From NCBI RefSeq assembly GCF_000215935.2, contig NZ_AFNU02000003.1, forward strand, positions 248,001 through 312,000: 64,000 bases of DNA. Direction: 5' to 3'. The DNA comes from Haloplasma contractile SSD-17B (GTDB lineage: Bacteria; Bacillota_I; Bacilli_A; Haloplasmatales; Haloplasmataceae). Below are positions 1 through 64,000 of this stretch, in pieces. Positions within the stretch are counted from its first letter, which is position 1. Every line of letters begins with the position of its first letter. Both the position numbers and the translations under genes were made by a program. The notes under the pieces were generated by a model that had not been told where the DNA came from, did not search any database, and was given only the letters and a program-made list of their open reading frames with translations.

Positions 1-199
1 CCCTTTACAAAAATACTATTCTCAATAATTAAAATTTACATCATAGATTGTACACCATAAAAAAAACTGGACTGGTTTTACTTTTTTTCAATATTTACTA
101 TCTTTATTTTACACTAATTTACCAAAATATACTATCCTTTACAAAAAAGGATTTGTATACTACAATTAAATTACAGAATATGAAAGATTGGTGACGAGT

Positions 200-709
200 A
201 TGAATATTAAATACAAAGACATGACGCCAAGTATAAATGCAAGTAGCTATATAGCTGATGGTGTTAAGGTAATAGGTGATGTTCATCTACACGAAAACGT
301 GAATGTCTGGTTTAATAGTGTTTTACGTGGAGATGACAACACAATTCAAGTTGGAAAGAATACAAATATACAGGACTTAGTGTGTATCCACGTAGATAAA
401 AAACATTCTACTACAATCGGTGAACATTGTTCAATAGGACACGGTGCGATTCTTCATGGATGTACAGTTGGTGACAACACTCTAATCGGAATGGGTGCGA
501 CTGTATTAGATGGTGCTGATGTAGGGAGTAACTGTCTTATAGGTGCTAACACACTTATACCACAGGGTAAAGTAATCCCTGATAATACAATAGCATTTGG
601 TAACCCAGTTAAAATAGTGCGCACAATGGATGATGATGAAATCGAACACGTAAGGGGAAATGCAGATCACTATCTAAGGTTAATGTCTGATTACAAAGAC
701 CCTGTTTAA
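200..709 (+). CDS. Gamma-carbonic anhydrase family protein
   Basis: A 169-residue left-handed beta-helix protein of the gamma-carbonic anhydrase/YrdA/PaaY family. Hexapeptide repeats run from about residue 15 to 140. The three metal-ligand histidines of the family are visible as His64 (CIHVD) and His81 and His86 (SIGHGAILHGC). The expected activity is reversible CO2 hydration, but many family members have no measured carbonic anhydrase activity, so the substrate is open. An upstream in-frame TTG at 188 has no ribosome site; the ATG at 200 has GGTGA five bases before it and was chosen. It is monocistronic, with a strong terminator at 759-792. The family call is firm and the enzymatic role is inferred. 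Confidence 0.9.
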   Translation: MNIKYKDMTPSINASSYIADGVKVIGDVHLHENVNVWFNSVLRGDDNTIQVGKNTNIQDLVCIHVDKKHSTTIGEHCSIGHGAILHGCTVGDNTLIGMGATVLDGADVGSNCLIGANTLIPQGKVIPDNTIAFGNPVKIVRTMDDDEIEHVRGNADHYLRLMSDYKDPV

Positions 710-758
710 AATGCGTATAAAGAGAGGTATGTTAATTTAATTAAGGGTAAAATGAGTA

Positions 759-792
759 AGAGTTATCATTAGTGATAACTCTCTTTTTTTTA
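759..792 (+). terminator. Intrinsic terminator after the gamma-carbonic anhydrase gene
   Basis: A perfect 10-bp stem (AGAGTTATCA with its complement) around a TTAG loop is followed by a run of T. Confidence 0.9.
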
Positions 793-845
793 TGCCTCTA
801 TTGATTATTTCTACCGTCCAACTTATTAGAATTCTCAGTTCTATC

Positions 846-2540
846 TTAATCGTTATCCTGTTTTCCGATCATTACAATAGCTGATAGGATTAAAAAAATG
901 ACGCCTACTACAACAATGTAAAAGGATACGATTTTGTAGTGAGATTCGTCCACGCTTAAAATAAAGGTATCTGAATTTAGGTTACCATCTGAATCTTTAA
1001 TACTTAATGTGATAGCATAAGTTCCCTCTTTAAAAGAATCATAGAAACCAGAGACTTTAATCTGATCTGTTAAGTCACCATCATGTAAATCAATTGCCTT
1101 AATGCCCTCCAATGGATTATAGGAATCTCCTGCACGAATGGATTGATCTTTAATGCCAAATAGTACAGGACCTTCCTTAGGCACAATTTCTACCTCATAG
1201 ACGTCCTCCGTTACATTTCCCTGTTTATCAAAAGCCTTTACGTATAGTGGATAGGTTCCGAGCTCACTGAAGTCTATTTCACTTGGATCAATTTCAAGTT
1301 CTGTATTATCCTCAGTTTCTTGATCTATAGCTGAAATGATAAACTCCCAAATAGGCGGCATTGAATCAACTTCAAATATTAAGTCTTCTTCTATACATAT
1401 ATCAGGTGCCTTAAGATCTGCTACGATTACCTTAGTAGTCTTTAGTTTTTTATGCCCATCAGAGTCCTTTACTAGATAGTATAAGGGGTATGTGCCCTCT
1501 TTTTCCAGATTGATTCGATTATCATATACCTCAATGATTAACGCGTTCTGATTTGTTTTATAATCTATTATATCGACGCCACTTAACCAGTCAATATCAT
1601 ATGTTTTTAAATTCATAATAAATGTCTTAACATTGAATAGTGAAGGCGTTTCAGGTTCTAAAACATATAGGGGTCTTTTAATCGTGCGCTTATGATTGTT
1701 TAACCCACTAACCGTAATAGTTATTTCATACTTTCCAATCTTATCATAGTTTACGTCATGATCGTCAAATGAAATTCGTTCACTTAAATCTTCGTCAACA
1801 TTGTTAAAATCATATACCCTAATCTGTTCTAACCATTCAGTTCTATTCGGTTCTGTTTCCACAATTGTCTTAAAGAAATCAACTTCAGTCGTGATATATG
1901 GGAGTTCTTTATCAAGCACATAGACGATAACTTCTTTTGTTTTCTTAATTCCCCTAGAATTGGTTACATTGTATTCAATTAAATATTTGCCTTCTTGATT
2001 TATATCAAGATTGTTCATGTTTAATTGGATATCGCTAGTGAGATCGCCATCTATTCTGTCATAGGCATAGATACCATCCAGTAAGTCAACTTTTCTTGAT
2101 ACCTCTAGTACATAAGAATCATGAATTCCAATAAACGTTGGTTCCTGTTTATTTCCTTCATGGTACTTCTCTTTAACAAAAACAGTTTGAATGAACGTCT
2201 CTTGCAACAGGTGATCAAGTTTATAAATGATTTGATATTTTCCTTCTTTTTTAAAATCCACATCACTGTACACTTCAAGTTTATGACTCACATCTTTACC
2301 TTCTTGGTTACACGCATATACCTCTTCTGTTAGTTCATTTAAAGACAGATCTGTATCTACAATTACCTCTTCTTTACCAATAAAATAAACCGAATTACTC
2401 TGATCGGTTTCAATTACGTTACAATTAGTTAAAGTTAAAAAAGCTTGATGATCCCTCTCTGCACTTACCTCTTCTCCTGCTATAGATGTATACATAAACA
2501 TATAAAATAATACGAAAAGCCCTTTAACAACAGTCCGCAT
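846..2540 (-). CDS. Cell-surface protein with tandem bacterial Ig-like (DUF5011-type) domains
   Basis: A 564-residue exported protein. Residues 1-22 form a signal peptide. About six beta-sandwich repeats of 75-90 residues follow (approximately 35-124, 133-210, 213-296, 298-375, 378-455 and 457-533). Several carry the DUF5011 hallmarks: a DGDLT-type turn and an EGxYxIxYxVxDxxG strand pair near the end of the repeat. A single membrane helix lies at about 540-560 with a short charged cytoplasmic tail, so the Ig stalk faces outside and is anchored by the helix rather than by sortase. DUF5011 domains normally act as adhesive or spacer modules; no catalytic domain is visible. GGAGG precedes the ATG. 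It is monocistronic as far as can be seen, and the ligand is unknown. Confidence 0.8.
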   Translation of the reverse strand: MRTVVKGLFVLFYMFMYTSIAGEEVSAERDHQAFLTLTNCNVIETDQSNSVYFIGKEEVIVDTDLSLNELTEEVYACNQEGKDVSHKLEVYSDVDFKKEGKYQIIYKLDHLLQETFIQTVFVKEKYHEGNKQEPTFIGIHDSYVLEVSRKVDLLDGIYAYDRIDGDLTSDIQLNMNNLDINQEGKYLIEYNVTNSRGIKKTKEVIVYVLDKELPYITTEVDFFKTIVETEPNRTEWLEQIRVYDFNNVDEDLSERISFDDHDVNYDKIGKYEITITVSGLNNHKRTIKRPLYVLEPETPSLFNVKTFIMNLKTYDIDWLSGVDIIDYKTNQNALIIEVYDNRINLEKEGTYPLYYLVKDSDGHKKLKTTKVIVADLKAPDICIEEDLIFEVDSMPPIWEFIISAIDQETEDNTELEIDPSEIDFSELGTYPLYVKAFDKQGNVTEDVYEVEIVPKEGPVLFGIKDQSIRAGDSYNPLEGIKAIDLHDGDLTDQIKVSGFYDSFKEGTYAITLSIKDSDGNLNSDTFILSVDESHYKIVSFYIVVVGVIFLILSAIVMIGKQDND

Positions 2541-2701
2541 AGTTATCCTCCTAAATTAAGCCATTTTATACAGAAATTACCTTGTATCTATAGTGTTTAC
2601 AATATTTAGGAGTTTAAACAAAATATGGAATAAAAATAATAGTAAGCAGTTATGACAAGTTATATATGTTTTAAATCCTGTTAAATAGAGAAAAAGAACA
2701 T

Positions 2702-2734
2702 AAAAAAACAGCAAGAACAGAGTCCTTGCTGTTT
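2702..2734 (-). terminator. Intrinsic terminator of the BI-1/YccA-like gene
   Basis: A 10-bp stem AAACAGCAAG/CTTGCTGTTT with a 9-base loop, followed on the minus strand by a T run (plus-strand A run at 2702-2708). Confidence 0.85.
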
Positions 2735-2748
2735 ATATTTTTTAATTA

Positions 2749-3507
2749 TTATTTTCTACGTCCAAGTAGAATAATTAAGAACCGAACGATTGTTATATAT
2801 AGCCATACAAGAGTAACGAGCAGTCCTAATGAAAGCATCCACTCTGCACGCTTTGGTGCACCATATTCAACTGCTTTTTTCGCATTATCAAAGTCGATTA
2901 ATAGATGGAACGATGCAAGTAAAATCATTCCTCCATATATTATAAGTAAAATTTGCGGTGTGAATCCTCCTGTTAAGTTAGCACCGAATGCATTTCCAAT
3001 CATTGCAATCATCATAAAGATAAATACACCAAATGTAGCTGCATATACAAACTTTCTAAACGCAAATCCAACTTTAAAGATTCCAGTCGCATAGGTAAAT
3101 AATAAGAATCCAAAGATGGCAAACGTAATCATTATTGCGGTAGGAATAATATCAGCAGTAGGATATCCCATGTTTACTATGTATGAGAATAGTCCCAGAA
3201 ACACTCCTTGAGCTACTGCATAAATGACGGTAAATAGTGGTGCCATTCGGTAAGAAAAACTTGCAACTAATACACTAATAAAACCTATAATCCATGATCC
3301 AATGAATAAAGGAAATATATAGGGTTCGATTGTTGCAAAATTATAATCTAAGTTATACCAGAGTCCACCCGCTATAGCAAAAATAAGTAGTATTAGGGCT
3401 CCTGATTTTACAGCTACTCCTGAAAAACTAGCACGTTCGGTCGATTCAAACGCATAACCTTCACTTAAGTCCTTCGTTAAAATCGGATTTCTTGTATTAT
3501 ATCTCAT
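2749..3507 (-). CDS. Bax inhibitor-1/YccA family membrane protein
   Basis: A 252-residue polytopic protein with about seven hydrophobic helices. The N-terminal signature TRNPIL is typical of the bacterial BaxI_1 branch of the BI-1/TMBIM superfamily. Characterised relatives such as YetJ of Bacillus subtilis are pH-sensitive calcium leak channels; that role is only transferable by family. A longer reading back to 3594 is possible, but a GGAGG site sits eight bases before the ATG at 3507 and the family N-terminus begins there, so this start was chosen. It is monocistronic, with its own terminator. Confidence 0.85.
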   Translation of the reverse strand: MRYNTRNPILTKDLSEGYAFESTERASFSGVAVKSGALILLIFAIAGGLWYNLDYNFATIEPYIFPLFIGSWIIGFISVLVASFSYRMAPLFTVIYAVAQGVFLGLFSYIVNMGYPTADIIPTAIMITFAIFGFLLFTYATGIFKVGFAFRKFVYAATFGVFIFMMIAMIGNAFGANLTGGFTPQILLIIYGGMILLASFHLLIDFDNAKKAVEYGAPKRAEWMLSLGLLVTLVWLYITIVRFLIILLGRRK

Positions 3508-3663
3508 TTCTATAACCTCCAATAAGTTATTATTCTTGTATATTATACCATAATTCATTATAAGTAAATAATGAATTATTAAATTATGATACAAATTCCA
3601 GTAGTTGTAATCATAACCTGCATATTTTTAAACAATTTTATGCACTATCATCGGTCACTTTCT

Positions 3664-4416
3664 TTATTTTTCATTATATTCTAGCACTAAATGAATGAGT
3701 TCACGTTGTATATCTCGCGTTAACGGTTTGTTAGTAGAATCATTTGTCTTAATATAATCACTTAACTCTTGACAGTTTTGATCAATTGTAAAAATTGCTG
3801 CTATATCACTATCGATTTCTACCTTAACATGTTTATTTGCAAAAAATAAGATTCCTCTAACATCGATTGTATAACCATGTTCGTATAATAACTGCTTAAA
3901 TAAATCCATTTGACGATCAATTTGATGAGTGGGATTTTTTTTATAATGAATCTTTGAACTTTCAAATGTCTGAGAAATTACCTCATCGTAATCGTTACCT
4001 TTTAATTGTCCTGTATAATTTTTCGTCTCAATTACATAAATGCCACTTGGTCCTATCACTAAATGATCCATTTGACAACGCTCAGTGTTTATTAATAAAT
4101 CTAGGTCGTTAATGACGTTATAGGAACGAGGGAGTCGTTTTAAAAGTTTTGAAACATGCTTTTCACCCATATAACCAATATGGTATTTTTTTGCCTCTTT
4201 TTTATGAACTTTAGCACGTTTATTGATCTCGTAAATCATAAAACCGGTTATTAGTAATCCGACAGCGAATACGGCTACGTGTTTAAAGTAAAACGAGACT
4301 AAAAGATAGATACAAATGATTAACAAGATATCAAACATAAAGATCGAATATAATTTAATTTGTTTTTGATACTTCTCTTTTAAACTATTTTTATGCTTAT
4401 TAATAACCTTAGCCAT
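3664..4416 (-). CDS. Membrane-anchored NERD-domain protein
   Basis: A 250-residue protein. Residues 25-68 contain two adjacent hydrophobic helices, followed by a basic stretch and a NERD (nuclease-related) domain at about 80-195. The domain shows GYMGEKHV, CQMDHLVIGPSGIYVIETKNY and a downstream QIDRQMDLFKQLL helix, the PD-(D/E)XK-like core being D...E-T-K. NERD domains are predicted nucleases and are often found on DNA-processing or plasmid-linked proteins; chromosomal membrane-anchored forms have no firm function. The ribosome site is weak. It stands alone between two unrelated genes. The domain call is secure; activity is inferred. Confidence 0.8.
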   Translation of the reverse strand: MAKVINKHKNSLKEKYQKQIKLYSIFMFDILLIICIYLLVSFYFKHVAVFAVGLLITGFMIYEINKRAKVHKKEAKKYHIGYMGEKHVSKLLKRLPRSYNVINDLDLLINTERCQMDHLVIGPSGIYVIETKNYTGQLKGNDYDEVISQTFESSKIHYKKNPTHQIDRQMDLFKQLLYEHGYTIDVRGILFFANKHVKVEIDSDIAAIFTIDQNCQELSDYIKTNDSTNKPLTRDIQRELIHLVLEYNEK

Positions 4417-4552
4417 TATAAACCAACTTTCATCATTACTTAAGAATTTTTAAAAAAGGTAAGATAGGTAAAAGATACCCTATAATAATTTTAAGTAATT
4501 AAGAGAGAGATTATAACTAAAGGATGAAAAAATTTGATTTAACTATTTTAAT

Positions 4553-4580
4553 AAACGATTGAACAGTCTAAATCGTTTTC
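4553..4580 (-). terminator. Possible weak terminator after the HD-domain gene
   Basis: An 8-bp stem AAACGATT/AATCGTTT lies just downstream of the HD gene, but the T run on the minus side is interrupted. Confidence 0.4.
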
Positions 4581-4596
4581 TTTCTGACCATAAAAA

Positions 4597-5241
4597 TTAG
4601 TCAAAGTCAAGGATCGGTAAAGACGTATTCGTTAGTTGCTCCATGTAGTTTTTATAATAACGAATTCCTAAGTCTAGTTGTTTGTTAAACCATTCATTTC
4701 CTGACTTAGTTTGTAGAATTTGGTCTTTTCTAAATTGGTTTAATCGCTCGATGCGTTCTGAAACTTCTCGCTTTAATTCAGGGATTGGCTTCTGTTCGGT
4801 ATGCAAGTGCTGCATATATTTATAAATTCGGTAGGCGCCAAATCGGTCAATATTATCCGCATCTGTCACAATCTTTGATTCGATTGTCTCCTCATAGTCA
4901 TACCCCGCTTCACCATCCACATGAATAGCAATTGCATAACTTATATCATTTATTTCTTTAGGAGATAATCCCAGTGTTTCTAAAAACGGTCTAGCGACAC
5001 GTGCTGATACTCGTCCATGTTCGCGATTTTCATTTGTATCATACTTCCCTACGTCATGAAGCAGGCATGCAACTGTTACGACTTTAATATTAGCACCTTC
5101 ATCTCTAGCCAATTGAGTGCCTACGTTCGCAACACGTAACGTATGTTCATAACGATACTGAATTTCAGAATCTTTGACGTCTGCTTGATTAAGATGTTTT
5201 ATTAAAAAATCATTCACTCTAGAAATTAAATCCTTACTCAT
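4597..5241 (-). CDS. HD-domain phosphohydrolase
   Basis: A 214-residue soluble HD-superfamily protein. The metal motif is visible as His27-containing RYEHTLRVA, then CLLHDVGKY (the HD pair) and later histidines in REHGRVSA and IAIHVDGE; a DADNIDRFG motif follows. This is the layout of the small YedJ/YfbR-like HD hydrolases rather than of RelA/SpoT. The substrate (a nucleotide or other phosphate ester) cannot be read from the sequence. A GGGTGATG site precedes the ATG. The next gene upstream, a small membrane protein 180 bases away, may or may not be co-transcribed. Confidence 0.85.
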   Translation of the reverse strand: MSKDLISRVNDFLIKHLNQADVKDSEIQYRYEHTLRVANVGTQLARDEGANIKVVTVACLLHDVGKYDTNENREHGRVSARVARPFLETLGLSPKEINDISYAIAIHVDGEAGYDYEETIESKIVTDADNIDRFGAYRIYKYMQHLHTEQKPIPELKREVSERIERLNQFRKDQILQTKSGNEWFNKQLDLGIRYYKNYMEQLTNTSLPILDFD

Positions 5242-5420
5242 CCTACATCACCCTTTACAATTGATACATTAATTTTACCATAAACAGATGCTTGTTTACA
5301 TATATTGGTTCTACTTTTAGAAAAGAAATAGGTTTATTATTCAGTAAATCAGATGTGTCTCTAACGAACAGTTTTATTTTTTCTAAAGAAAAAGACCGCA
5401 ACAAATGCAGCCTTAATAGA

Positions 5421-5621
5421 TTAATTAAACGGTTTGAAAAATAATACAATACCAAATATGATGAGGATAGCGCCACCAACACGAGCTGTCACAAGTTCTA
5501 ACGAAGAAAGCTTTCTCCCGTTTTTAAACGTCCAGAAATGACGAATTTTAATCATTTGTTCAGGAATAGATACATTTAAGAATCCGATGATGATAAAAAA
5601 TAATCCAAACACTATATGCAT
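5421..5621 (-). CDS. Small two-helix membrane protein (DUF6199-like)
   Basis: A 66-residue protein with two hydrophobic helices flanking a central basic loop (IRHFWTFKNGRK). The pattern of a helix, a PEQMIKI segment, WxFKNG and a second helix ending in FGIVLFF resembles the DUF6199 family of uncharacterised Firmicutes membrane proteins; I hold that match with moderate certainty. The ATG at 5621 was preferred over an upstream GTG because AGGTG lies seven bases before it. Confidence 0.55.
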   Translation of the reverse strand: MHIVFGLFFIIIGFLNVSIPEQMIKIRHFWTFKNGRKLSSLELVTARVGGAILIIFGIVLFFKPFN

Positions 5622-5774
5622 GTATTTCACCTACTTAAAATAGTCATGTGATAGTTAGATTATAACAAAGGAGATCACTAAAGTAAATAAGCCCCATTTT
5701 TTTGATCTCAAAAATCATTATTACATGAAATCAAATAACAGACCCGATCATTAGGCAGTAAGACACTATTCCCA

Positions 5775-8700
5775 TTAAAAATGATGATTAAATGGTTCGA
5801 TATATGTATAATCTTTTTCTTTAATAACAACTAAGACCGTACTCATATAAGGCATTAAGGTCTCCATTCGTTGTGGTGGAACGGCAATCATCATTTGCAT
5901 ATTAAGTGACTGGTAAAATTCCATCATAGTTTGGATTCGGCTTTCATCCATATTGTTAAATGCCTCATCATATAGAACGATTCCTGCCGAGTCTTGGTTA
6001 AATAATTTAACGAAGGATGCTGCAATAATTACGTAATAAGGGGTCTGCGTTTCTCCACCACTCTTTTCACGACAGACTTTTGAGAAACTAGATGTATCCC
6101 CATTATCATGAAGAATCTTAATGTCATAGTCCATATATTTACGATAGTCAGTAAAATCATTAATCAGACTTTCTGACTCCTTATCATCCTCTGTAATTTT
6201 TTCTAGTAACTCATGTAAAATCGCACTACTCTTTGGATCCATTACATCTGAATATAAGGAAAAGTTCTCTAATATACTATCATCCATAATTAGTTTATAA
6301 TATTTTTCTTTTCCTCTACTCGGTGTAAATACAAACTGATAAGCATCCTTACCAAACTGTTTACCTTCTAAAGCCTCATTTAATACCCTAATTTCCTTAT
6401 GTGACTTCTTAATGTTTTCTTGTAGTTTCGCAATAAAGTGCTCTTTAAATTCTAGTTCAGTCTTTTCTCTTAGTTCTTGTACCTTCTCTTCATAATCGAG
6501 TAAGGTACTATTTTTAATTTTTTCAAAAGTCTCAATATAGGGTTTAATCGTTTTCTCATTTTCATCAAAACTACTTTGATACTTGTAATTGTACTCATTC
6601 TTTAAGACTTTTAATTGACTATAAAGACTTGTAATAGTCTTTTGGTTTTCATCTAATTGCTTCTTGCATTGATCGATAACGTCTATAAACTCTATTTCTT
6701 TTAACATCTCGTTATACGCTTCTTTAGACTCTGTATAATGGTTATGATTGCGTTCAATTAGGTCATCAATTTCTTCATCTAGTTTAGCCATTTTATTTTC
6801 AGTATCATTAAGCTCATTTGATAGTTCAGATTTTTGTTTTTTAAGGCTTCCTATTTCCGTATAGAGTTCATTGATTTGTTTATTAAGTCCTCTAGACGTC
6901 TCATCTAATGTATCTAAATTGCGTTCTAATGTTAAATAGTGATCGTCAAGTTCAACATGTTCTGCTGCTTCCTTTAAATCGTTTAAGTCTGACAATTCTT
7001 TATAGTATGTTCTTATATAATGAGTATTCGATAAGATTTCATAAAGTTTCTTTGTTCCTAGTTGTTCGATTATTCCATTCACTTTACTAATTTCCTGTTC
7101 TATTTCATACTTTTTTGCAGTCAACTCATTTAGGTCATCTCGATATTTTGTTACTTGCTTCTTAATTGCATCACGACCAATAAATGGTGTTTTGTACACA
7201 TTTGCATGAATTTGTCTTGCCGTATAGTTGTTATAGACCATACAGGTTGGCGTGATTGCTGTTCGATGATTCTTTAACTCATTCACCTGTTCACAGCACA
7301 CTACACGATTTAAAAGCATGTTCGCGTAAAGTCTTGCATGGATATTATTTGTATCGACTTTGCTAGATAAGCTGCCAGGATGTGTCCCCTTATAAATTGA
7401 TATCTTACCGGTATTAACTAATCCAACCCCATAAATTTTCTTTTTAAACTTAACCTGTTCATAAATAGTAAGTGCTTTGTCAAAGAATTGAGGGGATACT
7501 ATTAAGTCAAAACGCTGACTGTTTAAATAACCTTCTATCGCATCACGCCATAGATCATCATTAATCTCTAAACATTCACAAAACACATGAACCTTAAAAT
7601 CCGGATACCCTTGTTTTCTGATTTCCTCTTGTATGGTTTGTCTTAATTCACTGATTTCCCGTCTATACGGGACTTCTTTTTGTTCTAAATTCGTAAGAGT
7701 CTCTCTTTTATCTCTCACTTCTTGATTTAACTCTTTCTCTTTTTGCTTAAGAAACATTAACTTTTCTCTATTTTTTTCTTTTAAATCATCATAGGTGTCT
7801 ATTATTTTTTGAAGTATATGTCTAAATTTATCTATATGATTTTGATTTAGTTCAAACTGTTTAAGTTCATATAATAAATCATGATTCGCCTTGGATGTTA
7901 GTTGTTCTGTAATGCCTTCTAACTGTGTGATCACCGTCTTAAGCTGATTTAAGACATAATCGTATTGCTGCTTTAAACCCTTTAGTTCTTCTTCCTTTAC
8001 TAAAATTTTATTTTTAATTTCCTCTTTCTCATTGTTCTGTCCAAGTGACGACATTTGTTTAATAAGCTCTTTCTTTTTTACATCTAACTTTTTCTGCTCG
8101 ACCTCAACTCCGTTAATTCGATCTTTACGTTCATTAATTTGTTCTTGTAATGATTCAATCGTCTTTGTTCGGTCCCCTATCTTATGTAAAAAGAGGTCTC
8201 TCTCGGAAAATGTTACGATGTTTTTATATAGATTCTGTTGTTTTTTCTTCTGTTCTAACTGCTTATATGTATCAACTATCGTTTGTAAATCATCTAGTTT
8301 TGTCTTAACATCACAAAGGAGCGTTCCAAAATGATGGTACGCCTTCGTTGTCTCTCTAAGCTTGTCTATATTAATCGGTTTGTCATCTAATAGAAAGTTG
8401 TAGACGAAGTCTTTAACATTATCAATCGGTTTAAAGGCTAACGCTTTAGGCAATAGTTCTACGTATTTGACATCGTTAATATCAAGTTTATTTAACATCA
8501 AAAGACGTGATTCACCTTTGGTCATAGGAAGCGTCGAGGAAAAGTTACGAATAATCTTTTTAAAATCGTTAATTTTTACTGGCACTCGATCTTTAATATA
8601 CCACGCTTCTGTAATTCGCTTGTCATCTATACAATAAAATTGTTCCTTCGGTCGCGTTTGGTTACTTGAGACATCGATGGCTACCCCTAAGACTACCGAT

Positions 8701-9005
8701 CGTTCACTTAAATCATCATAAAATTCAAGCGCAACATGGCTTGTTACATCTCCCTCTCTCAAATATGTTTTTTTATCAGTTCCAATCTTACATCGAACAT
8801 ACCCTTCTAAGTCTCTTCTGGCTTTCATATTTGCTGCAGAGTTAAATTTTACTTTTCCCCCAGTTATTACATACTGTACGGCATCGAGTAACGTAGATTT
8901 ACCCGCTCCATTCTCACCCGTTATAACACAGTTTCCATTTACTTCAACGGTTTCATTTACAAAGCCATGCCAATTAATTAGTTTGATTTTCATTAATCGC
9001 TTCAT
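5775..9005 (-). CDS. jetC: JetC/MksB-like SMC-family ATPase of a Wadjet-type condensin
   Basis: A 1076-residue SMC-like motor. Walker A is at residues 30-38 (GENGAGKST). Long heptad-rich coiled coils of Lys/Glu/Leu character flank a central non-coiled hinge region at about 450-620. The C-terminal head carries the ABC signature (KSGGETQTP) and Walker B (GIVLYDEAFNNMD). This is the COG4913/MukB-MksB-JetC architecture. In Wadjet (JetABCD) the JetABC complex extrudes DNA loops and JetD cleaves closed circular DNA; MksBEF without the nuclease acts as an auxiliary condensin. It is the last gene of the operon, 11 bases after jetB. The next genes downstream are unrelated and no JetD (DUF2220/DUF3322, Toprim-like) is present. 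A second ATG four codons in (8993) is a possible alternative start. Confidence 0.88.
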   Translation of the reverse strand: MKRLMKIKLINWHGFVNETVEVNGNCVITGENGAGKSTLLDAVQYVITGGKVKFNSAANMKARRDLEGYVRCKIGTDKKTYLREGDVTSHVALEFYDDLSERSVVLGVAIDVSSNQTRPKEQFYCIDDKRITEAWYIKDRVPVKINDFKKIIRNFSSTLPMTKGESRLLMLNKLDINDVKYVELLPKALAFKPIDNVKDFVYNFLLDDKPINIDKLRETTKAYHHFGTLLCDVKTKLDDLQTIVDTYKQLEQKKKQQNLYKNIVTFSERDLFLHKIGDRTKTIESLQEQINERKDRINGVEVEQKKLDVKKKELIKQMSSLGQNNEKEEIKNKILVKEEELKGLKQQYDYVLNQLKTVITQLEGITEQLTSKANHDLLYELKQFELNQNHIDKFRHILQKIIDTYDDLKEKNREKLMFLKQKEKELNQEVRDKRETLTNLEQKEVPYRREISELRQTIQEEIRKQGYPDFKVHVFCECLEINDDLWRDAIEGYLNSQRFDLIVSPQFFDKALTIYEQVKFKKKIYGVGLVNTGKISIYKGTHPGSLSSKVDTNNIHARLYANMLLNRVVCCEQVNELKNHRTAITPTCMVYNNYTARQIHANVYKTPFIGRDAIKKQVTKYRDDLNELTAKKYEIEQEISKVNGIIEQLGTKKLYEILSNTHYIRTYYKELSDLNDLKEAAEHVELDDHYLTLERNLDTLDETSRGLNKQINELYTEIGSLKKQKSELSNELNDTENKMAKLDEEIDDLIERNHNHYTESKEAYNEMLKEIEFIDVIDQCKKQLDENQKTITSLYSQLKVLKNEYNYKYQSSFDENEKTIKPYIETFEKIKNSTLLDYEEKVQELREKTELEFKEHFIAKLQENIKKSHKEIRVLNEALEGKQFGKDAYQFVFTPSRGKEKYYKLIMDDSILENFSLYSDVMDPKSSAILHELLEKITEDDKESESLINDFTDYRKYMDYDIKILHDNGDTSSFSKVCREKSGGETQTPYYVIIAASFVKLFNQDSAGIVLYDEAFNNMDESRIQTMMEFYQSLNMQMMIAVPPQRMETLMPYMSTVLVVIKEKDYTYIEPFNHHF

Positions 9006-9016
9006 CTTCTCACACC

Positions 9017-9604
9017 CTACTTATAAACTTCAACTTTTTTATACACTTCATGGATATTATACGCCTTTACTGCATAGAGAATTGTCGGATAAATGATTAA
9101 ACGGCTATTCCCTTTTGTCAGATCTCGATCCATATATTCAACTAAATTATAACGTCTAAACAATGATAAAATACTACGTAAATCCGTCTTCGTAATGGGA
9201 CGGTCTTGTAAGTTCAACGATAAAAACTTCTTATTTAATTCGTTAATTGTAATGACCACATCTCCAAGTGTGGCTTTCTCCTCATAAAATAATCTTAAGA
9301 TTAATAAAATGATGCTTTCCTTTAATTTTAGTTTTAATCGGTTATACTCATACTGATTAAATAAGGTAACAACTAACAGGTTCTGATCAAGTTCAACTTT
9401 CCATCCAATTAGCTGAAAATAATGTTGAAATAATTTATAATTCTCTTCAACAAAATAATAATCTTCAAAGTCAGCATCCTTTTTCGCAGTAATAAAACAG
9501 ACCGATAATAGTTTATTACCAATTCGTATGAAATTGCGACGATTTGACGACGATAATTTTTTGTATTTTTCATTAAACAAGTCTGAAATACTACTTAGAT
9601 TCAT
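9017..9604 (-). CDS. jetB: JetB/MksE-like subunit (DUF4194)
   Basis: A 195-residue acidic/basic winged-helix-type protein between jetA and jetC, the position held by the DUF4194 (JetB/MksE/MukE-like) kite subunit. The C-terminal half shows the family pattern of a helix with LRLFYEEKATLGDVVITI, a KTDLRSILSLFRRYNLVEY winged-helix recognition segment and a RLIIYPTIL strand. The start at 9604 has GGGGGA upstream and is separated by one base from the jetA stop, indicating translational coupling. A longer reading from a TTG at 9625 would overlap jetA and has no ribosome site. Function follows from position and pattern; sequence similarity for this subunit is always weak. Confidence 0.8.
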   Translation of the reverse strand: MNLSSISDLFNEKYKKLSSSNRRNFIRIGNKLLSVCFITAKKDADFEDYYFVEENYKLFQHYFQLIGWKVELDQNLLVVTLFNQYEYNRLKLKLKESIILLILRLFYEEKATLGDVVITINELNKKFLSLNLQDRPITKTDLRSILSLFRRYNLVEYMDRDLTKGNSRLIIYPTILYAVKAYNIHEVYKKVEVYK

Positions 9605-9605
9605 A

Positions 9606-11033
9606 TTATTTCCCCCAAATTTCAAAGTCCTTGAACGAATAGTGATCGGTTATTATTTTGCTATCTTTTCGTTTAATTCTATAGCTAACATTCGAGCTTC
9701 TTGAATATAAAACAATGTAAACGATCACCTTTAAATCATCAATTGATTCAACCTGAATCATTGAAGCCTTTATGGAATCTTTTTCTTGTAGATAGGTTTT
9801 AACAATAGTATCTATACTCTGTTTACTATATATGTTTTTCTTCGTTAAACGTTCTAATTTTAGAGATTTCGTTTCCTCATTTACTTCTTCTGGTTTATTA
9901 ATTTCTTTGGGTAGAAACTCTCCGCTTTTTCTAGGTGGTTTATATAGCGAATTATTATTAATCATATGTTGTGTATATAATTCAAATAATCCTTCCATCA
10001 TTTCTTCATCTGATACTTGATCGATGGACTTTTTCTTCTTGTCCTTTGAAGAGGCAACCATATATTTTAAAATCGTATTTATTTTACTAGGAATATCTCC
10101 ATTGTTTGTAAGGTTAAATTGAACTTTGGCTATTGAACTCGATACATATTTTGAGTGTTTTTCATCAATATCATCTATGACCTGATCAATACTATTAAAA
10201 CTCTCAATGACACGATTGATACTCATTAAAGTATACTTCTCTGCCTCATCATAGATCGTGTATTTATTTAACTTAATTAGATCATTACAAATTGTTTCTA
10301 ATAGCATCCGATTTTTCTTAATTTCCTCTAATTTATCAATGATATAGGGCCTAAATTTACAAACATTATCTGTTGTTTTTAACCGATGATAAATTCCATA
10401 AATATCATTACTGTTATAATCGATGAAGTGCATTTTTAGTAATGCTTCTAAATCGTTCTCCACATCATCATGATAAATTTTTTGAATATACTCCTTGATA
10501 TTTGAGTTTAACTTTTTCAGTTCGGTTAATAAATAATCTGTACCTGCATAGACTTGTTCAAGTGCTACCATAGCAGTTGAGGTGTCTAAATTGTGTAAAT
10601 ACGAATAAATCGAGTAAACGAGACCCTGAACCTTACTGTTATCTTTCTTAGACAAGGACCGTAATGCATCTATGATTGTAATTGCATAGCCCTGAAAGTT
10701 GATATAATGTTTATAATTATTTGTAATTTCAAGAGAGATCCATCCACATTCTCGTAGCCGCCTGAGAACTGAAAATGCCTTTTCTCTTGGGTCGCGTGTA
10801 CGAATACCAGGGTCCTGTGTATCTTCTTTAACCTTAGTTTCGAGTGTGTCAAAATATTCTTTTAGTACCGGAATCAGTTCATCTCGATCACAGCCAAATG
10901 AGGTCTTTCCTTGAAGATAGTCATGGATGATAAAAATGCAGTCTAAATAGACATCTTTATTTTCACCGGCTAGTACATTGAAAAAGTTATTTGGTATTAC
11001 CTCAAATACTTTGGGATTTTTAGTTAACTCCAT
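9606..11033 (-). CDS. jetA: JetA/MksF-like kleisin-type subunit (DUF5716 family)
   Basis: A 475-residue mostly helical protein. The N-terminus (FEVIPNNFFNVLAG, followed by YLDCIFIIHDYL and a DRDELIPVLKEYF helix) is the recognisable start of the JetA family found in type II-like Wadjet systems. Such subunits bridge the JetC heads and carry an N-terminal winged helix. It is the first gene of jetA-jetB-jetC. The ATG at 11033 has GGGGTGGA upstream; the in-frame TTG at 11039 was rejected. The region upstream is 700 bases of AT-rich DNA without genes. Family assignment is by remembered pattern, so moderately firm. Confidence 0.78.
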   Translation of the reverse strand: MELTKNPKVFEVIPNNFFNVLAGENKDVYLDCIFIIHDYLQGKTSFGCDRDELIPVLKEYFDTLETKVKEDTQDPGIRTRDPREKAFSVLRRLRECGWISLEITNNYKHYINFQGYAITIIDALRSLSKKDNSKVQGLVYSIYSYLHNLDTSTAMVALEQVYAGTDYLLTELKKLNSNIKEYIQKIYHDDVENDLEALLKMHFIDYNSNDIYGIYHRLKTTDNVCKFRPYIIDKLEEIKKNRMLLETICNDLIKLNKYTIYDEAEKYTLMSINRVIESFNSIDQVIDDIDEKHSKYVSSSIAKVQFNLTNNGDIPSKINTILKYMVASSKDKKKKSIDQVSDEEMMEGLFELYTQHMINNNSLYKPPRKSGEFLPKEINKPEEVNEETKSLKLERLTKKNIYSKQSIDTIVKTYLQEKDSIKASMIQVESIDDLKVIVYIVLYSRSSNVSYRIKRKDSKIITDHYSFKDFEIWGK

Positions 11034-11291
11034 AGGCAATCCACCCCAGATTCTTATAATTAGTCATTAACTCAGATGCTTGTACGCTTTTACTTCATTA
11101 CACATCATGTGAGTTTAAATTTGTCTTTATTAAGGTATATTATATTAATTAACAAATATGACAGTTTCCTTAAAATCTTACAAAATAGTTCTTGTAAAAA
11201 ATGGTTGTGTTAAAATCGAATATTACTCAAAAAACTCCGAACACAATCACATATTATAAGACTTATATATATCTTGTTTAAGTTATAATTC

Positions 11292-11311
11292 AACTAATAC
11301 TCGTATTAGTT
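11292..11311. repeat. Perfect inverted repeat, 9-bp arms
   Basis: AACTAATAC and GTATTAGTT flank a 2-base centre. It lies between divergent transcription units and could be a regulator-binding site. Confidence 0.5.
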
Positions 11312-11366
11312 AACACTATATAACAGTCTGTTTGAGACAATAGATTTACAACTAGAATATTAACTT

Positions 11367-11406
11367 AAAAAGACGGTTTGATATCAAATAACAACCGTCT
11401 TTTTTC
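11367..11406 (+). terminator. Orphan terminator-like hairpin
   Basis: A 12-bp stem (AAAAAGACGGTT with its complement) around a 14-base loop, followed by a T run on the plus strand. No gene reads into it from the left on the plus strand, so it may end an unannotated short RNA. Confidence 0.6.
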
Positions 11407-11657
11407 AGGTTTAACATACCATTAGTAATATTGTAAAGCATATAATTCAGTTCAACTTATATTTATATTGTCAGACATTGTATTTGGAAAAGATAGAACT
11501 GAATATTAAATAAATGAGCAAAGAAATCAGAAAATAATGGTAAATCTCTTATTATTCATAAATTTTTATTAAGCTTGAAAGTGACGTTATATATAGGTTT
11601 TCGTCTATTAGAAGATCAATAATGTACCCTTTTATAGAGCAATTATTATCATATTTG

Positions 11658-11686
11658 TTGCAAAGAACTTGACATTATCATATACT
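11658..11686 (+). promoter_or_regulatory. Candidate promoter of the yrrT-luxS-mccB-mccA operon
   Basis: TTGCAA (11658-11663), a 17-base spacer and TATACT (11681-11686). Transcription would begin near 11693, giving a leader of about 40 bases. Confidence 0.6.
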
Positions 11687-11694
11687 CTATAATG

Positions 11695-11706
11695 TGACAT
11701 ATGTCA
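11695..11706. promoter_or_regulatory. Palindrome TGACATATGTCA, operator-like
   Basis: A perfect 12-bp palindrome overlapping the predicted transcription start. With flanks it reads GTGACATATGTCATA and matches the palindrome at 18133-18144 at all positions except the two central-flank A/T bases. The TGAC-N4-GTCA layout is that of Crp/Fnr-family sites. Confidence 0.5.
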
Positions 11707-11718
11707 TATTTTATCAGC

Positions 11719-11726
11719 GGGGGGGG
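11719..11726 (+). promoter_or_regulatory. G8 homopolymer in the yrrT ribosome-binding site
   Basis: Eight consecutive G bases form the core of the ribosome site ten bases before the yrrT ATG. Such runs are rare in AT-rich DNA and are prone to slippage, which would change spacing or strength of translation initiation. Confidence 0.6.
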
Positions 11727-11735
11727 TGAAAATAA

Positions 11736-12392
11736 ATGAGTGATTTTAGGGAGTTATTTGATCAGTGGGCACCTTATTATGACGAAACGATTACCGATAA
11801 AAACGGAGAATACAAAGAAGTATTTGAAAACTATAAGTCAATATTGTTTGGCATAGCTGAAGAAGTTAGTGATTATCGTACTATACTAGAAATAGGAACG
11901 GGAACCGGAAATCTAGCGGAAGTTTTAGTAAATCAAGGGTTAGATGTTACCTGTATAGAACCTTCGAAAGAAATGAGATCGATTGCAACAAAAAAACATC
12001 CAAATTTAAACATTAGTGATGGCAGCTTCTTATCAATACCATTTGTTAATAAAAAGTTTGATGCAATCGTTTCTTCATATGCATTCCATCACTTAACGTT
12101 AGAAGAGAAACAACAAGCGGTTAATTACTTGAATCAGTTTATAAAACCGGCTGGTAAACTAATCATAGCAGACAGTATGTTTGAAACACCGGCATACAAA
12201 GAGGGGTTATTGAAGACTGTCAGAAACCAAAATGCAAAACGATTATTATATGATTTAGAGACAGAATTTTATGAATACCTAGACGACATGTTCAATTTGT
12301 TTAGCCAATTAAACTATGAAGTTACAGTTACTAAAAAAAATAAATATGTTTGGATATTAGTTGCAACTAAGGGAGGATTTTTAGATGGATAA
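11736..12392 (+). CDS. yrrT: YrrT-like SAM-dependent methyltransferase
   Basis: A 218-residue class I methyltransferase. Motif I is ILEIGTGTGNLA at about 50-61, followed by the acidic loop CIEPS and the motif SSYAFHHLT. In Bacillus subtilis yrrT opens the yrrT-mtnN-mccA-mccB operon that recycles homocysteine into cysteine; the same company here supports the name. The methyl acceptor of YrrT is unknown. The start follows a very G-rich ribosome site, and the last eight bases overlap the luxS start (ATGGATAA), so the two are translationally coupled. Confidence 0.8.
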   Translation: MSDFRELFDQWAPYYDETITDKNGEYKEVFENYKSILFGIAEEVSDYRTILEIGTGTGNLAEVLVNQGLDVTCIEPSKEMRSIATKKHPNLNISDGSFLSIPFVNKKFDAIVSSYAFHHLTLEEKQQAVNYLNQFIKPAGKLIIADSMFETPAYKEGLLKTVRNQNAKRLLYDLETEFYEYLDDMFNLFSQLNYEVTVTKKNKYVWILVATKGGFLDG

Positions 12393-12858
12393 GGTAGTTG
12401 TTGAAAGTTTTACAATGGATCATACTAAAGTAAACGCTCCGTTTGTTAGAGAGTGTGGGATTATTGAGACACCACAAGGAGAAATAATCAGCAAATTTGA
12501 TTTACGCTTTACACAGCCAAACAAAGAGATTATGTCGACCGCTGCAGTTCATGGATTAGAGCATTTATTAGCAGGTTATTTGCGCGAAGAGTTAGAGGAC
12601 ATAGTAGATATCTCACCTATGGGTTGTAGAACAGGATTCTACTTAATTCTTATAGGGAAACGAGACGAAAGCATAATAGCGAGAGCCTGGATTAACGCAC
12701 TAAACAAAGTGCTTTTTGCAGAAGTAATACCTGCTAGAAACCCGGTCCAATGTGGAAATTACAAAGACTTATCGTTATTTGGAGCAAAAGAATATGCAAA
12801 AGAAGTAGTAAAAAAATTAGAAGACAAATATAAAGGGGGAATAAACAATGAAGTTTAA
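12385..12858 (+). CDS. luxS: S-ribosylhomocysteine lyase LuxS
   Basis: A 157-residue LuxS, full length for the family. The metal site is complete: His56 and His60 with Glu59 in HGLEH, and Cys123 in NPVQCGNY. The catalytic Cys81 is in MGCRTG. It splits S-ribosylhomocysteine into homocysteine and the autoinducer-2 precursor DPD. It overlaps yrrT by eight bases and mccB by eleven. In this operon it supplies homocysteine directly to the reverse transsulfuration enzymes MccA and MccB. The nucleosidase MtnN/Pfs that makes its substrate is not in the operon and must be elsewhere. Confidence 0.97.
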   Translation: MDKVVVESFTMDHTKVNAPFVRECGIIETPQGEIISKFDLRFTQPNKEIMSTAAVHGLEHLLAGYLREELEDIVDISPMGCRTGFYLILIGKRDESIIARAWINALNKVLFAEVIPARNPVQCGNYKDLSLFGAKEYAKEVVKKLEDKYKGGINNEV

Positions 12859-13972
12859 TTCATTAGTTATTCATGGCGGTATTGATGGTGATGAACACAC
12901 AGGATCTGTAAATGTACCTATATACCAAACATCAACTTATAGACAAGAAGAGGTAGGTAAACATAAAGGTTATGAGTATTCAAGAACGGGGAACCCAACA
13001 CGATTTGCTTTAGAACAATTAATAGCAGATTTGGAAAGTGGATATAAGGGATTTGCTTTTGGATCCGGGATGGCTGCTATATCATCAGTACTAATGATGT
13101 TTAATTCTTCTGATCACATCATTTTCAGTGATGATGTATATGGTGGTTCCTATCGTGTTGTAAGTAAGATTTTTACAAACCTTGGATTAGAGCATACATT
13201 TACAAATACAAGTGATATTAAAAATATTGAAAACGCAATTAAACCAAATACTAAAGCCATCTATATTGAAACACCGACAAATCCACTTATGAAATTAACA
13301 AATATTAAAGAAGTAGCCAAAGTGGCAAAGAACAATAATCTATTATTAATTGTCGATAATACGTTTATGACACCGTACTTGCAAAAACCAATCGAATTAG
13401 GTGCGGATCTTGTATTACATAGTGCAACAAAATATTTAGGTGGACATAGTGATTTGGTCGCAGGTCTTGTTGTCGTAAATACAGAAGAGTTGGCAGAACG
13501 TCTGCATTTCATTCAAAATTCAGTAGGTGGAATCTTGGGACCAATGGATAGTTTTCTTTTAATTCGAGGGATTAAAACCTTATCAGTGCGCATGGAAAAG
13601 CATTGTCAAAATGCAATGAAAATTATATCATGGTTAGAACAACAAGACTTTGTTACACACATCCATTATCCAAAGTTTGATAGGAATGAAGACGCGAAGT
13701 CTCAAATGAAACATTATGGTGGAATGATTAGTTTTGATGTAAAAAATACTGACATACAGAATAAGATACTAAGTAATCTACATGTTATTACGCTTGCAGA
13801 GAGTTTAGGAGGAATTGAGACTTTAATATCAGTTCCCTCTCGTATGACACATGCATCAATTCCGTCAGAAACTAGAAAACAGTTAGGGATCACAGATACA
13901 TTAATTCGATTATCAGTGGGAATAGAGGATTCCGATGATATTATTCGTGAACTTGATATCACAAATAAGTAA
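12848..13972 (+). CDS. mccB: Cystathionine gamma-lyase/homocysteine gamma-lyase, PLP-dependent
   Basis: A 374-residue Cys/Met-metabolism PLP enzyme of fold type I. The PLP lysine is Lys195 in HSATKYLGGH, with YEYSRTGNPT, FGSGMAA and ETPTNP landmarks upstream. In the MccAB pathway it cleaves cystathionine to cysteine, ammonia and 2-oxobutyrate. A cystathionine gamma-synthase activity (MetB) cannot be excluded from sequence alone, but the operon partner mccA and luxS favour the lyase role. It overlaps luxS by 11 bases and is followed 12 bases later by mccA. Confidence 0.88.
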   Translation: MKFNSLVIHGGIDGDEHTGSVNVPIYQTSTYRQEEVGKHKGYEYSRTGNPTRFALEQLIADLESGYKGFAFGSGMAAISSVLMMFNSSDHIIFSDDVYGGSYRVVSKIFTNLGLEHTFTNTSDIKNIENAIKPNTKAIYIETPTNPLMKLTNIKEVAKVAKNNNLLLIVDNTFMTPYLQKPIELGADLVLHSATKYLGGHSDLVAGLVVVNTEELAERLHFIQNSVGGILGPMDSFLLIRGIKTLSVRMEKHCQNAMKIISWLEQQDFVTHIHYPKFDRNEDAKSQMKHYGGMISFDVKNTDIQNKILSNLHVITLAESLGGIETLISVPSRMTHASIPSETRKQLGITDTLIRLSVGIEDSDDIIRELDITNK

Positions 13973-13984
13973 TGGACTGATTTT

Positions 13985-14896
13985 ATGAAATATTATAATC
14001 ATGTTCATGAGATGATTGGAAATACTCCACTTATAAAGATTAATAATTTTGAGTTACCTAATGAAGTCTCACTTTTTGCAAAACTAGAATATATAAATCC
14101 TGGGGGATCAATTAAAGATCGCATTGGAAAATGGATGATAGATAAAGCGGAACAACGAGGGGAACTTAAAAAGGGAGATACTATTATTGAAGCGACTGCA
14201 GGAAACACAGGGATTGGTATAGCATTAGCAGCGCTTAATAAAGGATATGAAGTTATATTCGTAGTTCCAAGTAAATTTTCAGTTGAAAAACAGTTAATAA
14301 TGAAAGCATTAGGGGCAAAAATTATTAATACACCAACTGAAAAAGGATTAAAAGGCGCATTTGAAAAAATTAACGAATTAAAACACCAATTGGATAATGT
14401 ATTCATACCGGATCAGTTCAATAATATGGATAATCCTGAAATTCACTATTTAACCACGGGGAAAGAATTATATGAGCAAATGGATGGTAAAATAGATTGT
14501 TTTGTATCTGGAGCAGGGTCTGGAGGAACGTTCTCTGGAGTTATGAACTATTTAATAGAACGAATCCCTCATATAAGAGGGGTTCTTGCCGATCCTTATG
14601 GTTCTACAATGGGTGGAGGTCAAAAAGGGAGTTATCAAATTGAAGGTATAGGAAATGATTTTATGCCAAAAACAATGAATAAGTCGTTAGTTAATGAAGT
14701 AATTAAGGTGAGTGATGAGAATGCATTTCAAATGGTAAAGGAACTAGCACTAAAAGAAGGACTTTTAGTTGGCTCATCATCAGGTGCTGCGTTTTATGCT
14801 GCACTAGAAAAAGCACGGAGTATGAAAACAGGAAATGTAATAATGATATTTGCAGATCAATCGGATCGTTATTTAAGTAAGGGTATATTTAATTAA
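13985..14896 (+). CDS. mccA: O-acetylserine-dependent cystathionine beta-synthase MccA (CysK family)
   Basis: A 303-residue PLP enzyme of fold type II. The PLP lysine is Lys44 in PGGSIKDRIG, the substrate loop TAGNTGIG follows, and the phosphate-binding GAGSGGTFSG lies at about residue 170. In length and context it matches MccA/YrhA of Bacillus, which condenses homocysteine with O-acetylserine to cystathionine. Plain cysteine synthase activity is the alternative. It is the last gene of the operon; no clear terminator follows at once. Confidence 0.85.
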   Translation: MKYYNHVHEMIGNTPLIKINNFELPNEVSLFAKLEYINPGGSIKDRIGKWMIDKAEQRGELKKGDTIIEATAGNTGIGIALAALNKGYEVIFVVPSKFSVEKQLIMKALGAKIINTPTEKGLKGAFEKINELKHQLDNVFIPDQFNNMDNPEIHYLTTGKELYEQMDGKIDCFVSGAGSGGTFSGVMNYLIERIPHIRGVLADPYGSTMGGGQKGSYQIEGIGNDFMPKTMNKSLVNEVIKVSDENAFQMVKELALKEGLLVGSSSGAAFYAALEKARSMKTGNVIMIFADQSDRYLSKGIFN

Positions 14897-15291
14897 ACAT
14901 ATATGTTACACAGGAATCTAAACACCTAAAATACAATTAAGGTCTAAGGACTTGAATCATAGTATTCTGGTCCTTTCACCATTATGTCTTTTTTAAAATT
15001 TAAATACAAGCTATTGAACGGAACTTAGTGGACAGCTTTTAATGTATATGCATAAAATAGACAATTTATTAGCGAGCTCTGCTGCTATAGGACATAGATT
15101 TACTCTTTTTTGTAAATTATTGAGAATAAATAAGAATTCATTATGAAAAAACTGCCGAGTATATCTAACTAACAACAACAACACACACTGATCACTATTA
15201 AGTATGGACCTCTGTTAACAAGATTTTAAAACAAGCCGTTTCGCTAACTGGGCGTTATTTTTTAGGTCATAAGTGACACTGAATAAACCCT

Positions 15292-15310
15292 ATTCTACTT
15301 TAAGTAGAAT
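15292..15310. promoter_or_regulatory. Perfect palindrome ATTCTACTT-T-AAGTAGAAT
   Basis: Nine-base arms around one central T, about 30 bases upstream of the predicted -35 box of the XRE gene. A further ATTCTAC half-site follows at 15323-15330. Candidate operator. Confidence 0.45.
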
Positions 15311-15340
15311 GCATAATTTACTAATTCTACCAACAGTTGC

Positions 15341-15369
15341 TTGAACTTTCAACCATATAAGGGTATTCT
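15341..15369 (+). promoter_or_regulatory. Candidate promoter of the XRE regulator gene
   Basis: TTGAAC (15341-15346), a 17-base spacer and TATTCT (15364-15369). Confidence 0.55.
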
Positions 15370-15377
15370 AGAAGTAA

Positions 15378-15389
15378 CTAACGCGTTAG
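15378..15389. promoter_or_regulatory. Perfect palindrome CTAACGCGTTAG
   Basis: A 12-bp palindrome just downstream of the predicted transcription start and before the GGAGG of the XRE gene, a position suited to autorepression. Confidence 0.5.
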
Positions 15390-15413
15390 ATTTTAATTAT
15401 TGGAGGAAACTGT

Positions 15414-16442
15414 ATGTTAAATACGAAAAAAACAGGAGCTTATATTTGTAAGTTAAGAAAAACAAATGATTTAACACAATTAGAGTTGGCTGAGAAATTA
15501 CATGTTAGTCATCAGGCAATTTCTAAATGGGAGCGTGGGGAATCTATGCCAGATATACAAACGCTACCTAAACTTGCACAAATTTTTAAACTTACTATAG
15601 ATGAGCTTTTAAACGGGGAACTATTACCGCACACTGAAAAGAACGCTACCTATACAGAGGGTAAGATTATTGAGCATATTTCAAGTGGTGAAGCAGGAAA
15701 GGTTTTAGAATTAGTTCAGGAAAAGTCTAATCCTTTAGAGAAAATTGTAAATATAGCACCTATGATCAAGACAAGTGAAATGGATGAAATAATGGCAAAC
15801 ACTGAGGGGATCAAATTTAAAGTTAACGATATAATTGCATTAGCACCCTTTTTATCAGATGATTCGCTTCACAAACTTGTTGTAACTATGATTAATGACT
15901 CAAACGATCTTGATTTTAGTCACATAACTGAGTTGGTTCCATTTCTATCAAGGGAAACACTAAGAACTTTAATAGACCATATAAACAACCAGCAGATAGA
16001 TAGTAAGGTACTCCTTTCATTAGCACCTTTTCTTGATGAGATTTCTCTAGATAAGCTTGCTAATAATATTCTAGATCAATCTCTTACTGGTGTATCACTT
16101 GCTGAACTTGCACCTTTCTTAAGTCAAGCTACGCTAGCTAAACTTATCGATCGTATAAATGAAGAATCAATTAATGTAGAAAATAGTATTGCGCTAGTGC
16201 CCTTCTTAGACCAAGAGTCTGTAGAGCTATTAGCGAATAAACTATTAGACAAAAAAATAGATGGAAACACCATCGCGAAGCTTGCACCATTTTTAAGTAG
16301 AGATGCTTTAAATAAACTTGCAAACAGAATAGGCAAAGAGACTAACATGGATACCGATGTATTCATGCAACTGGCACCTTTTATGGGTGAAGATTTACTA
16401 GATCATATAGTTCAAACAGCTATGAATCGTAAAAATAAATAA
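15414..16442 (+). CDS. XRE-family regulator with C-terminal 29-residue APFL helical repeats
   Basis: A 342-residue protein. Residues 10-65 are a classical HTH_XRE domain (TQLELAEKLHVSHQAISKWERGES). After a linker with one degenerate unit (IVNIAPMI), residues 137-342 are built of seven tandem units of about 29 residues with the consensus hydrophobic-A/V-PFL followed by xxxxLxxLxxxI and a short D/N-rich turn; the units begin ALAPFLS, ELVPFLS, SLAPFLD, ELAPFLS, ALVPFLD, KLAPFLS and QLAPFMG. This predicts a helical solenoid, likely for sensing or protein binding. A GGAGG site precedes the ATG. Two palindromes upstream suggest autoregulation. The target genes and effector are unknown. Confidence 0.85.
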   Translation: MLNTKKTGAYICKLRKTNDLTQLELAEKLHVSHQAISKWERGESMPDIQTLPKLAQIFKLTIDELLNGELLPHTEKNATYTEGKIIEHISSGEAGKVLELVQEKSNPLEKIVNIAPMIKTSEMDEIMANTEGIKFKVNDIIALAPFLSDDSLHKLVVTMINDSNDLDFSHITELVPFLSRETLRTLIDHINNQQIDSKVLLSLAPFLDEISLDKLANNILDQSLTGVSLAELAPFLSQATLAKLIDRINEESINVENSIALVPFLDQESVELLANKLLDKKIDGNTIAKLAPFLSRDALNKLANRIGKETNMDTDVFMQLAPFMGEDLLDHIVQTAMNRKNK

Positions 16443-16522
16443 GACATTATTTTGTTAGTGATACTACCTAGAATAATGAATCATTAACTCTTTTGATAAC
16501 CATAAAGTAAAATAAAATAATA

Positions 16523-16564
16523 CAAAAAAAAGGCGCTAAACTCACTGTTTTGCACCTTTTTTTA
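16523..16564. terminator. Convergent terminator between the XRE and GNAT genes
   Basis: A run of A, GGCGC, a 15-base loop, GCACC and a run of T. Pairing is better on the minus strand, where the mismatch becomes a G-U pair. Confidence 0.75.
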
Positions 16565-16580
16565 AAAATATACATTAGTC

Positions 16581-17159
16581 TTACCATGGTAGTTTCTTAC
16601 TATTATATTCAGGTTTTAAAATTGAATAATTGTATAAATCACACCTTGAACCATCTAGTAATACAACTTTCTTTCTAGAGATACCTTCAAACCTAAAACC
16701 TAGTTTTTCGATCACTCGTTTTGATTGGGTGTTAAATTCAAAATGACCACACTCTAGACGGTATAACTGAAGATCCTCAAAACACCATCTTATTAAAGTA
16801 GTACACGCTTCCTTCATTAGTCCTTGTCCGCAATAATCAGGACTTAATACATATCCCAACTCTACACATTCTTTTTTCTGATCTAAACGATGTAAACCAA
16901 CCGTCCCTATCATCTTCTGATCATCTTTGTGTACAATTGCCCACACTCCAATATTAGTTTCAGTTAACATACTCTCCTGCATATTCTTTATAATTTCACT
17001 AGTTTGTTCAATTTGTTCATGTGGGGGCCATCCTGCTTTTGGTCCTACATTCTCTCGTTTTGCATAATTAAACATTCCTAACGCATCGTCTTGACTAATT
17101 TCTCTCAATATAATCCGATCTGTTTCAAGTTGTGGTAGAGCTGCTATTGGATAATTCAT
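16581..17159 (-). CDS. RimJ/RimL-type GNAT N-acetyltransferase
   Basis: A 192-residue GNAT with the RimJ/RimL layout: LETDRIILREISQDDA at the N-terminus, the acetyl-CoA loop around YVLSPDYCGQGLMKEA and a C-terminal EKLGFRFEG segment. These enzymes acetylate protein N-termini, amino groups or small molecules; the substrate is not deducible. GGGAGG lies eight bases upstream of the ATG. Monocistronic. Confidence 0.85.
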   Translation of the reverse strand: MNYPIAALPQLETDRIILREISQDDALGMFNYAKRENVGPKAGWPPHEQIEQTSEIIKNMQESMLTETNIGVWAIVHKDDQKMIGTVGLHRLDQKKECVELGYVLSPDYCGQGLMKEACTTLIRWCFEDLQLYRLECGHFEFNTQSKRVIEKLGFRFEGISRKKVVLLDGSRCDLYNYSILKPEYNSKKLPW

Positions 17160-17250
17160 AACATGTTCCTCCCTATTAACTCAGACTTGAGTTTAAAGTT
17201 AATTGAGTTTATTATACAAATTCTTTTATTTAATGTAAAGTTATTTCTAT

Positions 17251-17279
17251 ATAATAAAAGCCACCTATTACTAGGTAGC
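17251..17279 (-). terminator. Terminator of the 92-residue gene
   Basis: An 8-bp stem GCTACCTA/TAGGTGGC (one G-U pair) on the minus strand followed by TTTTATTATA. Confidence 0.7.
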
Positions 17280-17293
17280 ACGACATTAATTAA

Positions 17294-17572
17294 TTATGCT
17301 TTTTTATAATCAAAATTCTCTTTTACATGTGAAACAGTCTTACGTATTAACCCCTGGTCTTCTACATGATCTAGCATATAAGCAACTAATTCATCAGGGG
17401 AATAATCTTTACGGTTGCCATCCATCGTTACAACAATTTGTTCACTTGAACCTAATTCTATACGATCTACACGTAATAACTCTTTAAAAAAAGAGTTAAG
17501 TGCTTGTTCATTTTTACATTCTGTAACAAATTCAGTTAGTTTTTTCAATAGTATTTTTTTGGGTATTTTCAT
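17294..17572 (-). CDS. Uncharacterised 92-residue cytosolic protein
   Basis: I do not recognise this protein. It is a soluble, Lys/Glu-rich sequence without signal or membrane helix, predicted as alpha-beta-beta-alpha: a helical N-terminus, two short strands (DRIELGSSEQIVVTMDG), then YSPDELVAYMLDHVEDQGLI and a final helix. A good GAGGTGAT site precedes the ATG and a terminator follows. The DUF454 gene lies 39 bases upstream on the same strand, so the two are probably one transcript. Confidence 0.7.
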   Translation of the reverse strand: MKIPKKILLKKLTEFVTECKNEQALNSFFKELLRVDRIELGSSEQIVVTMDGNRKDYSPDELVAYMLDHVEDQGLIRKTVSHVKENFDYKKA

Positions 17573-17611
17573 AGTTCATCACCTCTAATATATAGTCTAC
17601 CTGTTCATGGT

Positions 17612-18019
17612 TTAGTTTTCTAGTAATTTGCTTTCCTCAATTTCTTCTTTAGTCAATGTATGTTGAGTAAAAATATGCCCTGAAACCAAAAGTGCAATTA
17701 TTAATAGGACGATTCGTACGATTTGAATTTCAATGATAAAAAATACCGAATAACTAATTGAAATCCATAATAAAGTTAATGCATAAATCTTGGCTTTAAG
17801 TGGTATTCCTTTTTTCTCATAGTAATTCTTAATATAGATACCAAGATACTTATTACTAATCAACCATTTATATAGCTTAGATGAACTCTTTAAGTAACAA
17901 GACGCCCCGAGAAGTAAAAATGGAGTTGTAGGTAATAGAGGTAAAAAAATTCCAATCACACCTAACCCGACTGATAATGAACCGCTAAAAATTAATAGTA
18001 TTCTTACAAACTTATTCAT
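17612..18019 (-). CDS. DUF454 (YbaN-like) inner-membrane protein
   Basis: A 135-residue protein with three to four hydrophobic helices and the DUF454 signature: GVIGIFLPLLPTTPFLLLGASCY followed by a polar segment (KWLISNKYLGIYIKNYYE) and KKGIPLKAK. The function of the family is unknown. The ATG at 18019 with GGGTGA upstream is preferred over the in-frame GTG at 18028. It heads a probable two-gene unit with the 92-residue protein. Confidence 0.85.
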   Translation of the reverse strand: MNKFVRILLIFSGSLSVGLGVIGIFLPLLPTTPFLLLGASCYLKSSSKLYKWLISNKYLGIYIKNYYEKKGIPLKAKIYALTLLWISISYSVFFIIEIQIVRIVLLIIALLVSGHIFTQHTLTKEEIEESKLLEN

Positions 18020-18132
18020 ATAAATCACCCTTTATATGTAGTATAAATAGTTTATAAATCTTTATTTAGTGTTTGCTATTCGTTTTAAATTTATCATAAT
18101 CTTATTCTAAAACAATTTTTTCCTTTTTAACG

Positions 18133-18144
18133 TGACTTAAGTCA
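18133..18144. promoter_or_regulatory. Palindrome TGACTTAAGTCA, activator-site position
   Basis: A perfect 12-bp palindrome centred about 46 bases before the predicted transcription start of the DUF438 gene, close to the class II position of Crp/Fnr activators. With flanks (GTGACTTAAGTCATA) it matches the site at 11695-11706. Confidence 0.5.
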
Positions 18145-18150
18145 TATATA

Positions 18151-18178
18151 TTGAAAATTGATAGTGCTAAGATATAAA
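18151..18178 (+). promoter_or_regulatory. Candidate promoter of the DUF438 gene
   Basis: TTGAAA (18151-18156), a 16-base spacer and TATAAA (18173-18178). Confidence 0.55.
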
Positions 18179-18338
18179 TGTAGAAGAAAACGAATTGCAA
18201 CTTAATATTACATGTTGAATAGTCAATTCGTTACAGATTAAATAACGATACCTAGGACATAAACAAATACAACTAATACTTCTTTTTTATAGTATGTAGT
18301 ACGAGTGCCTAGTGTTAAAAAGAAAGGGGAGATTTTTA

Positions 18339-19601
18339 ATGAGTGAGTTCATCAATAATCGCGAAAAAAAACAGAACGACGATAATCGTAAATTTCGTCA
18401 AGAGAAACTGAAAGAATTAATACTAAGACTTCACGATAACGAGGATTTTAATACAGTAAAGAAAGAGTTTGAAGAAGTGTTTGGTAAAATTTCTGCTACT
18501 GAAATATCCGAACTTGAACAGGAACTAATCCGGGAAGGGATGAAAGTTGAAGAAGTACAGCGTCTATGTGATGTACATAGTGCAGTGTTTAAAGGATCAA
18601 TAGATGAAATTCATGGTTACACATCCGAACGTGTGACTGAAGGTCACCCTATAAATACAATGCTTATAGAAAATGAAGCTATAGGTCAGTTTATTAACAT
18701 TAAGTTTATGTTCCATCTTGATTTATTTAAGGATCATGATAATGAACAAACAAGAGGTAAGTTAAAAAAAGACTTACGTACTCTGTATGAAATAGACAAA
18801 CACTATCTGCGAAAAGAAAATCTATTATTCCCATACCTTGAAAAATACGGTGTATATGGTCCTGCTAAAGTTATGTGGGGAGTAGATGATGAAATCAGGA
18901 AAGAAATTAAAGACACAATTAAAATGATTGAAGACAGAGATAGTCTTTCAGATGCGATTGTTTTTCAAATAGAAGAATTGATTCATAAGGTCAATGAGAT
19001 GATTTTCAAAGAAGAAAAAATTCTTTTACCGATGACAGAGGAAAAATTAACACAGGATGAGTGGTTCTCTATCCAAGAAGAAAGTGATAATTTAGGATAC
19101 ACATTTATAGAGCAACCTGACAAGTGGATTCCTAAAAAGATAGATGATGGAATAGACAAAGAACCAACGCTTCATGAACACCTGCCAGATGGTAAGATTC
19201 GTTTTGAAACTGGTTTAATAGGTACTAAGGAATTAGAGTTTATGTTAAATGCAATGCCTGTAGATTTAACCTTTATTGATCAAGATGATGTTGTTCGTTA
19301 CTTCTCTAATGGAACAGAGCGTATCTTCCCTAGAACTAAGGCCGTTATAGGACGTACAGTTCAAAATTGTCACCCGCCTCAAAGTGTCCATATGGTTGAA
19401 AAACTATTACGAGATTTTAAGAATGGAAAGAAGGAAGTAGAGAATTTCTGGATACAAATGAGAGGAATGTTTGTTTATATTCGTTACTTCGCTGTACGGG
19501 ATCACGAAGGAAATTATCTAGGAACATTAGAGTTTACAGAAAATATAAAAGGAATTAAAGAACTCGAAGGTGAAAAACGTCTCTTATCAGATGATGAATA
19601 A
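18339..19601 (+). CDS. DUF438/hemerythrin/PAS domain protein
   Basis: A 420-residue cytosolic sensor-like protein. Residues about 20-95 are DUF438 (EFEEVFGKISATEISELEQ and QRLCDVHSAVFKG). Residues about 100-245 are a hemerythrin-like HHE bundle with GHPIN, HYLRKENLLFPYLE and KEEKILLPM, which carry the iron-ligand histidines and glutamates. Residues about 295-410 are a PAS domain (FIDQDDVVRYFSNG). Such proteins are linked to oxygen or nitric-oxide stress and iron redox biology in anaerobes. The ATG at 18339 has AGGGGAG upstream; an in-frame GTG at 18312 was rejected. A Crp/Fnr-like palindrome lies upstream of its promoter, which fits redox control. Confidence 0.88.
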   Translation: MSEFINNREKKQNDDNRKFRQEKLKELILRLHDNEDFNTVKKEFEEVFGKISATEISELEQELIREGMKVEEVQRLCDVHSAVFKGSIDEIHGYTSERVTEGHPINTMLIENEAIGQFINIKFMFHLDLFKDHDNEQTRGKLKKDLRTLYEIDKHYLRKENLLFPYLEKYGVYGPAKVMWGVDDEIRKEIKDTIKMIEDRDSLSDAIVFQIEELIHKVNEMIFKEEKILLPMTEEKLTQDEWFSIQEESDNLGYTFIEQPDKWIPKKIDDGIDKEPTLHEHLPDGKIRFETGLIGTKELEFMLNAMPVDLTFIDQDDVVRYFSNGTERIFPRTKAVIGRTVQNCHPPQSVHMVEKLLRDFKNGKKEVENFWIQMRGMFVYIRYFAVRDHEGNYLGTLEFTENIKGIKELEGEKRLLSDDE

Positions 19602-19618
19602 TACATTAACAAACAAAG

Positions 19619-19651
19619 AGCTAGCGTTCACTAAGAATGCTAGCTTTTTTT
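19619..19651 (+). terminator. Terminator of the DUF438 gene
   Basis: An 11-bp stem AGCTAGCGTTC/GAATGCTAGCT (one G-U pair) around ACTAA, followed by seven T. Confidence 0.9.
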
Positions 19652-19700
19652 ATGTGTAAATATGTTTAATTATTTAAATGCAACACATCTCTGCTACATA

Positions 19701-20381
19701 TTAATAGCTTTCTTTCTTTATTGCGATAATTAATGCGATACTACTAATGATAAACAATCCAACAATCGAAACAGTAATAACACCTGTAGTAGTATTACTT
19801 AGTTCTGCTTCAACTGTAATTTTATCAGGGATATTTGAATCAATAGTGAAATTTTTCGGAGTCACAATTTCAATTCGATCCGGTATGTTTGTATCTAAGT
19901 TAACATCCAGATTTTCAGGAATATTGAATTCCACTGTTCCATTAATATCAATATCATCTAAAAAACCAGCATCTACAAGTGCATCCGGTAAATCGATTTC
20001 ATTAACTAATTCTTTGATTGTTCCTGTAAATTCTCTTATTTGTGCCTCATTTGGTATTAACGACATCATGAACTGTTCAGGATTGTCACCACCTAGTTCA
20101 AATAAATAATGGAAATAGTCCTCATCAATAAATTTACTAATCAGAGAAAAATCACTATCACATGCTCCGATTGTCTCTATACCTTGACGAATTCCGTATG
20201 TATCACCTTTATAAGTGATTGCTGCATCAAACGTGTTGCCTAATTCTTGCTCAATTGTATTCACCAATTTACAATCAGCGTTTGCAGTACCTCCATCCTC
20301 ACTAGCCTCTACGTGTGTTTCCATAAAACCAAATGCTAATAAAGATGCGATTATGATAACAATTATATTTCGTATATTCAT
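19701..20381 (-). CDS. Exported single-pass membrane protein of unknown function
   Basis: I do not recognise this protein. It has 226 residues: a signal peptide at 1-25, an extracellular domain of about 165 residues with two cysteines that could pair, and a C-terminal membrane helix (about 200-220) followed by KKESY. Near the membrane an Asp/Asn-Ile-Pro motif recurs (FNIPENLDV, TNIPDRIEI, SNIPDKITV), suggesting short beta repeats. GAGGAGG precedes the ATG at 20381; the longer in-frame reading to 20414 was rejected for that reason. Topology resembles small surface proteins. Monocistronic. Confidence 0.7.
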   Translation of the reverse strand: MNIRNIIVIIIASLLAFGFMETHVEASEDGGTANADCKLVNTIEQELGNTFDAAITYKGDTYGIRQGIETIGACDSDFSLISKFIDEDYFHYLFELGGDNPEQFMMSLIPNEAQIREFTGTIKELVNEIDLPDALVDAGFLDDIDINGTVEFNIPENLDVNLDTNIPDRIEIVTPKNFTIDSNIPDKITVEAELSNTTTGVITVSIVGLFIISSIALIIAIKKESY

Positions 20382-20533
20382 TACAATCCTCCTCATTTTA
20401 ATAAAATTTAACAATATTGGAAATTAGTGTCATAACTGTACTTAATTTAACCTTATTTGAAAAATTTTATACATTAAAACTGGAAGATTTTGTCGGTTTA
20501 TTGATTTTCTTAACAACGCAACTAGTAGACATT

Positions 20534-20574
20534 AAAAAAAGTCTCAAAATCAATATCGATAACAATTTTGAGAC
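20534..20574 (-). terminator. Terminator of the UbiE-like methyltransferase gene
   Basis: A 10-bp stem GTCTCAAAAT/ATTTTGAGAC with a 14-base loop, followed on the minus strand by seven T. Confidence 0.9.
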
Positions 20575-20590
20575 CAATTGCAAGATTGCA

Positions 20591-21151
20591 TTATTTTTTT
20601 AAGATGACAAATAACTTATTTTTTTTTACATCAAACGTTTTATAAAATGAATAACCTGCGTTAATCCCAAGTTCCTTTACAAGGTCAACCGTATAGAAAT
20701 CATCATCACTATGACCAGGAATATTCGCTCCTTTTGAGTGATCAATCAGCACTAATAACCCTTCATCCTTTAAATAATCGTTTAGTCGTGTTATATAATC
20801 AATTGCAGCTGGCAAATGATGAAGTACATTCCGAGTAAAAATAATATCTAATGAAGACTGATTTATATCATAGATAGGTGATTCTGCTTCAATATACGTT
20901 ATATTATTAAATCCTTTATCTGTTGCCTGAGACTCTATATAGGCAAGAATCTCTTTTCGAGTATCAACTGAATAGACATGTCCATCTTTACCTATAGCAT
21001 CTGCTATTGCAAGTGTGTAAATCCCTGCACCAGCGCCTAAATCCATAACGGTTTGACCTGGTTTTATCTCAATTCGTTCTAGTACACTTTTAACTTCCTT
21101 ATCAGAAATCTTAGAACCTATTTCCTTCAGTTTTTTAATCGAAAAATCCAT
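20591..21151 (-). CDS. Class I SAM-dependent methyltransferase
   Basis: A 186-residue methyltransferase with Motif I VMDLGAGAGIYT at about 35-46, the acidic residue in YSVDTRKE and RNVLHHLP. It resembles UbiE/arsenite-methyltransferase-type enzymes, but the arsenite cysteines are absent, so no substrate is proposed. Monocistronic, with a strong terminator. The YwaF-like gene upstream is 84 bases away on the same strand and may be co-transcribed. Confidence 0.8.
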   Translation of the reverse strand: MDFSIKKLKEIGSKISDKEVKSVLERIEIKPGQTVMDLGAGAGIYTLAIADAIGKDGHVYSVDTRKEILAYIESQATDKGFNNITYIEAESPIYDINQSSLDIIFTRNVLHHLPAAIDYITRLNDYLKDEGLLVLIDHSKGANIPGHSDDDFYTVDLVKELGINAGYSFYKTFDVKKNKLFVILKK

Positions 21152-21235
21152 GTAATCATCCGTTCTACTATAGTCTTTACTGAATTATGAACCGTATTAG
21201 AGAAAGGTTTCGATTCGTTTATCAGTTATTGATTA

Positions 21236-21988
21236 TTATTCAAACCTTATATAGCGTATTTTTGAAATTAAAAACATAATAAACGTTAAAATAAACCCTA
21301 CACCAGCTAGTAACAATAAGTAAATCGGATTAAAGGTAATACCCAGTAGTTCATAATTTAATCCTAAATTGAATAGGTCCTCAAGAGGAGTCCCTTTTTC
21401 AGGTGTATATGTATAGAAATAATTCGATTTTTCATTAAAAATTTTAATAAACCAGTTATTAATTAAGACAGATGCCAGAAATAACACAGTCACTACCTTA
21501 TACATCTTAAAAAGCGTTTTTAAATTAATCTTAATCATCTTAGTAAGTAGTAAGTATAGTCCCATCGATACAATTAGCATGTGACCTAAAATGTAAGCTA
21601 TCCCTTGCATGTTTAATACATTACTGTAATTTTCTAAGCCATCAGCAAATATGACAGATGCAAGTCCTGCAGGAAAGTTTAAACACCAAGAGATGGCACC
21701 AATCACTCGATACCTTTTATTAATTGCAACCAGTAGCATTGTGAAGTTAGCAAAATGACACACTTGAAAAGGGATTACTTCGGGACTTAATCCACCATCT
21801 TTATTAAAGATATAAATTTGTCTTAGTGCTAAAATGATGACCATAATGATTCCCATCAATAGTGCTATATTGCGTTTTACTGAATAGGATTTTTTTCTAA
21901 CATATAGATATAAAATAATTGTTAAAATAAATGGAAATACAATCATAAAGTAATGAAAATAACTCCACATTTCAAACTGAGCATTCAT
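21236..21988 (-). CDS. YwaF-like (TIGR02206) integral membrane protein
   Basis: A 250-residue protein with about seven hydrophobic helices. Features of the TIGR02206/YwaF group are an LRQIYIF segment, IPFQVCHFANFTML and a LLNMQGIAYILGHMLI-like helix. The function of the family is unknown. The ATG at 21988 has GGGGTGGGAT upstream; a TTG five codons earlier was rejected. Confidence 0.8.
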   Translation of the reverse strand: MNAQFEMWSYFHYFMIVFPFILTIILYLYVRKKSYSVKRNIALLMGIIMVIILALRQIYIFNKDGGLSPEVIPFQVCHFANFTMLLVAINKRYRVIGAISWCLNFPAGLASVIFADGLENYSNVLNMQGIAYILGHMLIVSMGLYLLLTKMIKINLKTLFKMYKVVTVLFLASVLINNWFIKIFNEKSNYFYTYTPEKGTPLEDLFNLGLNYELLGITFNPIYLLLLAGVGFILTFIMFLISKIRYIRFE

Positions 21989-22121
21989 ACGATCCCACCC
22001 CAATATTTACATAATATTTCTTTATAGTCATAGGTATTATATCACCGCAATCTATATACGGTCAATTAAATTTTAGTTATATGCTATGATGTCTTATTTC
22101 TCCTTGTTGAATTACAGAATA

Positions 22122-22154
22122 CAAAACTGCCATTCTCATTATCAAGATGGCAGT
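22122..22154 (-). terminator. Terminator of the DUF362 gene
   Basis: An 8-bp stem ACTGCCAT/ATGGCAGT with a 13-base loop and TTTTG on the minus strand. Confidence 0.75.
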
Positions 22155-22160
22155 AGACCC

Positions 22161-23057
22161 TTAATCAATCGCTATTTTTTTACCATAAACTTTTTCAGTG
22201 AAAATTTGCTCCGCCTTCTTCAAACCAATTCCCTTTAAATTCATTTTATTAATATCGGTTTCCCCTTGCTGTAACTTCTCTAATTCATACAAATACTGTA
22301 TTGCTTGTGGTTTAAAACCTAACAAGCGTGCACCAATTGTATCTGTACTTACTGGATTATTCCCGCAGATGACGAGTCCAGTATGTACACCCGTCCCCTT
22401 ATTTGGACCAGTACCTACCATAGCGGGATTAGCACTAACGATTGATAAATCAATTTTGGTATGGGATGCCATTTTTGTGATAAAGCCATGTAAATCATCA
22501 TGTATACCCGTTTCTTTTTTAGGTGTGCCATGTTCCTCTGTAGAAGGAATTGACATAGTTACATTCTTTATAGCTGCTGACATCGTTGATTCTTCGTGTT
22601 GTTTAAGTTGTGTAAATGAAATAAGCTTTGTCTTTTCACTTAGAATTTTATTAATCTTTAGGGATGGAATCAGCTTATGACCGATTGTAAGAGTGTCATA
22701 AGGTCCCTCATTATAATCAATGAATTCAATCTCTTCATCACGCATCACATCTTCATATCCAACCTTCTTCATAATATCACGAGAATTTCCACCACCGGAA
22801 CCAGTCGCTACTACTATACGTTTTGGATCTTGTTTCTTAACCCACTTGATAATGAACCGTAATGTCTCCTTACCAACTACCTCACCACGACTTTGGTCAT
22901 TGGGGCCCTCCGCATGCACCCAGTTGGGAGTGATGACAACTACATCGTCTTTCTGAAATATAGTCTTCGCCTTAATTAATTTTAATCCTTCCTCCACCGC
23001 TTTTACTTCCTCATCATTATGTGTAATTGCAACATCCTGTTCTTTATATTTGATCAT
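22161..23057 (-). CDS. DUF362 family protein
   Basis: A 298-residue protein with the DUF362 core: VVVITPNWVHAEGPNDQSR, ATGSGGGNSRDIM, LISFTQLKQHEEST, IKNVTMSIPS and a C-terminal PVSTDTIGARLLG. The domain is often fused to 4Fe-4S ferredoxin modules, but no CxxCxxC cluster is visible here. Function is unknown; some relatives are uncharacterised iron-sulfur proteins. GGAGG lies eight bases before the ATG at 23057, which was preferred over a long AT-rich extension back to 23189. Confidence 0.8.
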   Translation of the reverse strand: MIKYKEQDVAITHNDEEVKAVEEGLKLIKAKTIFQKDDVVVITPNWVHAEGPNDQSRGEVVGKETLRFIIKWVKKQDPKRIVVATGSGGGNSRDIMKKVGYEDVMRDEEIEFIDYNEGPYDTLTIGHKLIPSLKINKILSEKTKLISFTQLKQHEESTMSAAIKNVTMSIPSTEEHGTPKKETGIHDDLHGFITKMASHTKIDLSIVSANPAMVGTGPNKGTGVHTGLVICGNNPVSTDTIGARLLGFKPQAIQYLYELEKLQQGETDINKMNLKGIGLKKAEQIFTEKVYGKKIAID

Positions 23058-23144
23058 ATAAAAACCTCCTTTACATCTGTATTTTTTATAATTTATGTAA
23101 ATATATACCATATTCTTTGTATTTAATTCTTGATTCAGCATTAA

Positions 23145-23182
23145 ATTAAAAAATAGCATATAGGAAGGCTCCAATATGCTAT
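23145..23182 (-). terminator. Terminator of the S41-like lipoprotein gene
   Basis: A 9-bp stem ATAGCATAT/ATATGCTAT with a 12-base loop and a T run on the minus strand, about 90 bases after the stop. Confidence 0.75.
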
Positions 23183-23271
23183 CTATCACTAATTTTTAAG
23201 ATTTAAATTAATTTATTAAGTCTACCACTCTAAAACTCCATGCTTACGATAAAGGGTGCTTACCATGTTTA

Positions 23272-26200
23272 CTATTCAGTTTCACCTTTTTCATATCCAA
23301 CTACGTACTGAGAATCACCAACTATACTGAGGTAATAAGTGCCTGTTTCTAAATAAACTGCATACTCAGGATTTACATTCACCCATTCACCATCTTGATT
23401 TAAATACTTCATTTTCATTTCAGAATCATGTAGATGGAATTGATAATGATCACTCTCTTCAATATGAATGACATAGACATCAATGTCACCAACATAATTA
23501 ATCGTTCTTATAATAGCATTAGAAAATCCCATCTTTATCACTTCGTATTGCTCTACCGTTGCATAATGTGTATTTAAGGCATCATCAATAAACTGAGAAT
23601 CCGTAACATATAATGAGATACTTTCTCGTCTTGTATTTGAGGTGGATATTTCTATGGTATAGGTTCCTTTAGGAATAGTAAATATAAACGTTCCTTCATT
23701 TTTATTCTCCACAATCTTATTCCCCTGAGAATCAATAATGTTAAACACACCTCTATTAGAAAAGCTGTCCATTATTAACTCATATGTACCTAACTGGTCA
23801 ATTTTGATGTCAAAGTAATCGATATCCGTTGACCCTGATAGTAAAGTAGTCTTCTCTTGATCTAAAACAAGTGTTTCTTTATTTGTTTCAGTATTTAAAT
23901 CCTGATCAATAATCAAATTAAAATCTATGTTTTTATACAACTCAAAATCATTACTTTCAAATAAAAAGTAATGTCTTCCTGGTGATAACGTAATTAGCTT
24001 ATTATAAAAAAGGTATTCGACACTACCGTCTAAGTTAAGATAGTGCACCCTACCACCCTTATGTTGAAACATATAGTTTTGTTCCTCAGTAACATCAATA
24101 TAATAGATATCCCGATCCCATATCGTCAAAAATTCCATTGAATTTGTTCCAACTTGTAAATCACCATAGTTCGTCCCTTCCACTGACAGCTCTCCTGAGT
24201 AATCTACAAAGTCAGTAGTTGCATCCGTCGTTAGCGTAACCTGACCTATAACATTTGAATGATTTAATTTAACCACATAAGTTCCTGCCTCCAGCGTAAC
24301 TGTCAGGTCGTCTGACACATCGATTCGATAACTATCTAATGAAATAAATTCTCCATTACTTTTCTTAATGCTATAAAAATTGCCAGGTTTAGCATTCCAA
24401 TAGAATGTAACAATCATATCTTCAAGTACGTGAAGTTCAAATGACTCTTCATCATAAAGGTAATCATAAAATACAGAATGGTACGTAACGCCCTCCTGTA
24501 GGTTAATTTGTGTATGACCAGTCGCATCATCTATCAGTCTATTTACCGATAGATTATAAAGGCCGAGTCGTTCAGGTGAAGCCAAGAGATAGTAAACACC
24601 AGCATCTAAATTGAAGTCATATCCTGTATCAACTAAGTTTCCAGTTTGATCATAAACGATATGATTATATTTTATTTCCTCATTTATTAATACTCGATAC
24701 AACCCTTCTTCAGAAACCGTAAATTTAAAAATATCGAGATCTTCATGAGTATGAGAGTTAGCAATTAATTTCTGATCCACTTGTATTTCAGTAGCATACT
24801 TATTAAATGAATTCGAATGGTCATCCAATTCATCGGTGTAAATAACCTCTCTTTTTGATATACCATTTAGTTCGAATAGCGCTGATACTTCTACGGTATA
24901 AAGATCATCTCCCTCTATTTTTGGAATCGAGTAAATAAACTCATTTAAATTAAATAGAGAATCATATATAAGCTCATCCGTACTAGAATCATATACAGAT
25001 ACTTTAAATTGATGATTTGTGAATTCTTCTGAGTTATTTATTATATTAAAATTATAAGTTATAAAGTCTGAAGAATACGCTTGATCAACCATTACGTCAG
25101 AGGAATCAGAAAACAGATTGGTTAAATCCAAAATCTTCTCATGCCAATTAAACGGATAGTCATTACGTAAGTCTACTTCAATCCCATCTTCAATTACCTC
25201 TTCACTTTCGTTAACCATTGTAAGATTACTTGAGGATACAATCAGGGCTCCATCCGGTAAGACCGTATAAGTGATTGCAGAGGCTCCACCACTTGATTTC
25301 TCTCCGAAAATTAATCCCAACTCTTGATCTTTTACGATGGAGGCAAATAAGTTAGCAGCACTGAAGGTGGCACCCGTCGTGTAAACATAAAAGTTTTTAT
25401 TTAAAAAATCATTGTTAGTTGTTTCATAAAATTCAGTCACCTTTCCCCCTGTTGCAGGATTTATATAAGAAAGTTGTAATTCTTCATCCGTCATGTAACT
25501 AAGTAATTCAAAAACTGCTACTATATTTCCACCCGGATTACAACTCACATCAATAATAATATCATTATAATTACTAGCTGCTTCCATAGCTGGTTTTAAA
25601 AGTTCTCTAGTTTCAAGCGAAAATGCATTTACTTCTAAAACAAACGCTTCGTCATACGTCCTATAATCGACTTCTTTTGTTCTATTATAACATCGATTAC
25701 TATTGTAGGCATTTATATAGTTAGATAGCTTATCACCAGGATTCTGACTTGGACTAAAGTCTTTATTCATATAACCAGCCGAGACGACTGAGGTATGTAA
25801 GTCCTCTTGATGATTAATAAAGCGCTCAACTTCCTTGTGAAGAGTAGCATAAGTATCTTTTTGTTCAAATTGATAATTCTCTAATACGGTTCGATATGTA
25901 TCGATTTCTTTAAATTCTTTTAACCCATAGAAGTAATCAAAATATAAAGCTAGATAGTTCTTTGTATGGATTTTTATATGTGAAGCATCTTGATCATCAT
26001 GGTCATCAAATTGATTAGTTAAACTCGTATAATCAGAAAAATCATCGATTACATATATATCATCATTGAATTCATAAACATTAATAGTTGACCCTGTAAA
26101 AAATAAGTTTGCTAAATAGATCGGTATATAATAATTATCTTCAAATTTCACAATTTCCATATCATATAACGATAAATCAATAGTTAATGAAGGATCATCG

Positions 26201-26754
26201 TCGGTAATATGAAAGTCAGACATCACTAAATCCGTCTCATATTGGGTAATGGTTTCTGTATTTATACTAGAAACCATGTCAAAATCATTATAAGATATAT
26301 GATCATTCGCCGCATCTATTGTCAATTCATACGTATATGTTGACTCATCAAAATAGTCCATCAGACTGCTTGGAATCTCGAACGAATAAGAAATAGTCAT
26401 CACGTCATCTTTCGAGATTTGTAAATCAACGATACCACCCTCCATAAAAGAGATAAATTCAGAAATATTAACATACGAAATGTGTGGATCATTTTTGTAC
26501 TGATAGGTTGATAACGTATCAGCACTGATCACATATTCTTCAGCAATATCTTTTGTCTTTAACTCGTTTGACTTCTGTATAACTTCACGTTGAACATCTG
26601 CATCCTCAGCATCATTAGTAGTTGATTCATTTGTCATACTGCTATCAACTACTGGATTAGTATGGTTCGGTTTATTATTAAAACTACACCCCATCAAAAT
26701 GAAAATAAATATAAATACAACAATCCTCTTTAAACATCCCATCCCATTTTTCAT
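23272..26754 (-). CDS. Large surface lipoprotein with S41 peptidase-like domain and beta-sandwich repeats
   Basis: An 1160-residue lipoprotein; the lipobox ends in MGCS with Cys23. Residues about 30-330 have an N-terminal region of unclear fold. An S41-like (C-terminal-processing peptidase) core occupies about 360-555: FVLEVNAFS, IIIDVSCNPGGN, TTGATFSAANLFASIVKD and IFGEKSSGG. Ser465 (FSAAN) aligns with the catalytic serine; the lysine of the CtpA Ser-Lys dyad is glycine at the aligned place, as in some S41 branches that use other residues. The second half (about 570-1160) is a series of beta-rich domains with the PPC-like pattern DIYYIDVTEEQNY, LSPGRHYFLF, LETGTYYLSI. It is probably a surface enzyme with binding modules. 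AGGGG precedes the ATG. Confidence 0.78.
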   Translation of the reverse strand: MKNGMGCLKRIVVFIFIFILMGCSFNNKPNHTNPVVDSSMTNESTTNDAEDADVQREVIQKSNELKTKDIAEEYVISADTLSTYQYKNDPHISYVNISEFISFMEGGIVDLQISKDDVMTISYSFEIPSSLMDYFDESTYTYELTIDAANDHISYNDFDMVSSINTETITQYETDLVMSDFHITDDDPSLTIDLSLYDMEIVKFEDNYYIPIYLANLFFTGSTINVYEFNDDIYVIDDFSDYTSLTNQFDDHDDQDASHIKIHTKNYLALYFDYFYGLKEFKEIDTYRTVLENYQFEQKDTYATLHKEVERFINHQEDLHTSVVSAGYMNKDFSPSQNPGDKLSNYINAYNSNRCYNRTKEVDYRTYDEAFVLEVNAFSLETRELLKPAMEAASNYNDIIIDVSCNPGGNIVAVFELLSYMTDEELQLSYINPATGGKVTEFYETTNNDFLNKNFYVYTTGATFSAANLFASIVKDQELGLIFGEKSSGGASAITYTVLPDGALIVSSSNLTMVNESEEVIEDGIEVDLRNDYPFNWHEKILDLTNLFSDSSDVMVDQAYSSDFITYNFNIINNSEEFTNHQFKVSVYDSSTDELIYDSLFNLNEFIYSIPKIEGDDLYTVEVSALFELNGISKREVIYTDELDDHSNSFNKYATEIQVDQKLIANSHTHEDLDIFKFTVSEEGLYRVLINEEIKYNHIVYDQTGNLVDTGYDFNLDAGVYYLLASPERLGLYNLSVNRLIDDATGHTQINLQEGVTYHSVFYDYLYDEESFELHVLEDMIVTFYWNAKPGNFYSIKKSNGEFISLDSYRIDVSDDLTVTLEAGTYVVKLNHSNVIGQVTLTTDATTDFVDYSGELSVEGTNYGDLQVGTNSMEFLTIWDRDIYYIDVTEEQNYMFQHKGGRVHYLNLDGSVEYLFYNKLITLSPGRHYFLFESNDFELYKNIDFNLIIDQDLNTETNKETLVLDQEKTTLLSGSTDIDYFDIKIDQLGTYELIMDSFSNRGVFNIIDSQGNKIVENKNEGTFIFTIPKGTYTIEISTSNTRRESISLYVTDSQFIDDALNTHYATVEQYEVIKMGFSNAIIRTINYVGDIDVYVIHIEESDHYQFHLHDSEMKMKYLNQDGEWVNVNPEYAVYLETGTYYLSIVGDSQYVVGYEKGETE

Positions 26755-26974
26755 CCTAAAACCCCTTCGTTTTATTTTATTTTCTTACTAAAATAATCGC
26801 TTAAACATAAAGTCTTTTTATTTATTATAATGCATAAATGTAGGTATTTCCACCTAATATGTAATATTTTACCAAAGGAAATGTTGTAATCTATGATTTA
26901 CTATATAAAACCTATACCTAATAGTATTCCTTTTTCATAATCTAAACTATACTACTGCCTAAGGTAAAGGAATA

Positions 26975-27006
26975 TAAAAAAGCATACAGATATAAATTCT
27001 ATATGC
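26975..27006 (-). terminator. Terminator of the Ku-ligase operon
   Basis: A 9-bp stem GCATATAGA/TCTGTATGC with one G-U pair, followed by six T on the minus strand. Confidence 0.8.
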
Positions 27007-27016
27007 CCTTAATATA

Positions 27017-27973
27017 TTAGTTAAACTGTTCAAGTGTACACTCACTTACCAACTTATCTTGACGTAGCCCCTTAAAAACAGGCTGTCTTAAATGACCAGA
27101 CTTTGTACGCATCATAAACTCAACAATACAAACGAGCTCCGGCTTAAACCACTCCGTATCATTAAACTTATCTTGTTCAAAAGGAGATTCCATCTCATTT
27201 ATATAGGCAAATTTCATTATTTTTTTTGCATCTTCTTTTGAAATACCGAGCGACACATGTCCTTGATCGACTAATTTGCCAGCCTCATCGTAAACTGCGA
27301 GTAATAAAGACTTAATGCCACCTAAAACGCTTGGCACATATCCAACAATCACAAAGTCAGCGTCATACATCTTTTTAAACTTAACCCATGCTTTAGAACG
27401 TTTTCCCATATAATAAATACTATCTTTTCGCTTAGCGACCACGCCTTCTAAGTCTTGATTTGCAACGGTCTCATAAAACTCGATTCCCTTATTTTCAATA
27501 TAGCGTGAAATACTGATTGCTTCGTTCTCTTTAATGGTTTCTTGTAATCGTTTTTTACGCTCCATAAGTGATTTATGAATGAGTTCTTCATCCTTTAAGT
27601 AAACTAAATCATAAGCAACAAAAATAACCGGCTTCATCTTAGCGGCTAGTTCTATTTTAAACGAATCCATCATTAAACTACGCCTTTGAACTTCATAAAA
27701 ATCGGGTTTTCCCTCGTCCATCACGATCAATTCTCCATCTACAATACATTTATCAAGAGCTTGTTTATGTAGCTGGGATAGTTCAGGATAGGTATTATTT
27801 AAATGCTTATTGCGTTTATTCCTTAAATCTGTCATAGCTGCTTTAGGGTCCAAGTACAGAAGGCATCTTATTCCATCGAGTTTTAACTCAAATATATGAT
27901 CATCTGAATCAAATGGCTCTTCTTCAGTCAACAACATAGCACGAGCTTCTCGCTTCTCAAATAAGTCTCCCAT
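27017..27973 (-). CDS. ATP-dependent DNA ligase (LigD ligase-domain type) for end joining
   Basis: A 318-residue stand-alone ligase. The adenylation motif is FELKLDGIR with Lys31 as the AMP-accepting residue. Further landmarks are VDGELIVMD, EGVVAKR and AWVKFKK, then an OB-fold C-terminus (HVSLGISKEDAKKI, RQPVFKGLR). The polymerase/primase and phosphoesterase domains of full LigD are absent from this protein. Together with the adjacent Ku it makes a minimal non-homologous end-joining pair. Its ATG overlaps the ku stop (TAATG), so translation is coupled. Confidence 0.92.
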   Translation of the reverse strand: MGDLFEKREARAMLLTEEEPFDSDDHIFELKLDGIRCLLYLDPKAAMTDLRNKRNKHLNNTYPELSQLHKQALDKCIVDGELIVMDEGKPDFYEVQRRSLMMDSFKIELAAKMKPVIFVAYDLVYLKDEELIHKSLMERKKRLQETIKENEAISISRYIENKGIEFYETVANQDLEGVVAKRKDSIYYMGKRSKAWVKFKKMYDADFVIVGYVPSVLGGIKSLLLAVYDEAGKLVDQGHVSLGISKEDAKKIMKFAYINEMESPFEQDKFNDTEWFKPELVCIVEFMMRTKSGHLRQPVFKGLRQDKLVSECTLEQFN

Positions 27974-28740
27974 TACACACGTGGCCTTTCAGTTGCTTTA
28001 ACACTTTGCTGCAATGCTTCCATTAAATTTACAACATTTACGCCTTCTTCTTCTTTTGGAACTTCAATCTCTTTTCCTTCAATCTTCATTTCAATTGCCG
28101 CTTTTAATTTTTCGTTATATTCATTATGAAATTGATCGGGTTCGAATTCATTAGACATATTTAGAATAAGTTGTTTAGCAAGATCAACTTCACTTTGATT
28201 GACTTCTGCATGAATTTCTTTGACCTCTGCTGGTCTTATTTCATTTCTAAAAAATAATTTATTGAGTACCATATTGTTGTGGCTCATTCTGAGCGCTATC
28301 AAACTTTCATCTGTACCAAGTACAGCCTTGGCAATCCCAACCTTATTCGATTCACTTAGCGCGCGTCTTAATACTTCAAACGCTTTTTCTCCACCTTCAG
28401 GTACAACATAATACGACTTATCATAGTAAATTGAATCAATCTCAGATGCATCTACAAATTGCATAATCTGAATTGTTTTATCACGATTTGACTTAATTTT
28501 TTCGAAGTCATCATCATCAAAGGTTATATATTTGTTATCCTCATATTGATACCCTTTTATGATATCTGCATGTTTAACTTCTTCTCCACAATATTCGCAA
28601 AACTTTTTGTATTTTATTCGATGATGATCATCCTTGTGTAACATATTAAAACCAATACGTTCTTCTTTTGCAGCTACTTTTAAACTAATTGGAATATAGA
28701 TTAAACCAAATGATATGGAACCTTTCCAACTGACACCCAT
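27973..28740 (-). CDS. ku: Ku DNA end-binding protein
   Basis: A 255-residue bacterial Ku with the characteristic start (MGVSWKGSISFGLIYIPISL), a HKDDHHRIKYKKFCEYCGEEV segment with a CxxC pair, and KGYQYEDNKYITFDDDDFE. It binds double-strand ends as a homodimer and recruits the ligase encoded next. The ATG at 28740 has GAGGTGAT upstream; a GTG nine bases earlier was rejected. It is the first gene of a two-gene NHEJ operon. Confidence 0.95.
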   Translation of the reverse strand: MGVSWKGSISFGLIYIPISLKVAAKEERIGFNMLHKDDHHRIKYKKFCEYCGEEVKHADIIKGYQYEDNKYITFDDDDFEKIKSNRDKTIQIMQFVDASEIDSIYYDKSYYVVPEGGEKAFEVLRRALSESNKVGIAKAVLGTDESLIALRMSHNNMVLNKLFFRNEIRPAEVKEIHAEVNQSEVDLAKQLILNMSNEFEPDQFHNEYNEKLKAAIEMKIEGKEIEVPKEEEGVNVVNLMEALQQSVKATERPRV

Positions 28741-28844
28741 AAAAATCACCTCAAAAATAGTTTAACGCGTGATAAGGTTATTATTCATTTTAGAATTTTC
28801 AATTCAATATTTTTATTTGTCATCCTATTCGACATTATGTGTAG

Positions 28845-28873
28845 TTTACATATTTTGGTCGATAGTTTATAAT
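28845..28873 (+). promoter_or_regulatory. Candidate promoter of the ZmaR-like GNAT gene
   Basis: TTTACA (28845-28850), a 17-base spacer and TATAAT (28868-28873). Confidence 0.65.
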
Positions 28874-28938
28874 GATACCTATACAACAATAACTAAAAAT
28901 AATTAATTTGTATAAAATTAGAAAGAGAGATGATCATC

Positions 28939-29718
28939 GTGACAAAATTTAAAACAATTACGCCTGAAACGGTCATGGGGGCATGGAATCTCATTCAAAA
29001 CTTACCTTATGATCCACTAATTGATGCAGCAGTACATGGGTATCATGGGCAGATATTAGTAGATGACTTGAATAACCCTACAATTTGTGGGATTAGAATC
29101 GGTGGAGTTGCTTATTTTACAGGAGATACAAACCATCCTATCGCTAAGGTGTTAATTAATAAGCTATCCCCTTGGGGAGATGTTATTGTTAACGACGAAA
29201 ATTGGACAAAACTAGTTAAAGAAGTTCACAGTGGGCATTATAAAGAATCAAAACGCTATTCGTTTACACACGAACAGATTACCCCAGATTATCTTAATAA
29301 ATACATTGATTCTCTACCAAATGGATACACCTATAAGAAAATTGATCGAAAACTGGCCGAACAACTTCTCGATACAAAATGGGGGAAGTATTTAGTCTGT
29401 AACTTCAAGGATGTAGATGAGTTCCTTGAAAAGGGTGCAGGTTTTTGTATAATAGATGGTGATGATCAAATTGTATCAGGCGCATCTTCTTTTATTTATT
29501 TTAACGGCGGTTACGAAATAGAAGTCGATACACATAGAGACTACAGAAAGCAGGGACTCGCTACAGCTGCTTCAGCTATGTTCGTAAAATACTGCCTAGA
29601 GAATGATAAAATTCCTCATTGGGATGCAGAAAACAAACAGTCCATTCACCTTGCTAAGAAACTAGGTTTTGTTATTGACCGTGAGTATAAAATTATTTCA
29701 GTCTTAAATAATACGTAA
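28939..29718 (+). CDS. GNAT acetyltransferase of the ZmaR-like family
   Basis: A 259-residue protein with an N-terminal family-specific half and a C-terminal GNAT fold (FEVDTHRDYRKQGLATAA-like segment: EIEVDTHRDYRKQGLA, then HWDAENKQSIHLAKKLGF). This matches the GNAT_acetyltran group that includes the zwittermicin A resistance protein ZmaR. A role in antibiotic or metabolite acetylation is possible but not shown. The GTG at 28939 with AGAGAGATGAT upstream was chosen; an ATG nine bases earlier sits directly on the ribosome site. Confidence 0.82.
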   Translation: MTKFKTITPETVMGAWNLIQNLPYDPLIDAAVHGYHGQILVDDLNNPTICGIRIGGVAYFTGDTNHPIAKVLINKLSPWGDVIVNDENWTKLVKEVHSGHYKESKRYSFTHEQITPDYLNKYIDSLPNGYTYKKIDRKLAEQLLDTKWGKYLVCNFKDVDEFLEKGAGFCIIDGDDQIVSGASSFIYFNGGYEIEVDTHRDYRKQGLATAASAMFVKYCLENDKIPHWDAENKQSIHLAKKLGFVIDREYKIISVLNNT

Positions 29719-29734
29719 ATAAAAAAAGAAAGAG

Positions 29735-29773
29735 AAAAGGGATTAACAACGTAAATGTGTTAATCCCTTTTGT
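29735..29773. terminator. Bidirectional terminator between GNAT and the B12 operon
   Basis: A 14-bp stem AAAAGGGATTAACA/TGTTAATCCCTTTT with a 9-base loop, usable in both directions. Confidence 0.9.
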
Positions 29774-29778
29774 TATGA

Positions 29779-30294
29779 TTATGATTGTCTAATTCCGTAT
29801 CGACGAATCTTAGTTTCTAAGAACTGATGGAGTGGTCTATAAAGATATAAAATTGTTAATAGATTAGTAAACGCCATGATTGCTTGAAACGGTAAATCAG
29901 CTAGTAAATAAGGAATAACAGGTACTCTTGTTACTATAATCGTTCCCACCATTAAAATCAACCCATAGATGATTCCAAATAGGAATCCAAATAATGCTAA
30001 GGATACATCAGATTCCAGTTTTTTTAAAATCGTATTTAAGAATACTGGAATCAACATCCAAGCGATTAACATGGCAGGTGTATACATTAAACTAAGACTT
30101 CCCATTACTAGATTATCTAGTAGTACATAGATGAAAACAATTATACTAACCTGCTTGAACGTTAATAACCTCGTATATAATACAATTAAAAATACAGTTA
30201 ACTGAACATTCGGTACAAATAGTAAAATCTGTTCTTGTACAAAAAGAATTGTTGTTAATAAAGATAATAGGGTAATTTCCTTAATACTCATCAT
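29779..30294 (-). CDS. ECF transporter S component, predicted cobalamin-specific
   Basis: A 171-residue membrane protein with five to six helices, the size and hydrophobic pattern of the substrate-binding S subunit of energy-coupling factor transporters. No Walker motifs or partner ATPase genes are nearby, so it would use a shared EcfAA'T module encoded elsewhere, as in group II ECF systems. It is the last gene of a cobalamin-riboswitch operon, which points to vitamin B12 or a corrinoid precursor as substrate. Its ATG overlaps the stop of the DUF4430 gene (TAATG). The class call is good; the substrate is inferred from regulation. Confidence 0.8.
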   Translation of the reverse strand: MMSIKEITLLSLLTTILFVQEQILLFVPNVQLTVFLIVLYTRLLTFKQVSIIVFIYVLLDNLVMGSLSLMYTPAMLIAWMLIPVFLNTILKKLESDVSLALFGFLFGIIYGLILMVGTIIVTRVPVIPYLLADLPFQAIMAFTNLLTILYLYRPLHQFLETKIRRYGIRQS

Positions 30295-30752
30295 TAATCG
30301 AGTCCTGTATAACGTAATTCAATGACATCGCCATCTTCAAAGCTTAACTGACTAATCCCTTTAGTCGCATATTCACCGTTCTTATAAATCGCAAAATAAC
30401 TCGTTACAAAGTCTGTTTCGATTTGCTCCACTGATAGAATAACCTTTCCACTAATGGTCTCAGATTTTTCTCCACACTCTGGATCAGCTGCTCCACTTAA
30501 AGCATTTCTGCAGACAATATTATAATTTGAGTCGATTATATCGAATAACGTTACAGCGGTTCCGTCTTCTTTTTCCGTATCAAATTCTATTTGATCATTA
30601 ATTACAATTTCACCAGTCTCATCTTTTAAAACAAATGTGATCGTACCATCTGCCTCTGCCACTCCAGGCTGATAGCTGAGACGAATTGTAAAGAAAATCC
30701 CAACAACCGCGATTAGCGTTAATCCAATCTTTAAGATTGCACTCTTATTCAT
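30294..30752 (-). CDS. Membrane-anchored DUF4430 (transcobalamin beta-domain-like) protein
   Basis: A 152-residue protein: an N-terminal membrane helix (about 8-25) followed by an extracellular DUF4430 domain at about 36-150. Landmarks are TLFDIIDSNYNIVC, a YFAIYKNGEYATKGI strand pair and the final LSFEDGDVIELRYTG. DUF4430 corresponds to the small C-terminal beta domain of animal transcobalamin and intrinsic factor. Two cysteines could form a disulfide. It is the paralogue of the DUF4430 domain in the upstream lipoprotein and overlaps the ECF S gene by one base. The ATG at 30752 has AGGAGA at proper spacing; an ATG six bases earlier is too close to it. Corrinoid or partner binding is inferred. 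Confidence 0.85.
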   Translation of the reverse strand: MNKSAILKIGLTLIAVVGIFFTIRLSYQPGVAEADGTITFVLKDETGEIVINDQIEFDTEKEDGTAVTLFDIIDSNYNIVCRNALSGAADPECGEKSETISGKVILSVEQIETDFVTSYFAIYKNGEYATKGISQLSFEDGDVIELRYTGLD

Positions 30753-30802
30753 AAGCATTCTCCTAACACACCATTCCCGATCTGTTTTTACATTTTATAT
30801 TG

Positions 30803-32251
30803 TTAGTTAAAATCGTATAAATTGTATGTTGCTTCATCAGAGTTTTTAAACTCTTGATACATAACTAATGCAGCAAATGCCTGAGGTGTAGTGAAGAATG
30901 TGTCTGAATCTGCATCAGTAGTTTTATATTTAAATGATCCATCCTCTAGTTGATAGTCTAGTAATCGTGTAATTAGGTTTCCATCCGTCTTGGTAAATAT
31001 CTCTGAAGTTGGATCAATACCATTTGCAAGAAGTCCTAAAATGACTTGTGCAGTTGATGCACCATTCTCTACTTCTGTTGGATTATCAGGATCTGTCCAA
31101 AAATCTGTTGACGTAATTCCACCTGTTGAGGCTTGCTTATCGGTTGATAGGTACGTGATCGTTTCATCAATTACCGCCCCAACTGTATCATTATCAGTGT
31201 AATCTGACAGTGCAATTAGTGTTAATCCAGCTGTATCAACATCACTATTTATTGGTTTATTTGTTGTTGTTAGATCAGTAATAATAGCTGCTTCATAAGT
31301 CGATGCATCTTTACCATGATCATATGCATTTAAAGCAAGTGATCCTAAAGCAGTCGTACCATAAATTCCTATTGGTGCTTCATTTATTAATTGCTCTACT
31401 AAATCATTTCCATCAACGTCTGTAGGGTTACCGCCAACTGCTGTTACAATTGTGATTGCCTTGAATAATTCTTTACCTCTTAAAGACTCATTAATGTTAG
31501 CTGCATCAAAACCTTTATATAGTTCAGTTACTTCATCAAGTGTAACGTAATCATTTAAAATACCTAATTGATAAAGCGCACTTGCAACATGATAGTCAAC
31601 TGATTCACTATTTACATAATCGCTTGCATAGTTATCAACAAAAGTATTTATTGCTGTATCTACCGCTTGTTCCGTTTGGTCAAACCATTCAACTTTAAAT
31701 TTGAATAAGTCGCCATTATCATAAGATATTTCATCTACACCTTTGAGTGCCATCTCACCATTTTTATACAACGCGATGTAAGCACCCGTCTTAGGTGATA
31801 ATCCACCAATACCTGTGATAAAGTTTCCAAAAGTACTCTCTTCATAACTTAATGTTACATTATCCTTAATTAATTCAAACAACGTTAATTCATCTGCACT
31901 TTTATATGCAATTGATTTATAAAAATCAAATTCGTCATTCTCATGATCAATCATAACGGTTATAATACCATCAAAGTAAATTTCCTCTAACGCTTCAAGT
32001 CTTGATTTAAGATCATCAATCGTTGTTTGTTGATTAGTATCCGTTGTATCTAATCCAGCAATAATTTCCTTAAGTGAAGTTATTTCTGATTGTAAAACAG
32101 TAAGATCATCTGACTTTTCTTTTGATTCTGTTTCTAAACTTGTTAGTTTGCTTTCTAAATCCTCGATTTGTGAAGTTAGTTCGTCATTTTGGCACGCTAC
32201 TAATACAAGCGATAATAAAAATATAGAAATAAGAGACATGATTTTTTTCAT
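30803..32251 (-). CDS. Transcobalamin/intrinsic-factor-like surface lipoprotein (DUF4430 plus alpha/alpha-barrel repeats)
   Basis: A 482-residue lipoprotein; the lipobox is LVLVAC with Cys20. Residues about 24-92 form a coiled coil (stalk). Residues about 95-200 are DUF4430, with TLFELIKDN, ALYKNGEMALKGV and SYDNGDLFKFKV. Residues about 205-480 are helical repeats of the terpenoid-cyclase/prenyltransferase type with VDTAGLTLIALSDY, NGASTAQVILGLLANG, LLDYQLEDGSFKY and TTPQAFAALVMYQ. Animal B12 carriers have an alpha6/alpha6 barrel followed by the beta domain; here the same two parts appear in reversed order. A complete cobalamin riboswitch precedes the gene. Predicted role: capture of cobalamin at the surface for the ECF importer. 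Enzymatic activity is unlikely from what can be seen. Confidence 0.85.
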   Translation of the reverse strand: MKKIMSLISIFLLSLVLVACQNDELTSQIEDLESKLTSLETESKEKSDDLTVLQSEITSLKEIIAGLDTTDTNQQTTIDDLKSRLEALEEIYFDGIITVMIDHENDEFDFYKSIAYKSADELTLFELIKDNVTLSYEESTFGNFITGIGGLSPKTGAYIALYKNGEMALKGVDEISYDNGDLFKFKVEWFDQTEQAVDTAINTFVDNYASDYVNSESVDYHVASALYQLGILNDYVTLDEVTELYKGFDAANINESLRGKELFKAITIVTAVGGNPTDVDGNDLVEQLINEAPIGIYGTTALGSLALNAYDHGKDASTYEAAIITDLTTTNKPINSDVDTAGLTLIALSDYTDNDTVGAVIDETITYLSTDKQASTGGITSTDFWTDPDNPTEVENGASTAQVILGLLANGIDPTSEIFTKTDGNLITRLLDYQLEDGSFKYKTTDADSDTFFTTPQAFAALVMYQEFKNSDEATYNLYDFN

Positions 32252-32280
32252 TTCGATTCCTCCCTAATATTTTTTGCGTA

Positions 32281-32310
32281 AAAAAAAATCATACCTCTCC
32301 TTGGCATGAT
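32281..32310 (-). terminator. Riboswitch expression-platform terminator
   Basis: On the minus strand, an 8-bp stem ATCATGCC/GGTATGAT (one G-U pair) with a 7-base loop and eight T, between the riboswitch and the lipoprotein ribosome site. It implies control by premature termination. Confidence 0.88.
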
Positions 32311-32395
32311 CCATAAACGTATAGGAAAATAAAAAATTTCCAAATTAAACGTCTACTAATCTCATTCCCAGGAGAAAGTGACAACTTGTGTTAAT

Positions 32396-32540
32396 GGCAG
32401 GTCTACCGGCTTAACTTCATCCTACTAGGCACCTTCCCGCTTTCGCAGTGGTCATTGCCTTTCGTCCATATTACGGTTGCTGGGACAGCTTGAGATTTAA
32501 ACTCAATTCCCTATTAAGTTCCTTATTAAAAAGGAACACC
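32396..32540 (-). ncRNA. Cobalamin (B12) riboswitch aptamer
   Basis: On the minus strand the conserved elements occur in order: GGTGTTCC at the 5' end, AATAGGGAA, AAGCTGTCCCAGCAACCGTAA, the B12 box core (ACCACTG, 32451 region), GGGAAGGTGCC, GGATGAAG, AAGCCGGTAGACCTGCC at the 3' end. These match the adenosylcobalamin aptamer consensus closely. A consensus promoter lies just upstream and an intrinsic terminator downstream. Confidence 0.97.
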
Positions 32541-32567
32541 AAAAACTACAATTTAGTTGTTACCTAG

Positions 32568-32596
32568 ATTATATAGAGTATGACTTAATTTGTCAA
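32568..32596 (-). promoter_or_regulatory. Consensus promoter of the B12 operon
   Basis: On the minus strand TTGACA (32591-32596), a 17-base spacer and TATAAT (32568-32573): a perfect sigma-A-type promoter about 20 bases before the riboswitch. Confidence 0.9.
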
Positions 32597-32662
32597 TCAC
32601 AATAGAAATCTTTCTACGTTTCTATAAATTAACTTTAGAATCAAACGGATGTAGGAATGATT

Positions 32663-32690
32663 AAAAATGACACCGATAAGATGTCATTTT
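32663..32690 (-). terminator. Terminator of the MFS gene
   Basis: A 9-bp stem AAAATGACA/TGTCATTTT with a 9-base loop just after the stop codon. Confidence 0.75.
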
Positions 32691-32699
32691 AAAATTGAA

Positions 32700-33965
32700 C
32701 TAACCTAACCGTACTGATTTCTTAGGATTTGTTACGGATAAAGCCAATAAAACAGAAACTATACATATTGACGCCATGATGATAAAAATCATACGATAGT
32801 TCCCAGTAAGATCAAGAGATAAACTGAATGGAATTGGACCTAAAGCAGATCCAATGACCATAAACACGGTTGCCGCACCTCTAATACTTCCCAAATACTT
32901 ACGTCCAAAATATTTAGGCCAAATTACACTTATCGTTGTTGCTTGAATTCGCATTGCAAACCCATAGATTAAAATGAAGATTGCAGCGCTCCAAAATGAA
33001 TTTACTCTTAACATATATAGCATATCGATTGCCATAATTAATAATGATATTATGACTAAATACTTAGGCTTAAATCGGTCAATAACTAACCTAGCGATAA
33101 ACGGTATAAAAAATCCTGGAATGGCAATTAACCCTAAAATAACCGCTGATTGTTCTTTGTTCATTCCTCTTAACTCCATAATCGAATAATTATGAATGGC
33201 AAGACCTGTTGAGATCATTGGCACAAGCATTGAGATAATGCCTATAAACCAAAATTCTTTTGTTCGCATTGCCTCTCCTAATTCCCATGATTCTTTCTCC
33301 ATTGCTTGAAGTTCAACTTTTAATTCATCTTCGGTAACGGTTGTCCTACCATCTGGTAAAGCTCCTATTTCCTCTGGCTTATTGATTACAAATTTCCACA
33401 TTAATGGGACAAATACTAAAACTAAAGCTAAACTCCAAACACGCCATGCCATACGCCAACCGACTAAGTCAATTAGCCAGACATTTAAAATCGGTACGAC
33501 TAAACTTGCAACTAGTCCACCACAAATAGCAATACTTATTGCAAAAGAACGGTGTTTTTCATACCATTGGGGAACTAATGAATTCGGAATCAATGTTAAA
33601 GAGCCTTGTCCAAAATAACGCAACATAAAAAAACCTATAAAAATCATTACTATATTAGTATTAAAACTATTAAATAGTGTCGCTACTGCCAACATAACCC
33701 CTGCTATAACAAACATCTTTCGTTGACCAAAACGATCGACATTTCTACCCATAATCCACAATAGAGATCCGGACAATATCGTTGCAATTGAATAATAACT
33801 TGATAATTCAGTAGATGATAAATTGAATTTTTCTATATAAATCTCCATAAATATCGAAATCGAATATGACTGCCCCGGTGCTGAAAAGAAAAAACTAGTA
33901 GCAGCTAACATGATAATGACCCAACCATAATTTTTGTTACGATTATTAATTTTTACCTGTTCCAT
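32700..33965 (-). CDS. MFS transporter, OFA/MCT-like
   Basis: A 421-residue carrier with twelve predicted helices. The MFS loop 2-3 motif is GRNVDRFGQRKMF, and the middle loop (about 190-225) is polar with GALPDGR. The opening YGWVIIMLAATSFFFSAPGQSYSISIF is typical of the oxalate/formate antiporter and monocarboxylate-type MFS branch. The substrate, probably an organic anion, is not deducible. It is monocistronic; the isoaspartyl dipeptidase gene upstream has its own terminator. Confidence 0.85.
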   Translation of the reverse strand: MEQVKINNRNKNYGWVIIMLAATSFFFSAPGQSYSISIFMEIYIEKFNLSSTELSSYYSIATILSGSLLWIMGRNVDRFGQRKMFVIAGVMLAVATLFNSFNTNIVMIFIGFFMLRYFGQGSLTLIPNSLVPQWYEKHRSFAISIAICGGLVASLVVPILNVWLIDLVGWRMAWRVWSLALVLVFVPLMWKFVINKPEEIGALPDGRTTVTEDELKVELQAMEKESWELGEAMRTKEFWFIGIISMLVPMISTGLAIHNYSIMELRGMNKEQSAVILGLIAIPGFFIPFIARLVIDRFKPKYLVIISLLIMAIDMLYMLRVNSFWSAAIFILIYGFAMRIQATTISVIWPKYFGRKYLGSIRGAATVFMVIGSALGPIPFSLSLDLTGNYRMIFIIMASICIVSVLLALSVTNPKKSVRLG

Positions 33966-34065
33966 TACTCAAATCCCTCTCTCACAGTTTTACATAACGA
34001 TACTACTATATCGTTAACAAACCATAATTTCAAGTTATATAAAAAAGTTCTCAGTTATTTATACA

Positions 34066-34110
34066 AGAAAAACTCTAAATATTCTTGATCATCAAGAATA
34101 TTTAGAGTTT
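34066..34110 (-). terminator. Terminator of iadA, perfect 20-bp stem
   Basis: A 41-base perfect inverted repeat (two 20-base arms with a single central base), directly beside the iadA stop and followed by five T on the minus strand. Confidence 0.88.
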
Positions 34111-34112
34111 AG

Positions 34113-35249
34113 TTAGTCTTCGTATGTCCCTTTAACTTGTATGTTACCTTTATACATCATTTCCTTACCACGAGTTATAACAGTATCGAGATTTAAGTCT
34201 TGATCTAATATTAATAAATCGGCATCAAAGTTTGCTTTGATATACCCCTTTTTATGATCAAGTTCTAAAGCACGTGCAACATTGGTTGTACCGAATTTTA
34301 TTACATCTTCAATATCCATGCCTTTAGCCACAAGATGCTTCATACAATTTAGTATAGCATCACACCTAGCTGCTCCCATCTTAACGACATTACCATTTTC
34401 ATCATATTGGGACCAGCTGCCGTTTCCATCTGAGCTAAACGTAACATGATCTAGGTTTAAATTGCGCTCTTTTATTTTTACTAAGTTTTTATATACACGA
34501 TCTAGTCTAATGCCAACTGTTAAGTCAATATAGCCACCTTGCTCTAAGAATATTAACGCATCTTCAAATAGTTCGTCTGTACGCGCTACATGAGTGGGTC
34601 TAAAATGTTTGATTGGAATGCTTGTTTCCTCTAATACATCAAGAATCATATTAAATCTAGCAGGATCATCCCCCATATGAAGGGTTACGATTCCAGGTTT
34701 TCCTGATACTAGACTTGAAACTCTAACATCTGCTACTAGCTTTTTAAACTCATCCTTATTAATCATCGATTCTCTATGGTCGGAAATTGCAAGCTTTAGT
34801 CCTATTATCTCGTCGATGAATGCTATATCTTTTCTGACATCTCCTGTAATGGTAGGTGAAGGATACGTATAAGCTCCCGTTAAACAAAAGGCATTCATTC
34901 CTTCATTTTTTAAAGCTTTAGTCTTAGCTAATAAGTCCTCTATGCTTCTAGTCAGCGAGTCAGTTCCGAGTAGTCCAACAACACTTGTCACTCCCCCATT
35001 AATCAAGTCTGAAAGAACGACTTCAGGGGTACGCGTATGAAACCCTCCTTCGCCTCCACCACCTGTTATGTGAACATGTTGGTCAATAATCCCTGGAATA
35101 ACGATTTTTCCAGTATAGTCATTTACTTCTGCATCTTCAAATTCAATAGTTGGTGCAATCTTAACAATCTTATTGTGACAGATTAAGATATCATTTTTCC
35201 CAATGTATTCAGGACTGTAAACATCAACATTTTTGATTAATTTAAACAT
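34113..35249 (-). CDS. iadA: Isoaspartyl dipeptidase (beta-aspartyl-peptidase)
   Basis: A 378-residue metal hydrolase of the amidohydrolase superfamily (M38). Metal ligands His58 and His60 lie in QHVHITGGGG, the bridging carboxylated lysine is Lys152 in LKLAISDHR, and the late aspartate is in FSSDGNGS. It hydrolyses beta-aspartyl (isoaspartyl) dipeptides arising from protein damage. Length matches the family. GGAGG precedes the ATG. It stands alone. Confidence 0.93.
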   Translation of the reverse strand: MFKLIKNVDVYSPEYIGKNDILICHNKIVKIAPTIEFEDAEVNDYTGKIVIPGIIDQHVHITGGGGEGGFHTRTPEVVLSDLINGGVTSVVGLLGTDSLTRSIEDLLAKTKALKNEGMNAFCLTGAYTYPSPTITGDVRKDIAFIDEIIGLKLAISDHRESMINKDEFKKLVADVRVSSLVSGKPGIVTLHMGDDPARFNMILDVLEETSIPIKHFRPTHVARTDELFEDALIFLEQGGYIDLTVGIRLDRVYKNLVKIKERNLNLDHVTFSSDGNGSWSQYDENGNVVKMGAARCDAILNCMKHLVAKGMDIEDVIKFGTTNVARALELDHKKGYIKANFDADLLILDQDLNLDTVITRGKEMMYKGNIQVKGTYED

Positions 35250-35399
35250 ATTGTTTCCTCCTCAAGTCTATAAGAATAAATAATGTGATTAACACTTTAT
35301 ATCTAATAGTATAGTCTATTTCATTTTTTAATTATCTACTATTATAGCGAAACTCGTATACAAAAGCAAAGAATAAGATAAATCGACTTCTAGGATAAA

Positions 35400-35434
35400 C
35401 AAAAAATCTTCGCCCTCTAAAATTAGGCGAAGAT
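35400..35434 (-). terminator. Terminator of the diguanylate cyclase gene
   Basis: A 9-bp stem ATCTTCGCC/GGCGAAGAT with an 11-base loop and a T run on the minus strand. Confidence 0.9.
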
Positions 35435-36511
35435 CTATATACAAACTTTGTTTCTACCGGTTTGTTTTGCTTGATATAATAACTGATCAGCATGGTGCTT
35501 AATTTTTTCAGGATTCATTATTGTATCAGGACTAATTGCAACTCCTATTGAAACCGTCACTTTTATACACGTTTCACTTTCAAAACAGAAGTGGTGTTTT
35601 TCTACTGAACTGCGTACGTTCTCTGCAATGTCATATGCTTGTCTCTTATTTACGTGATCCATCAAGATACAAAATTCCTCTCCACCAATTCTCGATATCG
35701 AATATGATTTACAAGCAAAACCACGTAAAATCATTGAAACCTGTTTTAAGATTGAATCTCCTGCAGGATGCCCATACGTATCATTAACTTGCTTAAAATG
35801 ATCGATATCAATCATCATCATTCCAATTGTCTGATTTTGCTCCTTAGCACGACTGATTAATTCATTATATATATGATCAAATTGTCGTGTATTATTTAGT
35901 CCTGTTAAAAAATCTTTCGTAGAAATAGTTTTATACTGACTATAAAGCTCATTAGATGTTTTTGCATATTCTGATAACACATATAGAATAATAACTCCAC
36001 CAACTGAAACTAAGAGATACTCTATTAGCACAAGATTCAGATAATCGGTACCTTTTAGTAAATAAACTAGTGAGCTCATAGAGATAATAATTGAAGCTAG
36101 AAAGAAGGACACCCATTTCTTTAAATAATGCTTTACAAAATGGTCGAGTAACCAGTAAGAAACAAAATATAGACAAATACTCAAAACTGCTGTAACAGAG
36201 GATTCATTAATTCCACTAATAGATAGCCTATATAAGATCATAGCCACAGCAGTTAGAATTGATGGAATAAATCCAAAATAAAAGTAAATCAGTAACAAAG
36301 CCATATACCTTAAATCTACAACCGTATTTGAGGCAGGAACAGGAATCGTGAATGACATCAAAGTAATTGCCATTAATGCACCATACATCCCTATAACTAT
36401 GTTTCTTATAAATGCCTTTTTACTAAGAATATTAGTGTCTCTTATTATATGAGCACCAATAAAAATAAATGAAATAAAAATAAAGAACTGATTGAGTAAC
36501 TCTTTTAACAT
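35435..36511 (-). CDS. Membrane diguanylate cyclase (5TM sensor plus GGDEF)
   Basis: A 358-residue protein. Residues 1-180 hold about six hydrophobic helices of the 5TMR-LYT type (FVDLRYMALLL-like segment: VDLRYMALLLIYFYFG, with the conserved proline/arginine turns). Residues about 190-357 are a GGDEF domain with DFLTGLNNTRQFD, MIDIDHFKQVNDTYGH and SRIGGEEFCI; GGEEF is an active-site variant that retains catalysis in the family. It makes cyclic di-GMP from two GTP in response to a membrane-sensed signal. AGGGAGG precedes the ATG. Monocistronic. Confidence 0.92.
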   Translation of the reverse strand: MLKELLNQFFIFISFIFIGAHIIRDTNILSKKAFIRNIVIGMYGALMAITLMSFTIPVPASNTVVDLRYMALLLIYFYFGFIPSILTAVAMILYRLSISGINESSVTAVLSICLYFVSYWLLDHFVKHYLKKWVSFFLASIIISMSSLVYLLKGTDYLNLVLIEYLLVSVGGVIILYVLSEYAKTSNELYSQYKTISTKDFLTGLNNTRQFDHIYNELISRAKEQNQTIGMMMIDIDHFKQVNDTYGHPAGDSILKQVSMILRGFACKSYSISRIGGEEFCILMDHVNKRQAYDIAENVRSSVEKHHFCFESETCIKVTVSIGVAISPDTIMNPEKIKHHADQLLYQAKQTGRNKVCI

Positions 36512-36629
36512 AGGCTATCCCCCTCCCTATATAACTGATTCTAGTTTTTATAATAATGTTACAATATTTTACATTATTTAGCAATTATAATGATTTTCTA
36601 ATAAATCTAGAGTGTAAGGTTATTAAAAC

Positions 36630-37682
36630 CTACTGATCTATTATATCGTATGATGCAGCTTTTCTTAACCGGTTCATAATTGCCAATCCAAACCCTTTTT
36701 CTATAAAACTTTCCGAAAGAATCAAGTCAACACCTAGGTCGTCAAGTATTCTTAATGCTTCAAAAAGATTCTTAGCCACACTTGACAAATCTTCACGACT
36801 CCCTAAACTGATGACAGATGTCGCTTGATATTGCTCTTTTGTTTCATCCGTTGCCATGATTCCAACCTTTATCCCATCATCCTCATATTGTTCTGTTAAC
36901 TCATTTATTCTATTGATAGTAGACGCTAAACTATGCAACTGTACGATTTTTACAGGTGCTTTAGGTGCATAATGACGATATTTCATACCAGGTGCTTTAG
37001 GTTTAAAGCTTTCATGCGGACGTGTCATGATAGCAGGGTCGATATAGATACGTTCATCTATTTCCTTTAAATCTTCAATACTAACTCCACCTGGCCTTAA
37101 GACACACGGAGGATTCTGAGTACAGTCAAGTATTGTTGATTCAAGCCCGACGTCGCTTCGCTTTCCACCAATAATATAGTCAACTCTACCACTTAAATCT
37201 TGGATACAACGGGATACATCAGTAGGACTCGGTCGCCCTGAGATATTAGCAGATGGCGCAGCTATTGGCGTGTTGCTCACTCTTATTAAGTCAAGGGCAA
37301 TTGGATTAGAAGGCATACGAATGCCTACCGTATCAAGACCTGCACAAGTGATGTCAGGAATTAACTCGCTCTTGTTAAAAATTAGTGTTAGAGCACCAGG
37401 CCAAAATCGATTCATTAATAGAGTCGCTATTTCAGGTACATCCTTTACATATGGTCCTATTTCACGGCTACCTACATGTACAATCAAAGGATTGTCTTGA
37501 GGTCTTCCTTTCGCTTTGAATATTTTAGCAACTGCCTCATTATTTAAAGCATCTGCACCTAAACCATATACGGTTTCAGTAGGAAATACAACCAATCCTC
37601 CATCACGAATGGCTTGTCCTGGTCCCCTAAGACTAGTGTAATCTATATTAAGTTCATCTAATATTACAACTTTTGTTTCCAT
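36630..37682 (-). CDS. sua5: L-threonylcarbamoyladenylate synthase, Sua5 type
   Basis: A 350-residue protein. The YrdC/TsaC catalytic domain (about 20-205) shows VVFPTETVYGLGADA, KGRPQDNPLIVHV, GLDTVGIRMPS and APSANISGRPSPT. The Sua5 C-terminal domain (about 240-350) follows a KAPGMKYRHYAPKAPV linker, which places it in the longer Sua5 class. It makes threonylcarbamoyl-AMP from threonine, bicarbonate and ATP for the t6A37 modification of ANN-decoding tRNAs. It starts 33 bases after the methyltransferase stop on the same strand, so the two may be co-transcribed. Confidence 0.95.
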   Translation of the reverse strand: METKVVILDELNIDYTSLRGPGQAIRDGGLVVFPTETVYGLGADALNNEAVAKIFKAKGRPQDNPLIVHVGSREIGPYVKDVPEIATLLMNRFWPGALTLIFNKSELIPDITCAGLDTVGIRMPSNPIALDLIRVSNTPIAAPSANISGRPSPTDVSRCIQDLSGRVDYIIGGKRSDVGLESTILDCTQNPPCVLRPGGVSIEDLKEIDERIYIDPAIMTRPHESFKPKAPGMKYRHYAPKAPVKIVQLHSLASTINRINELTEQYEDDGIKVGIMATDETKEQYQATSVISLGSREDLSSVAKNLFEALRILDDLGVDLILSESFIEKGFGLAIMNRLRKAASYDIIDQ

Positions 37683-37715
37683 AAAACGGTTCCCTTTCAG
37701 TTTTAATTTTCGATC

Positions 37716-38348
37716 TTATACAGACAGAGTAATGAGTCTGTCTTCTATTTTTAATGTTGAAAAACCAAATTGCTCTTTAATCCATTCAAAAGCTTTAGGA
37801 TGATAAAAGAACACATGCGTAGGATCGTTTTTATAATACCACCGTTTGAAGTCGGTATCATCCGTATAAATATCCGTTTTAAGATATAATGTACCTCCAT
37901 CCTTTAACAGAGACCTCAATAGTTTAAATTCTTTCCATGGTGAATGAAAGTGCTCGATTACTTCACAACATACAATAAAATCATAGGTAGTTTTTAATCG
38001 TTCCTCATTATTCCAAAAAAACGGATCGTATAAGGCGACATCATACCCTTTGTCACCTAGCATTTTTGTAATGACAGGTCCTGTTCCCGCTCCAAAGTCA
38101 AGACCTTTAGAAACGGTAGAGTATTTAGACGTTACAGTATCAACAATAGGGGAGACAAATTTTTGATATCTAGGGTCATTTACATCATTGTTATGACTTT
38201 CATACCGCTTTTTTTCTTCGTCTGTTGTAACGTAATCCTCTGTTCTCATTTGTATAGAATGACATCTACTACATTTATAATATTCAAACTCTTTCCACTC
38301 GATAAAAGAATGTGTTTTAGAGTTGCATAATATACACGTTTCTTTCAT
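37716..38348 (-). CDS. Zinc-ribbon plus class I SAM methyltransferase
   Basis: A 210-residue protein. The N-terminus carries two CxxC pairs (CILCNS and CSRCHS) of a small zinc ribbon, followed by a Methyltransf_23-type domain with LDFGAGTGPV, VCCEVIEHFHSP and LLKDGGTLYLKTD. Methyltransferases of this form modify sugars, lipids or small molecules; the substrate is unknown. The ATG at 38348 has AAGGTGAT upstream and was preferred over an ATG 15 bases earlier. It precedes sua5. Confidence 0.82.
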   Translation of the reverse strand: MKETCILCNSKTHSFIEWKEFEYYKCSRCHSIQMRTEDYVTTDEEKKRYESHNNDVNDPRYQKFVSPIVDTVTSKYSTVSKGLDFGAGTGPVITKMLGDKGYDVALYDPFFWNNEERLKTTYDFIVCCEVIEHFHSPWKEFKLLRSLLKDGGTLYLKTDIYTDDTDFKRWYYKNDPTHVFFYHPKAFEWIKEQFGFSTLKIEDRLITLSV

Positions 38349-38658
38349 TAGAATCACCTTCATATCCTTTTATTTAAATGATCGATCGCCTTACAAAAAA
38401 CGACAATCTCAAGTTTTCTTTCTCACCTGTAATACTATATCGATTATTTTAATGTTTTTCAAGCATATAGAACAATTACTTACTTTTTATTGAGAAAAAT
38501 AGCCAATTAAATATAGTATGACTCCAAATAGATGGTTCAATGTATTTGCGACTCTTTCTGTTTTCGGTCACTAAAAAATAAAAAAGTACCGTGTATGGTA
38601 CTTTAGTCTTTGTAAGTCTTAGATAGTTTGCTCATATGACATTTTATTTCTATAACTA
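38349..38658. other. Gene-free stretch between methyltransferase and cysteine desulfurase genes
   Basis: About 310 AT-rich bases. It contains the cysteine-desulfurase terminator at 38573-38604 and presumably the promoter of the methyltransferase-sua5 unit; nothing else is recognised. Confidence 0.6.
38573..38604 (-). terminator. Terminator of the thiol/sulfur gene cluster
   Basis: An 8-bp stem AAAGTACC/GGTACTTT with a 6-base loop and a T-rich tail on the minus strand. Confidence 0.8.
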
Positions 38659-39804
38659 TTAAACTAAATCATTTTCAATAAGTTCAATGACTTCATCACA
38701 GAACACATCAATCTCTCTCTTTGTTGTCGCCTCACCTAGAGAAATACGAATTGAACCCTCTATAAAATCATCAGGTACGTTTATCGCTTTTAAAACATGT
38801 GACGGTTCAATCGCACCGCTATTACACGCACTGCCTGTTGAGATATAAATACCTTTTTTATTTAGGATAAAACACATAATAGATGCATCTACATCCTTAA
38901 ATGAAAGGTTTATATTCCCCGGCAAACGTCGTTTGCTTCCAATTTTGGGACCATTTAATTTGACTTGCTCAATTGAATTTCTTAAACGGTTATACAGGTA
39001 AGATGCCATTTTTATTTGTCTTTCTGATTCTTCCGTCATGTTATGGATTTTGATTTCCATTGCCTTAGCCATTCCTACAATACCCGCAACATTCTCTGTA
39101 CCTGAGCGTATTCCCTGCTCTTGTTTTCCACCATGAATTAGATTTTCAATTTCAATCCCATCTTTTACATACAAACATCCAATACCTTTAGGACCGTAAA
39201 ATTTGTGAGCAGAGAATGAAAGAAGGTCAACACCTAAACCTTGTACATCAACAGGGATATGGCAAATGGCTTGTACCGCATCGACATGTAATAAAACATC
39301 ATGAATTTTACATATTGAATGGACTGACTTTATATCCTGTATCGTACCGATCTCATTGTTAGCCATAATTACAGACACTAGCAATGTATCCTTGTTGATC
39401 AGCTGTTCCAAATGGTTTAAATCAATAAAGCCTTCCTCATCAACGTTTAAGTAATGTATAGTATACCCAATGGACTCTAAAAACGTAACAGTATGACTAA
39501 TTGAATGGTGCTCAATCGGTGTTGTAATAATTTCTTTTTTTTCGGTATACGAAAAGGCAACTCCTTTAAGCGCCCAATTATTAGCCTCGCTCCCCCCCGA
39601 TGTGAAATAGACTTCACTAGGTTTGGCGTTTATTATTTCAGACACCTTTTTACGAGACTGATTAATTGCTTTTTTATTATTAATTGCTGCCTCGTATAAA
39701 GAGGATGGATTTTCAAATTGATCTCTCAAGTAAGGCATCATCTCTTTAAGTACTTCTTCATTTAGTTTCGTTGTCGATGCATGGTCTAAATAGATTGGCT
39801 TCAC
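38659..39804 (-). CDS. Cysteine desulfurase (NifS/IscS-like)
   Basis: A 381-residue PLP enzyme. It opens with PIYLDHASTTKL; the PLP lysine is Lys201 in FSAHKFYGPKG, and the sulfur-carrying Cys327 is in GSACNSG. It moves sulfur from cysteine to iron-sulfur cluster or thionucleoside pathways. The start is most likely the GTG at 39804, with AGGGGTGA seven bases before it; a TTG at 39822 would extend it by six residues into the preceding gene. No IscU or thiI gene is adjacent. It follows a small unknown gene and a thioredoxin-CcdA fusion in a close cluster. Confidence 0.92.
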   Translation of the reverse strand: MKPIYLDHASTTKLNEEVLKEMMPYLRDQFENPSSLYEAAINNKKAINQSRKKVSEIINAKPSEVYFTSGGSEANNWALKGVAFSYTEKKEIITTPIEHHSISHTVTFLESIGYTIHYLNVDEEGFIDLNHLEQLINKDTLLVSVIMANNEIGTIQDIKSVHSICKIHDVLLHVDAVQAICHIPVDVQGLGVDLLSFSAHKFYGPKGIGCLYVKDGIEIENLIHGGKQEQGIRSGTENVAGIVGMAKAMEIKIHNMTEESERQIKMASYLYNRLRNSIEQVKLNGPKIGSKRRLPGNINLSFKDVDASIMCFILNKKGIYISTGSACNSGAIEPSHVLKAINVPDDFIEGSIRISLGEATTKREIDVFCDEVIELIENDLV

Positions 39805-39811
39805 AGCATAA

Positions 39812-40099
39812 TCACCCCTCAACGATTAATATGCAATTTTCTTTTGAATCAACATCTAAAAAATCAATTTGATCTAACACGTCAGATAATTGAAGTTCTT
39901 TGCCTTCAGGTACTAAATCAAGTATTTCTTTAACGTAAAGCTTTATGACATAAGACTGATGGATAATGCAAGGATCCTCATCATCAAATACCTCAATACT
40001 TTTTTTTATAATGTAATCTTTTTTTATTGGAAGATTCAAACTTTTCCCTTTAAATACAATGGTGCCATCATTTAATTTAATATGGACTTTTTTCTTCAT
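39812..40099 (-). CDS. Small unknown protein between thiol-transfer and desulfurase genes
   Basis: I do not recognise this 95-residue protein. It is soluble, beta-rich at the start (VHIKLNDGTIVFKG) and acidic later, with cysteines in DEDPCIIHQ and KENCILIVEG. It lies 27 bases after the thioredoxin-CcdA fusion gene and its stop codon is eight bases before the desulfurase GTG, so the three are almost certainly one operon. The ATG at 40099 has GAGGTGA upstream; the GTG 12 bases earlier was rejected. Its stop is TGA, direct evidence for the standard code. Confidence 0.75.
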   Translation of the reverse strand: MKKKVHIKLNDGTIVFKGKSLNLPIKKDYIIKKSIEVFDDEDPCIIHQSYVIKLYVKEILDLVPEGKELQLSDVLDQIDFLDVDSKENCILIVEG

Positions 40100-40126
40100 A
40101 AGCGAAGTCACCTCTCTTGAATGGAT

Positions 40127-41314
40127 CTATAAAATGAAATTAGTAACGATAAAGAATATAGCAATAAGTAGAAAGAATATTGCATTAAAAAGCTTAATAC
40201 GATGTAAATTTTCTCTTACCCAGTTTGATGTTAGTAGTACTGATTTTGACTTAATAGAAACAACTGCTATTACAATTAATGGTAATACAAACATCAGATT
40301 GTAAATTACTAGCATTAGTGTTGCCAACAAAGTGCTCTCACCAAACTGTACTAATCCTATTATAATTGGTAAATAAATTTGACCCGTACATAAAAATTCG
40401 GTTAATGAAATAATGAATCCTAAAAGGAACGTTAATAATAAAATCGGTATTAAAGAAATGTTACTTTGTTCATCAAAGACCCTCGTAAAGTATTTAATAA
40501 GTTTCTTGTTAAACTTTTGAATCGTTTTTGGTAATTGCAATTTTATTTTAGCGTACTCTTCATTTTTAGATACAATAAAATCATACAAACTAAAAACAAA
40601 TAAAGATAATGCTAAGATAATTACAATCCATGTAATAATAGTAGATAGGTACATAATCTGCGATTGATACTGTCTAATAAAACGAAACAAGATTGTACCT
40701 AATGCAAAATAGGTTAAGTATAAAGCAGATATGTACGTAACACTTACAGCAATTAGCGTTTTACGTTTATCGGTAAAACCTAATAGTGATATAAATAATA
40801 ATAACATGGCAATTGCACATGGATTAAACCCATCTAGTAGTCCAGAAAAAACAATCGTTAGAAATCCCCAGAAGCCTAGTCCTTCAATGTCAAAATCAAT
40901 AACTTGAATGTCTTTTAAATCTTCTTTTGCTAGTTCATATATAGACTGTTCTCCATCCGTTTCAATCGACTGAATTATATCATCAACACCAGATACATAA
41001 GTATCCCCCACAAAAATAATCGGAACGGTTCCCTCATCTTCAGGAACGTAGTATGAGGCATTGTAACTTCTTAATAATTTATAATTATTTTGAGTATGAT
41101 CTGTAATATCATATTTAATAAGAGTAATTCCCTTAACAGGTAAGCTATCAACATATGGTTTTACTGTCTGACATCCTGAACAGGTTGGTGAATAAAAGTA
41201 AACCACCTTTTTCTCAGTTTCTTCATTGTCTTCTGCCTGTACAATATGACTTGTACTACTTACGAATAAAGTTAAAATAATCATTGTCATCATTACAAAA
41301 CTTAATTTCTTCAT
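40127..41314 (-). CDS. Exported thioredoxin-like domain fused to a CcdA/DsbD-type membrane electron carrier
   Basis: A 395-residue protein. After a signal peptide (1-27) comes a thioredoxin/glutaredoxin-like domain with the redox pair Cys45-Cys48 (CSGC) and a cis-proline-type TVPIIFVG. Six or more membrane helices follow (about 145-395), bearing two single cysteines in family positions: Cys166 in DGFNPCAIAML and Cys309 in EFLCTGQIYLP. This is the DsbD-beta/CcdA electron-transfer core, so the protein likely carries cytosolic thiol reducing power to the outside in one chain. GAGGG precedes the ATG at 41314. It heads an operon with a small protein and cysteine desulfurase. Confidence 0.88.
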   Translation of the reverse strand: MKKLSFVMMTMIILTLFVSSTSHIVQAEDNEETEKKVVYFYSPTCSGCQTVKPYVDSLPVKGITLIKYDITDHTQNNYKLLRSYNASYYVPEDEGTVPIIFVGDTYVSGVDDIIQSIETDGEQSIYELAKEDLKDIQVIDFDIEGLGFWGFLTIVFSGLLDGFNPCAIAMLLLFISLLGFTDKRKTLIAVSVTYISALYLTYFALGTILFRFIRQYQSQIMYLSTIITWIVIILALSLFVFSLYDFIVSKNEEYAKIKLQLPKTIQKFNKKLIKYFTRVFDEQSNISLIPILLLTFLLGFIISLTEFLCTGQIYLPIIIGLVQFGESTLLATLMLVIYNLMFVLPLIVIAVVSIKSKSVLLTSNWVRENLHRIKLFNAIFFLLIAIFFIVTNFIL

Positions 41315-41494
41315 TGTCATCCCTCAATCTTTTATTCTATAGTATACTTCAACATCGTAAAGTAAAGTTAGTTTTGTTTATAAAATTATACCATATTTTA
41401 GAAGTATATTCACGATTTATGATATATTTCACATAAATATCAAAAGGGTAGCGAAAATAAAAACCAACTTTATACCCAGGCTATTAGGTGGTTA

Positions 41495-42214
41495 TTAATT
41501 ATTTTTTCTAAACTTATATGCTGAATCGAAATAATTATTCGTAAAAATGATTAACATGATTAACCAAGCACTACCTACAGCAAAACCGGCGAATACATCC
41601 GTTGCATAATGAACGCCTAAATAAATCCTACTAAATCCAACTAGGACAATTAGAATAGAAATGACAGTTGTAGTCAGCACACGATACGCAGTAGTCTTTA
41701 TATTCATATAAAGTAAATACAATAACAAACCATAAAAACTAATACTCACCATCGAATGACCACTAGGAAAACTTAACCCTTCAATGTCAATTAATCGCAT
41801 AATATCAGGTCGTTCACGTTTAAAGATGTATTTAAGTAAAAGATTTAGACCATATGTTGAAACTAAGTTAAAGGCGATCATATATCCATAATGAGCATGT
41901 GTTTTACTTTTCCTAAGAATAAAAAAACTAATCACTGAAACGGCAATTAAAACTGGTGCCGAACCAAGATGTGTAATGAATACCATTAACGATGTTAAAC
42001 GTTCTGAGATAATTGGACTAATTAATTTATAAATAAAATCATCAAGAAATGCTAAGTTATCTCTAATAAGTCCACGGGAAAGTAGAATGAAAAAGATGAT
42101 CATACTACTAAGTATTAATAGTGCTTCTCGCTTCTCATTGAAGTATTTATTTATGTATAATACATGCACCACTAAGAATACAATCAAAATCATATAAAAT
42201 AATAAAGCTGGCAT
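41495..42214 (-). CDS. PAP2-family membrane phosphatase
   Basis: A 239-residue protein with about six helices and the three PAP2 motifs: KYIFKRERPD (KX6RP type), FPSGHSM and GFSRIYLGVHYATDV. It dephosphorylates phosphatidic acid, phosphatidylglycerol phosphate or undecaprenyl pyrophosphate; these cannot be told apart here. The ATG at 42214 has GGAGGTG upstream; a GTG nine bases earlier lies in the ribosome site. Confidence 0.92.
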   Translation of the reverse strand: MPALLFYMILIVFLVVHVLYINKYFNEKREALLILSSMIIFFILLSRGLIRDNLAFLDDFIYKLISPIISERLTSLMVFITHLGSAPVLIAVSVISFFILRKSKTHAHYGYMIAFNLVSTYGLNLLLKYIFKRERPDIMRLIDIEGLSFPSGHSMVSISFYGLLLYLLYMNIKTTAYRVLTTTVISILIVLVGFSRIYLGVHYATDVFAGFAVGSAWLIMLIIFTNNYFDSAYKFRKNN

Positions 42215-42445
42215 TAAATGCACCTCCGAATCAAACGTTACTTGTCTGTTAAATATATTAGTAGTATAAATATAAAATTCGAATTACTATACATTGTATA
42301 ACAACCAATCTAGGTATTACACGTTAAATCGTGATAGTTATAGCATGGATAAACATTTGTTTCTTATGTAACTGGATTCTTATACATCCCTCAATTTTAT
42401 TGTTTCATATAGTAATAGTAAATACAACAAAGGGGGTGTTTGCTA

Positions 42446-42586
42446 ATGTTTGGATACGGATGTGGTGGCTACGGCTATGGCTATGGCGGAGGCTTAGGTT
42501 ATGGTGGTGGCTTTGGAAGTAGCTTTGCTTTAATATTAGTATTATTTATTCTACTTTCTATTATAGGTGTTTCAGCTATTAGTTAA
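42446..42586 (+). CDS. YjcZ-like Gly/Tyr-rich membrane microprotein
   Basis: A 46-residue protein. Residues 1-24 are Gly/Tyr repeats (GYGCGGYGYGYGGG and onwards) and residues 27-45 are one hydrophobic helix ending in IIGVSAIS. This is the pattern of the YjcZ family, small proteins best known from Bacillus spore proteomes. AGGGGGTG precedes the ATG at proper spacing and a terminator follows, so the gene is real despite its size. In this window there is no other sporulation gene, so the sporulation link should not be assumed. Confidence 0.85.
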   Translation: MFGYGCGGYGYGYGGGLGYGGGFGSSFALILVLFILLSIIGVSAIS

Positions 42587-42611
42587 TTATTACAATCAAT
42601 GTTGTATATTC

Positions 42612-42656
42612 AAAAACCTGTATGCAAGTCAATGACTTGTAGACAGGTTTTTTTCT
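42612..42656. terminator. Convergent terminator after the YjcZ-like gene
   Basis: AAACCTGT and CAAGTCA pair with TGACTTG and ACAGGTTT with small internal bulges, flanked by A and T runs. Confidence 0.82.
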
Positions 42657-42659
42657 TAC

Positions 42660-43277
42660 TTAAACATATTCAATTTGCTCTATATTACAGTTTGAACCTT
42701 GAATAATATTCTTTCCTTTTACATACTTGACTGTTACATTAGAAAGTTCGATATTACAGCCTATGATTCGGTCAATAGTAAGTTGTTTATTTAGATTTGG
42801 CTTTATTGTGATGAACGGCCCTTTTATCAGTTTAATAGTACCTGATGCATGACCTTGAAATTCAACTTTATTTGCTTTAATAAGCTCAGCATTAATGACA
42901 TCATGTATCTCTATACTATAGGCATCTATTTCCTTTATAGTAGCAATACCCTGTAAAAGGACGGTTTTGGCAATTAATGAATTATTTTTAATTTTGACCT
43001 CATTTTTGACATTGATGGTCTTTACATAGACATCCTGATTAAAATAAGCGGAGCCTCTTATTAGGATCGTATTCGCATCGACTTGATCATTAAAAGAAGC
43101 CATTCCCTCAATCATGATTGTTTTCGCTGTAATAGGAGCATTAAAGACTGCCGTATCGTAAATATCAATTATTTCAGAGCGTATATCACCATTCACTTCT
43201 AACGGAGCGAGTACTCGGATGTTGTTAAACGTCCCTCCATTGATTTGTCTTGCTGATAACACATTAAGGTTAATCAT
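42660..43277 (-). CDS. Bactofilin-like right-handed beta-helix protein
   Basis: A 205-residue soluble protein made of short hydrophobic strands spaced about 17-20 residues apart (VNGDIRSEIIDIYDTAVFNAP, IMIEGMASFND, ILIRGSAYFNQ, VLLQGIATIKE and so on). This is the periodicity of bactofilins and other polymer-forming beta-helix proteins. Such proteins assemble into cytoskeletal filaments. The identification is from pattern only; a cell-wall or transferase beta-helix is the alternative. It lies 21 bases after a HAD hydrolase gene on the same strand. The start ATG at 43277 has a weak GGTG site. Confidence 0.6.
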   Translation of the reverse strand: MINLNVLSARQINGGTFNNIRVLAPLEVNGDIRSEIIDIYDTAVFNAPITAKTIMIEGMASFNDQVDANTILIRGSAYFNQDVYVKTINVKNEVKIKNNSLIAKTVLLQGIATIKEIDAYSIEIHDVINAELIKANKVEFQGHASGTIKLIKGPFITIKPNLNKQLTIDRIIGCNIELSNVTVKYVKGKNIIQGSNCNIEQIEYV

Positions 43278-43298
43278 TTTATACACCAACTTATTAAG

Positions 43299-44099
43299 TT
43301 ATGATCGGTTAAAGACAAATTTATTTATCACTTGCGCAATACCATCTTGATCATTTGAGTAGGTTACATAATCAGCAGCTTCCTTAATGACCCGACTAGC
43401 GTTCCCCATAGCAACACCTAATCCTGCATACTTAATCATGCTTAAATCATTAAAACCATCACCAACAGCGATCATCTCGTGCTGTTTTATATTTAGTTTT
43501 TGTCCAAGTCGTTTTAAAGCAAGTGCTTTTGATGCACGGTAGTCAACAAATTCTAGGTAAAATGGTTTTGAAGTGTGGTAATTAATTGTATCACCTATTT
43601 GATTCAAAACACTGGATTCGAATTTTGAAATAGTCTTAACATCATCGTACCACAGGAGTTTTGTTGCACCGTCTTTTACTACTTCAACAATATCTTGTAT
43701 GACAATTGGTTCCGTATTTGCAGCTTTCCCGTACTTCGTAGCCCTCTCATTAAGTTTATTTACATACAGCTTATTATGATTCCACAGGATAATCGTTGTG
43801 TCATAATGTTGACCTAACTGATAAATGTCGATTGCATCTTCTTTACTTAGTTTTTGTTCGAACAGTAGTTCCTTTGACTTCCCCATTAAAATCATAGCTC
43901 CATTATACGTAATAAACGGTAAATCCAAGTTTAGTTCATCGATTATGGGTTCTACACCTTGTATTGCCCTACCTGTACAGATGACAACAGGTATTCCTGT
44001 ATCGCTAACCTCCGTGATTGTGCGCCTTGTTAATTCAGAAATTTTATGATCAGTCGTTAAGAGCGTACCATCTATATCTAACGCAATTAATTTATACAT
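43299..44099 (-). CDS. Cof-type HAD-IIB sugar-phosphate phosphatase
   Basis: A 266-residue HAD hydrolase. Motif I is IALDIDGTLL at the N-terminus, motif II VICTGRA, motif III a lysine in RASKALALK and motif IV GDGFNDLSMI with GVAMGNA after it. Cof/YidA proteins remove phosphate from sugar phosphates and flavin or pyridoxal phosphates. GAGGTGA precedes the ATG. It appears to be the first gene of a unit with the bactofilin-like gene. Confidence 0.92.
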   Translation of the reverse strand: MYKLIALDIDGTLLTTDHKISELTRRTITEVSDTGIPVVICTGRAIQGVEPIIDELNLDLPFITYNGAMILMGKSKELLFEQKLSKEDAIDIYQLGQHYDTTIILWNHNKLYVNKLNERATKYGKAANTEPIVIQDIVEVVKDGATKLLWYDDVKTISKFESSVLNQIGDTINYHTSKPFYLEFVDYRASKALALKRLGQKLNIKQHEMIAVGDGFNDLSMIKYAGLGVAMGNASRVIKEAADYVTYSNDQDGIAQVINKFVFNRS

Positions 44100-44144
44100 G
44101 TATTCACCTCATAGATTGATTCTGAATGAACGCTTAATATTTTA

Positions 44145-46397
44145 TTATTTGATATATTCATTGATTTTAAGGTTAGAAATAATAAGTTTATTTTCTAACG
44201 CTTTTCCAAACTCAAATTTTATTTCACTTTCATGACAGGTATCCTGTAAAAGTGTAAACATTAACATATATTGCTGCTTTTTGGGTGTAATTTTAAAGTG
44301 ATTATTTATCGTTCCTAAGAACGAATTCCAATAAGAAATATCGTGGTCAAAATAACCAACCGATAAAATGAGTTCGAGTTGTTTTAAAGATTTCGCTTCA
44401 AACGAAATTACATAGGTTTTACTTTTTATAAGTGAAATATTATTAAACGTTAATTGTGAGGACCATTGTTCAGATCCACCAGTCCGTATGTCAATCATTA
44501 TTTCATCAGCAATTTTCGCTACTACAAATGATGCGTTATCTAACATAATTGTCCCATAAGTTAACTGTTCTTGACATAACTTTGGGGCAAGATTCCCTAC
44601 TGAAACACGACGTTCTATGCGTTCGACTTTTCCATGACTGTTTTCAACTGTATAAATCAGTTTGTATGTGTCATTTATATGAGTGTTTACAATTCCTTGT
44701 ATGTTTAAATCATTTTTTGAGAGCGTTAAATCAGTGGGGTCAAAAACATATATTTGATCAAGCGGGTCAAACGAACCATTATTCTCTATCACATTGTCAT
44801 AAGCACCCTCAATAACACTATACCAGGTTCGATTTAAAACTTGTTCTACAAAAGCCTTAACAATCAACGAATCATAACGAGTACCTACTTCATTAATTAA
44901 TCGATTGATTGCTTCATCCTCACTTAACTTTTGATAACGTAACATCGTGTCGTAAGAATTCGCAACAGTTAAGATACGAGTAATAAGTGGGATACTGTCT
45001 TCTTTAACACCATTTGGATAGCCGCTTCCATCTAGACGTTCATGATGCAGTAATATATATTTTGCTAATTCAGATAATTCATTTGAAGCGCATAAAATAC
45101 GATAACCAATTGCAGCGTGCCTTTTACGCTCATTTATTTCTTCATCTGTTAGTATTTGATAGTTTTTCTTTAATATATTCTGGTCGAGGGCTATTTTTCC
45201 AATATCGTGATAGACTCCCACTTTTTCTAACTTCCGAATCTCTTGCTCAGATCGATTCATTGCCTTACCTATTTTGACACTTAAATCACTAACACACATG
45301 GCATGTTCTTTCTCCTTGGGATACTTGTCAAAATAAGTGTTTAAGATCATTTTTATTAGTTTCCGTTTGATGGATGAACTTTTAATTAGTTTTTCTTTGT
45401 ACATTGAATCTTCAGCACGTTTTAAGGTCTTATAGAGAGGTTCAAGGTGATCGTGTGTAGTTGCATGACTAGTTGAAATCGATACAGGAATTGAATTAAT
45501 AGCCGTGTCTTCACACTTGTTATTAATTAGTTCAACCCGTTTTTTAACTTGATCAACATCAGTATTCGGTAATATAACTAAGAACTCATCCCCACCCCAT
45601 CTAGCTACAATATAGTCTTTACCACAAACCTCTTTTAAAATCATAGCTGATTTCTTAATTATTTGATCTCCTATCAAGTGTCCAAATGAGTCATTAACCA
45701 ACTTTAATCCATTTACATCTGCGACAATAATAGATAGTGGCAGAGTATCTTTTATATTTAATTCGATTTTCTTCATTTCATTTTCAATATAGCGTCTATT
45801 ACATAATCCAGTTAATGAATCATGAAAACTTATATATTTTCGTTCTTCTTCCTTTATATTTCGTTCAATTGCCTTCGAAATAGAATTTGTAAACATCTCA
45901 ATTAGGGACGTCTCCTCAGAAGTCCACTCACGTTCATATTGACATTCATCGTAACCAATAAAACCAAAGAATTGATCTCGAATAAAAATAGGCAGTGCTA
46001 TTACTGATAATGTATCGTTATGCATAAGTAATGACTTTACATGACACTCCTCTAACTCAGATACAATATGAATAAATGCTTCTTTTCGTTTTAGAGGCTC
46101 AATTAAATTAGGAATGTCACTGAACTCAATTCGTTGAAGCGGAACTTGATCAATTTGAGTGCCCTGTTTTTCATAATCCCATCTGAAAATCTGACCTGTA
46201 GTAGGGCAATGTAGATCATTATTATTCTGAAACAGATAAATACGATCAAGAAGGGCTGCTTCACCGATTATGCTAAGGGCCTTAGAAACAGCATCATAAT
46301 AATCTTCGTTTATTAATAATTCATTAGTAGCTGAAATAATGGACTTCAAAAAGTACTCTTTATTGATTACCTTTTTATTTTTATTTACATTTAACAT
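44145..46397 (-). CDS. GAF-GGDEF-HD-GYP cyclic di-GMP protein with Ig-like and CBM-like C-terminal domains
   Basis: A 750-residue protein with no signal peptide or membrane helix. Order: GAF domain (about 20-180), GGDEF domain (about 185-345, catalytic GGDEF at 268-272), HD-GYP domain (about 355-520, His397-Asp398 in YHDIGK and HHERLDGSGYP later), so both synthesis and breakdown of cyclic di-GMP are possible. Residues about 535-600 resemble a DUF5011/Ig-like unit (VFDPTDLTL, YKLIYTVENSHG) and about 610-750 a carbohydrate-binding-module-like jelly roll (GSEQWSSQLTF, KTYVISFEAKSL, KISNLKI-type end). These last two domain types are normally extracellular. GGGGGGA precedes the ATG. Confidence 0.85.
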   Translation of the reverse strand: MLNVNKNKKVINKEYFLKSIISATNELLINEDYYDAVSKALSIIGEAALLDRIYLFQNNNDLHCPTTGQIFRWDYEKQGTQIDQVPLQRIEFSDIPNLIEPLKRKEAFIHIVSELEECHVKSLLMHNDTLSVIALPIFIRDQFFGFIGYDECQYEREWTSEETSLIEMFTNSISKAIERNIKEEERKYISFHDSLTGLCNRRYIENEMKKIELNIKDTLPLSIIVADVNGLKLVNDSFGHLIGDQIIKKSAMILKEVCGKDYIVARWGGDEFLVILPNTDVDQVKKRVELINNKCEDTAINSIPVSISTSHATTHDHLEPLYKTLKRAEDSMYKEKLIKSSSIKRKLIKMILNTYFDKYPKEKEHAMCVSDLSVKIGKAMNRSEQEIRKLEKVGVYHDIGKIALDQNILKKNYQILTDEEINERKRHAAIGYRILCASNELSELAKYILLHHERLDGSGYPNGVKEDSIPLITRILTVANSYDTMLRYQKLSEDEAINRLINEVGTRYDSLIVKAFVEQVLNRTWYSVIEGAYDNVIENNGSFDPLDQIYVFDPTDLTLSKNDLNIQGIVNTHINDTYKLIYTVENSHGKVERIERRVSVGNLAPKLCQEQLTYGTIMLDNASFVVAKIADEIMIDIRTGGSEQWSSQLTFNNISLIKSKTYVISFEAKSLKQLELILSVGYFDHDISYWNSFLGTINNHFKITPKKQQYMLMFTLLQDTCHESEIKFEFGKALENKLIISNLKINEYIK

Positions 46398-46494
46398 ATA
46401 AGAATCCCCCCAGATCCTCTAAAATCTTACATTTAATTAATTATAGCATACATTATCTTTAAGAGGTAATATATACATATTATTAAATAGACAC

Positions 46495-46523
46495 AAAAAA
46501 AATAGAAAGCCTTTAACTTTCTA
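46495..46523 (-). terminator. Second terminator-like hairpin in tandem
   Basis: A 7-bp stem TAGAAAG/CTTTCTA with a 7-base loop and eight T on the minus strand. It may be a back-up terminator or the end of a short RNA. Confidence 0.6.
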
Positions 46524-46640
46524 ATTCAATAAATTAACCTGTTATCGGTAAATGTAAAGCATTTTAATTATATACTACCACTTTCCCTAAAATATGTAAA
46601 TTAATACTGTCTTATTTTGTGATTTTATTAGCTTTTTTAA

Positions 46641-46679
46641 AAATAAGTAAGGATTAACGGATTAATCCTTACTTTTTTG
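46641..46679. terminator. Terminator of the ABC exporter operon
   Basis: A 13-bp stem AAGTAAGGATTAA/TTAATCCTTACTT around CGGA, with T-rich flanks on both strands. Confidence 0.88.
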
Positions 46680-46701
46680 TTAATTAATGTCTTCTCTGTA
46701 A

Positions 46702-48708
46702 TTATACCTGTGAACGATAGATGTTAGCATAGATTCCATTATTAATAATTAATTCTTTGTGAGAGCCTTCTTCAAACTTTTCACCATTATTTAAAACAAC
46801 GATTTTATCGGCGTTCTTAATGGTACTAAGGCGATGGGCAATGATAATCATTGTCCGACCTTTCGAAACAATGTCGAGAGCATTTTGTATAAGCGTTTCA
46901 GTTTCTGTATCAATGTTTGCAGTTGCTTCATCCATAACAAGGATTGAAGGGTTGTAAATCAGTGCCCGTGCAAATGAAATGAGTTGCTTCTCACCAACCG
47001 ATAAATTCGACCCCGCTCTAGAAACCTCTTGATGAATCCCTTTGTCAAACTTATCTAACAATTGTTTTGCACCAATATGAATCAAAATCTCTTCAATCTG
47101 TTCATCTGTTATATCATTAGCACCAAATCGAACATTAGAAGCAATAGTTCCCTTAAAAAGGACTGGGTCCTGAAGGATGATTCCTATATGTTGTCTATAC
47201 GTAGGTTTTGAAAAGTTCGTGATATCGATGCCGTCAACTAGAATTTTTCCTTTATCCGTTGGTTTCAGATCATAAAAACGTAGTAATAGACTCATTAACG
47301 ACGATTTCCCACTTCCTGTATGACCAACTAACCCTACAACCTGACCGGGTTCGATATTGAGGTTAATATCTTTAATCACATAATCCTGCTCATGATAAGC
47401 AAACCATACATTTTCAAATTGGATACGACCCTTGTATCTAGGAATAACCTCTTTTGTATTGTCTTCTACTTCACCATCTATGATTTTAAAGATACGTTCA
47501 GTACGAACAACAGCATGTTGAAGATTCCCAACTTGTCTAAATAGAATATTGAGAGGATCTATTAACTTTAGTAAGTATTCATTATAGGCATAGATCAAAC
47601 CTGCTGATATAACCATTCCTTCTACATTTAAATACCCGTAACCAAAGTAAACAATAATAGCAGCTGTTACAATTCCACGTAGAAAGTTGATCATATTCCA
47701 ACCTAACGTTGTATGTAGTTTAATCTCTTTAATATGCTCGCCCATGAACGCTTTATTTAGCGTATCAAATCGCTTAGAAGTTTGCTTTTTATAATTAAAG
47801 ATTTGTAAAATTGAAATCCCATTTATAATTTCATTTAGTGATGCAGTGATCAAAGAATTTAGCTCATTAACTTTTGTAGCCACTTTTCTCAGTTTTTTAA
47901 TAAAGAAGCGCAACCATATATATACAATCGGATAAATTACAAATGAAATGAGTGCTAATTTAGCATCAAGGTAGAACATTCCTATATAAGCAAAGATAAA
48001 ACTCATCGAAGCATTAATAACAAGATTAATTAGCGTTCCGAGTAACATCATCATTCCACCGACATCATGGATTATACGATTACTTAATTTTCCTGCTGGC
48101 TCCTGTTCAAAATAATTAATAGGTAGTCGTCCTACTTTTTTTATTGCATCTAACCTGGCATCCCTAACCATATTGATATTTAAGTTAGCCGTTGAAATTC
48201 GTTGGATATATCCGATTATGATTGACAAGATCGACCTTGCTAAGAGTAGGAGAACGAGAATTTTAAGCATAAAGAATGATGGTTTATAGAAGTCGATGAC
48301 ATCCTCATAGTCAAGTTTAGATATTGAATAAGTTTTAGTGATTTCATCCTTCACTACTGTTAATGTTTGATCGTCAATTGTCTTTTTACCTTCTATGATC
48401 GGTTCATACACAAAATAAAAATTACTTTTATGAGTAAAAACTGAGACTTGTTTTCCCTTTGTTTCTCCATCACCAAAGTATCGCTCTTGTTTATAGTAAT
48501 CACCATTAAAATAAACCGTATGCTCTCCTTCTTCCGCAACTTGGTACCAAGGAAATTCAATTCCCATAATATGTTCATCTAAAATCTCTTTTACAATAAG
48601 AGGAGATAGGAGGCCTAATACTTGATTCAAAACTAACATAATTAAACTAATATATAATAGTTTTTTATACTGTTTAATATAGCGCCATATTTTTTTCATT
48701 GCTTTCAT
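46702..48708 (-). CDS. ABC exporter subunit, YheH/BmrD-like
   Basis: A 668-residue half transporter: six membrane helices and one nucleotide-binding domain. An extra polar stretch of about 90 residues between the first two helices (about 45-140) is the hallmark of the YheH/BmrD partner. Walker A is GHTGSGKSS, the signature is the variant SVGEKQL, and Walker B is ILVMDEATANIDTE with the catalytic glutamate. It is encoded two bases after its partner, so the two form a heterodimer. The substrates of BmrCD are drugs and ribosome-targeting antibiotics in Bacillus; here the substrate is unknown. Confidence 0.88.
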   Translation of the reverse strand: MKAMKKIWRYIKQYKKLLYISLIMLVLNQVLGLLSPLIVKEILDEHIMGIEFPWYQVAEEGEHTVYFNGDYYKQERYFGDGETKGKQVSVFTHKSNFYFVYEPIIEGKKTIDDQTLTVVKDEITKTYSISKLDYEDVIDFYKPSFFMLKILVLLLLARSILSIIIGYIQRISTANLNINMVRDARLDAIKKVGRLPINYFEQEPAGKLSNRIIHDVGGMMMLLGTLINLVINASMSFIFAYIGMFYLDAKLALISFVIYPIVYIWLRFFIKKLRKVATKVNELNSLITASLNEIINGISILQIFNYKKQTSKRFDTLNKAFMGEHIKEIKLHTTLGWNMINFLRGIVTAAIIVYFGYGYLNVEGMVISAGLIYAYNEYLLKLIDPLNILFRQVGNLQHAVVRTERIFKIIDGEVEDNTKEVIPRYKGRIQFENVWFAYHEQDYVIKDINLNIEPGQVVGLVGHTGSGKSSLMSLLLRFYDLKPTDKGKILVDGIDITNFSKPTYRQHIGIILQDPVLFKGTIASNVRFGANDITDEQIEEILIHIGAKQLLDKFDKGIHQEVSRAGSNLSVGEKQLISFARALIYNPSILVMDEATANIDTETETLIQNALDIVSKGRTMIIIAHRLSTIKNADKIVVLNNGEKFEEGSHKELIINNGIYANIYRSQV

Positions 48709-48710
48709 GT

Positions 48711-50453
48711 TTAGTCTTCCTCCCCTAATACTGTCTGTTTGATATATTGTTCCTTATACCAGCCATCTAAAGCAATTAATTCCTCGTGCGTTCCACGTTC
48801 AATAATTTTACCATCAACTAAAACAAGTATTTTGTCTGCATCTTTAATAGCGGAAAAACGATGTGCAACAATAATAGTTGTTTTTTTATTACGGTATTCT
48901 TTAAGATGATTGATAATTGTCTTCTCAGTATCAGCGTCAACTGCACTTAACGAATCATCCAAGATTAAAATTTCAGGGTCTTTAATCAGTGCACGAGCAA
49001 TCGATAGACGTTGTTTTTGTCCCCCGCTTAGTGTTGCACCTGATTCCCCTACTAACGTATTAAGACCATCTGTAAGATAAGCGACATCCTTTTTAAAGTC
49101 GGCAATTCTTATTGCCGTTTCTACCTCATTAGGTTCTGCTTCCTGCTTACCAATTAAGATATTTTCATCAACTGTTCGTCTAAATAGTATATGGGATTGA
49201 GGAACGTAGCCAACTAAATTTCTAACATGCAAAACTTGATATTGTTCAATAGGGAGACCATCGATCAAAATTTGACCTTCCTTGACATTAAACTCTCTTA
49301 ACAGTTGTCTGATTAATGTTGATTTCCCTGAACCTGTAGGACCTACAATACCAATCTTCTCACCTTTATTGATTGTAAAGTTGATATGATTAATAACCTG
49401 ATGCTTATCAAATGGATATTTAAACGACACATCTTTAAATTCAATTTCATTGAAATTAATAATCGGCTTTGAATCACTAGTATCCTTAACATCCGTCTCT
49501 TTAGACAAAATTTCGCTAAAACGCTCATTCGAAATAATCGCATTATTAATTCCATTAAAAATATTACTTAATGAGATAATCGGACCATAAAGCATCCCTA
49601 AATACATGGTAAAAGTTATTAATTGACCTACCGTGATTTCCTGGAAAATAACCAAATATGTCCCATATGCAAATGCTAGGAAATATGAGATTGAATAGAC
49701 AAAGTCAAAAAGCGGTCCAAAGATTGTTTCAAACTTCACGATTTTTCTCCAAGAGTTAATATCTTCATGAATTGCCTCTTCTAATTGTTTCCGATCATTC
49801 TCTTCTTGTACATAGGCCCGGACTACCTTAACTCCCTCAACTGACTCTAATACCTTTTCTGTCATATTAGAGTATATTTTACGATGAGTTCGGTAATAAC
49901 GGCGCATTCGACGTAAAATTTTAGTCAGGATAAAAAATGAAATTGGCATAATCGTTACAGACACTAAAGTTAATTTTAAGTTAATTGATAGAATCATTGT
50001 ACCGATTGTAAATGTTAAGAGCGATGTATTATAAACGATCTCTTGCAACAACGATGTTGCTGCTACGGTCAACGCCTGCAAATCGTTTGTTACTCTCGCA
50101 ATTAAATCACCTTTTGTATACTCCTCGTAGAGCTTTGAATCCATTTCAAATAGTTTGTTAAGATATCGCTTTCTTAGTTGATAAGACAATTTTTGTCCCT
50201 GTGAATTAATTAAATAGTGGTAACAAAAATCAAACACATATCGTACCAGAGGTACCAAGACAAATAATAGTACAAATCCAATTAATAAACGTTTCGATAA
50301 TTCCCCTGCAACAATTGTATCAATAGCTTCTCCCAATAACCTAGCCGGTATAATTGACATAAAAGATAACGCTATTAATAAAAGTAGCATTACTAAGTAT
50401 TTTTTCCATTCTTGTTTAAAAAACCAACCTAAACTTTTGTAAACTTCAAACAT
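48711..50453 (-). CDS. ABC exporter subunit, YheI/BmrC-like, with a degenerate catalytic site
   Basis: A 580-residue half transporter with six helices and a nucleotide-binding domain. Walker A is GPTGSGKST, signature LSGGQKQR, but Walker B ends ILILDDSLSAVD, where aspartate replaces the catalytic glutamate. This is the rule for the BmrC/YheI-type partner in heterodimeric exporters: one of two ATP sites does not hydrolyse. The ATG at 50453 lies 13 bases after GGGAGG, a long spacing; an ATG at 50474 overlaps that site. It is the first gene of the two-gene operon. Confidence 0.88.
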   Translation of the reverse strand: MFEVYKSLGWFFKQEWKKYLVMLLLLIALSFMSIIPARLLGEAIDTIVAGELSKRLLIGFVLLFVLVPLVRYVFDFCYHYLINSQGQKLSYQLRKRYLNKLFEMDSKLYEEYTKGDLIARVTNDLQALTVAATSLLQEIVYNTSLLTFTIGTMILSINLKLTLVSVTIMPISFFILTKILRRMRRYYRTHRKIYSNMTEKVLESVEGVKVVRAYVQEENDRKQLEEAIHEDINSWRKIVKFETIFGPLFDFVYSISYFLAFAYGTYLVIFQEITVGQLITFTMYLGMLYGPIISLSNIFNGINNAIISNERFSEILSKETDVKDTSDSKPIINFNEIEFKDVSFKYPFDKHQVINHINFTINKGEKIGIVGPTGSGKSTLIRQLLREFNVKEGQILIDGLPIEQYQVLHVRNLVGYVPQSHILFRRTVDENILIGKQEAEPNEVETAIRIADFKKDVAYLTDGLNTLVGESGATLSGGQKQRLSIARALIKDPEILILDDSLSAVDADTEKTIINHLKEYRNKKTTIIVAHRFSAIKDADKILVLVDGKIIERGTHEELIALDGWYKEQYIKQTVLGEED

Positions 50454-50634
50454 GATTAAACATAATCCTCCCATTTTAAGTGTCTATTACTTATACCAAA
50501 TAAAAAAGAAATTTTCAATATAAATTAATAGTATATCCCATTTTATATTTACGATTGAATGAATGGTTTTAGACTATCAGAATAGTAAATTATTAACTTT
50601 CTTTTTATATTAATATTTAAAAACAGTAAATCAT

Positions 50635-50663
50635 TTGTTAATCTGGTTATTATTGGTTAAAAT
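50635..50663 (+). promoter_or_regulatory. Candidate promoter of the glutaredoxin gene
   Basis: TTGTTA (50635-50640), a 17-base spacer and TAAAAT (50658-50663). Confidence 0.6.
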
Positions 50664-50692
50664 AGTAGTATAAAATCTTGGAGGTGTTTTAA

Positions 50693-50950
50693 ATGAATAA
50701 GGAAATAATCATGTATACATTTACGACTTGCCCATATTGTATTAAAGCAAAAAAAATTCTTGAAAGCGAGGGCATTGAATACAAGGAAATTGAAATTAGT
50801 GGTGACGATCAAAAGTTAAAAGAACTTGAAGAAAAAACAGGTTACCGAACGGTACCACAAATTTTTGCAGGGGATACTTTTATTGGTGGTTCTGATGATT
50901 TAGCAAAAATACACCGCGAAGGAAATCTAACAGAAGTAATTTCAAAATAA
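50693..50950 (+). CDS. Glutaredoxin
   Basis: An 85-residue glutaredoxin with the dithiol site CPYC at about 15-18, the cis-proline TVPQIF and the GGSDD glutathione-binding turn. It reduces disulfides or mixed thiols in the cytosol. GGAGGTG precedes the ATG. Its length and motifs are those of the GrxC class. It faces the FMN-binding lipoprotein gene convergently and shares a terminator with it. Confidence 0.95.
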   Translation: MNKEIIMYTFTTCPYCIKAKKILESEGIEYKEIEISGDDQKLKELEEKTGYRTVPQIFAGDTFIGGSDDLAKIHREGNLTEVISK

Positions 50951-50958
50951 AAATAATA

Positions 50959-50996
50959 AAAAGCCTATGGAAATTATAAAATCCATAGGCTTTTCC
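50959..50996. terminator. Convergent terminator glutaredoxin/FMN lipoprotein
   Basis: A 13-bp stem AAAAGCCTATGGA/TCCATAGGCTTTT with a 10-base loop and T-rich flanks on both strands. Confidence 0.9.
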
Positions 50997-51002
50997 TATT
51001 TG

Positions 51003-51497
51003 TTATTTCAACGCTTTATTTAAAGCATCTTGTACGGCTAAAATCCAGTTTTCTGTAGTAATAGTAGCTCCTGCAATATAGTCTACACCTTCTAATGATT
51101 GCTGATCAATAATTTCACTTGCCATGTCTAATCGGTATTGCTTTAAATTCGGATAAAGTTTACCGTCTATTTCGGCACCAGTCCAATTATCATAATCAAC
51201 TTCTGTATCATCATTTCTCCATCTGTGTAATACAACTTGTGTGATGTCTCCATTTTCTATTGTTATGTCAGCTGTTTCATATCCATAATCCCATGGGTCA
51301 CCGTAACCTGTGTAGGTACCATCGTTATACTCAATCTTTTCTGCAGTATCATTATTTTGATCTGTTGTATCTTGTGTATCATCTGTTTGTTCTGTTTGTT
51401 CTGTTGTATCCGTTATGTCATCTGTATCTTCAGGATTACATGCAGATATTGATCCGATAGCAAACAAAGAAAAAATTAATAATGACAGTTTTTTCAT
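51003..51497 (-). CDS. FMN-binding-domain lipoprotein (predicted flavinylated)
   Basis: A 164-residue lipoprotein. Cys20 ends the lipobox (SISAC). A Thr/Asp/Gln-rich linker (21-55) precedes an FMN_bind domain at about 57-164 with DGTYTGYGDPWDYG, a central IEIT-type strand and D139-YIAGAT145. The family motif D-x-x-[S/T/A]-G-A-T carries the threonine to which FMN is attached by ApbE, so Thr145 is the likely flavin site. Related lipoproteins (PplA type) serve in extracellular electron transfer. No ApbE or NADH dehydrogenase gene is nearby. AGGAGGAG precedes the ATG. Its upstream region resembles that of the acidic lipoprotein at 51903. Confidence 0.85.
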   Translation of the reverse strand: MKKLSLLIFSLFAIGSISACNPEDTDDITDTTEQTEQTDDTQDTTDQNNDTAEKIEYNDGTYTGYGDPWDYGYETADITIENGDITQVVLHRWRNDDTEVDYDNWTGAEIDGKLYPNLKQYRLDMASEIIDQQSLEGVDYIAGATITTENWILAVQDALNKALK

Positions 51498-51605
51498 ATA
51501 TCTTCCACTCCTCCTTACTATTAATTTTTTTTATTAACTGACTTATACTAATAAGAGAGTATGTAATCTCTCTAATTTTATTTTCTGCAATTTATATTAG
51601 AATAC

Positions 51606-51623
51606 TAGTGACAATATATACTA
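51606..51623 (-). promoter_or_regulatory. Conserved 18-base leader element, copy 1
   Basis: TAGTGACAATATATACTA (plus-strand sense) about 110 bases before the FMN lipoprotein start; identical to 52336-52353. A small hairpin of GAGAG/CTCTC type lies between it and the start in both copies. Confidence 0.6.
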
Positions 51624-51830
51624 TTCGATATAAAGAATGAAGGTAGATAATAGATTCTACCGTAAGTACTACTAATAGGTAGCGACACAAATTTTTATAT
51701 GTTGTTTATATTGGTCTTGTATTCTTTATTAATCGCATCTTTCAGCTCTTTTTGTATCATTTTTACGCTGCAAATTTAACGCCTAATTTAAAATTAAACC
51801 TTGTTCCCATATTCACTAAAATTCTCATAA

Positions 51831-51870
51831 AAAAATCAACATTAGGTAATTAAATTCTAATGTTGATTTT
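51831..51870 (-). terminator. Terminator of the acidic lipoprotein gene
   Basis: A 14-bp stem AAAATCAACATTAG/CTAATGTTGATTTT with an 11-base loop. Confidence 0.85.
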
Positions 51871-51902
51871 ATTGGCCCCTACGCTTCTATCTATTATTCT
51901 TA

Positions 51903-52241
51903 TTAATCTACTGTATTTTCTGGTTTTTCATCTTCATCTTCTTCATTATCATTTGCTATTCGATCTCTACGGTCACGAATTCCTTCATTAACATCATTAT
52001 CAGGTACTCGATTTAAACCTTCATCTTCATCTGGTAAATCAAACTCATCTTCGTCCGGTATATTAAACTCGTCTTCATCCGGTAAATCAAAGTTATCATC
52101 ACGATCATATCTGTCTGGATTCGTTACATCTGGATCATTGTCATATGGATCCATATCACGTTCTTCTTCTGCTGCATTATCACAAGCAGACATTGCGATT
52201 GCAGAAATTAATGAGAAAATAAATAATGATATCTTTTTCAT
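51903..52241 (-). CDS. Acidic lipoprotein with DEDEF repeats
   Basis: A 112-residue lipoprotein; Cys20 ends the lipobox MSAC. The mature part is about 40 percent Asp and Glu and contains three imperfect eight-residue repeats (NFDLPDED, EFNIPDED, EFDLPDED). No fold is recognised; an extended, calcium- or cation-binding surface tail is possible. The signal peptide (MKKISLFIFSL) and the untranslated leader closely resemble those of the FMN lipoprotein next door, although the mature domains are unrelated. GGAGG precedes the ATG. Confidence 0.8.
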   Translation of the reverse strand: MKKISLFIFSLISAIAMSACDNAAEEERDMDPYDNDPDVTNPDRYDRDDNFDLPDEDEFNIPDEDEFDLPDEDEGLNRVPDNDVNEGIRDRRDRIANDNEEDEDEKPENTVD

Positions 52242-52335
52242 GATGCTCCCATTCCTCCTTTCAACTTTACTATCACTTCACTTTTTTGAGAGCTTCCATC
52301 TCTCACTATTATTGTCTGCAAAAAACTCGTAAATA

Positions 52336-52353
52336 ATAGTGACAATATATACT
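52336..52353 (-). promoter_or_regulatory. Conserved 18-base leader element, copy 2
   Basis: Identical in 18 bases to 51606-51623 and about 95 bases before the acidic lipoprotein start. No standard -35/-10 pair at 17-base spacing could be placed on it, so it may be an operator or a non-canonical promoter. Confidence 0.6.
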
Positions 52354-52542
52354 ACGTATTTATTCGTATGTAGATTTTAATCTCAGTATAGATGATAAAA
52401 TCTTTATATATTTTGGTTATTAAAACGATTGTAATTGTACAAAATGCATAAACTATAAGCATGAATTAAATTATAAATTTTTGTTATAAGAAAGTAAGTA
52501 GTCGTATTTTATACTTATTCATAATATTTACTGCTTAACTAT

Positions 52543-52588
52543 AAAAAAATCGAACATATCCTTAAACACTAAGTTAGGAAATGTTCGA
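52543..52588 (-). terminator. Terminator of polC
   Basis: An 8-bp outer stem TCGAACAT/ATGTTCGA with an additional inner TCCT/AGGA pairing and a T run on the minus strand. Confidence 0.82.
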
Positions 52589-52601
52589 CTAAACCAATAT
52601 A

Positions 52602-55600
52602 TTAATCAAAATCAAATAAGCTTAATTGATTACTTTCTTGTAGATGATCAAGCGTTCCTAACTCATCTAATTTTTCAATTAAAGTCTTCGATAAGCTTGT
52701 TCGTTTGGCTAGGTCTTCTTTAGAAATAAATTCTTTTTCTTCTCTAGCAATTACAATTGACTTCGCAACATTTCCACCTAGTCCATCAATCGCTATAAAA
52801 GGAATAATTAATGCTTTTTGCTCTTCATCAATTAAGAATTCAGTTGCATCTGATTCATCAATGTCTACTCGTCTAAATCGGTAGCCACGTTCACACATCT
52901 CAAGCGCTAACTCAAGAACCGTTACAAGAGATTTCTCTGTAGCTGATGCAGAGAATCCTTTTTCATTTATCTCACTAATCTTACGACGAATACCTTCGCT
53001 ACCTTGAACCATTGTATGAACATCATAATAAGATGCACGTTTCGAGAAGTAGGCAGCGTAATAATGAAGTGGCATGTTTACCTTAAACCATGCGATTCGA
53101 ATAGCCATTAAAACATAAGCCGTGGCATGGGCTTTTGGGAACATGTATTTAATTTGTCCACAAGACCAAATATACCACTCAGGAACATTTTCCTCTCGCA
53201 TTTTTTCAACATATTGCTCCCATTTTTCAGGTTGCTTAAAAGCTTTACCTTTACGAACAAATTCCATGATGTCAAATGCCAGTTTTGGCTCTAAACCGTT
53301 ATACATTAAATAAACCATGATATCATCTCGACAACCTATAACATTTTTAAAGTCAATCTTTCCGTACTCAGGAAATTTAGCTAATACTAAATCCTGGGCA
53401 TTGTTTGTCCAAACATCAGTACCATGTGAAAGTCCTGATATTTTTACTAATTCAGCAAATGTTGTAGGTCGTGTTTCATCAAGCATGTTCCTTACAAAGA
53501 ATGTTCCAAACTCAGGGACACCATAAGAACCTGTATTCGATAGAATTTGTTCTGGCTCTACACCTAGTGATTTGGTTGAATTAAATAACTCATACACATT
53601 TGGATCATCGATCGGAACATCTTGTGGCGATTTTCCGGTAAGTTTCTCTAAATAGTGAAGCATGGTCGGATCATCGTGTCCTAATATATCAAGTTTTAAT
53701 AAGTTATCATGTATAGAATGGAAGTCAAAGTGTGTGGTTCTAAATGCATTCTCTAGATTATCAGCTGGGAATTGTATCGGAGTAATATCATAGATATCCA
53801 TATAATCAGGAACAACAATAATACCACCTGGGTGCTGACCAGTTGAACGTTTAACTCCTTCACAGTGTTTGGCTAAACGACGTATTTCTGGTTCTCTTTT
53901 TTCAATTCCCTGTTTTTCGAAATAACCCCTCACATAACCAAATGCGGTTTTTTCAGCTACGGTACCAATCGTTCCTGCTCGGAATGCATAATCAAAACCG
54001 AAGACCTCCTGACAGTACGCGTGTGCGACTGGTTGATACTCACCAGAAAAGTTAAGGTCGATATCGGGCACCTTATCTCCGGCGAATCCTAAGAAGGTTT
54101 CAAACGGAATATCGTGCCCGTCTTTGTTCAAATCAGACCCACACTTTGGACAACTTTCATTCGGTAAGTCAAATCCAGATTCAGACTCATCAAGAATCTT
54201 TTGAATCTGAAGTTCATCGTCTCTGACACCGTAGCGCTCCTTTTCTTCATCATTCATCTTAAATGAAGTAAAGTGACATTCAGGACAATAGTAATGAGGA
54301 GACAATGGATTTACTTCCGTAATCTCAGTCATTGTTGCAACAAACGATGATCCTACTGAACCACGCGATCCAACTAGATAACCATCATCAAGCGATTTCT
54401 TAACAAGCATGTGCGATATATAATAAATAACGGCGAATCCGTGTTTAATAATACTCGTTAACTCTTTTTCTAAACGGTCTTCTACAATTTGAGGTAATGG
54501 ATCACCGTATAATGACCCTGCCATATCATAGCACAGTTCGCGCATTTTGACTTCTATTGACGGAATTCCTTTGTCTTTAAGGAAGTCATCAGTTGGCGTA
54601 AATAGTTCATCCTTTATCGCTTTTATATACTCTACTTGACTAGCAATCTTTCTAGGGTTTGTTATGACAATCTCCTTTTTTGTTGCTTTATCAAGAAACT
54701 CAAAGTCTTGAATCATTTCCTGTGTTGTTCTAAAATGCATGGATGGAATCTCATCAATATCACTTGATGCTAATGGATGGAATCCTCCACCTGTTTGTGG
54801 TGTTCTAACAAAGATTTGGCGATACATTCTGTCTTCACGTTCTAAGTGGTGAACATCACCACTTGCCAACACTGGTATATTTAATTCTTTTCCTACTTTT
54901 ATAATACGCTTGATTGTTTCGTTTATATAATCTTTCATTTTGGGTTCTCCACTTTTATCAATCAAGTGTCTATAGACTTCAGGTGGTTGAACCTCTAAAT
55001 AATCATAAAAGCTAGCAACTTCCTTTAATTGTTCATAGCTTTTCTCCATGGCAATTTTAAACACTTCTCCATTTACACAAGAACTTCCCACAAATATATG
55101 TTCACGGTACTCTTCAAGCACAGAACGAACTAATCGCGGTTCCTTATGAAAATGAATTGTATGCATATCAGAAACAATCTTAAACAAATTCTTTAAACCA
55201 TCTTGGTTCTTTGCAAGTAAGGTTACATGACTCGGCATTTGTAATTTATAACCCGTCTCTATAGATGCTAGATTATTAATATCATCATGATATGTAATAT
55301 TCTTTTCTTTTAATTCTCTTAAGATATGTAAGAAGACTTCACCCGTTGCTCTGGCATCATAAATCGCACGGTGATGTTGAGTTAATTCAACCCTAAATCG
55401 TTTTGATAGAGCTTTCAGATTAAATCGTTTCATATCTTCATGATACATATAACGTGCATATTGCAGCGTATCAAACACTGGATTATTTGCATCACCAAGG
55501 TTATATTTTTTGTATGCTCCTTCAATATGACTCATATCAAAAGATGCATTATGAGCAACAAGTATTGCCCCCTCACAGAACACTCTAAAATCGCGCAATA

Positions 55601-57143
55601 CATCTGGGATATCTCTAGCTCCTACAACATCGCCATCCGTAATACTTGTGATCTCAGTTGTCTTATAACTCAATTTACGATGTGGGTTACAAAACTCACT
55701 AAATTCATCTACAATTTGACCCTGTTTTATTTTAACCGCTGCTACCTCAATAATATCGTCATAGTTAATTGAAAATCCTGTTGTTTCTAAGTCAAATACA
55801 ACATAGGTAGCATCTTGCAAGTCAATATGCTGTTCATTCCAGGCTATTATTGGCTTGTCCTCGACTAAATTACACTCCACCCCATAAATCGCTTTTATAT
55901 CCTTCCCCTCAGTTGCATTAAATAAATCAGGTAAGGCATACATTCCTGCATGGTCTGTAATTGCAATTGCTTCATGGCCCCAATCTAGCGCTCGATTTAC
56001 ATACTTGTCAATGCTTGTAACGGAGTCCATGTTTGACATGGTTGTATGAAGATGAAGTTCAATTCGCTTCTCACCTTCATAACCTTCATCAATGATCTCC
56101 TCATGGTCATCTTGCACATCTAATACTTCTACTGATCTAGCAAATAAAATAACCTCATTCCGATAATCATCGTACTTAGCATTTGCCTTTACACGAATCC
56201 AGTTTCCTTTTTTATAACACGATTGATAAAATTCTAAATCATCATTACTATTAACAAAATGTTTTACCATAATTGAATCTGAATAGTCGGTCACAGAAGC
56301 TTCCATTATACTACGATCGCCTGATATAGACCGTATATCCTGATCAAATATATAACCTTCAATAATAAACTCTGGCTTTAAATACTCTAAATCTTCACCT
56401 GTTACAGGGATATTAATTATTTTGTCTTGATCCCCTTTGATATTGTACCCAATTTTCTCATGGCTCATAGTAAAACGTTTACGCTTAGGCTTATTTCCAC
56501 TTTTATTATAGTTACCTTGATAAGATCCACCTCCACCACCATTTGATGCTGGTTGTTGTTCAACTTTCTTAGCTACAACCTGGGTTTCCTCCATCTGCTT
56601 CTTAAATGTTTCCGTATTTTCACTATGCCGCTGTTGAATCTTTTCAAACGAACAGTGTCCGTCTTCCGTGACAACTAGTTTTAATTTCATTTTTATTCCT
56701 AAAGAACGATACATGTTTTCTACGGCTTTTTGATATTCACCTTCAATATGGAGTTTTTCTTTTTCCGTCTTAATGCATAAGACTATTTGGTTGTCTAAGA
56801 ACTTAGGAGTATATTGTTTAAGGGCCATATAGGTAGCCGAACGTTGTTTTAAAAGACTATAAACTACTTCCCAATATGCCTGAATTAAATCGCCAGTAAC
56901 TGGCTCATTCACTTCAGTATTATAGGTAACATGATTAACACCTCGATATCGTTTAAAGGTAGCATGCAAACGATAATAAAATTCGAGTGCCTCTTCTGGC
57001 TTTAAAAACGTAGGCATTGAGAGTTCAAAGTGGTATTCACCATTCGATTTATCAATTGTAAGTGTTTTTAAATCACAATTCTCAAAAATCTCAATATCAT
57101 TGTTGTATTCAATTTGTTCAAGTAAAATGTTAAATTTATTCAT
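52602..57143 (-). CDS. polC: DNA polymerase III PolC-type alpha subunit
   Basis: A 1513-residue replicative polymerase, slightly longer than the usual 1430-1460. The PHP domain starts at LHLHTTMSNMD (His364, His366). An inserted DEDD 3'-5' exonuclease follows with VFDLETTGF (Asp451, Glu453). The polymerase core has GSRGSVGSS, a zinc site (CPECH and CPKCG), VPDIDLNFSG and GTDVWTNNAQDL. The C-terminus QLSLFDFD is a beta-clamp-binding motif. The Gly/Ser-rich stretch at about 200-215 is a linker. It copies the genome, mainly the leading strand in Firmicutes with a PolC/DnaE pair. The gene is flanked by its own terminator and a divergent gene. Confidence 0.97.
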   Translation of the reverse strand: MNKFNILLEQIEYNNDIEIFENCDLKTLTIDKSNGEYHFELSMPTFLKPEEALEFYYRLHATFKRYRGVNHVTYNTEVNEPVTGDLIQAYWEVVYSLLKQRSATYMALKQYTPKFLDNQIVLCIKTEKEKLHIEGEYQKAVENMYRSLGIKMKLKLVVTEDGHCSFEKIQQRHSENTETFKKQMEETQVVAKKVEQQPASNGGGGGSYQGNYNKSGNKPKRKRFTMSHEKIGYNIKGDQDKIINIPVTGEDLEYLKPEFIIEGYIFDQDIRSISGDRSIMEASVTDYSDSIMVKHFVNSNDDLEFYQSCYKKGNWIRVKANAKYDDYRNEVILFARSVEVLDVQDDHEEIIDEGYEGEKRIELHLHTTMSNMDSVTSIDKYVNRALDWGHEAIAITDHAGMYALPDLFNATEGKDIKAIYGVECNLVEDKPIIAWNEQHIDLQDATYVVFDLETTGFSINYDDIIEVAAVKIKQGQIVDEFSEFCNPHRKLSYKTTEITSITDGDVVGARDIPDVLRDFRVFCEGAILVAHNASFDMSHIEGAYKKYNLGDANNPVFDTLQYARYMYHEDMKRFNLKALSKRFRVELTQHHRAIYDARATGEVFLHILRELKEKNITYHDDINNLASIETGYKLQMPSHVTLLAKNQDGLKNLFKIVSDMHTIHFHKEPRLVRSVLEEYREHIFVGSSCVNGEVFKIAMEKSYEQLKEVASFYDYLEVQPPEVYRHLIDKSGEPKMKDYINETIKRIIKVGKELNIPVLASGDVHHLEREDRMYRQIFVRTPQTGGGFHPLASSDIDEIPSMHFRTTQEMIQDFEFLDKATKKEIVITNPRKIASQVEYIKAIKDELFTPTDDFLKDKGIPSIEVKMRELCYDMAGSLYGDPLPQIVEDRLEKELTSIIKHGFAVIYYISHMLVKKSLDDGYLVGSRGSVGSSFVATMTEITEVNPLSPHYYCPECHFTSFKMNDEEKERYGVRDDELQIQKILDESESGFDLPNESCPKCGSDLNKDGHDIPFETFLGFAGDKVPDIDLNFSGEYQPVAHAYCQEVFGFDYAFRAGTIGTVAEKTAFGYVRGYFEKQGIEKREPEIRRLAKHCEGVKRSTGQHPGGIIVVPDYMDIYDITPIQFPADNLENAFRTTHFDFHSIHDNLLKLDILGHDDPTMLHYLEKLTGKSPQDVPIDDPNVYELFNSTKSLGVEPEQILSNTGSYGVPEFGTFFVRNMLDETRPTTFAELVKISGLSHGTDVWTNNAQDLVLAKFPEYGKIDFKNVIGCRDDIMVYLMYNGLEPKLAFDIMEFVRKGKAFKQPEKWEQYVEKMREENVPEWYIWSCGQIKYMFPKAHATAYVLMAIRIAWFKVNMPLHYYAAYFSKRASYYDVHTMVQGSEGIRRKISEINEKGFSASATEKSLVTVLELALEMCERGYRFRRVDIDESDATEFLIDEEQKALIIPFIAIDGLGGNVAKSIVIAREEKEFISKEDLAKRTSLSKTLIEKLDELGTLDHLQESNQLSLFDFD

Positions 57144-57445
57144 ATTTCCACTTCCCTAATCGTACTCATGTATAGTTAAGCTGTATGCATTTATTTACAC
57201 TATAAGATTACATACCAGTATTTGATCATTCATGTTGTTTATGTAAATACTATAAATTAATAGTTATAACATAATAACACAGTTCACATTTTTTCTACAA
57301 GTTTTTAATACTAAATAATTATAACAAAATTTAGTGTTTAAGTCATTACTGTTTTTCAAAGACTATAAAATATGATAGAATTTAATAAAGTATAGTGAAG
57401 TGAAAAACAAACGAACTAATTGTATAAAAAGAGGGTGAAGATAAT
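57144..57445. other. Divergent intergenic region polC/unknown membrane gene
   Basis: About 300 AT-rich bases between start codons of two divergent genes. Only weak -10-like hexamers (TATAAA, TATGAT) are seen; no palindrome or riboswitch was recognised. Confidence 0.5.
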
Positions 57446-58063
57446 ATGTTTTTTGAGATAATTGCAGGAATTTTCTTGGTTATTTTTCTAATAAAGATTT
57501 TAGACCCAATTATTGTACCAGGATTAAAGCGAATCTTTCGGTTTATTGGACATGGCTTTAACTATTTGTTTGAAAACTTTGGAAATGTTCTTTATCAAGG
57601 ATTTAAACTTTTCTTTCTAGTACTATCAATCATGACTGAATCATTATTTAAAGGAATAAAATTATTAGTTGATGATACAATTCGAGTGTTAGGAATCATT
57701 TTAGCTGCATCAATTTTAGTTGATGCAATCTTTACAACAATCGCCTACCCAATGATTTATAATCTCAGTAACTGGTTTAACATCTACGTAAAATCATTCT
57801 TCGGTGTCTATACGTTTTGTTTTACAAACGGTGTGTTTCTATATGGACTTTATGAACGGATGACGAAACCTAGAAAACCACTAATCTTCTTTTCTTCAAA
57901 GGGGATTAATATTGATGATTTATTTAAACAGGCATATAACGCGAAAAGAAATCGTACCAAAAACACTTTAAATAATCGTGGTCAGAAAGAGCAACAATCA
58001 CGTTCACGTAAAACTGTTTATGAATACGATGAACAGAATGATGAATATAAAAGAAGCAACTAA
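57446..58063 (+). CDS. Unknown membrane protein with basic C-terminal tail
   Basis: I do not recognise this 205-residue protein. Helices are likely at about 1-22, 50-70, 85-110 and 125-140, with an amphipathic segment (FRFIGHGFNYLFENFG) between the first two. The tail (150-205) is hydrophilic and rich in Arg/Asn/Gln. GAGGGTGA precedes the ATG and a terminator follows at 58133. It has no partner in an operon. It might act in the envelope. Confidence 0.7.
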   Translation: MFFEIIAGIFLVIFLIKILDPIIVPGLKRIFRFIGHGFNYLFENFGNVLYQGFKLFFLVLSIMTESLFKGIKLLVDDTIRVLGIILAASILVDAIFTTIAYPMIYNLSNWFNIYVKSFFGVYTFCFTNGVFLYGLYERMTKPRKPLIFFSSKGINIDDLFKQAYNAKRNRTKNTLNNRGQKEQQSRSRKTVYEYDEQNDEYKRSN

Positions 58064-58132
58064 TCTAAAAAATAAGGTTAAAACTATACTATTATATACG
58101 CGCTAATTCAGCGAATTTTTAGACAAACTAAA

Positions 58133-58170
58133 ATGCAATGAAATCCATATCGGACTCATTGCTATTTTTT
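58133..58170 (+). terminator. Terminator of the unknown membrane protein gene
   Basis: A 7-bp stem GCAATGA/TCATTGC with a 14-base loop and a T run. Confidence 0.7.
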
Positions 58171-58365
58171 TAAATTACACACCTTTACTAAGCACATCTA
58201 AGTAAATTAAAAACTAGTAGAAAAGACTAAAAGAAGTTATAGTTAATAGGATTTCAAAACAAATTGAACTCGAATCAACTGTCATATCTCTAAATTCATT
58301 ATATGCATAAAATTGATGTGAACGCCGTGCTACGTAAAGACATGCCTGTGTAGAATAAAAGGTAC

Positions 58366-58404
58366 ACCAAAAATAGAGAAAGCAGTTGACTACTTTCTCT
58401 ATTT
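58366..58404 (-). terminator. Terminator of the first GIY-YIG-like gene
   Basis: A 12-bp stem AAATAGAGAAAG/CTTTCTCTATTT with a 10-base loop; T tail on the minus strand. Confidence 0.88.
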
Positions 58405-58418
58405 AGGCTTCCTATATA

Positions 58419-58721
58419 TTAATGTGCTAAATTCCAATATGGATTAAGTTCTTTAGTTAACTCTTCGTATAGGTGCTCACACTCATCTACAGTGCTGCAC
58501 TCAATCCATTGAACACGTATATTGGTTCGATTTTCGAATATACGATCGACATCGTCTGCATTATCATATCGACTACCGGTATAATAATGTAAGAAATGTT
58601 CTCTTAAACCATCAAAGGCCTTCCCCACATATACTAAATGTGGTCCATAATAGACTTTAAATACTCCGATTGTTTCAGGTGCCTCAAAGCTAGCAATTCC
58701 AAGCGGAACTGACTTGCGCAC
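58419..58721 (-). CDS. GIY-YIG-like nuclease-domain protein, start probably frameshifted
   Basis: A 100-residue reading with a GIY-YIG-like core: IGVFKVYYGPHLVYVGKAFDGLREHFLHYYTG at about 18-48 and a final EELTKELNPYWN. The nearest in-frame start is GTG at 58721 with no ribosome site. A strong site (AAGGAGAG) with an ATG at 58735 lies just upstream but runs into a stop after three codons (ATG GGT TTT TAG). Adding one T to the T5 run at 58726-58730 would join that ATG in frame (Met-Gly-Phe-Leu-Asp-Val-Arg-Lys). So the gene is either a recent frameshift mutant, phase-variable, or affected by a sequencing error. Confidence 0.65.
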   Translation of the reverse strand: MRKSVPLGIASFEAPETIGVFKVYYGPHLVYVGKAFDGLREHFLHYYTGSRYDNADDVDRIFENRTNIRVQWIECSTVDECEHLYEELTKELNPYWNLAH

Positions 58722-58854
58722 GTCTAAAAACCCATATGCATCTCTCCTTTATTATTTAAAAAATAAAAAGTAAGCATAATTGTTTTTTTAGTATATACCA
58801 CTTTTTGTAAAATTATTAAAGTATTTTATTTCATTAATAACTTGTTACTACTAC

Positions 58855-59322
58855 CTATGAACCAATTTTGATTGAGTCCATTTTTTTATGATTGAATAAT
58901 TGGATGGTTTCTATGTACTCCTTAGTTAAATAATAATTCCATGCTGGTTTAAATAGTTGAATCAACTCTAATTCTTTCTCTAATAATCTGGTCTCATCGT
59001 TCATCACATACCACTTTAACTCTAATTGATCCCTGTTATCAAAAATTATTTCATAACTTAGTAGTGCATTCGGATTAGACAAGTACTGACCATCATATAG
59101 TTTAATAAAGTGATGGTTCAAATTGCCCGTCGCCTTACCGATGTACACAATACGGTCATTAAGATATAACTCATAGACACCAGGTTTTTGAGGTGCCTTA
59201 TTCGTTGCTTTAGCGAGTGTTATAGGTTCTAGTGATTTTTTATTGCGTTCATATCGTTCTTTTATCCAGATGACTAGTAATTCAGTTAATGAAAAATCAA
59301 TTAATCGTTTTCGTTCTGCCAA
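58855..59322 (-). CDS. GIY-YIG-like domain protein
   Basis: A 155-residue protein with a helical N-terminus (1-40) and a GIY-YIG-like domain at about 48-140: KPGVYELYLNDRIVYIGKA, then NLNHHFIKLYDG and LELIQLFKPAWNYY. The usual arginine after the YIG strand appears replaced by asparagine/histidine, so nuclease activity is doubtful. It starts with TTG preceded by GGGTGAAG. It is 130 bases upstream of the related gene at 58419; the two are diverged tandem paralogues. Confidence 0.7.
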   Translation of the reverse strand: MAERKRLIDFSLTELLVIWIKERYERNKKSLEPITLAKATNKAPQKPGVYELYLNDRIVYIGKATGNLNHHFIKLYDGQYLSNPNALLSYEIIFDNRDQLELKWYVMNDETRLLEKELELIQLFKPAWNYYLTKEYIETIQLFNHKKMDSIKIGS

Positions 59323-59442
59323 GTTACTTCACCCTCTATTAAAACTCTAATATATTCTCTACCCTCTCAATTTATTTATATTCGAAAAATGAAATTTGTA
59401 TAACGTTATTTGCATAAAATTTTAAACAAAATGAAGATTGTA

Positions 59443-59482
59443 TTAAAAAAAGCATTCTGTAGACACGTTCCTACAAAATGCT
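59443..59482 (-). terminator. Terminator after the DUF429 gene
   Basis: A 12-bp stem AGCATTTTGTAG/CTACAGAATGCT (one G-U pair) on the minus strand with a T run; about 100 bases after the stop. Confidence 0.75.
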
Positions 59483-59587
59483 ATTTTCTATTTTTTTATT
59501 AACGCTGTGCTAGTGAAACCTGTTGCAATATGCCGCCATAACCGCTCGTGTTTTATATATTGATTGACATAATAGGAAACCTTCTGA

Positions 59588-60340
59588 TCAAAAGTCTGTC
59601 CTTTTAATCCAAATCCACCCTTCTTTTTTAGCAAGAGATAAATCAGCTGGAGTATATACATTCCCATATATAAAGTCTTTAACAGCTAATAAACAGATAG
59701 CGCTATCGAGTACATCTGCATTTTCAATTAATAAATCTGTTTTAATTTGGATATTAATATGATGGTTTAAATGTTCAACGATTAATTCACGGTCATGTGT
59801 TTTCTTTTTATCTTTATAACCGGTATTCTTCAAATGGTAACTCGTTAAGGTTGCAGCAGGATAAACTTCTAAAAGATAAATTCCCGGTAGAGAATTGATA
59901 GAATCAAAATCCCAACAAAGGGAAATCGTTTGATTCGTTAAGTTCCTAAGTTCATCAATAATTTCTAATGCTTTGTGTGCAGTTCTTGCAATGCGGTCAG
60001 CACCAACATCTAATGGTTGCTTATTTAGCGTTTGTTTCACGAACTGATCAGTGAAGCGTCTAAACATTGAATGCGCATCGCATAAAAGTGCCTCACCCGC
60101 ATGATGGTTGATTAAGTTTTCAGATAACTTTTGTGGCCATCCTAAAGGCGCATCTATTCCTATTAGAATTAGATCATCTTGATTGATCCAATCTCGTAAA
60201 CGCTCTGCTACCGATTTTCTAGATGTAGAACCTAGCTCTGATTCGATTAAATGGACATTGCCATCTTTATAATCGCCTAACGATAACCCTACTTTTTTAG
60301 GATCTGTAGCACAATCAATGCCAATAATTTTTGTATTCAT
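59588..60340 (-). CDS. DUF429 predicted RNase H-fold nuclease
   Basis: A 250-residue protein with the DUF429 pattern: IIGIDCATDPKKVGLSL at the start, LILIGIDAPLGWP at about 57-69, CDAHSMFRRFTDQ and GADRIARTAHKAL, then YLLEVYPAATL. The acidic residues of the first two motifs resemble an RNase H-like metal site; function is unproven. Monocistronic. Confidence 0.85.
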   Translation of the reverse strand: MNTKIIGIDCATDPKKVGLSLGDYKDGNVHLIESELGSTSRKSVAERLRDWINQDDLILIGIDAPLGWPQKLSENLINHHAGEALLCDAHSMFRRFTDQFVKQTLNKQPLDVGADRIARTAHKALEIIDELRNLTNQTISLCWDFDSINSLPGIYLLEVYPAATLTSYHLKNTGYKDKKKTHDRELIVEHLNHHINIQIKTDLLIENADVLDSAICLLAVKDFIYGNVYTPADLSLAKKEGWIWIKRTDF

Positions 60341-60384
60341 TATAACTTCTCCTTACATTAATCAAACCCATTTAAATTAAGGTA

Positions 60385-60411
60385 AACAAAAAGGCTAAAT
60401 AATTTAGCCTT
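60385..60411 (-). terminator. Terminator of ktrA
   Basis: A 9-bp stem AAGGCTAAA/TTTAGCCTT with a TAA loop and a T-rich tail on the minus strand. Confidence 0.75.
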
Positions 60412-60412
60412 C

Positions 60413-61078
60413 TTATTGATTTAGCATATTTTTTTGAAATTTTTCAATTGCCTTATTTTCTCCTACAACGATTAATTCATCTGTAGACATGATACTTTCA
60501 TTTGGATCAGGTACAATCAATACTTCACTGCGATTTAATGCAACGATATTGACACCATATCGACTCCTTAAATCCAAGTCAGATAATGAACGACCTACAA
60601 CTTTACCTGTTGCCTTCACTTCGATAATACTATACTCATCTGATAATTCAAAGTATTCTGATATATTAGAAGACGAAATACGTTTTGCAACGCGTCGTCC
60701 CATTTCCTTTTCGGGATGTATAATATGATCTGCACCTATTTTTTTAAGTACTTTTTCATGGTATTCATTTTGAGCTTTTACCGTTATTTCTTTAACACCA
60801 AGTTCATTAAGTAATAGTGTTGTTAAGATACTATTTTGAATATTATCTCCAATTGCTACGATTACATGATCGATATTTTGAATCCCAATGTTTTTCAAAG
60901 CTTCTTCGTCTGTTGTATCACAAATCATTGCATGCGAAACTAAATGCGACACACTTTTAATTACCTCTTCATTCACGTCAATTGCAAGCACATCAACATC
61001 AAGATTCACAAGTTCTTGACAAACTGCCTTTCCAAAGCGTCCTAGTCCAATTACTGCAAACGTATTTTTTCTTGGCAT
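60413..61078 (-). CDS. ktrA: KtrA-type potassium-channel regulatory subunit
   Basis: A 221-residue protein with an RCK_N Rossmann domain (FAVIGLGRFGKAV at the start, then LAIDVNEE and VIVAIGDNIQNS) and an RCK_C domain at about 140-221. It gates the KtrB potassium pore by ATP/ADP binding; the RCK_C domain binds cyclic di-AMP in Firmicutes. No ktrB gene is adjacent, as in Bacillus where ktrC is alone. A TrkA name would also fit. Confidence 0.92.
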   Translation of the reverse strand: MPRKNTFAVIGLGRFGKAVCQELVNLDVDVLAIDVNEEVIKSVSHLVSHAMICDTTDEEALKNIGIQNIDHVIVAIGDNIQNSILTTLLLNELGVKEITVKAQNEYHEKVLKKIGADHIIHPEKEMGRRVAKRISSSNISEYFELSDEYSIIEVKATGKVVGRSLSDLDLRSRYGVNIVALNRSEVLIVPDPNESIMSTDELIVVGENKAIEKFQKNMLNQ

Positions 61079-61181
61079 AACTAAAACTTCCTTTCATATT
61101 ACTCTCCATCTACAGTTTTACTGTAAATGACAGATATTGTCAATAGATTATCAATAAAATCAACCAATTACCTATAAGTTT

Positions 61182-61679
61182 TTAGAACGAATTACCAATA
61201 TACTGCATAACTTTTATAATATATTCGACGACTCCATAAAGCATCATAGCAATTCCTGTACCGATTAGGGGACCTGATGGGTACCCTTTTAGCTGTGGAA
61301 CTAGTATTCCCACTACGATTCCAACCAATACAAACGTGGTAATATCAGGAGATGTTTTCATCAAGTTAATTCCATTCTTAGCGAATTGAGTAACAAGTAT
61401 CCCCGCTCCAATCGCAATCCATGCGCGCCAGTTTAATAAAGCCCTGAATAGAGCAAAAAAGGTAATATCTCCCTTTGCAATTGGGACAAATGCAAAAATT
61501 GTTATTAATATGATTCCGTACTTTATGCTGTATCTTCTTATTGTTTCAAGCGTCGTATCATTTACCTGTAATAATACCGCTGCTATAAGAAAAACTGACG
61601 CAATCATGATCGTTTGACTCTTACTCAAATATCCTAAAACCATTATAATGGCTAAAAAAATTATCTTTTCGATCATCAT
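61182..61679 (-). CDS. DUF441 (YtwI-like) membrane protein
   Basis: A 165-residue membrane protein with about five helices. The DUF441 hallmarks are GYLSKSQTIMIAS, a FVPIAKGDI turn, INLMKTSPDI, and LVPQLKGYPSGPLIGTGIA. Its function is unknown. The ATG at 61679 was taken because the earlier one at 61688 directly abuts the AAAGG site. Confidence 0.82.
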   Translation of the reverse strand: MMIEKIIFLAIIMVLGYLSKSQTIMIASVFLIAAVLLQVNDTTLETIRRYSIKYGIILITIFAFVPIAKGDITFFALFRALLNWRAWIAIGAGILVTQFAKNGINLMKTSPDITTFVLVGIVVGILVPQLKGYPSGPLIGTGIAMMLYGVVEYIIKVMQYIGNSF

Positions 61680-62109
61680 CTTTATCATCCTTTAATATGT
61701 TATCGTTAATCATTTATTTTATGTATGAACAGTTTTTAAGCATGCACTTTTTTCTGTCATAAATGTGAACATTTTAATATTTTTTCATACTATATTTATA
61801 GGATTAGTCATTTACCCAATATTATGAATCAATCGCTCATATCAAATAACAGGTTCTAAAGTAAAGTCATTCATACATTAATCCTAAAACGTATAAAATC
61901 CAAAAAATTTCATCGTTCTTTTTTAACATATTTTGACTTTACAAATCCTTACTATTGTAACGAATAAGAACCAATTAGTAAAGTAAAATCATTTTTTTTA
62001 GATAAGTTGTTTGATTGACATAAAACTTTATAGTGGTAAAATATTAACATGTATAAGTTTACATAAATTTAACAAAAAAATAACGAAGAAAGGATTTATA
62101 GGGATTTAT
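61680..62109. other. Divergent intergenic region DUF441/ABC exporter
   Basis: About 430 AT-rich bases. Only the plus-strand promoter at 62015-62042 is recognised. Confidence 0.6.
62015..62042 (+). promoter_or_regulatory. Candidate promoter of the second ABC exporter operon
   Basis: TTGACA (62015-62020), a 16-base spacer and TAAAAT (62037-62042). Confidence 0.7.
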
Positions 62110-63858
62110 ATGAAAAATTATGTCAGGACACTGAAAACCTATATGGCCCCCTACTGGTATATTGCAATTTTGACTCCACTACTCATGCTTGTAGAAGTTT
62201 ATTTTGTAGTGCAGATACCTCGGCTTATAGGGGAAACGATTGACGTTGCTATTCCTAATGGAATTAGCACAGGTAACTACGAATTAATTATTGATTATAC
62301 GTTGCGCATTTTACTTGTGAGTGTAGGCGCAATTGCATGTGGCTTTTTAGCAACCGTATTTTCAAATATTTCTACAGCTCTTATGGGGAGAGATATGAGT
62401 AATGCTACTTATAAACGATTACAAGAGCTTTCGTTTGAAAATATCGATAAGATTGAAAACGGAAAAATTCTAACCCGTATTGTACATGACCCATCAAGAA
62501 TACGATGGATGACTAAAATGATTATGCAGACATTCTTTAGAGCTCCTGCAATGTTTATTTTTACGATCATTGAAGTAGTAAAAATTAACAGGCAACTCTC
62601 TTATATTTTAGTAATCATTAGTCCTTTAATTATTCTTGTCAATGTTGTTGTAATAAGAAAAGGATATCCTAAATTTAGAATTGTTAGGCGGAAGTTTGAT
62701 AAAGTAAATACGTTAACTGCCGAAAACTTAGAAAACAATCGAATTGTTAAAGCCTTTAATCGAAACGATTATGAAATAGATAAATACGACGGCGCAATTG
62801 AGGAATTAAAAGAAACAACAACTGGCGTAAACCGCTTAATGGCAATCTCATCACCTGTTTTAATGTTAATCATGAATCTAAGTATCGCGGCAGTATTATA
62901 TATTGGTGGAACTTTTGTTATAGAAGGTACTATTGATATTGGTAAAATACAAGCTTTTATTATTTACCTTGGTCAATCTGCTGGTGCTTTGATGGCGATC
63001 ACAGGACTTTTAAATATCGTTCCTAGAGTCGAAACATTATGTGCACGAGTACTTGGTTTACAGGATATGGAACCAGCCGTGAAAAATAATAGTGAACCAA
63101 AATCAGATTTTGAGTTAACTGGTAAAATAGAATTTAAAAATGTTACTTATTCTTACGGCGATTTAAAGCCAGTGTTAAAAAATATAAACTTTACCATTGA
63201 ACCTGGTCAAAAATTAGGGATTATAGGTACAACTGGTTCAGGAAAGTCGACACTTGTTAATTTGATTCCAAGATTTTATGATGTAAAAGAAGGCGAAGTG
63301 CTACTCGATGGGATTAATGTACGGGAATATGACCTTAAAGAGCTTCGTAAACAAGTAAGTGTCGTCATGCAAAAGGCATCCCTATTTGCAGGGACCATTG
63401 GTGATAACATTCGCTTTGGAAATCAAACAGCAGAAGAAGATGAAATCATTGACTCTTCAAAGACAGCTGATGCTCATGAATTTATAAACCGCTTTAATGA
63501 CCAGTATGAGACCTATTTAGGAGAGCGTGGTGTCAATCTTTCTGGAGGTCAAAAGCAACGAACCAGTATTTCTAGATCTGTGATCACAGCGCCTAAGATT
63601 CTAATTTTTGATGACAGTACTAGTGCTGTTGATATGAAAACAGAACGGAGAATACTGTCATTACTCAACCGAAAACTAACGCAAACTACATACATTATAA
63701 TAGCACAACGCATAAGCTCTATAATAGACGCTGACAAAATAATTGTATTAGATAACGGTGAAATTAACGGAATCGGAACACACGAAGAACTACTAGATAC
63801 AAATACGATCTATCAAGAAATTCATTACTCACAAAACGGGGGTGAGAAGTATGCCTAA
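62110..63858 (+). CDS. ABC exporter subunit with degenerate Walker B
   Basis: A 582-residue half transporter: six helices, then Walker A GTTGSGKST, signature LSGGQKQR and Walker B ILIFDDSTSAVD, where aspartate stands for the catalytic glutamate. It is therefore the non-hydrolysing partner of a heterodimer, and the partner gene begins eight bases inside its end. The ATG at 62110 follows GAAAGG at a long spacing; a TTG at 62011 overlaps the promoter and was rejected. The substrate is unknown. Confidence 0.9.
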   Translation: MKNYVRTLKTYMAPYWYIAILTPLLMLVEVYFVVQIPRLIGETIDVAIPNGISTGNYELIIDYTLRILLVSVGAIACGFLATVFSNISTALMGRDMSNATYKRLQELSFENIDKIENGKILTRIVHDPSRIRWMTKMIMQTFFRAPAMFIFTIIEVVKINRQLSYILVIISPLIILVNVVVIRKGYPKFRIVRRKFDKVNTLTAENLENNRIVKAFNRNDYEIDKYDGAIEELKETTTGVNRLMAISSPVLMLIMNLSIAAVLYIGGTFVIEGTIDIGKIQAFIIYLGQSAGALMAITGLLNIVPRVETLCARVLGLQDMEPAVKNNSEPKSDFELTGKIEFKNVTYSYGDLKPVLKNINFTIEPGQKLGIIGTTGSGKSTLVNLIPRFYDVKEGEVLLDGINVREYDLKELRKQVSVVMQKASLFAGTIGDNIRFGNQTAEEDEIIDSSKTADAHEFINRFNDQYETYLGERGVNLSGGQKQRTSISRSVITAPKILIFDDSTSAVDMKTERRILSLLNRKLTQTTYIIIAQRISSIIDADKIIVLDNGEINGIGTHEELLDTNTIYQEIHYSQNGGEKYA

Positions 63859-64000
63859 AAAAGATGAATTAGGAATTAATGAAGAACAGCATACCAAACA
63901 TAAACGGTTTTTATTTAGGAGACAGAAAAGAAGAAGACGAAATCAAAAACCAGATGATGCAAAGAATACAATCAAGCGTCTAATTAAGTACTTAAGTTTT
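63851..64000 (+). CDS. Partial second ABC exporter subunit (cut by window end)
   Basis: The first 50 codons of a gene that overlaps the preceding one (ATGCCTAA). The reading begins MPKKDELGINEEQHTK, continues with a very basic stretch (FLFRRQKRRRRN) and ends in TIKRLIKYLSF at the window edge. Basic N-terminal extensions before the first helix with a KRLxxYL segment are common in the second subunit of such exporters. The assignment rests on overlap and context. Confidence 0.7.
   Translation, partial: MPKKDELGINEEQHTKHKRFLFRRQKRRRRNQKPDDAKNTIKRLIKYLSF

Follow-up and report, generated by a model that had tools for sequence, protein, structure and literature searches.

A candidate riboswitch-controlled B12 scavenging operon with transcobalamin-like proteins in Haloplasma contractile

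Vitamin B12 is contested in microbial communities, and its extracellular capture by Gram-positive bacteria and mollicute relatives is poorly known. The animal carriers consist of an alpha domain followed by a beta domain, and their partner is a receptor for endocytosis; transcobalamin and intrinsic factor hold the corrinoid between the beta domain and the alpha/alpha barrel. Bacterial counterparts were outlined by Burroughs, Balaji, Iyer, and Aravind in 2007, who described SLBB domains of the transcobalamin type joined to alpha/alpha toroids, with either domain first, in operons that contain a further SLBB paralogue and have CbiO/CbiQ neighbours (PMC1796856). The same work noted a surface location and hosts without B12 synthesis, predicted B12 scavenging, proposed transfer of the carrier from Gram-positive bacteria to animals, and defined the transcobalamin-like SLBB clade by a beta-grasp in which a beta-hairpin is inserted after the helix (PMC1796856). 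On the import side, CbrT is the S component of an ECF transporter for which the import of B12 and cobinamide has been demonstrated (PMC5997447). Pfam lists the corresponding domain, DUF4430, as being of unknown function, and no experimental study or binding data for a bacterial DUF4430 protein were found in the open-access literature.

Layout of the operon and its leader

The window analysed here is a 64,000-nt stretch of Haloplasma contractile SSD-17B (assembly GCF_000215935.2, contig NZ_AFNU02000003.1, 248,001-312,000). Within it, an operon occupies positions 29779-32596 with every part on the minus strand, reading 5' to 3' as promoter, aptamer, terminator and three genes, referred to as LP, B and S. 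LP (32251-30803, minus strand) is an ORF of 482 aa encoding a lipoprotein; B (30758-30294, minus strand) encodes a membrane-anchored, CbrS-like DUF4430 protein of 154 aa; and S (30294-29779, minus strand) encodes a small membrane protein of 171 aa, assigned to the CbrT type of ECF S components. The genes are as tightly packed as a prior sequence-only reading of the locus had claimed, with a gap of 44 nt between LP and B and an overlap of 1 base between B and S, and every feature described in that reading was recovered in the sequence where it had been placed.

The leader likewise bore out its earlier description. A sigma-70-type promoter (32568-32596, minus strand), previously called perfect, matches TTGACA-N17-TATAAT at 12 of 12 consensus positions. 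It is followed by a cobalamin riboswitch aptamer (RF00174; 32379-32558, minus strand) that cmscan scored at 95.2 bits (E 1.9e-22) against a gathering score of 31.5; the match spans the full length of the model (positions 1-189), so the aptamer is complete as proposed, and is the sole Rfam match within the 64-kb window. Between aptamer and LP lies an intrinsic terminator (32286-32312, minus strand) with a 10-pair stem and a T run, again as anticipated. Terminator-like hairpins were present 3' of the aptamer in 32 of 42 related loci tested, against 0.22 expected in shuffled sequence, an expectation derived from simple base shuffles. The presence of the terminator and its retention in relatives support an OFF switch working through termination; that the leader responds to cobalamin would follow by analogy with its riboswitch family.

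Folds of the three encoded proteins

LP begins with a signal peptide carrying the lipobox LVAC, and Cys20 is invariant in 41 aligned sequences. Coiled-coil matches in Pfam and NCBIfam, together with long helices in the structural model, mark residues 22-92 (31976-32188, minus strand) as a predicted coiled-coil stalk. Residues 123-186 (31694-31885, minus strand) match the DUF4430, or transcobalamin beta, domain PF14478 with E 6e-8, above the Pfam cut-off, and the same domain was matched by 36 of 41 LP family members. A series of helices in the model assigns residues 190-482 (30803-31684, minus strand) to an alpha/alpha barrel domain. The AlphaFold (AF2) model, built from 41 aligned sequences, had a mean pLDDT of 91.9 and a pTM of 0.85; for this and the other structure prediction, alignment rows came only from the window and related loci. 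In the model a signal helix, the coiled coil, the beta domain (approximately residues 95-189) and a barrel of helices follow one another, and the beta-grasp contains the hairpin insert typical of the transcobalamin-like clade, with helix 124-131 followed by strands 134-139 and 142-148.

Foldseek searches of this model against the PDB, which together with the prediction itself had been suggested as a check, ranked the beta domain of human transcobalamin, in both its apo and its B12-bound form, at the top, followed by 3u7z and by whole transcobalamin. The LP beta domain aligned with 5no0 and 5np4 at TMt values of 0.77 and 0.72, respectively. Intrinsic factor was also among the top matches, with approximately 300 aligned columns that included the barrel, and its chain 2pmv_B gave a TMt of 0.58 against the LP barrel domain. 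Model and Foldseek thus place an alpha/alpha barrel and a beta domain in one LP chain, the opposite of the outcome (a fold without a barrel or DUF4430 domain) that the sequence-only reading had named as fatal to its proposal. TM-scores across the barrel were modest (approximately 0.36 by query and 0.44-0.58 by target), and other alpha/alpha toroids scored much like intrinsic factor; drimenyl diphosphate synthase and GH76/GH105 enzymes were also listed.

By sequence, the barrel is a generic alpha/alpha toroid only. A profile of the whole LP protein against the PDB had intrinsic factor among its best matches, albeit weakly (E 0.02), and a profile of the alpha domain alone gave just a weak match to squalene-hopene cyclase and none to transcobalamin. 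The barrel fold is supported, though not a particular closeness to the alpha domain of the animal carriers. The terpenoid-cyclase-like repeats claimed for LP were not detected by Pfam in the window protein, and PF00432 was touched by only 3 of 41 family members; this part of the claim survives as the alpha/alpha barrel of the model, and the DUF4430 part stood directly. The proposed likeness to the animal carriers held for both folds but not for their order: in 36 of 36 fused LP relatives the beta domain precedes the alpha domain, the reverse of the animal arrangement. Searches with the single LP sequence were uninformative: phmmer against the PDB gave coiled-coil and other noise only, NCBIfam gave coiled-coil noise only, and no relatives were found in genome contigs. 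An alpha/alpha-toroid enzyme was considered for LP and rejected given the beta domain, the lipobox, the riboswitch and the CbrT-type partner.

For B, the PF14478 match (E 8e-5, 23.5 bits) fell slightly below the 23.8 cut-off. The AlphaFold model, from 56 sequences, had a pLDDT of 90.6 and showed an N-terminal helix (residues 5-28) followed by a beta-grasp, again with the hairpin insert (helix 71-78, then strands 81-85 and 105-110). The top 19 Foldseek matches were all transcobalamin, intrinsic factor, haptocorrin or 3u7z, with E values from 1e-4 to 1.3e-2, and match no. 20 was unrelated (E 0.11). The fold matches to transcobalamin-type proteins confirm the sub-threshold domain and, with the N-terminal helix, uphold the description of B as a second anchored DUF4430 protein. 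Cys83 and Cys95 were both present in 32 alignment rows, both missing from 24, and never found singly, and this strict pairing suggests a disulfide.

Pfam gave no match for S alone, and PF12822 (ECF_trnsprt) was matched by 2 of 11 S family members. When a profile of 58 S sequences was searched against the PDB, a single match was obtained, to CbrT (6fnp_A, E 8.2e-6, nearly full length). The suggestion that the small membrane protein is an ECF S component is borne out by this link to a transporter proven for B12. An alpha-ribazole transporter of the CblT type was set aside, CbrT being the sole PDB relative of S.

Occurrence in other genomes and the host's probable need for B12

To place the operon among other genomes, a relatives search with LP was carried out, and returned the same trio in several genomes with a cobalamin riboswitch ahead of each. 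Scanning genomes with the S alignment as query extended this to 62 related loci. Most come from Tenericutes of the Izemoplasma and Acholeplasma types, from Erysipelotrichaceae and from other Bacilli, and among the named relatives Inordinaticella fortuita is the closest. In 32 of the 62, profile searches recovered the gene order beta-alpha protein, beta protein, S. A further 18 had the beta protein and S alone, which indicates that the system can do without LP, and the remainder were minor variants. With a covariance model trained on 14 of the aptamers, a same-strand upstream cobalamin aptamer was identified in 58 of 62, mostly within approximately 150 nt of the first gene; two of the four loci lacking one begin nearly at a contig end. 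The sequence-only reading had called for a survey of B12-riboswitch operons with this trio, and the recurrence of the arrangement in dozens of genomes is well beyond chance. No relatives were found in a scan of viral contigs, and the idea of a phage-borne system was dropped on that account. Plasmid matches included a Latilactobacillus ECF operon without a riboswitch and a Vescimonas protein whose gene surroundings are unrelated.

Two further surveys approached the system from its parts. A DUF4430 survey of the phylum, made independently of the operon, gave 30 loci, of which 25, counted by inspection, adjoin either EcfT/EcfA-like genes or an S component. In 12 of the 30 the stretch fetched included a cobalamin or AdoCbl riboswitch, and some of the 30 run on into genes for PduO-type or CobA/BtuR-type corrinoid adenosyltransferases. 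When the CbrT sequence served as query, 16 of the 30 loci listed had a DUF4430 gene as the immediate upstream neighbour. Several of the CbrT-found loci also encode a separate barrel protein, from which it follows that separate genes can supply the two halves of the animal carrier. On a Lactobacillus intestinalis plasmid, nrdJ, a DUF4430 gene, a CbrT homologue (59% identity) and an adenosyltransferase gene are consecutive. This order parallels the published L. delbrueckii cluster nrdJ-cbrS-cbrT-pduO, and by that analogy CbrS is likely to be a DUF4430 protein.

The host genome (98.8% complete) was searched for CbiC and two adenosyltransferases as corrinoid genes. No CbiC match was found, which makes de novo B12 synthesis unlikely, as far as one marker can tell. 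It encodes the B12-dependent NrdJ, a PduO-type adenosyltransferase, subunits of ornithine 4,5- and lysine 5,6-aminomutase, and a methylaspartate mutase subunit. B12-dependent enzymes without CbiC would oblige the host to import B12, and on these sequence grounds it very probably imports corrinoids. Two EcfT (CbiQ family) genes are present and, by reading only, ABC-ATPase-like ORFs adjoin them. Two pairs of FecCD-type permeases were also noted; these may be siderophore or BtuC-type importers, so a second B12 route is possible.

A proposed route for corrinoid capture and its relation to known systems

We favour a riboswitch-controlled B12 scavenging operon in which LP captures, B relays and S imports, and put the probability of this reading at roughly 0.85. 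It upholds in the main the sequence-only proposal of a surface corrinoid pathway that resembles the animal carriers and hands over to an ECF importer. When cobalamin is ample, the nascent leader would bind it and the terminator would halt transcription; when it is scarce, LP, B and S would be expressed. LP, held off the membrane by its coiled-coil stalk, would trap the corrinoid between beta domain and barrel. B, which repeats the beta domain and is tethered directly at the membrane, would then receive the corrinoid or present it to S, which would carry it into the cell using a shared EcfAAT motor whose genes lie elsewhere in the genome. Capture and transfer are proposed because of the fold, the anchoring and the conserved linkage; that LP and B bind corrinoid, that handover runs in this order and that a shared ECF module is used are all inferred. 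On balance we also lean towards a wider reading, in which ECF B12 importers of Bacilli use dedicated transcobalamin-fold delivery proteins: LP would capture, a CbrS-type beta domain would dock onto CbrT, and the halves of the carrier would have been recombined as fused beta-alpha proteins, split genes or the beta domain alone.

The nature of the cargo and the share of LP in binding it both admit other readings. An incomplete corrinoid (e.g. cobinamide) or a non-standard cobamide could be carried rather than B12 proper, since CbrT and the human carriers bind cobinamide too (PMC5997447) and the riboswitch reports only cellular cobalamin status. The genes associated with the system elsewhere encode adenosyltransferases and B12-dependent enzymes, not lower-ligand assembly, and we regard this cargo as unlikely. 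We find it similarly doubtful that the corrinoid is bound by B and S only, with the LP barrel serving in envelope attachment, binding another partner or robbing foreign carriers of B12. Such a division would suit the near-universal partnership of B with S, the frequent absence of LP and the generic toroid sequence of the barrel; it sits poorly with the beta domain that LP itself carries, with the combination of alpha and beta domains adjoining S in dozens of loci, and with intrinsic factor among the top fold matches of the barrel.

Much less credible is the import of a different nutrient, with B12 merely the regulatory signal for a B12-independent substitute pathway. B12 riboswitches do control B12-independent isozymes, and another one in the host genome precedes nrdD-nrdG. 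However, the only PDB relative of S is the B12-specific CbrT, the beta domains of LP and B match B12-binding proteins, and the genes found alongside in other genomes encode corrinoid adenosyltransferases, so we consider this very improbable. If, as the favoured scavenging reading has it, LP and B do bind B12, bacterial and animal carriers would be linked by function as well as fold, the 2007 proposal of a Gram-positive origin of the animal carrier would become testable, DUF4430 would be explained (including PDB 3u7z, labelled metal-binding), and some ECF transporters would be seen to use extracellular helpers. The trio also offers a compact experimental system for Gram-positive B12 capture.

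Compared with known systems, the locus shares with those of 2007 the fusion of SLBB/DUF4430 to a toroid, a second SLBB paralogue, a surface location with a proposed scavenging role and a host probably without B12 synthesis; the neighbours there are CbiO and CbiQ, whereas here the motor genes lie elsewhere and the operon has a CbrT-type S partner and a cobalamin riboswitch (PMC1796856). As that outline was already in print, the idea is less novel than the sequence-only reading implied. ECF-CbrT of Lactobacillus delbrueckii has the same S component family, and its cluster resembles the L. intestinalis gene order, but its CbrT has low identity to the S of the window and the published cluster lacks an alpha/beta lipoprotein (PMC5997447). 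Animal transcobalamin, intrinsic factor and haptocorrin share the alpha/alpha barrel and the beta-grasp with hairpin insert, and LP differs from them in its beta-alpha order, lipid anchor, coiled-coil stalk and S component partner. Bacteroides BtuG, BtuH and BtuJ have folds other than that of LP and are partners of the outer-membrane TonB-dependent BtuB. They are alike in being B12-capturing surface lipoproteins that serve a transporter (PMC6143338, PMC8941943, PMC13398666). Added here are the link to a cobalamin riboswitch at 58 loci, the assignment of S to the CbrT group and the conserved trio, together with a probable identification of CbrS, confident structural models and the fixed beta-alpha order within this clade.

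Cobalamin riboswitches ahead of ribonucleotide reductase genes

In the H. contractile genome, a cobalamin riboswitch (contig C4:94274-94474, minus strand; 10275-10475 of locus L020) was located upstream of nrdJ (L020:7352-9910, minus strand), which encodes the B12-dependent ribonucleotide reductase NrdJ. Repression by such an element would be odd ahead of a B12-requiring enzyme, and the nrdJ riboswitch might be an ON switch. A third cobalamin riboswitch (contig C5:118516-118691, minus strand; L019:10517-10692) was found ahead of nrdD-nrdG2, encoding the anaerobic, B12-independent ribonucleotide reductase; as expected, this placement fits B12-saving control.

Cysteine pair of the anchored DUF4430 protein

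In the alignment of B proteins, 32 rows have both Cys83 and Cys95 of the membrane-anchored DUF4430 protein B (window 30294-30758), 24 rows lack the two, and no row has just one of them. From this sequence pattern, the pair likely forms a disulfide within the hairpin insert. Of two neighbouring ORFs elsewhere in the window (27017-28749, minus strand), one resembles an ATP-dependent DNA ligase and the other a Ku protein, together a putative bacterial end-joining pair.

Related systems in other genomes

Genes for NrdJ, an adenosyltransferase, DUF4430 and a "cobalamin ECF transporter" were found together on Enterococcus and Lactococcus plasmids (L171, L172), one of which was typed as conjugative; the B12 system therefore probably spreads horizontally. 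Candidatus Izemoplasma acidinucleici (L062) carries two DUF4430 plus S-component systems in tandem, each with its own cobalamin riboswitch (L062:639-822 and L062:4051-4246), the S component of the first being divergent.

The Ruminococcus gnavus protein of PDB entry 3u7z carries the deposited label "putative metal binding"; it aligns with the transcobalamin-type beta domains and is probably a corrinoid-binding protein. In other Bacilli (L177, L178, L190, L191 and L184), the alpha barrel and DUF4430 domain are encoded by separate neighbouring genes controlled by a cobalamin riboswitch; the halves of the animal carrier therefore exist apart.
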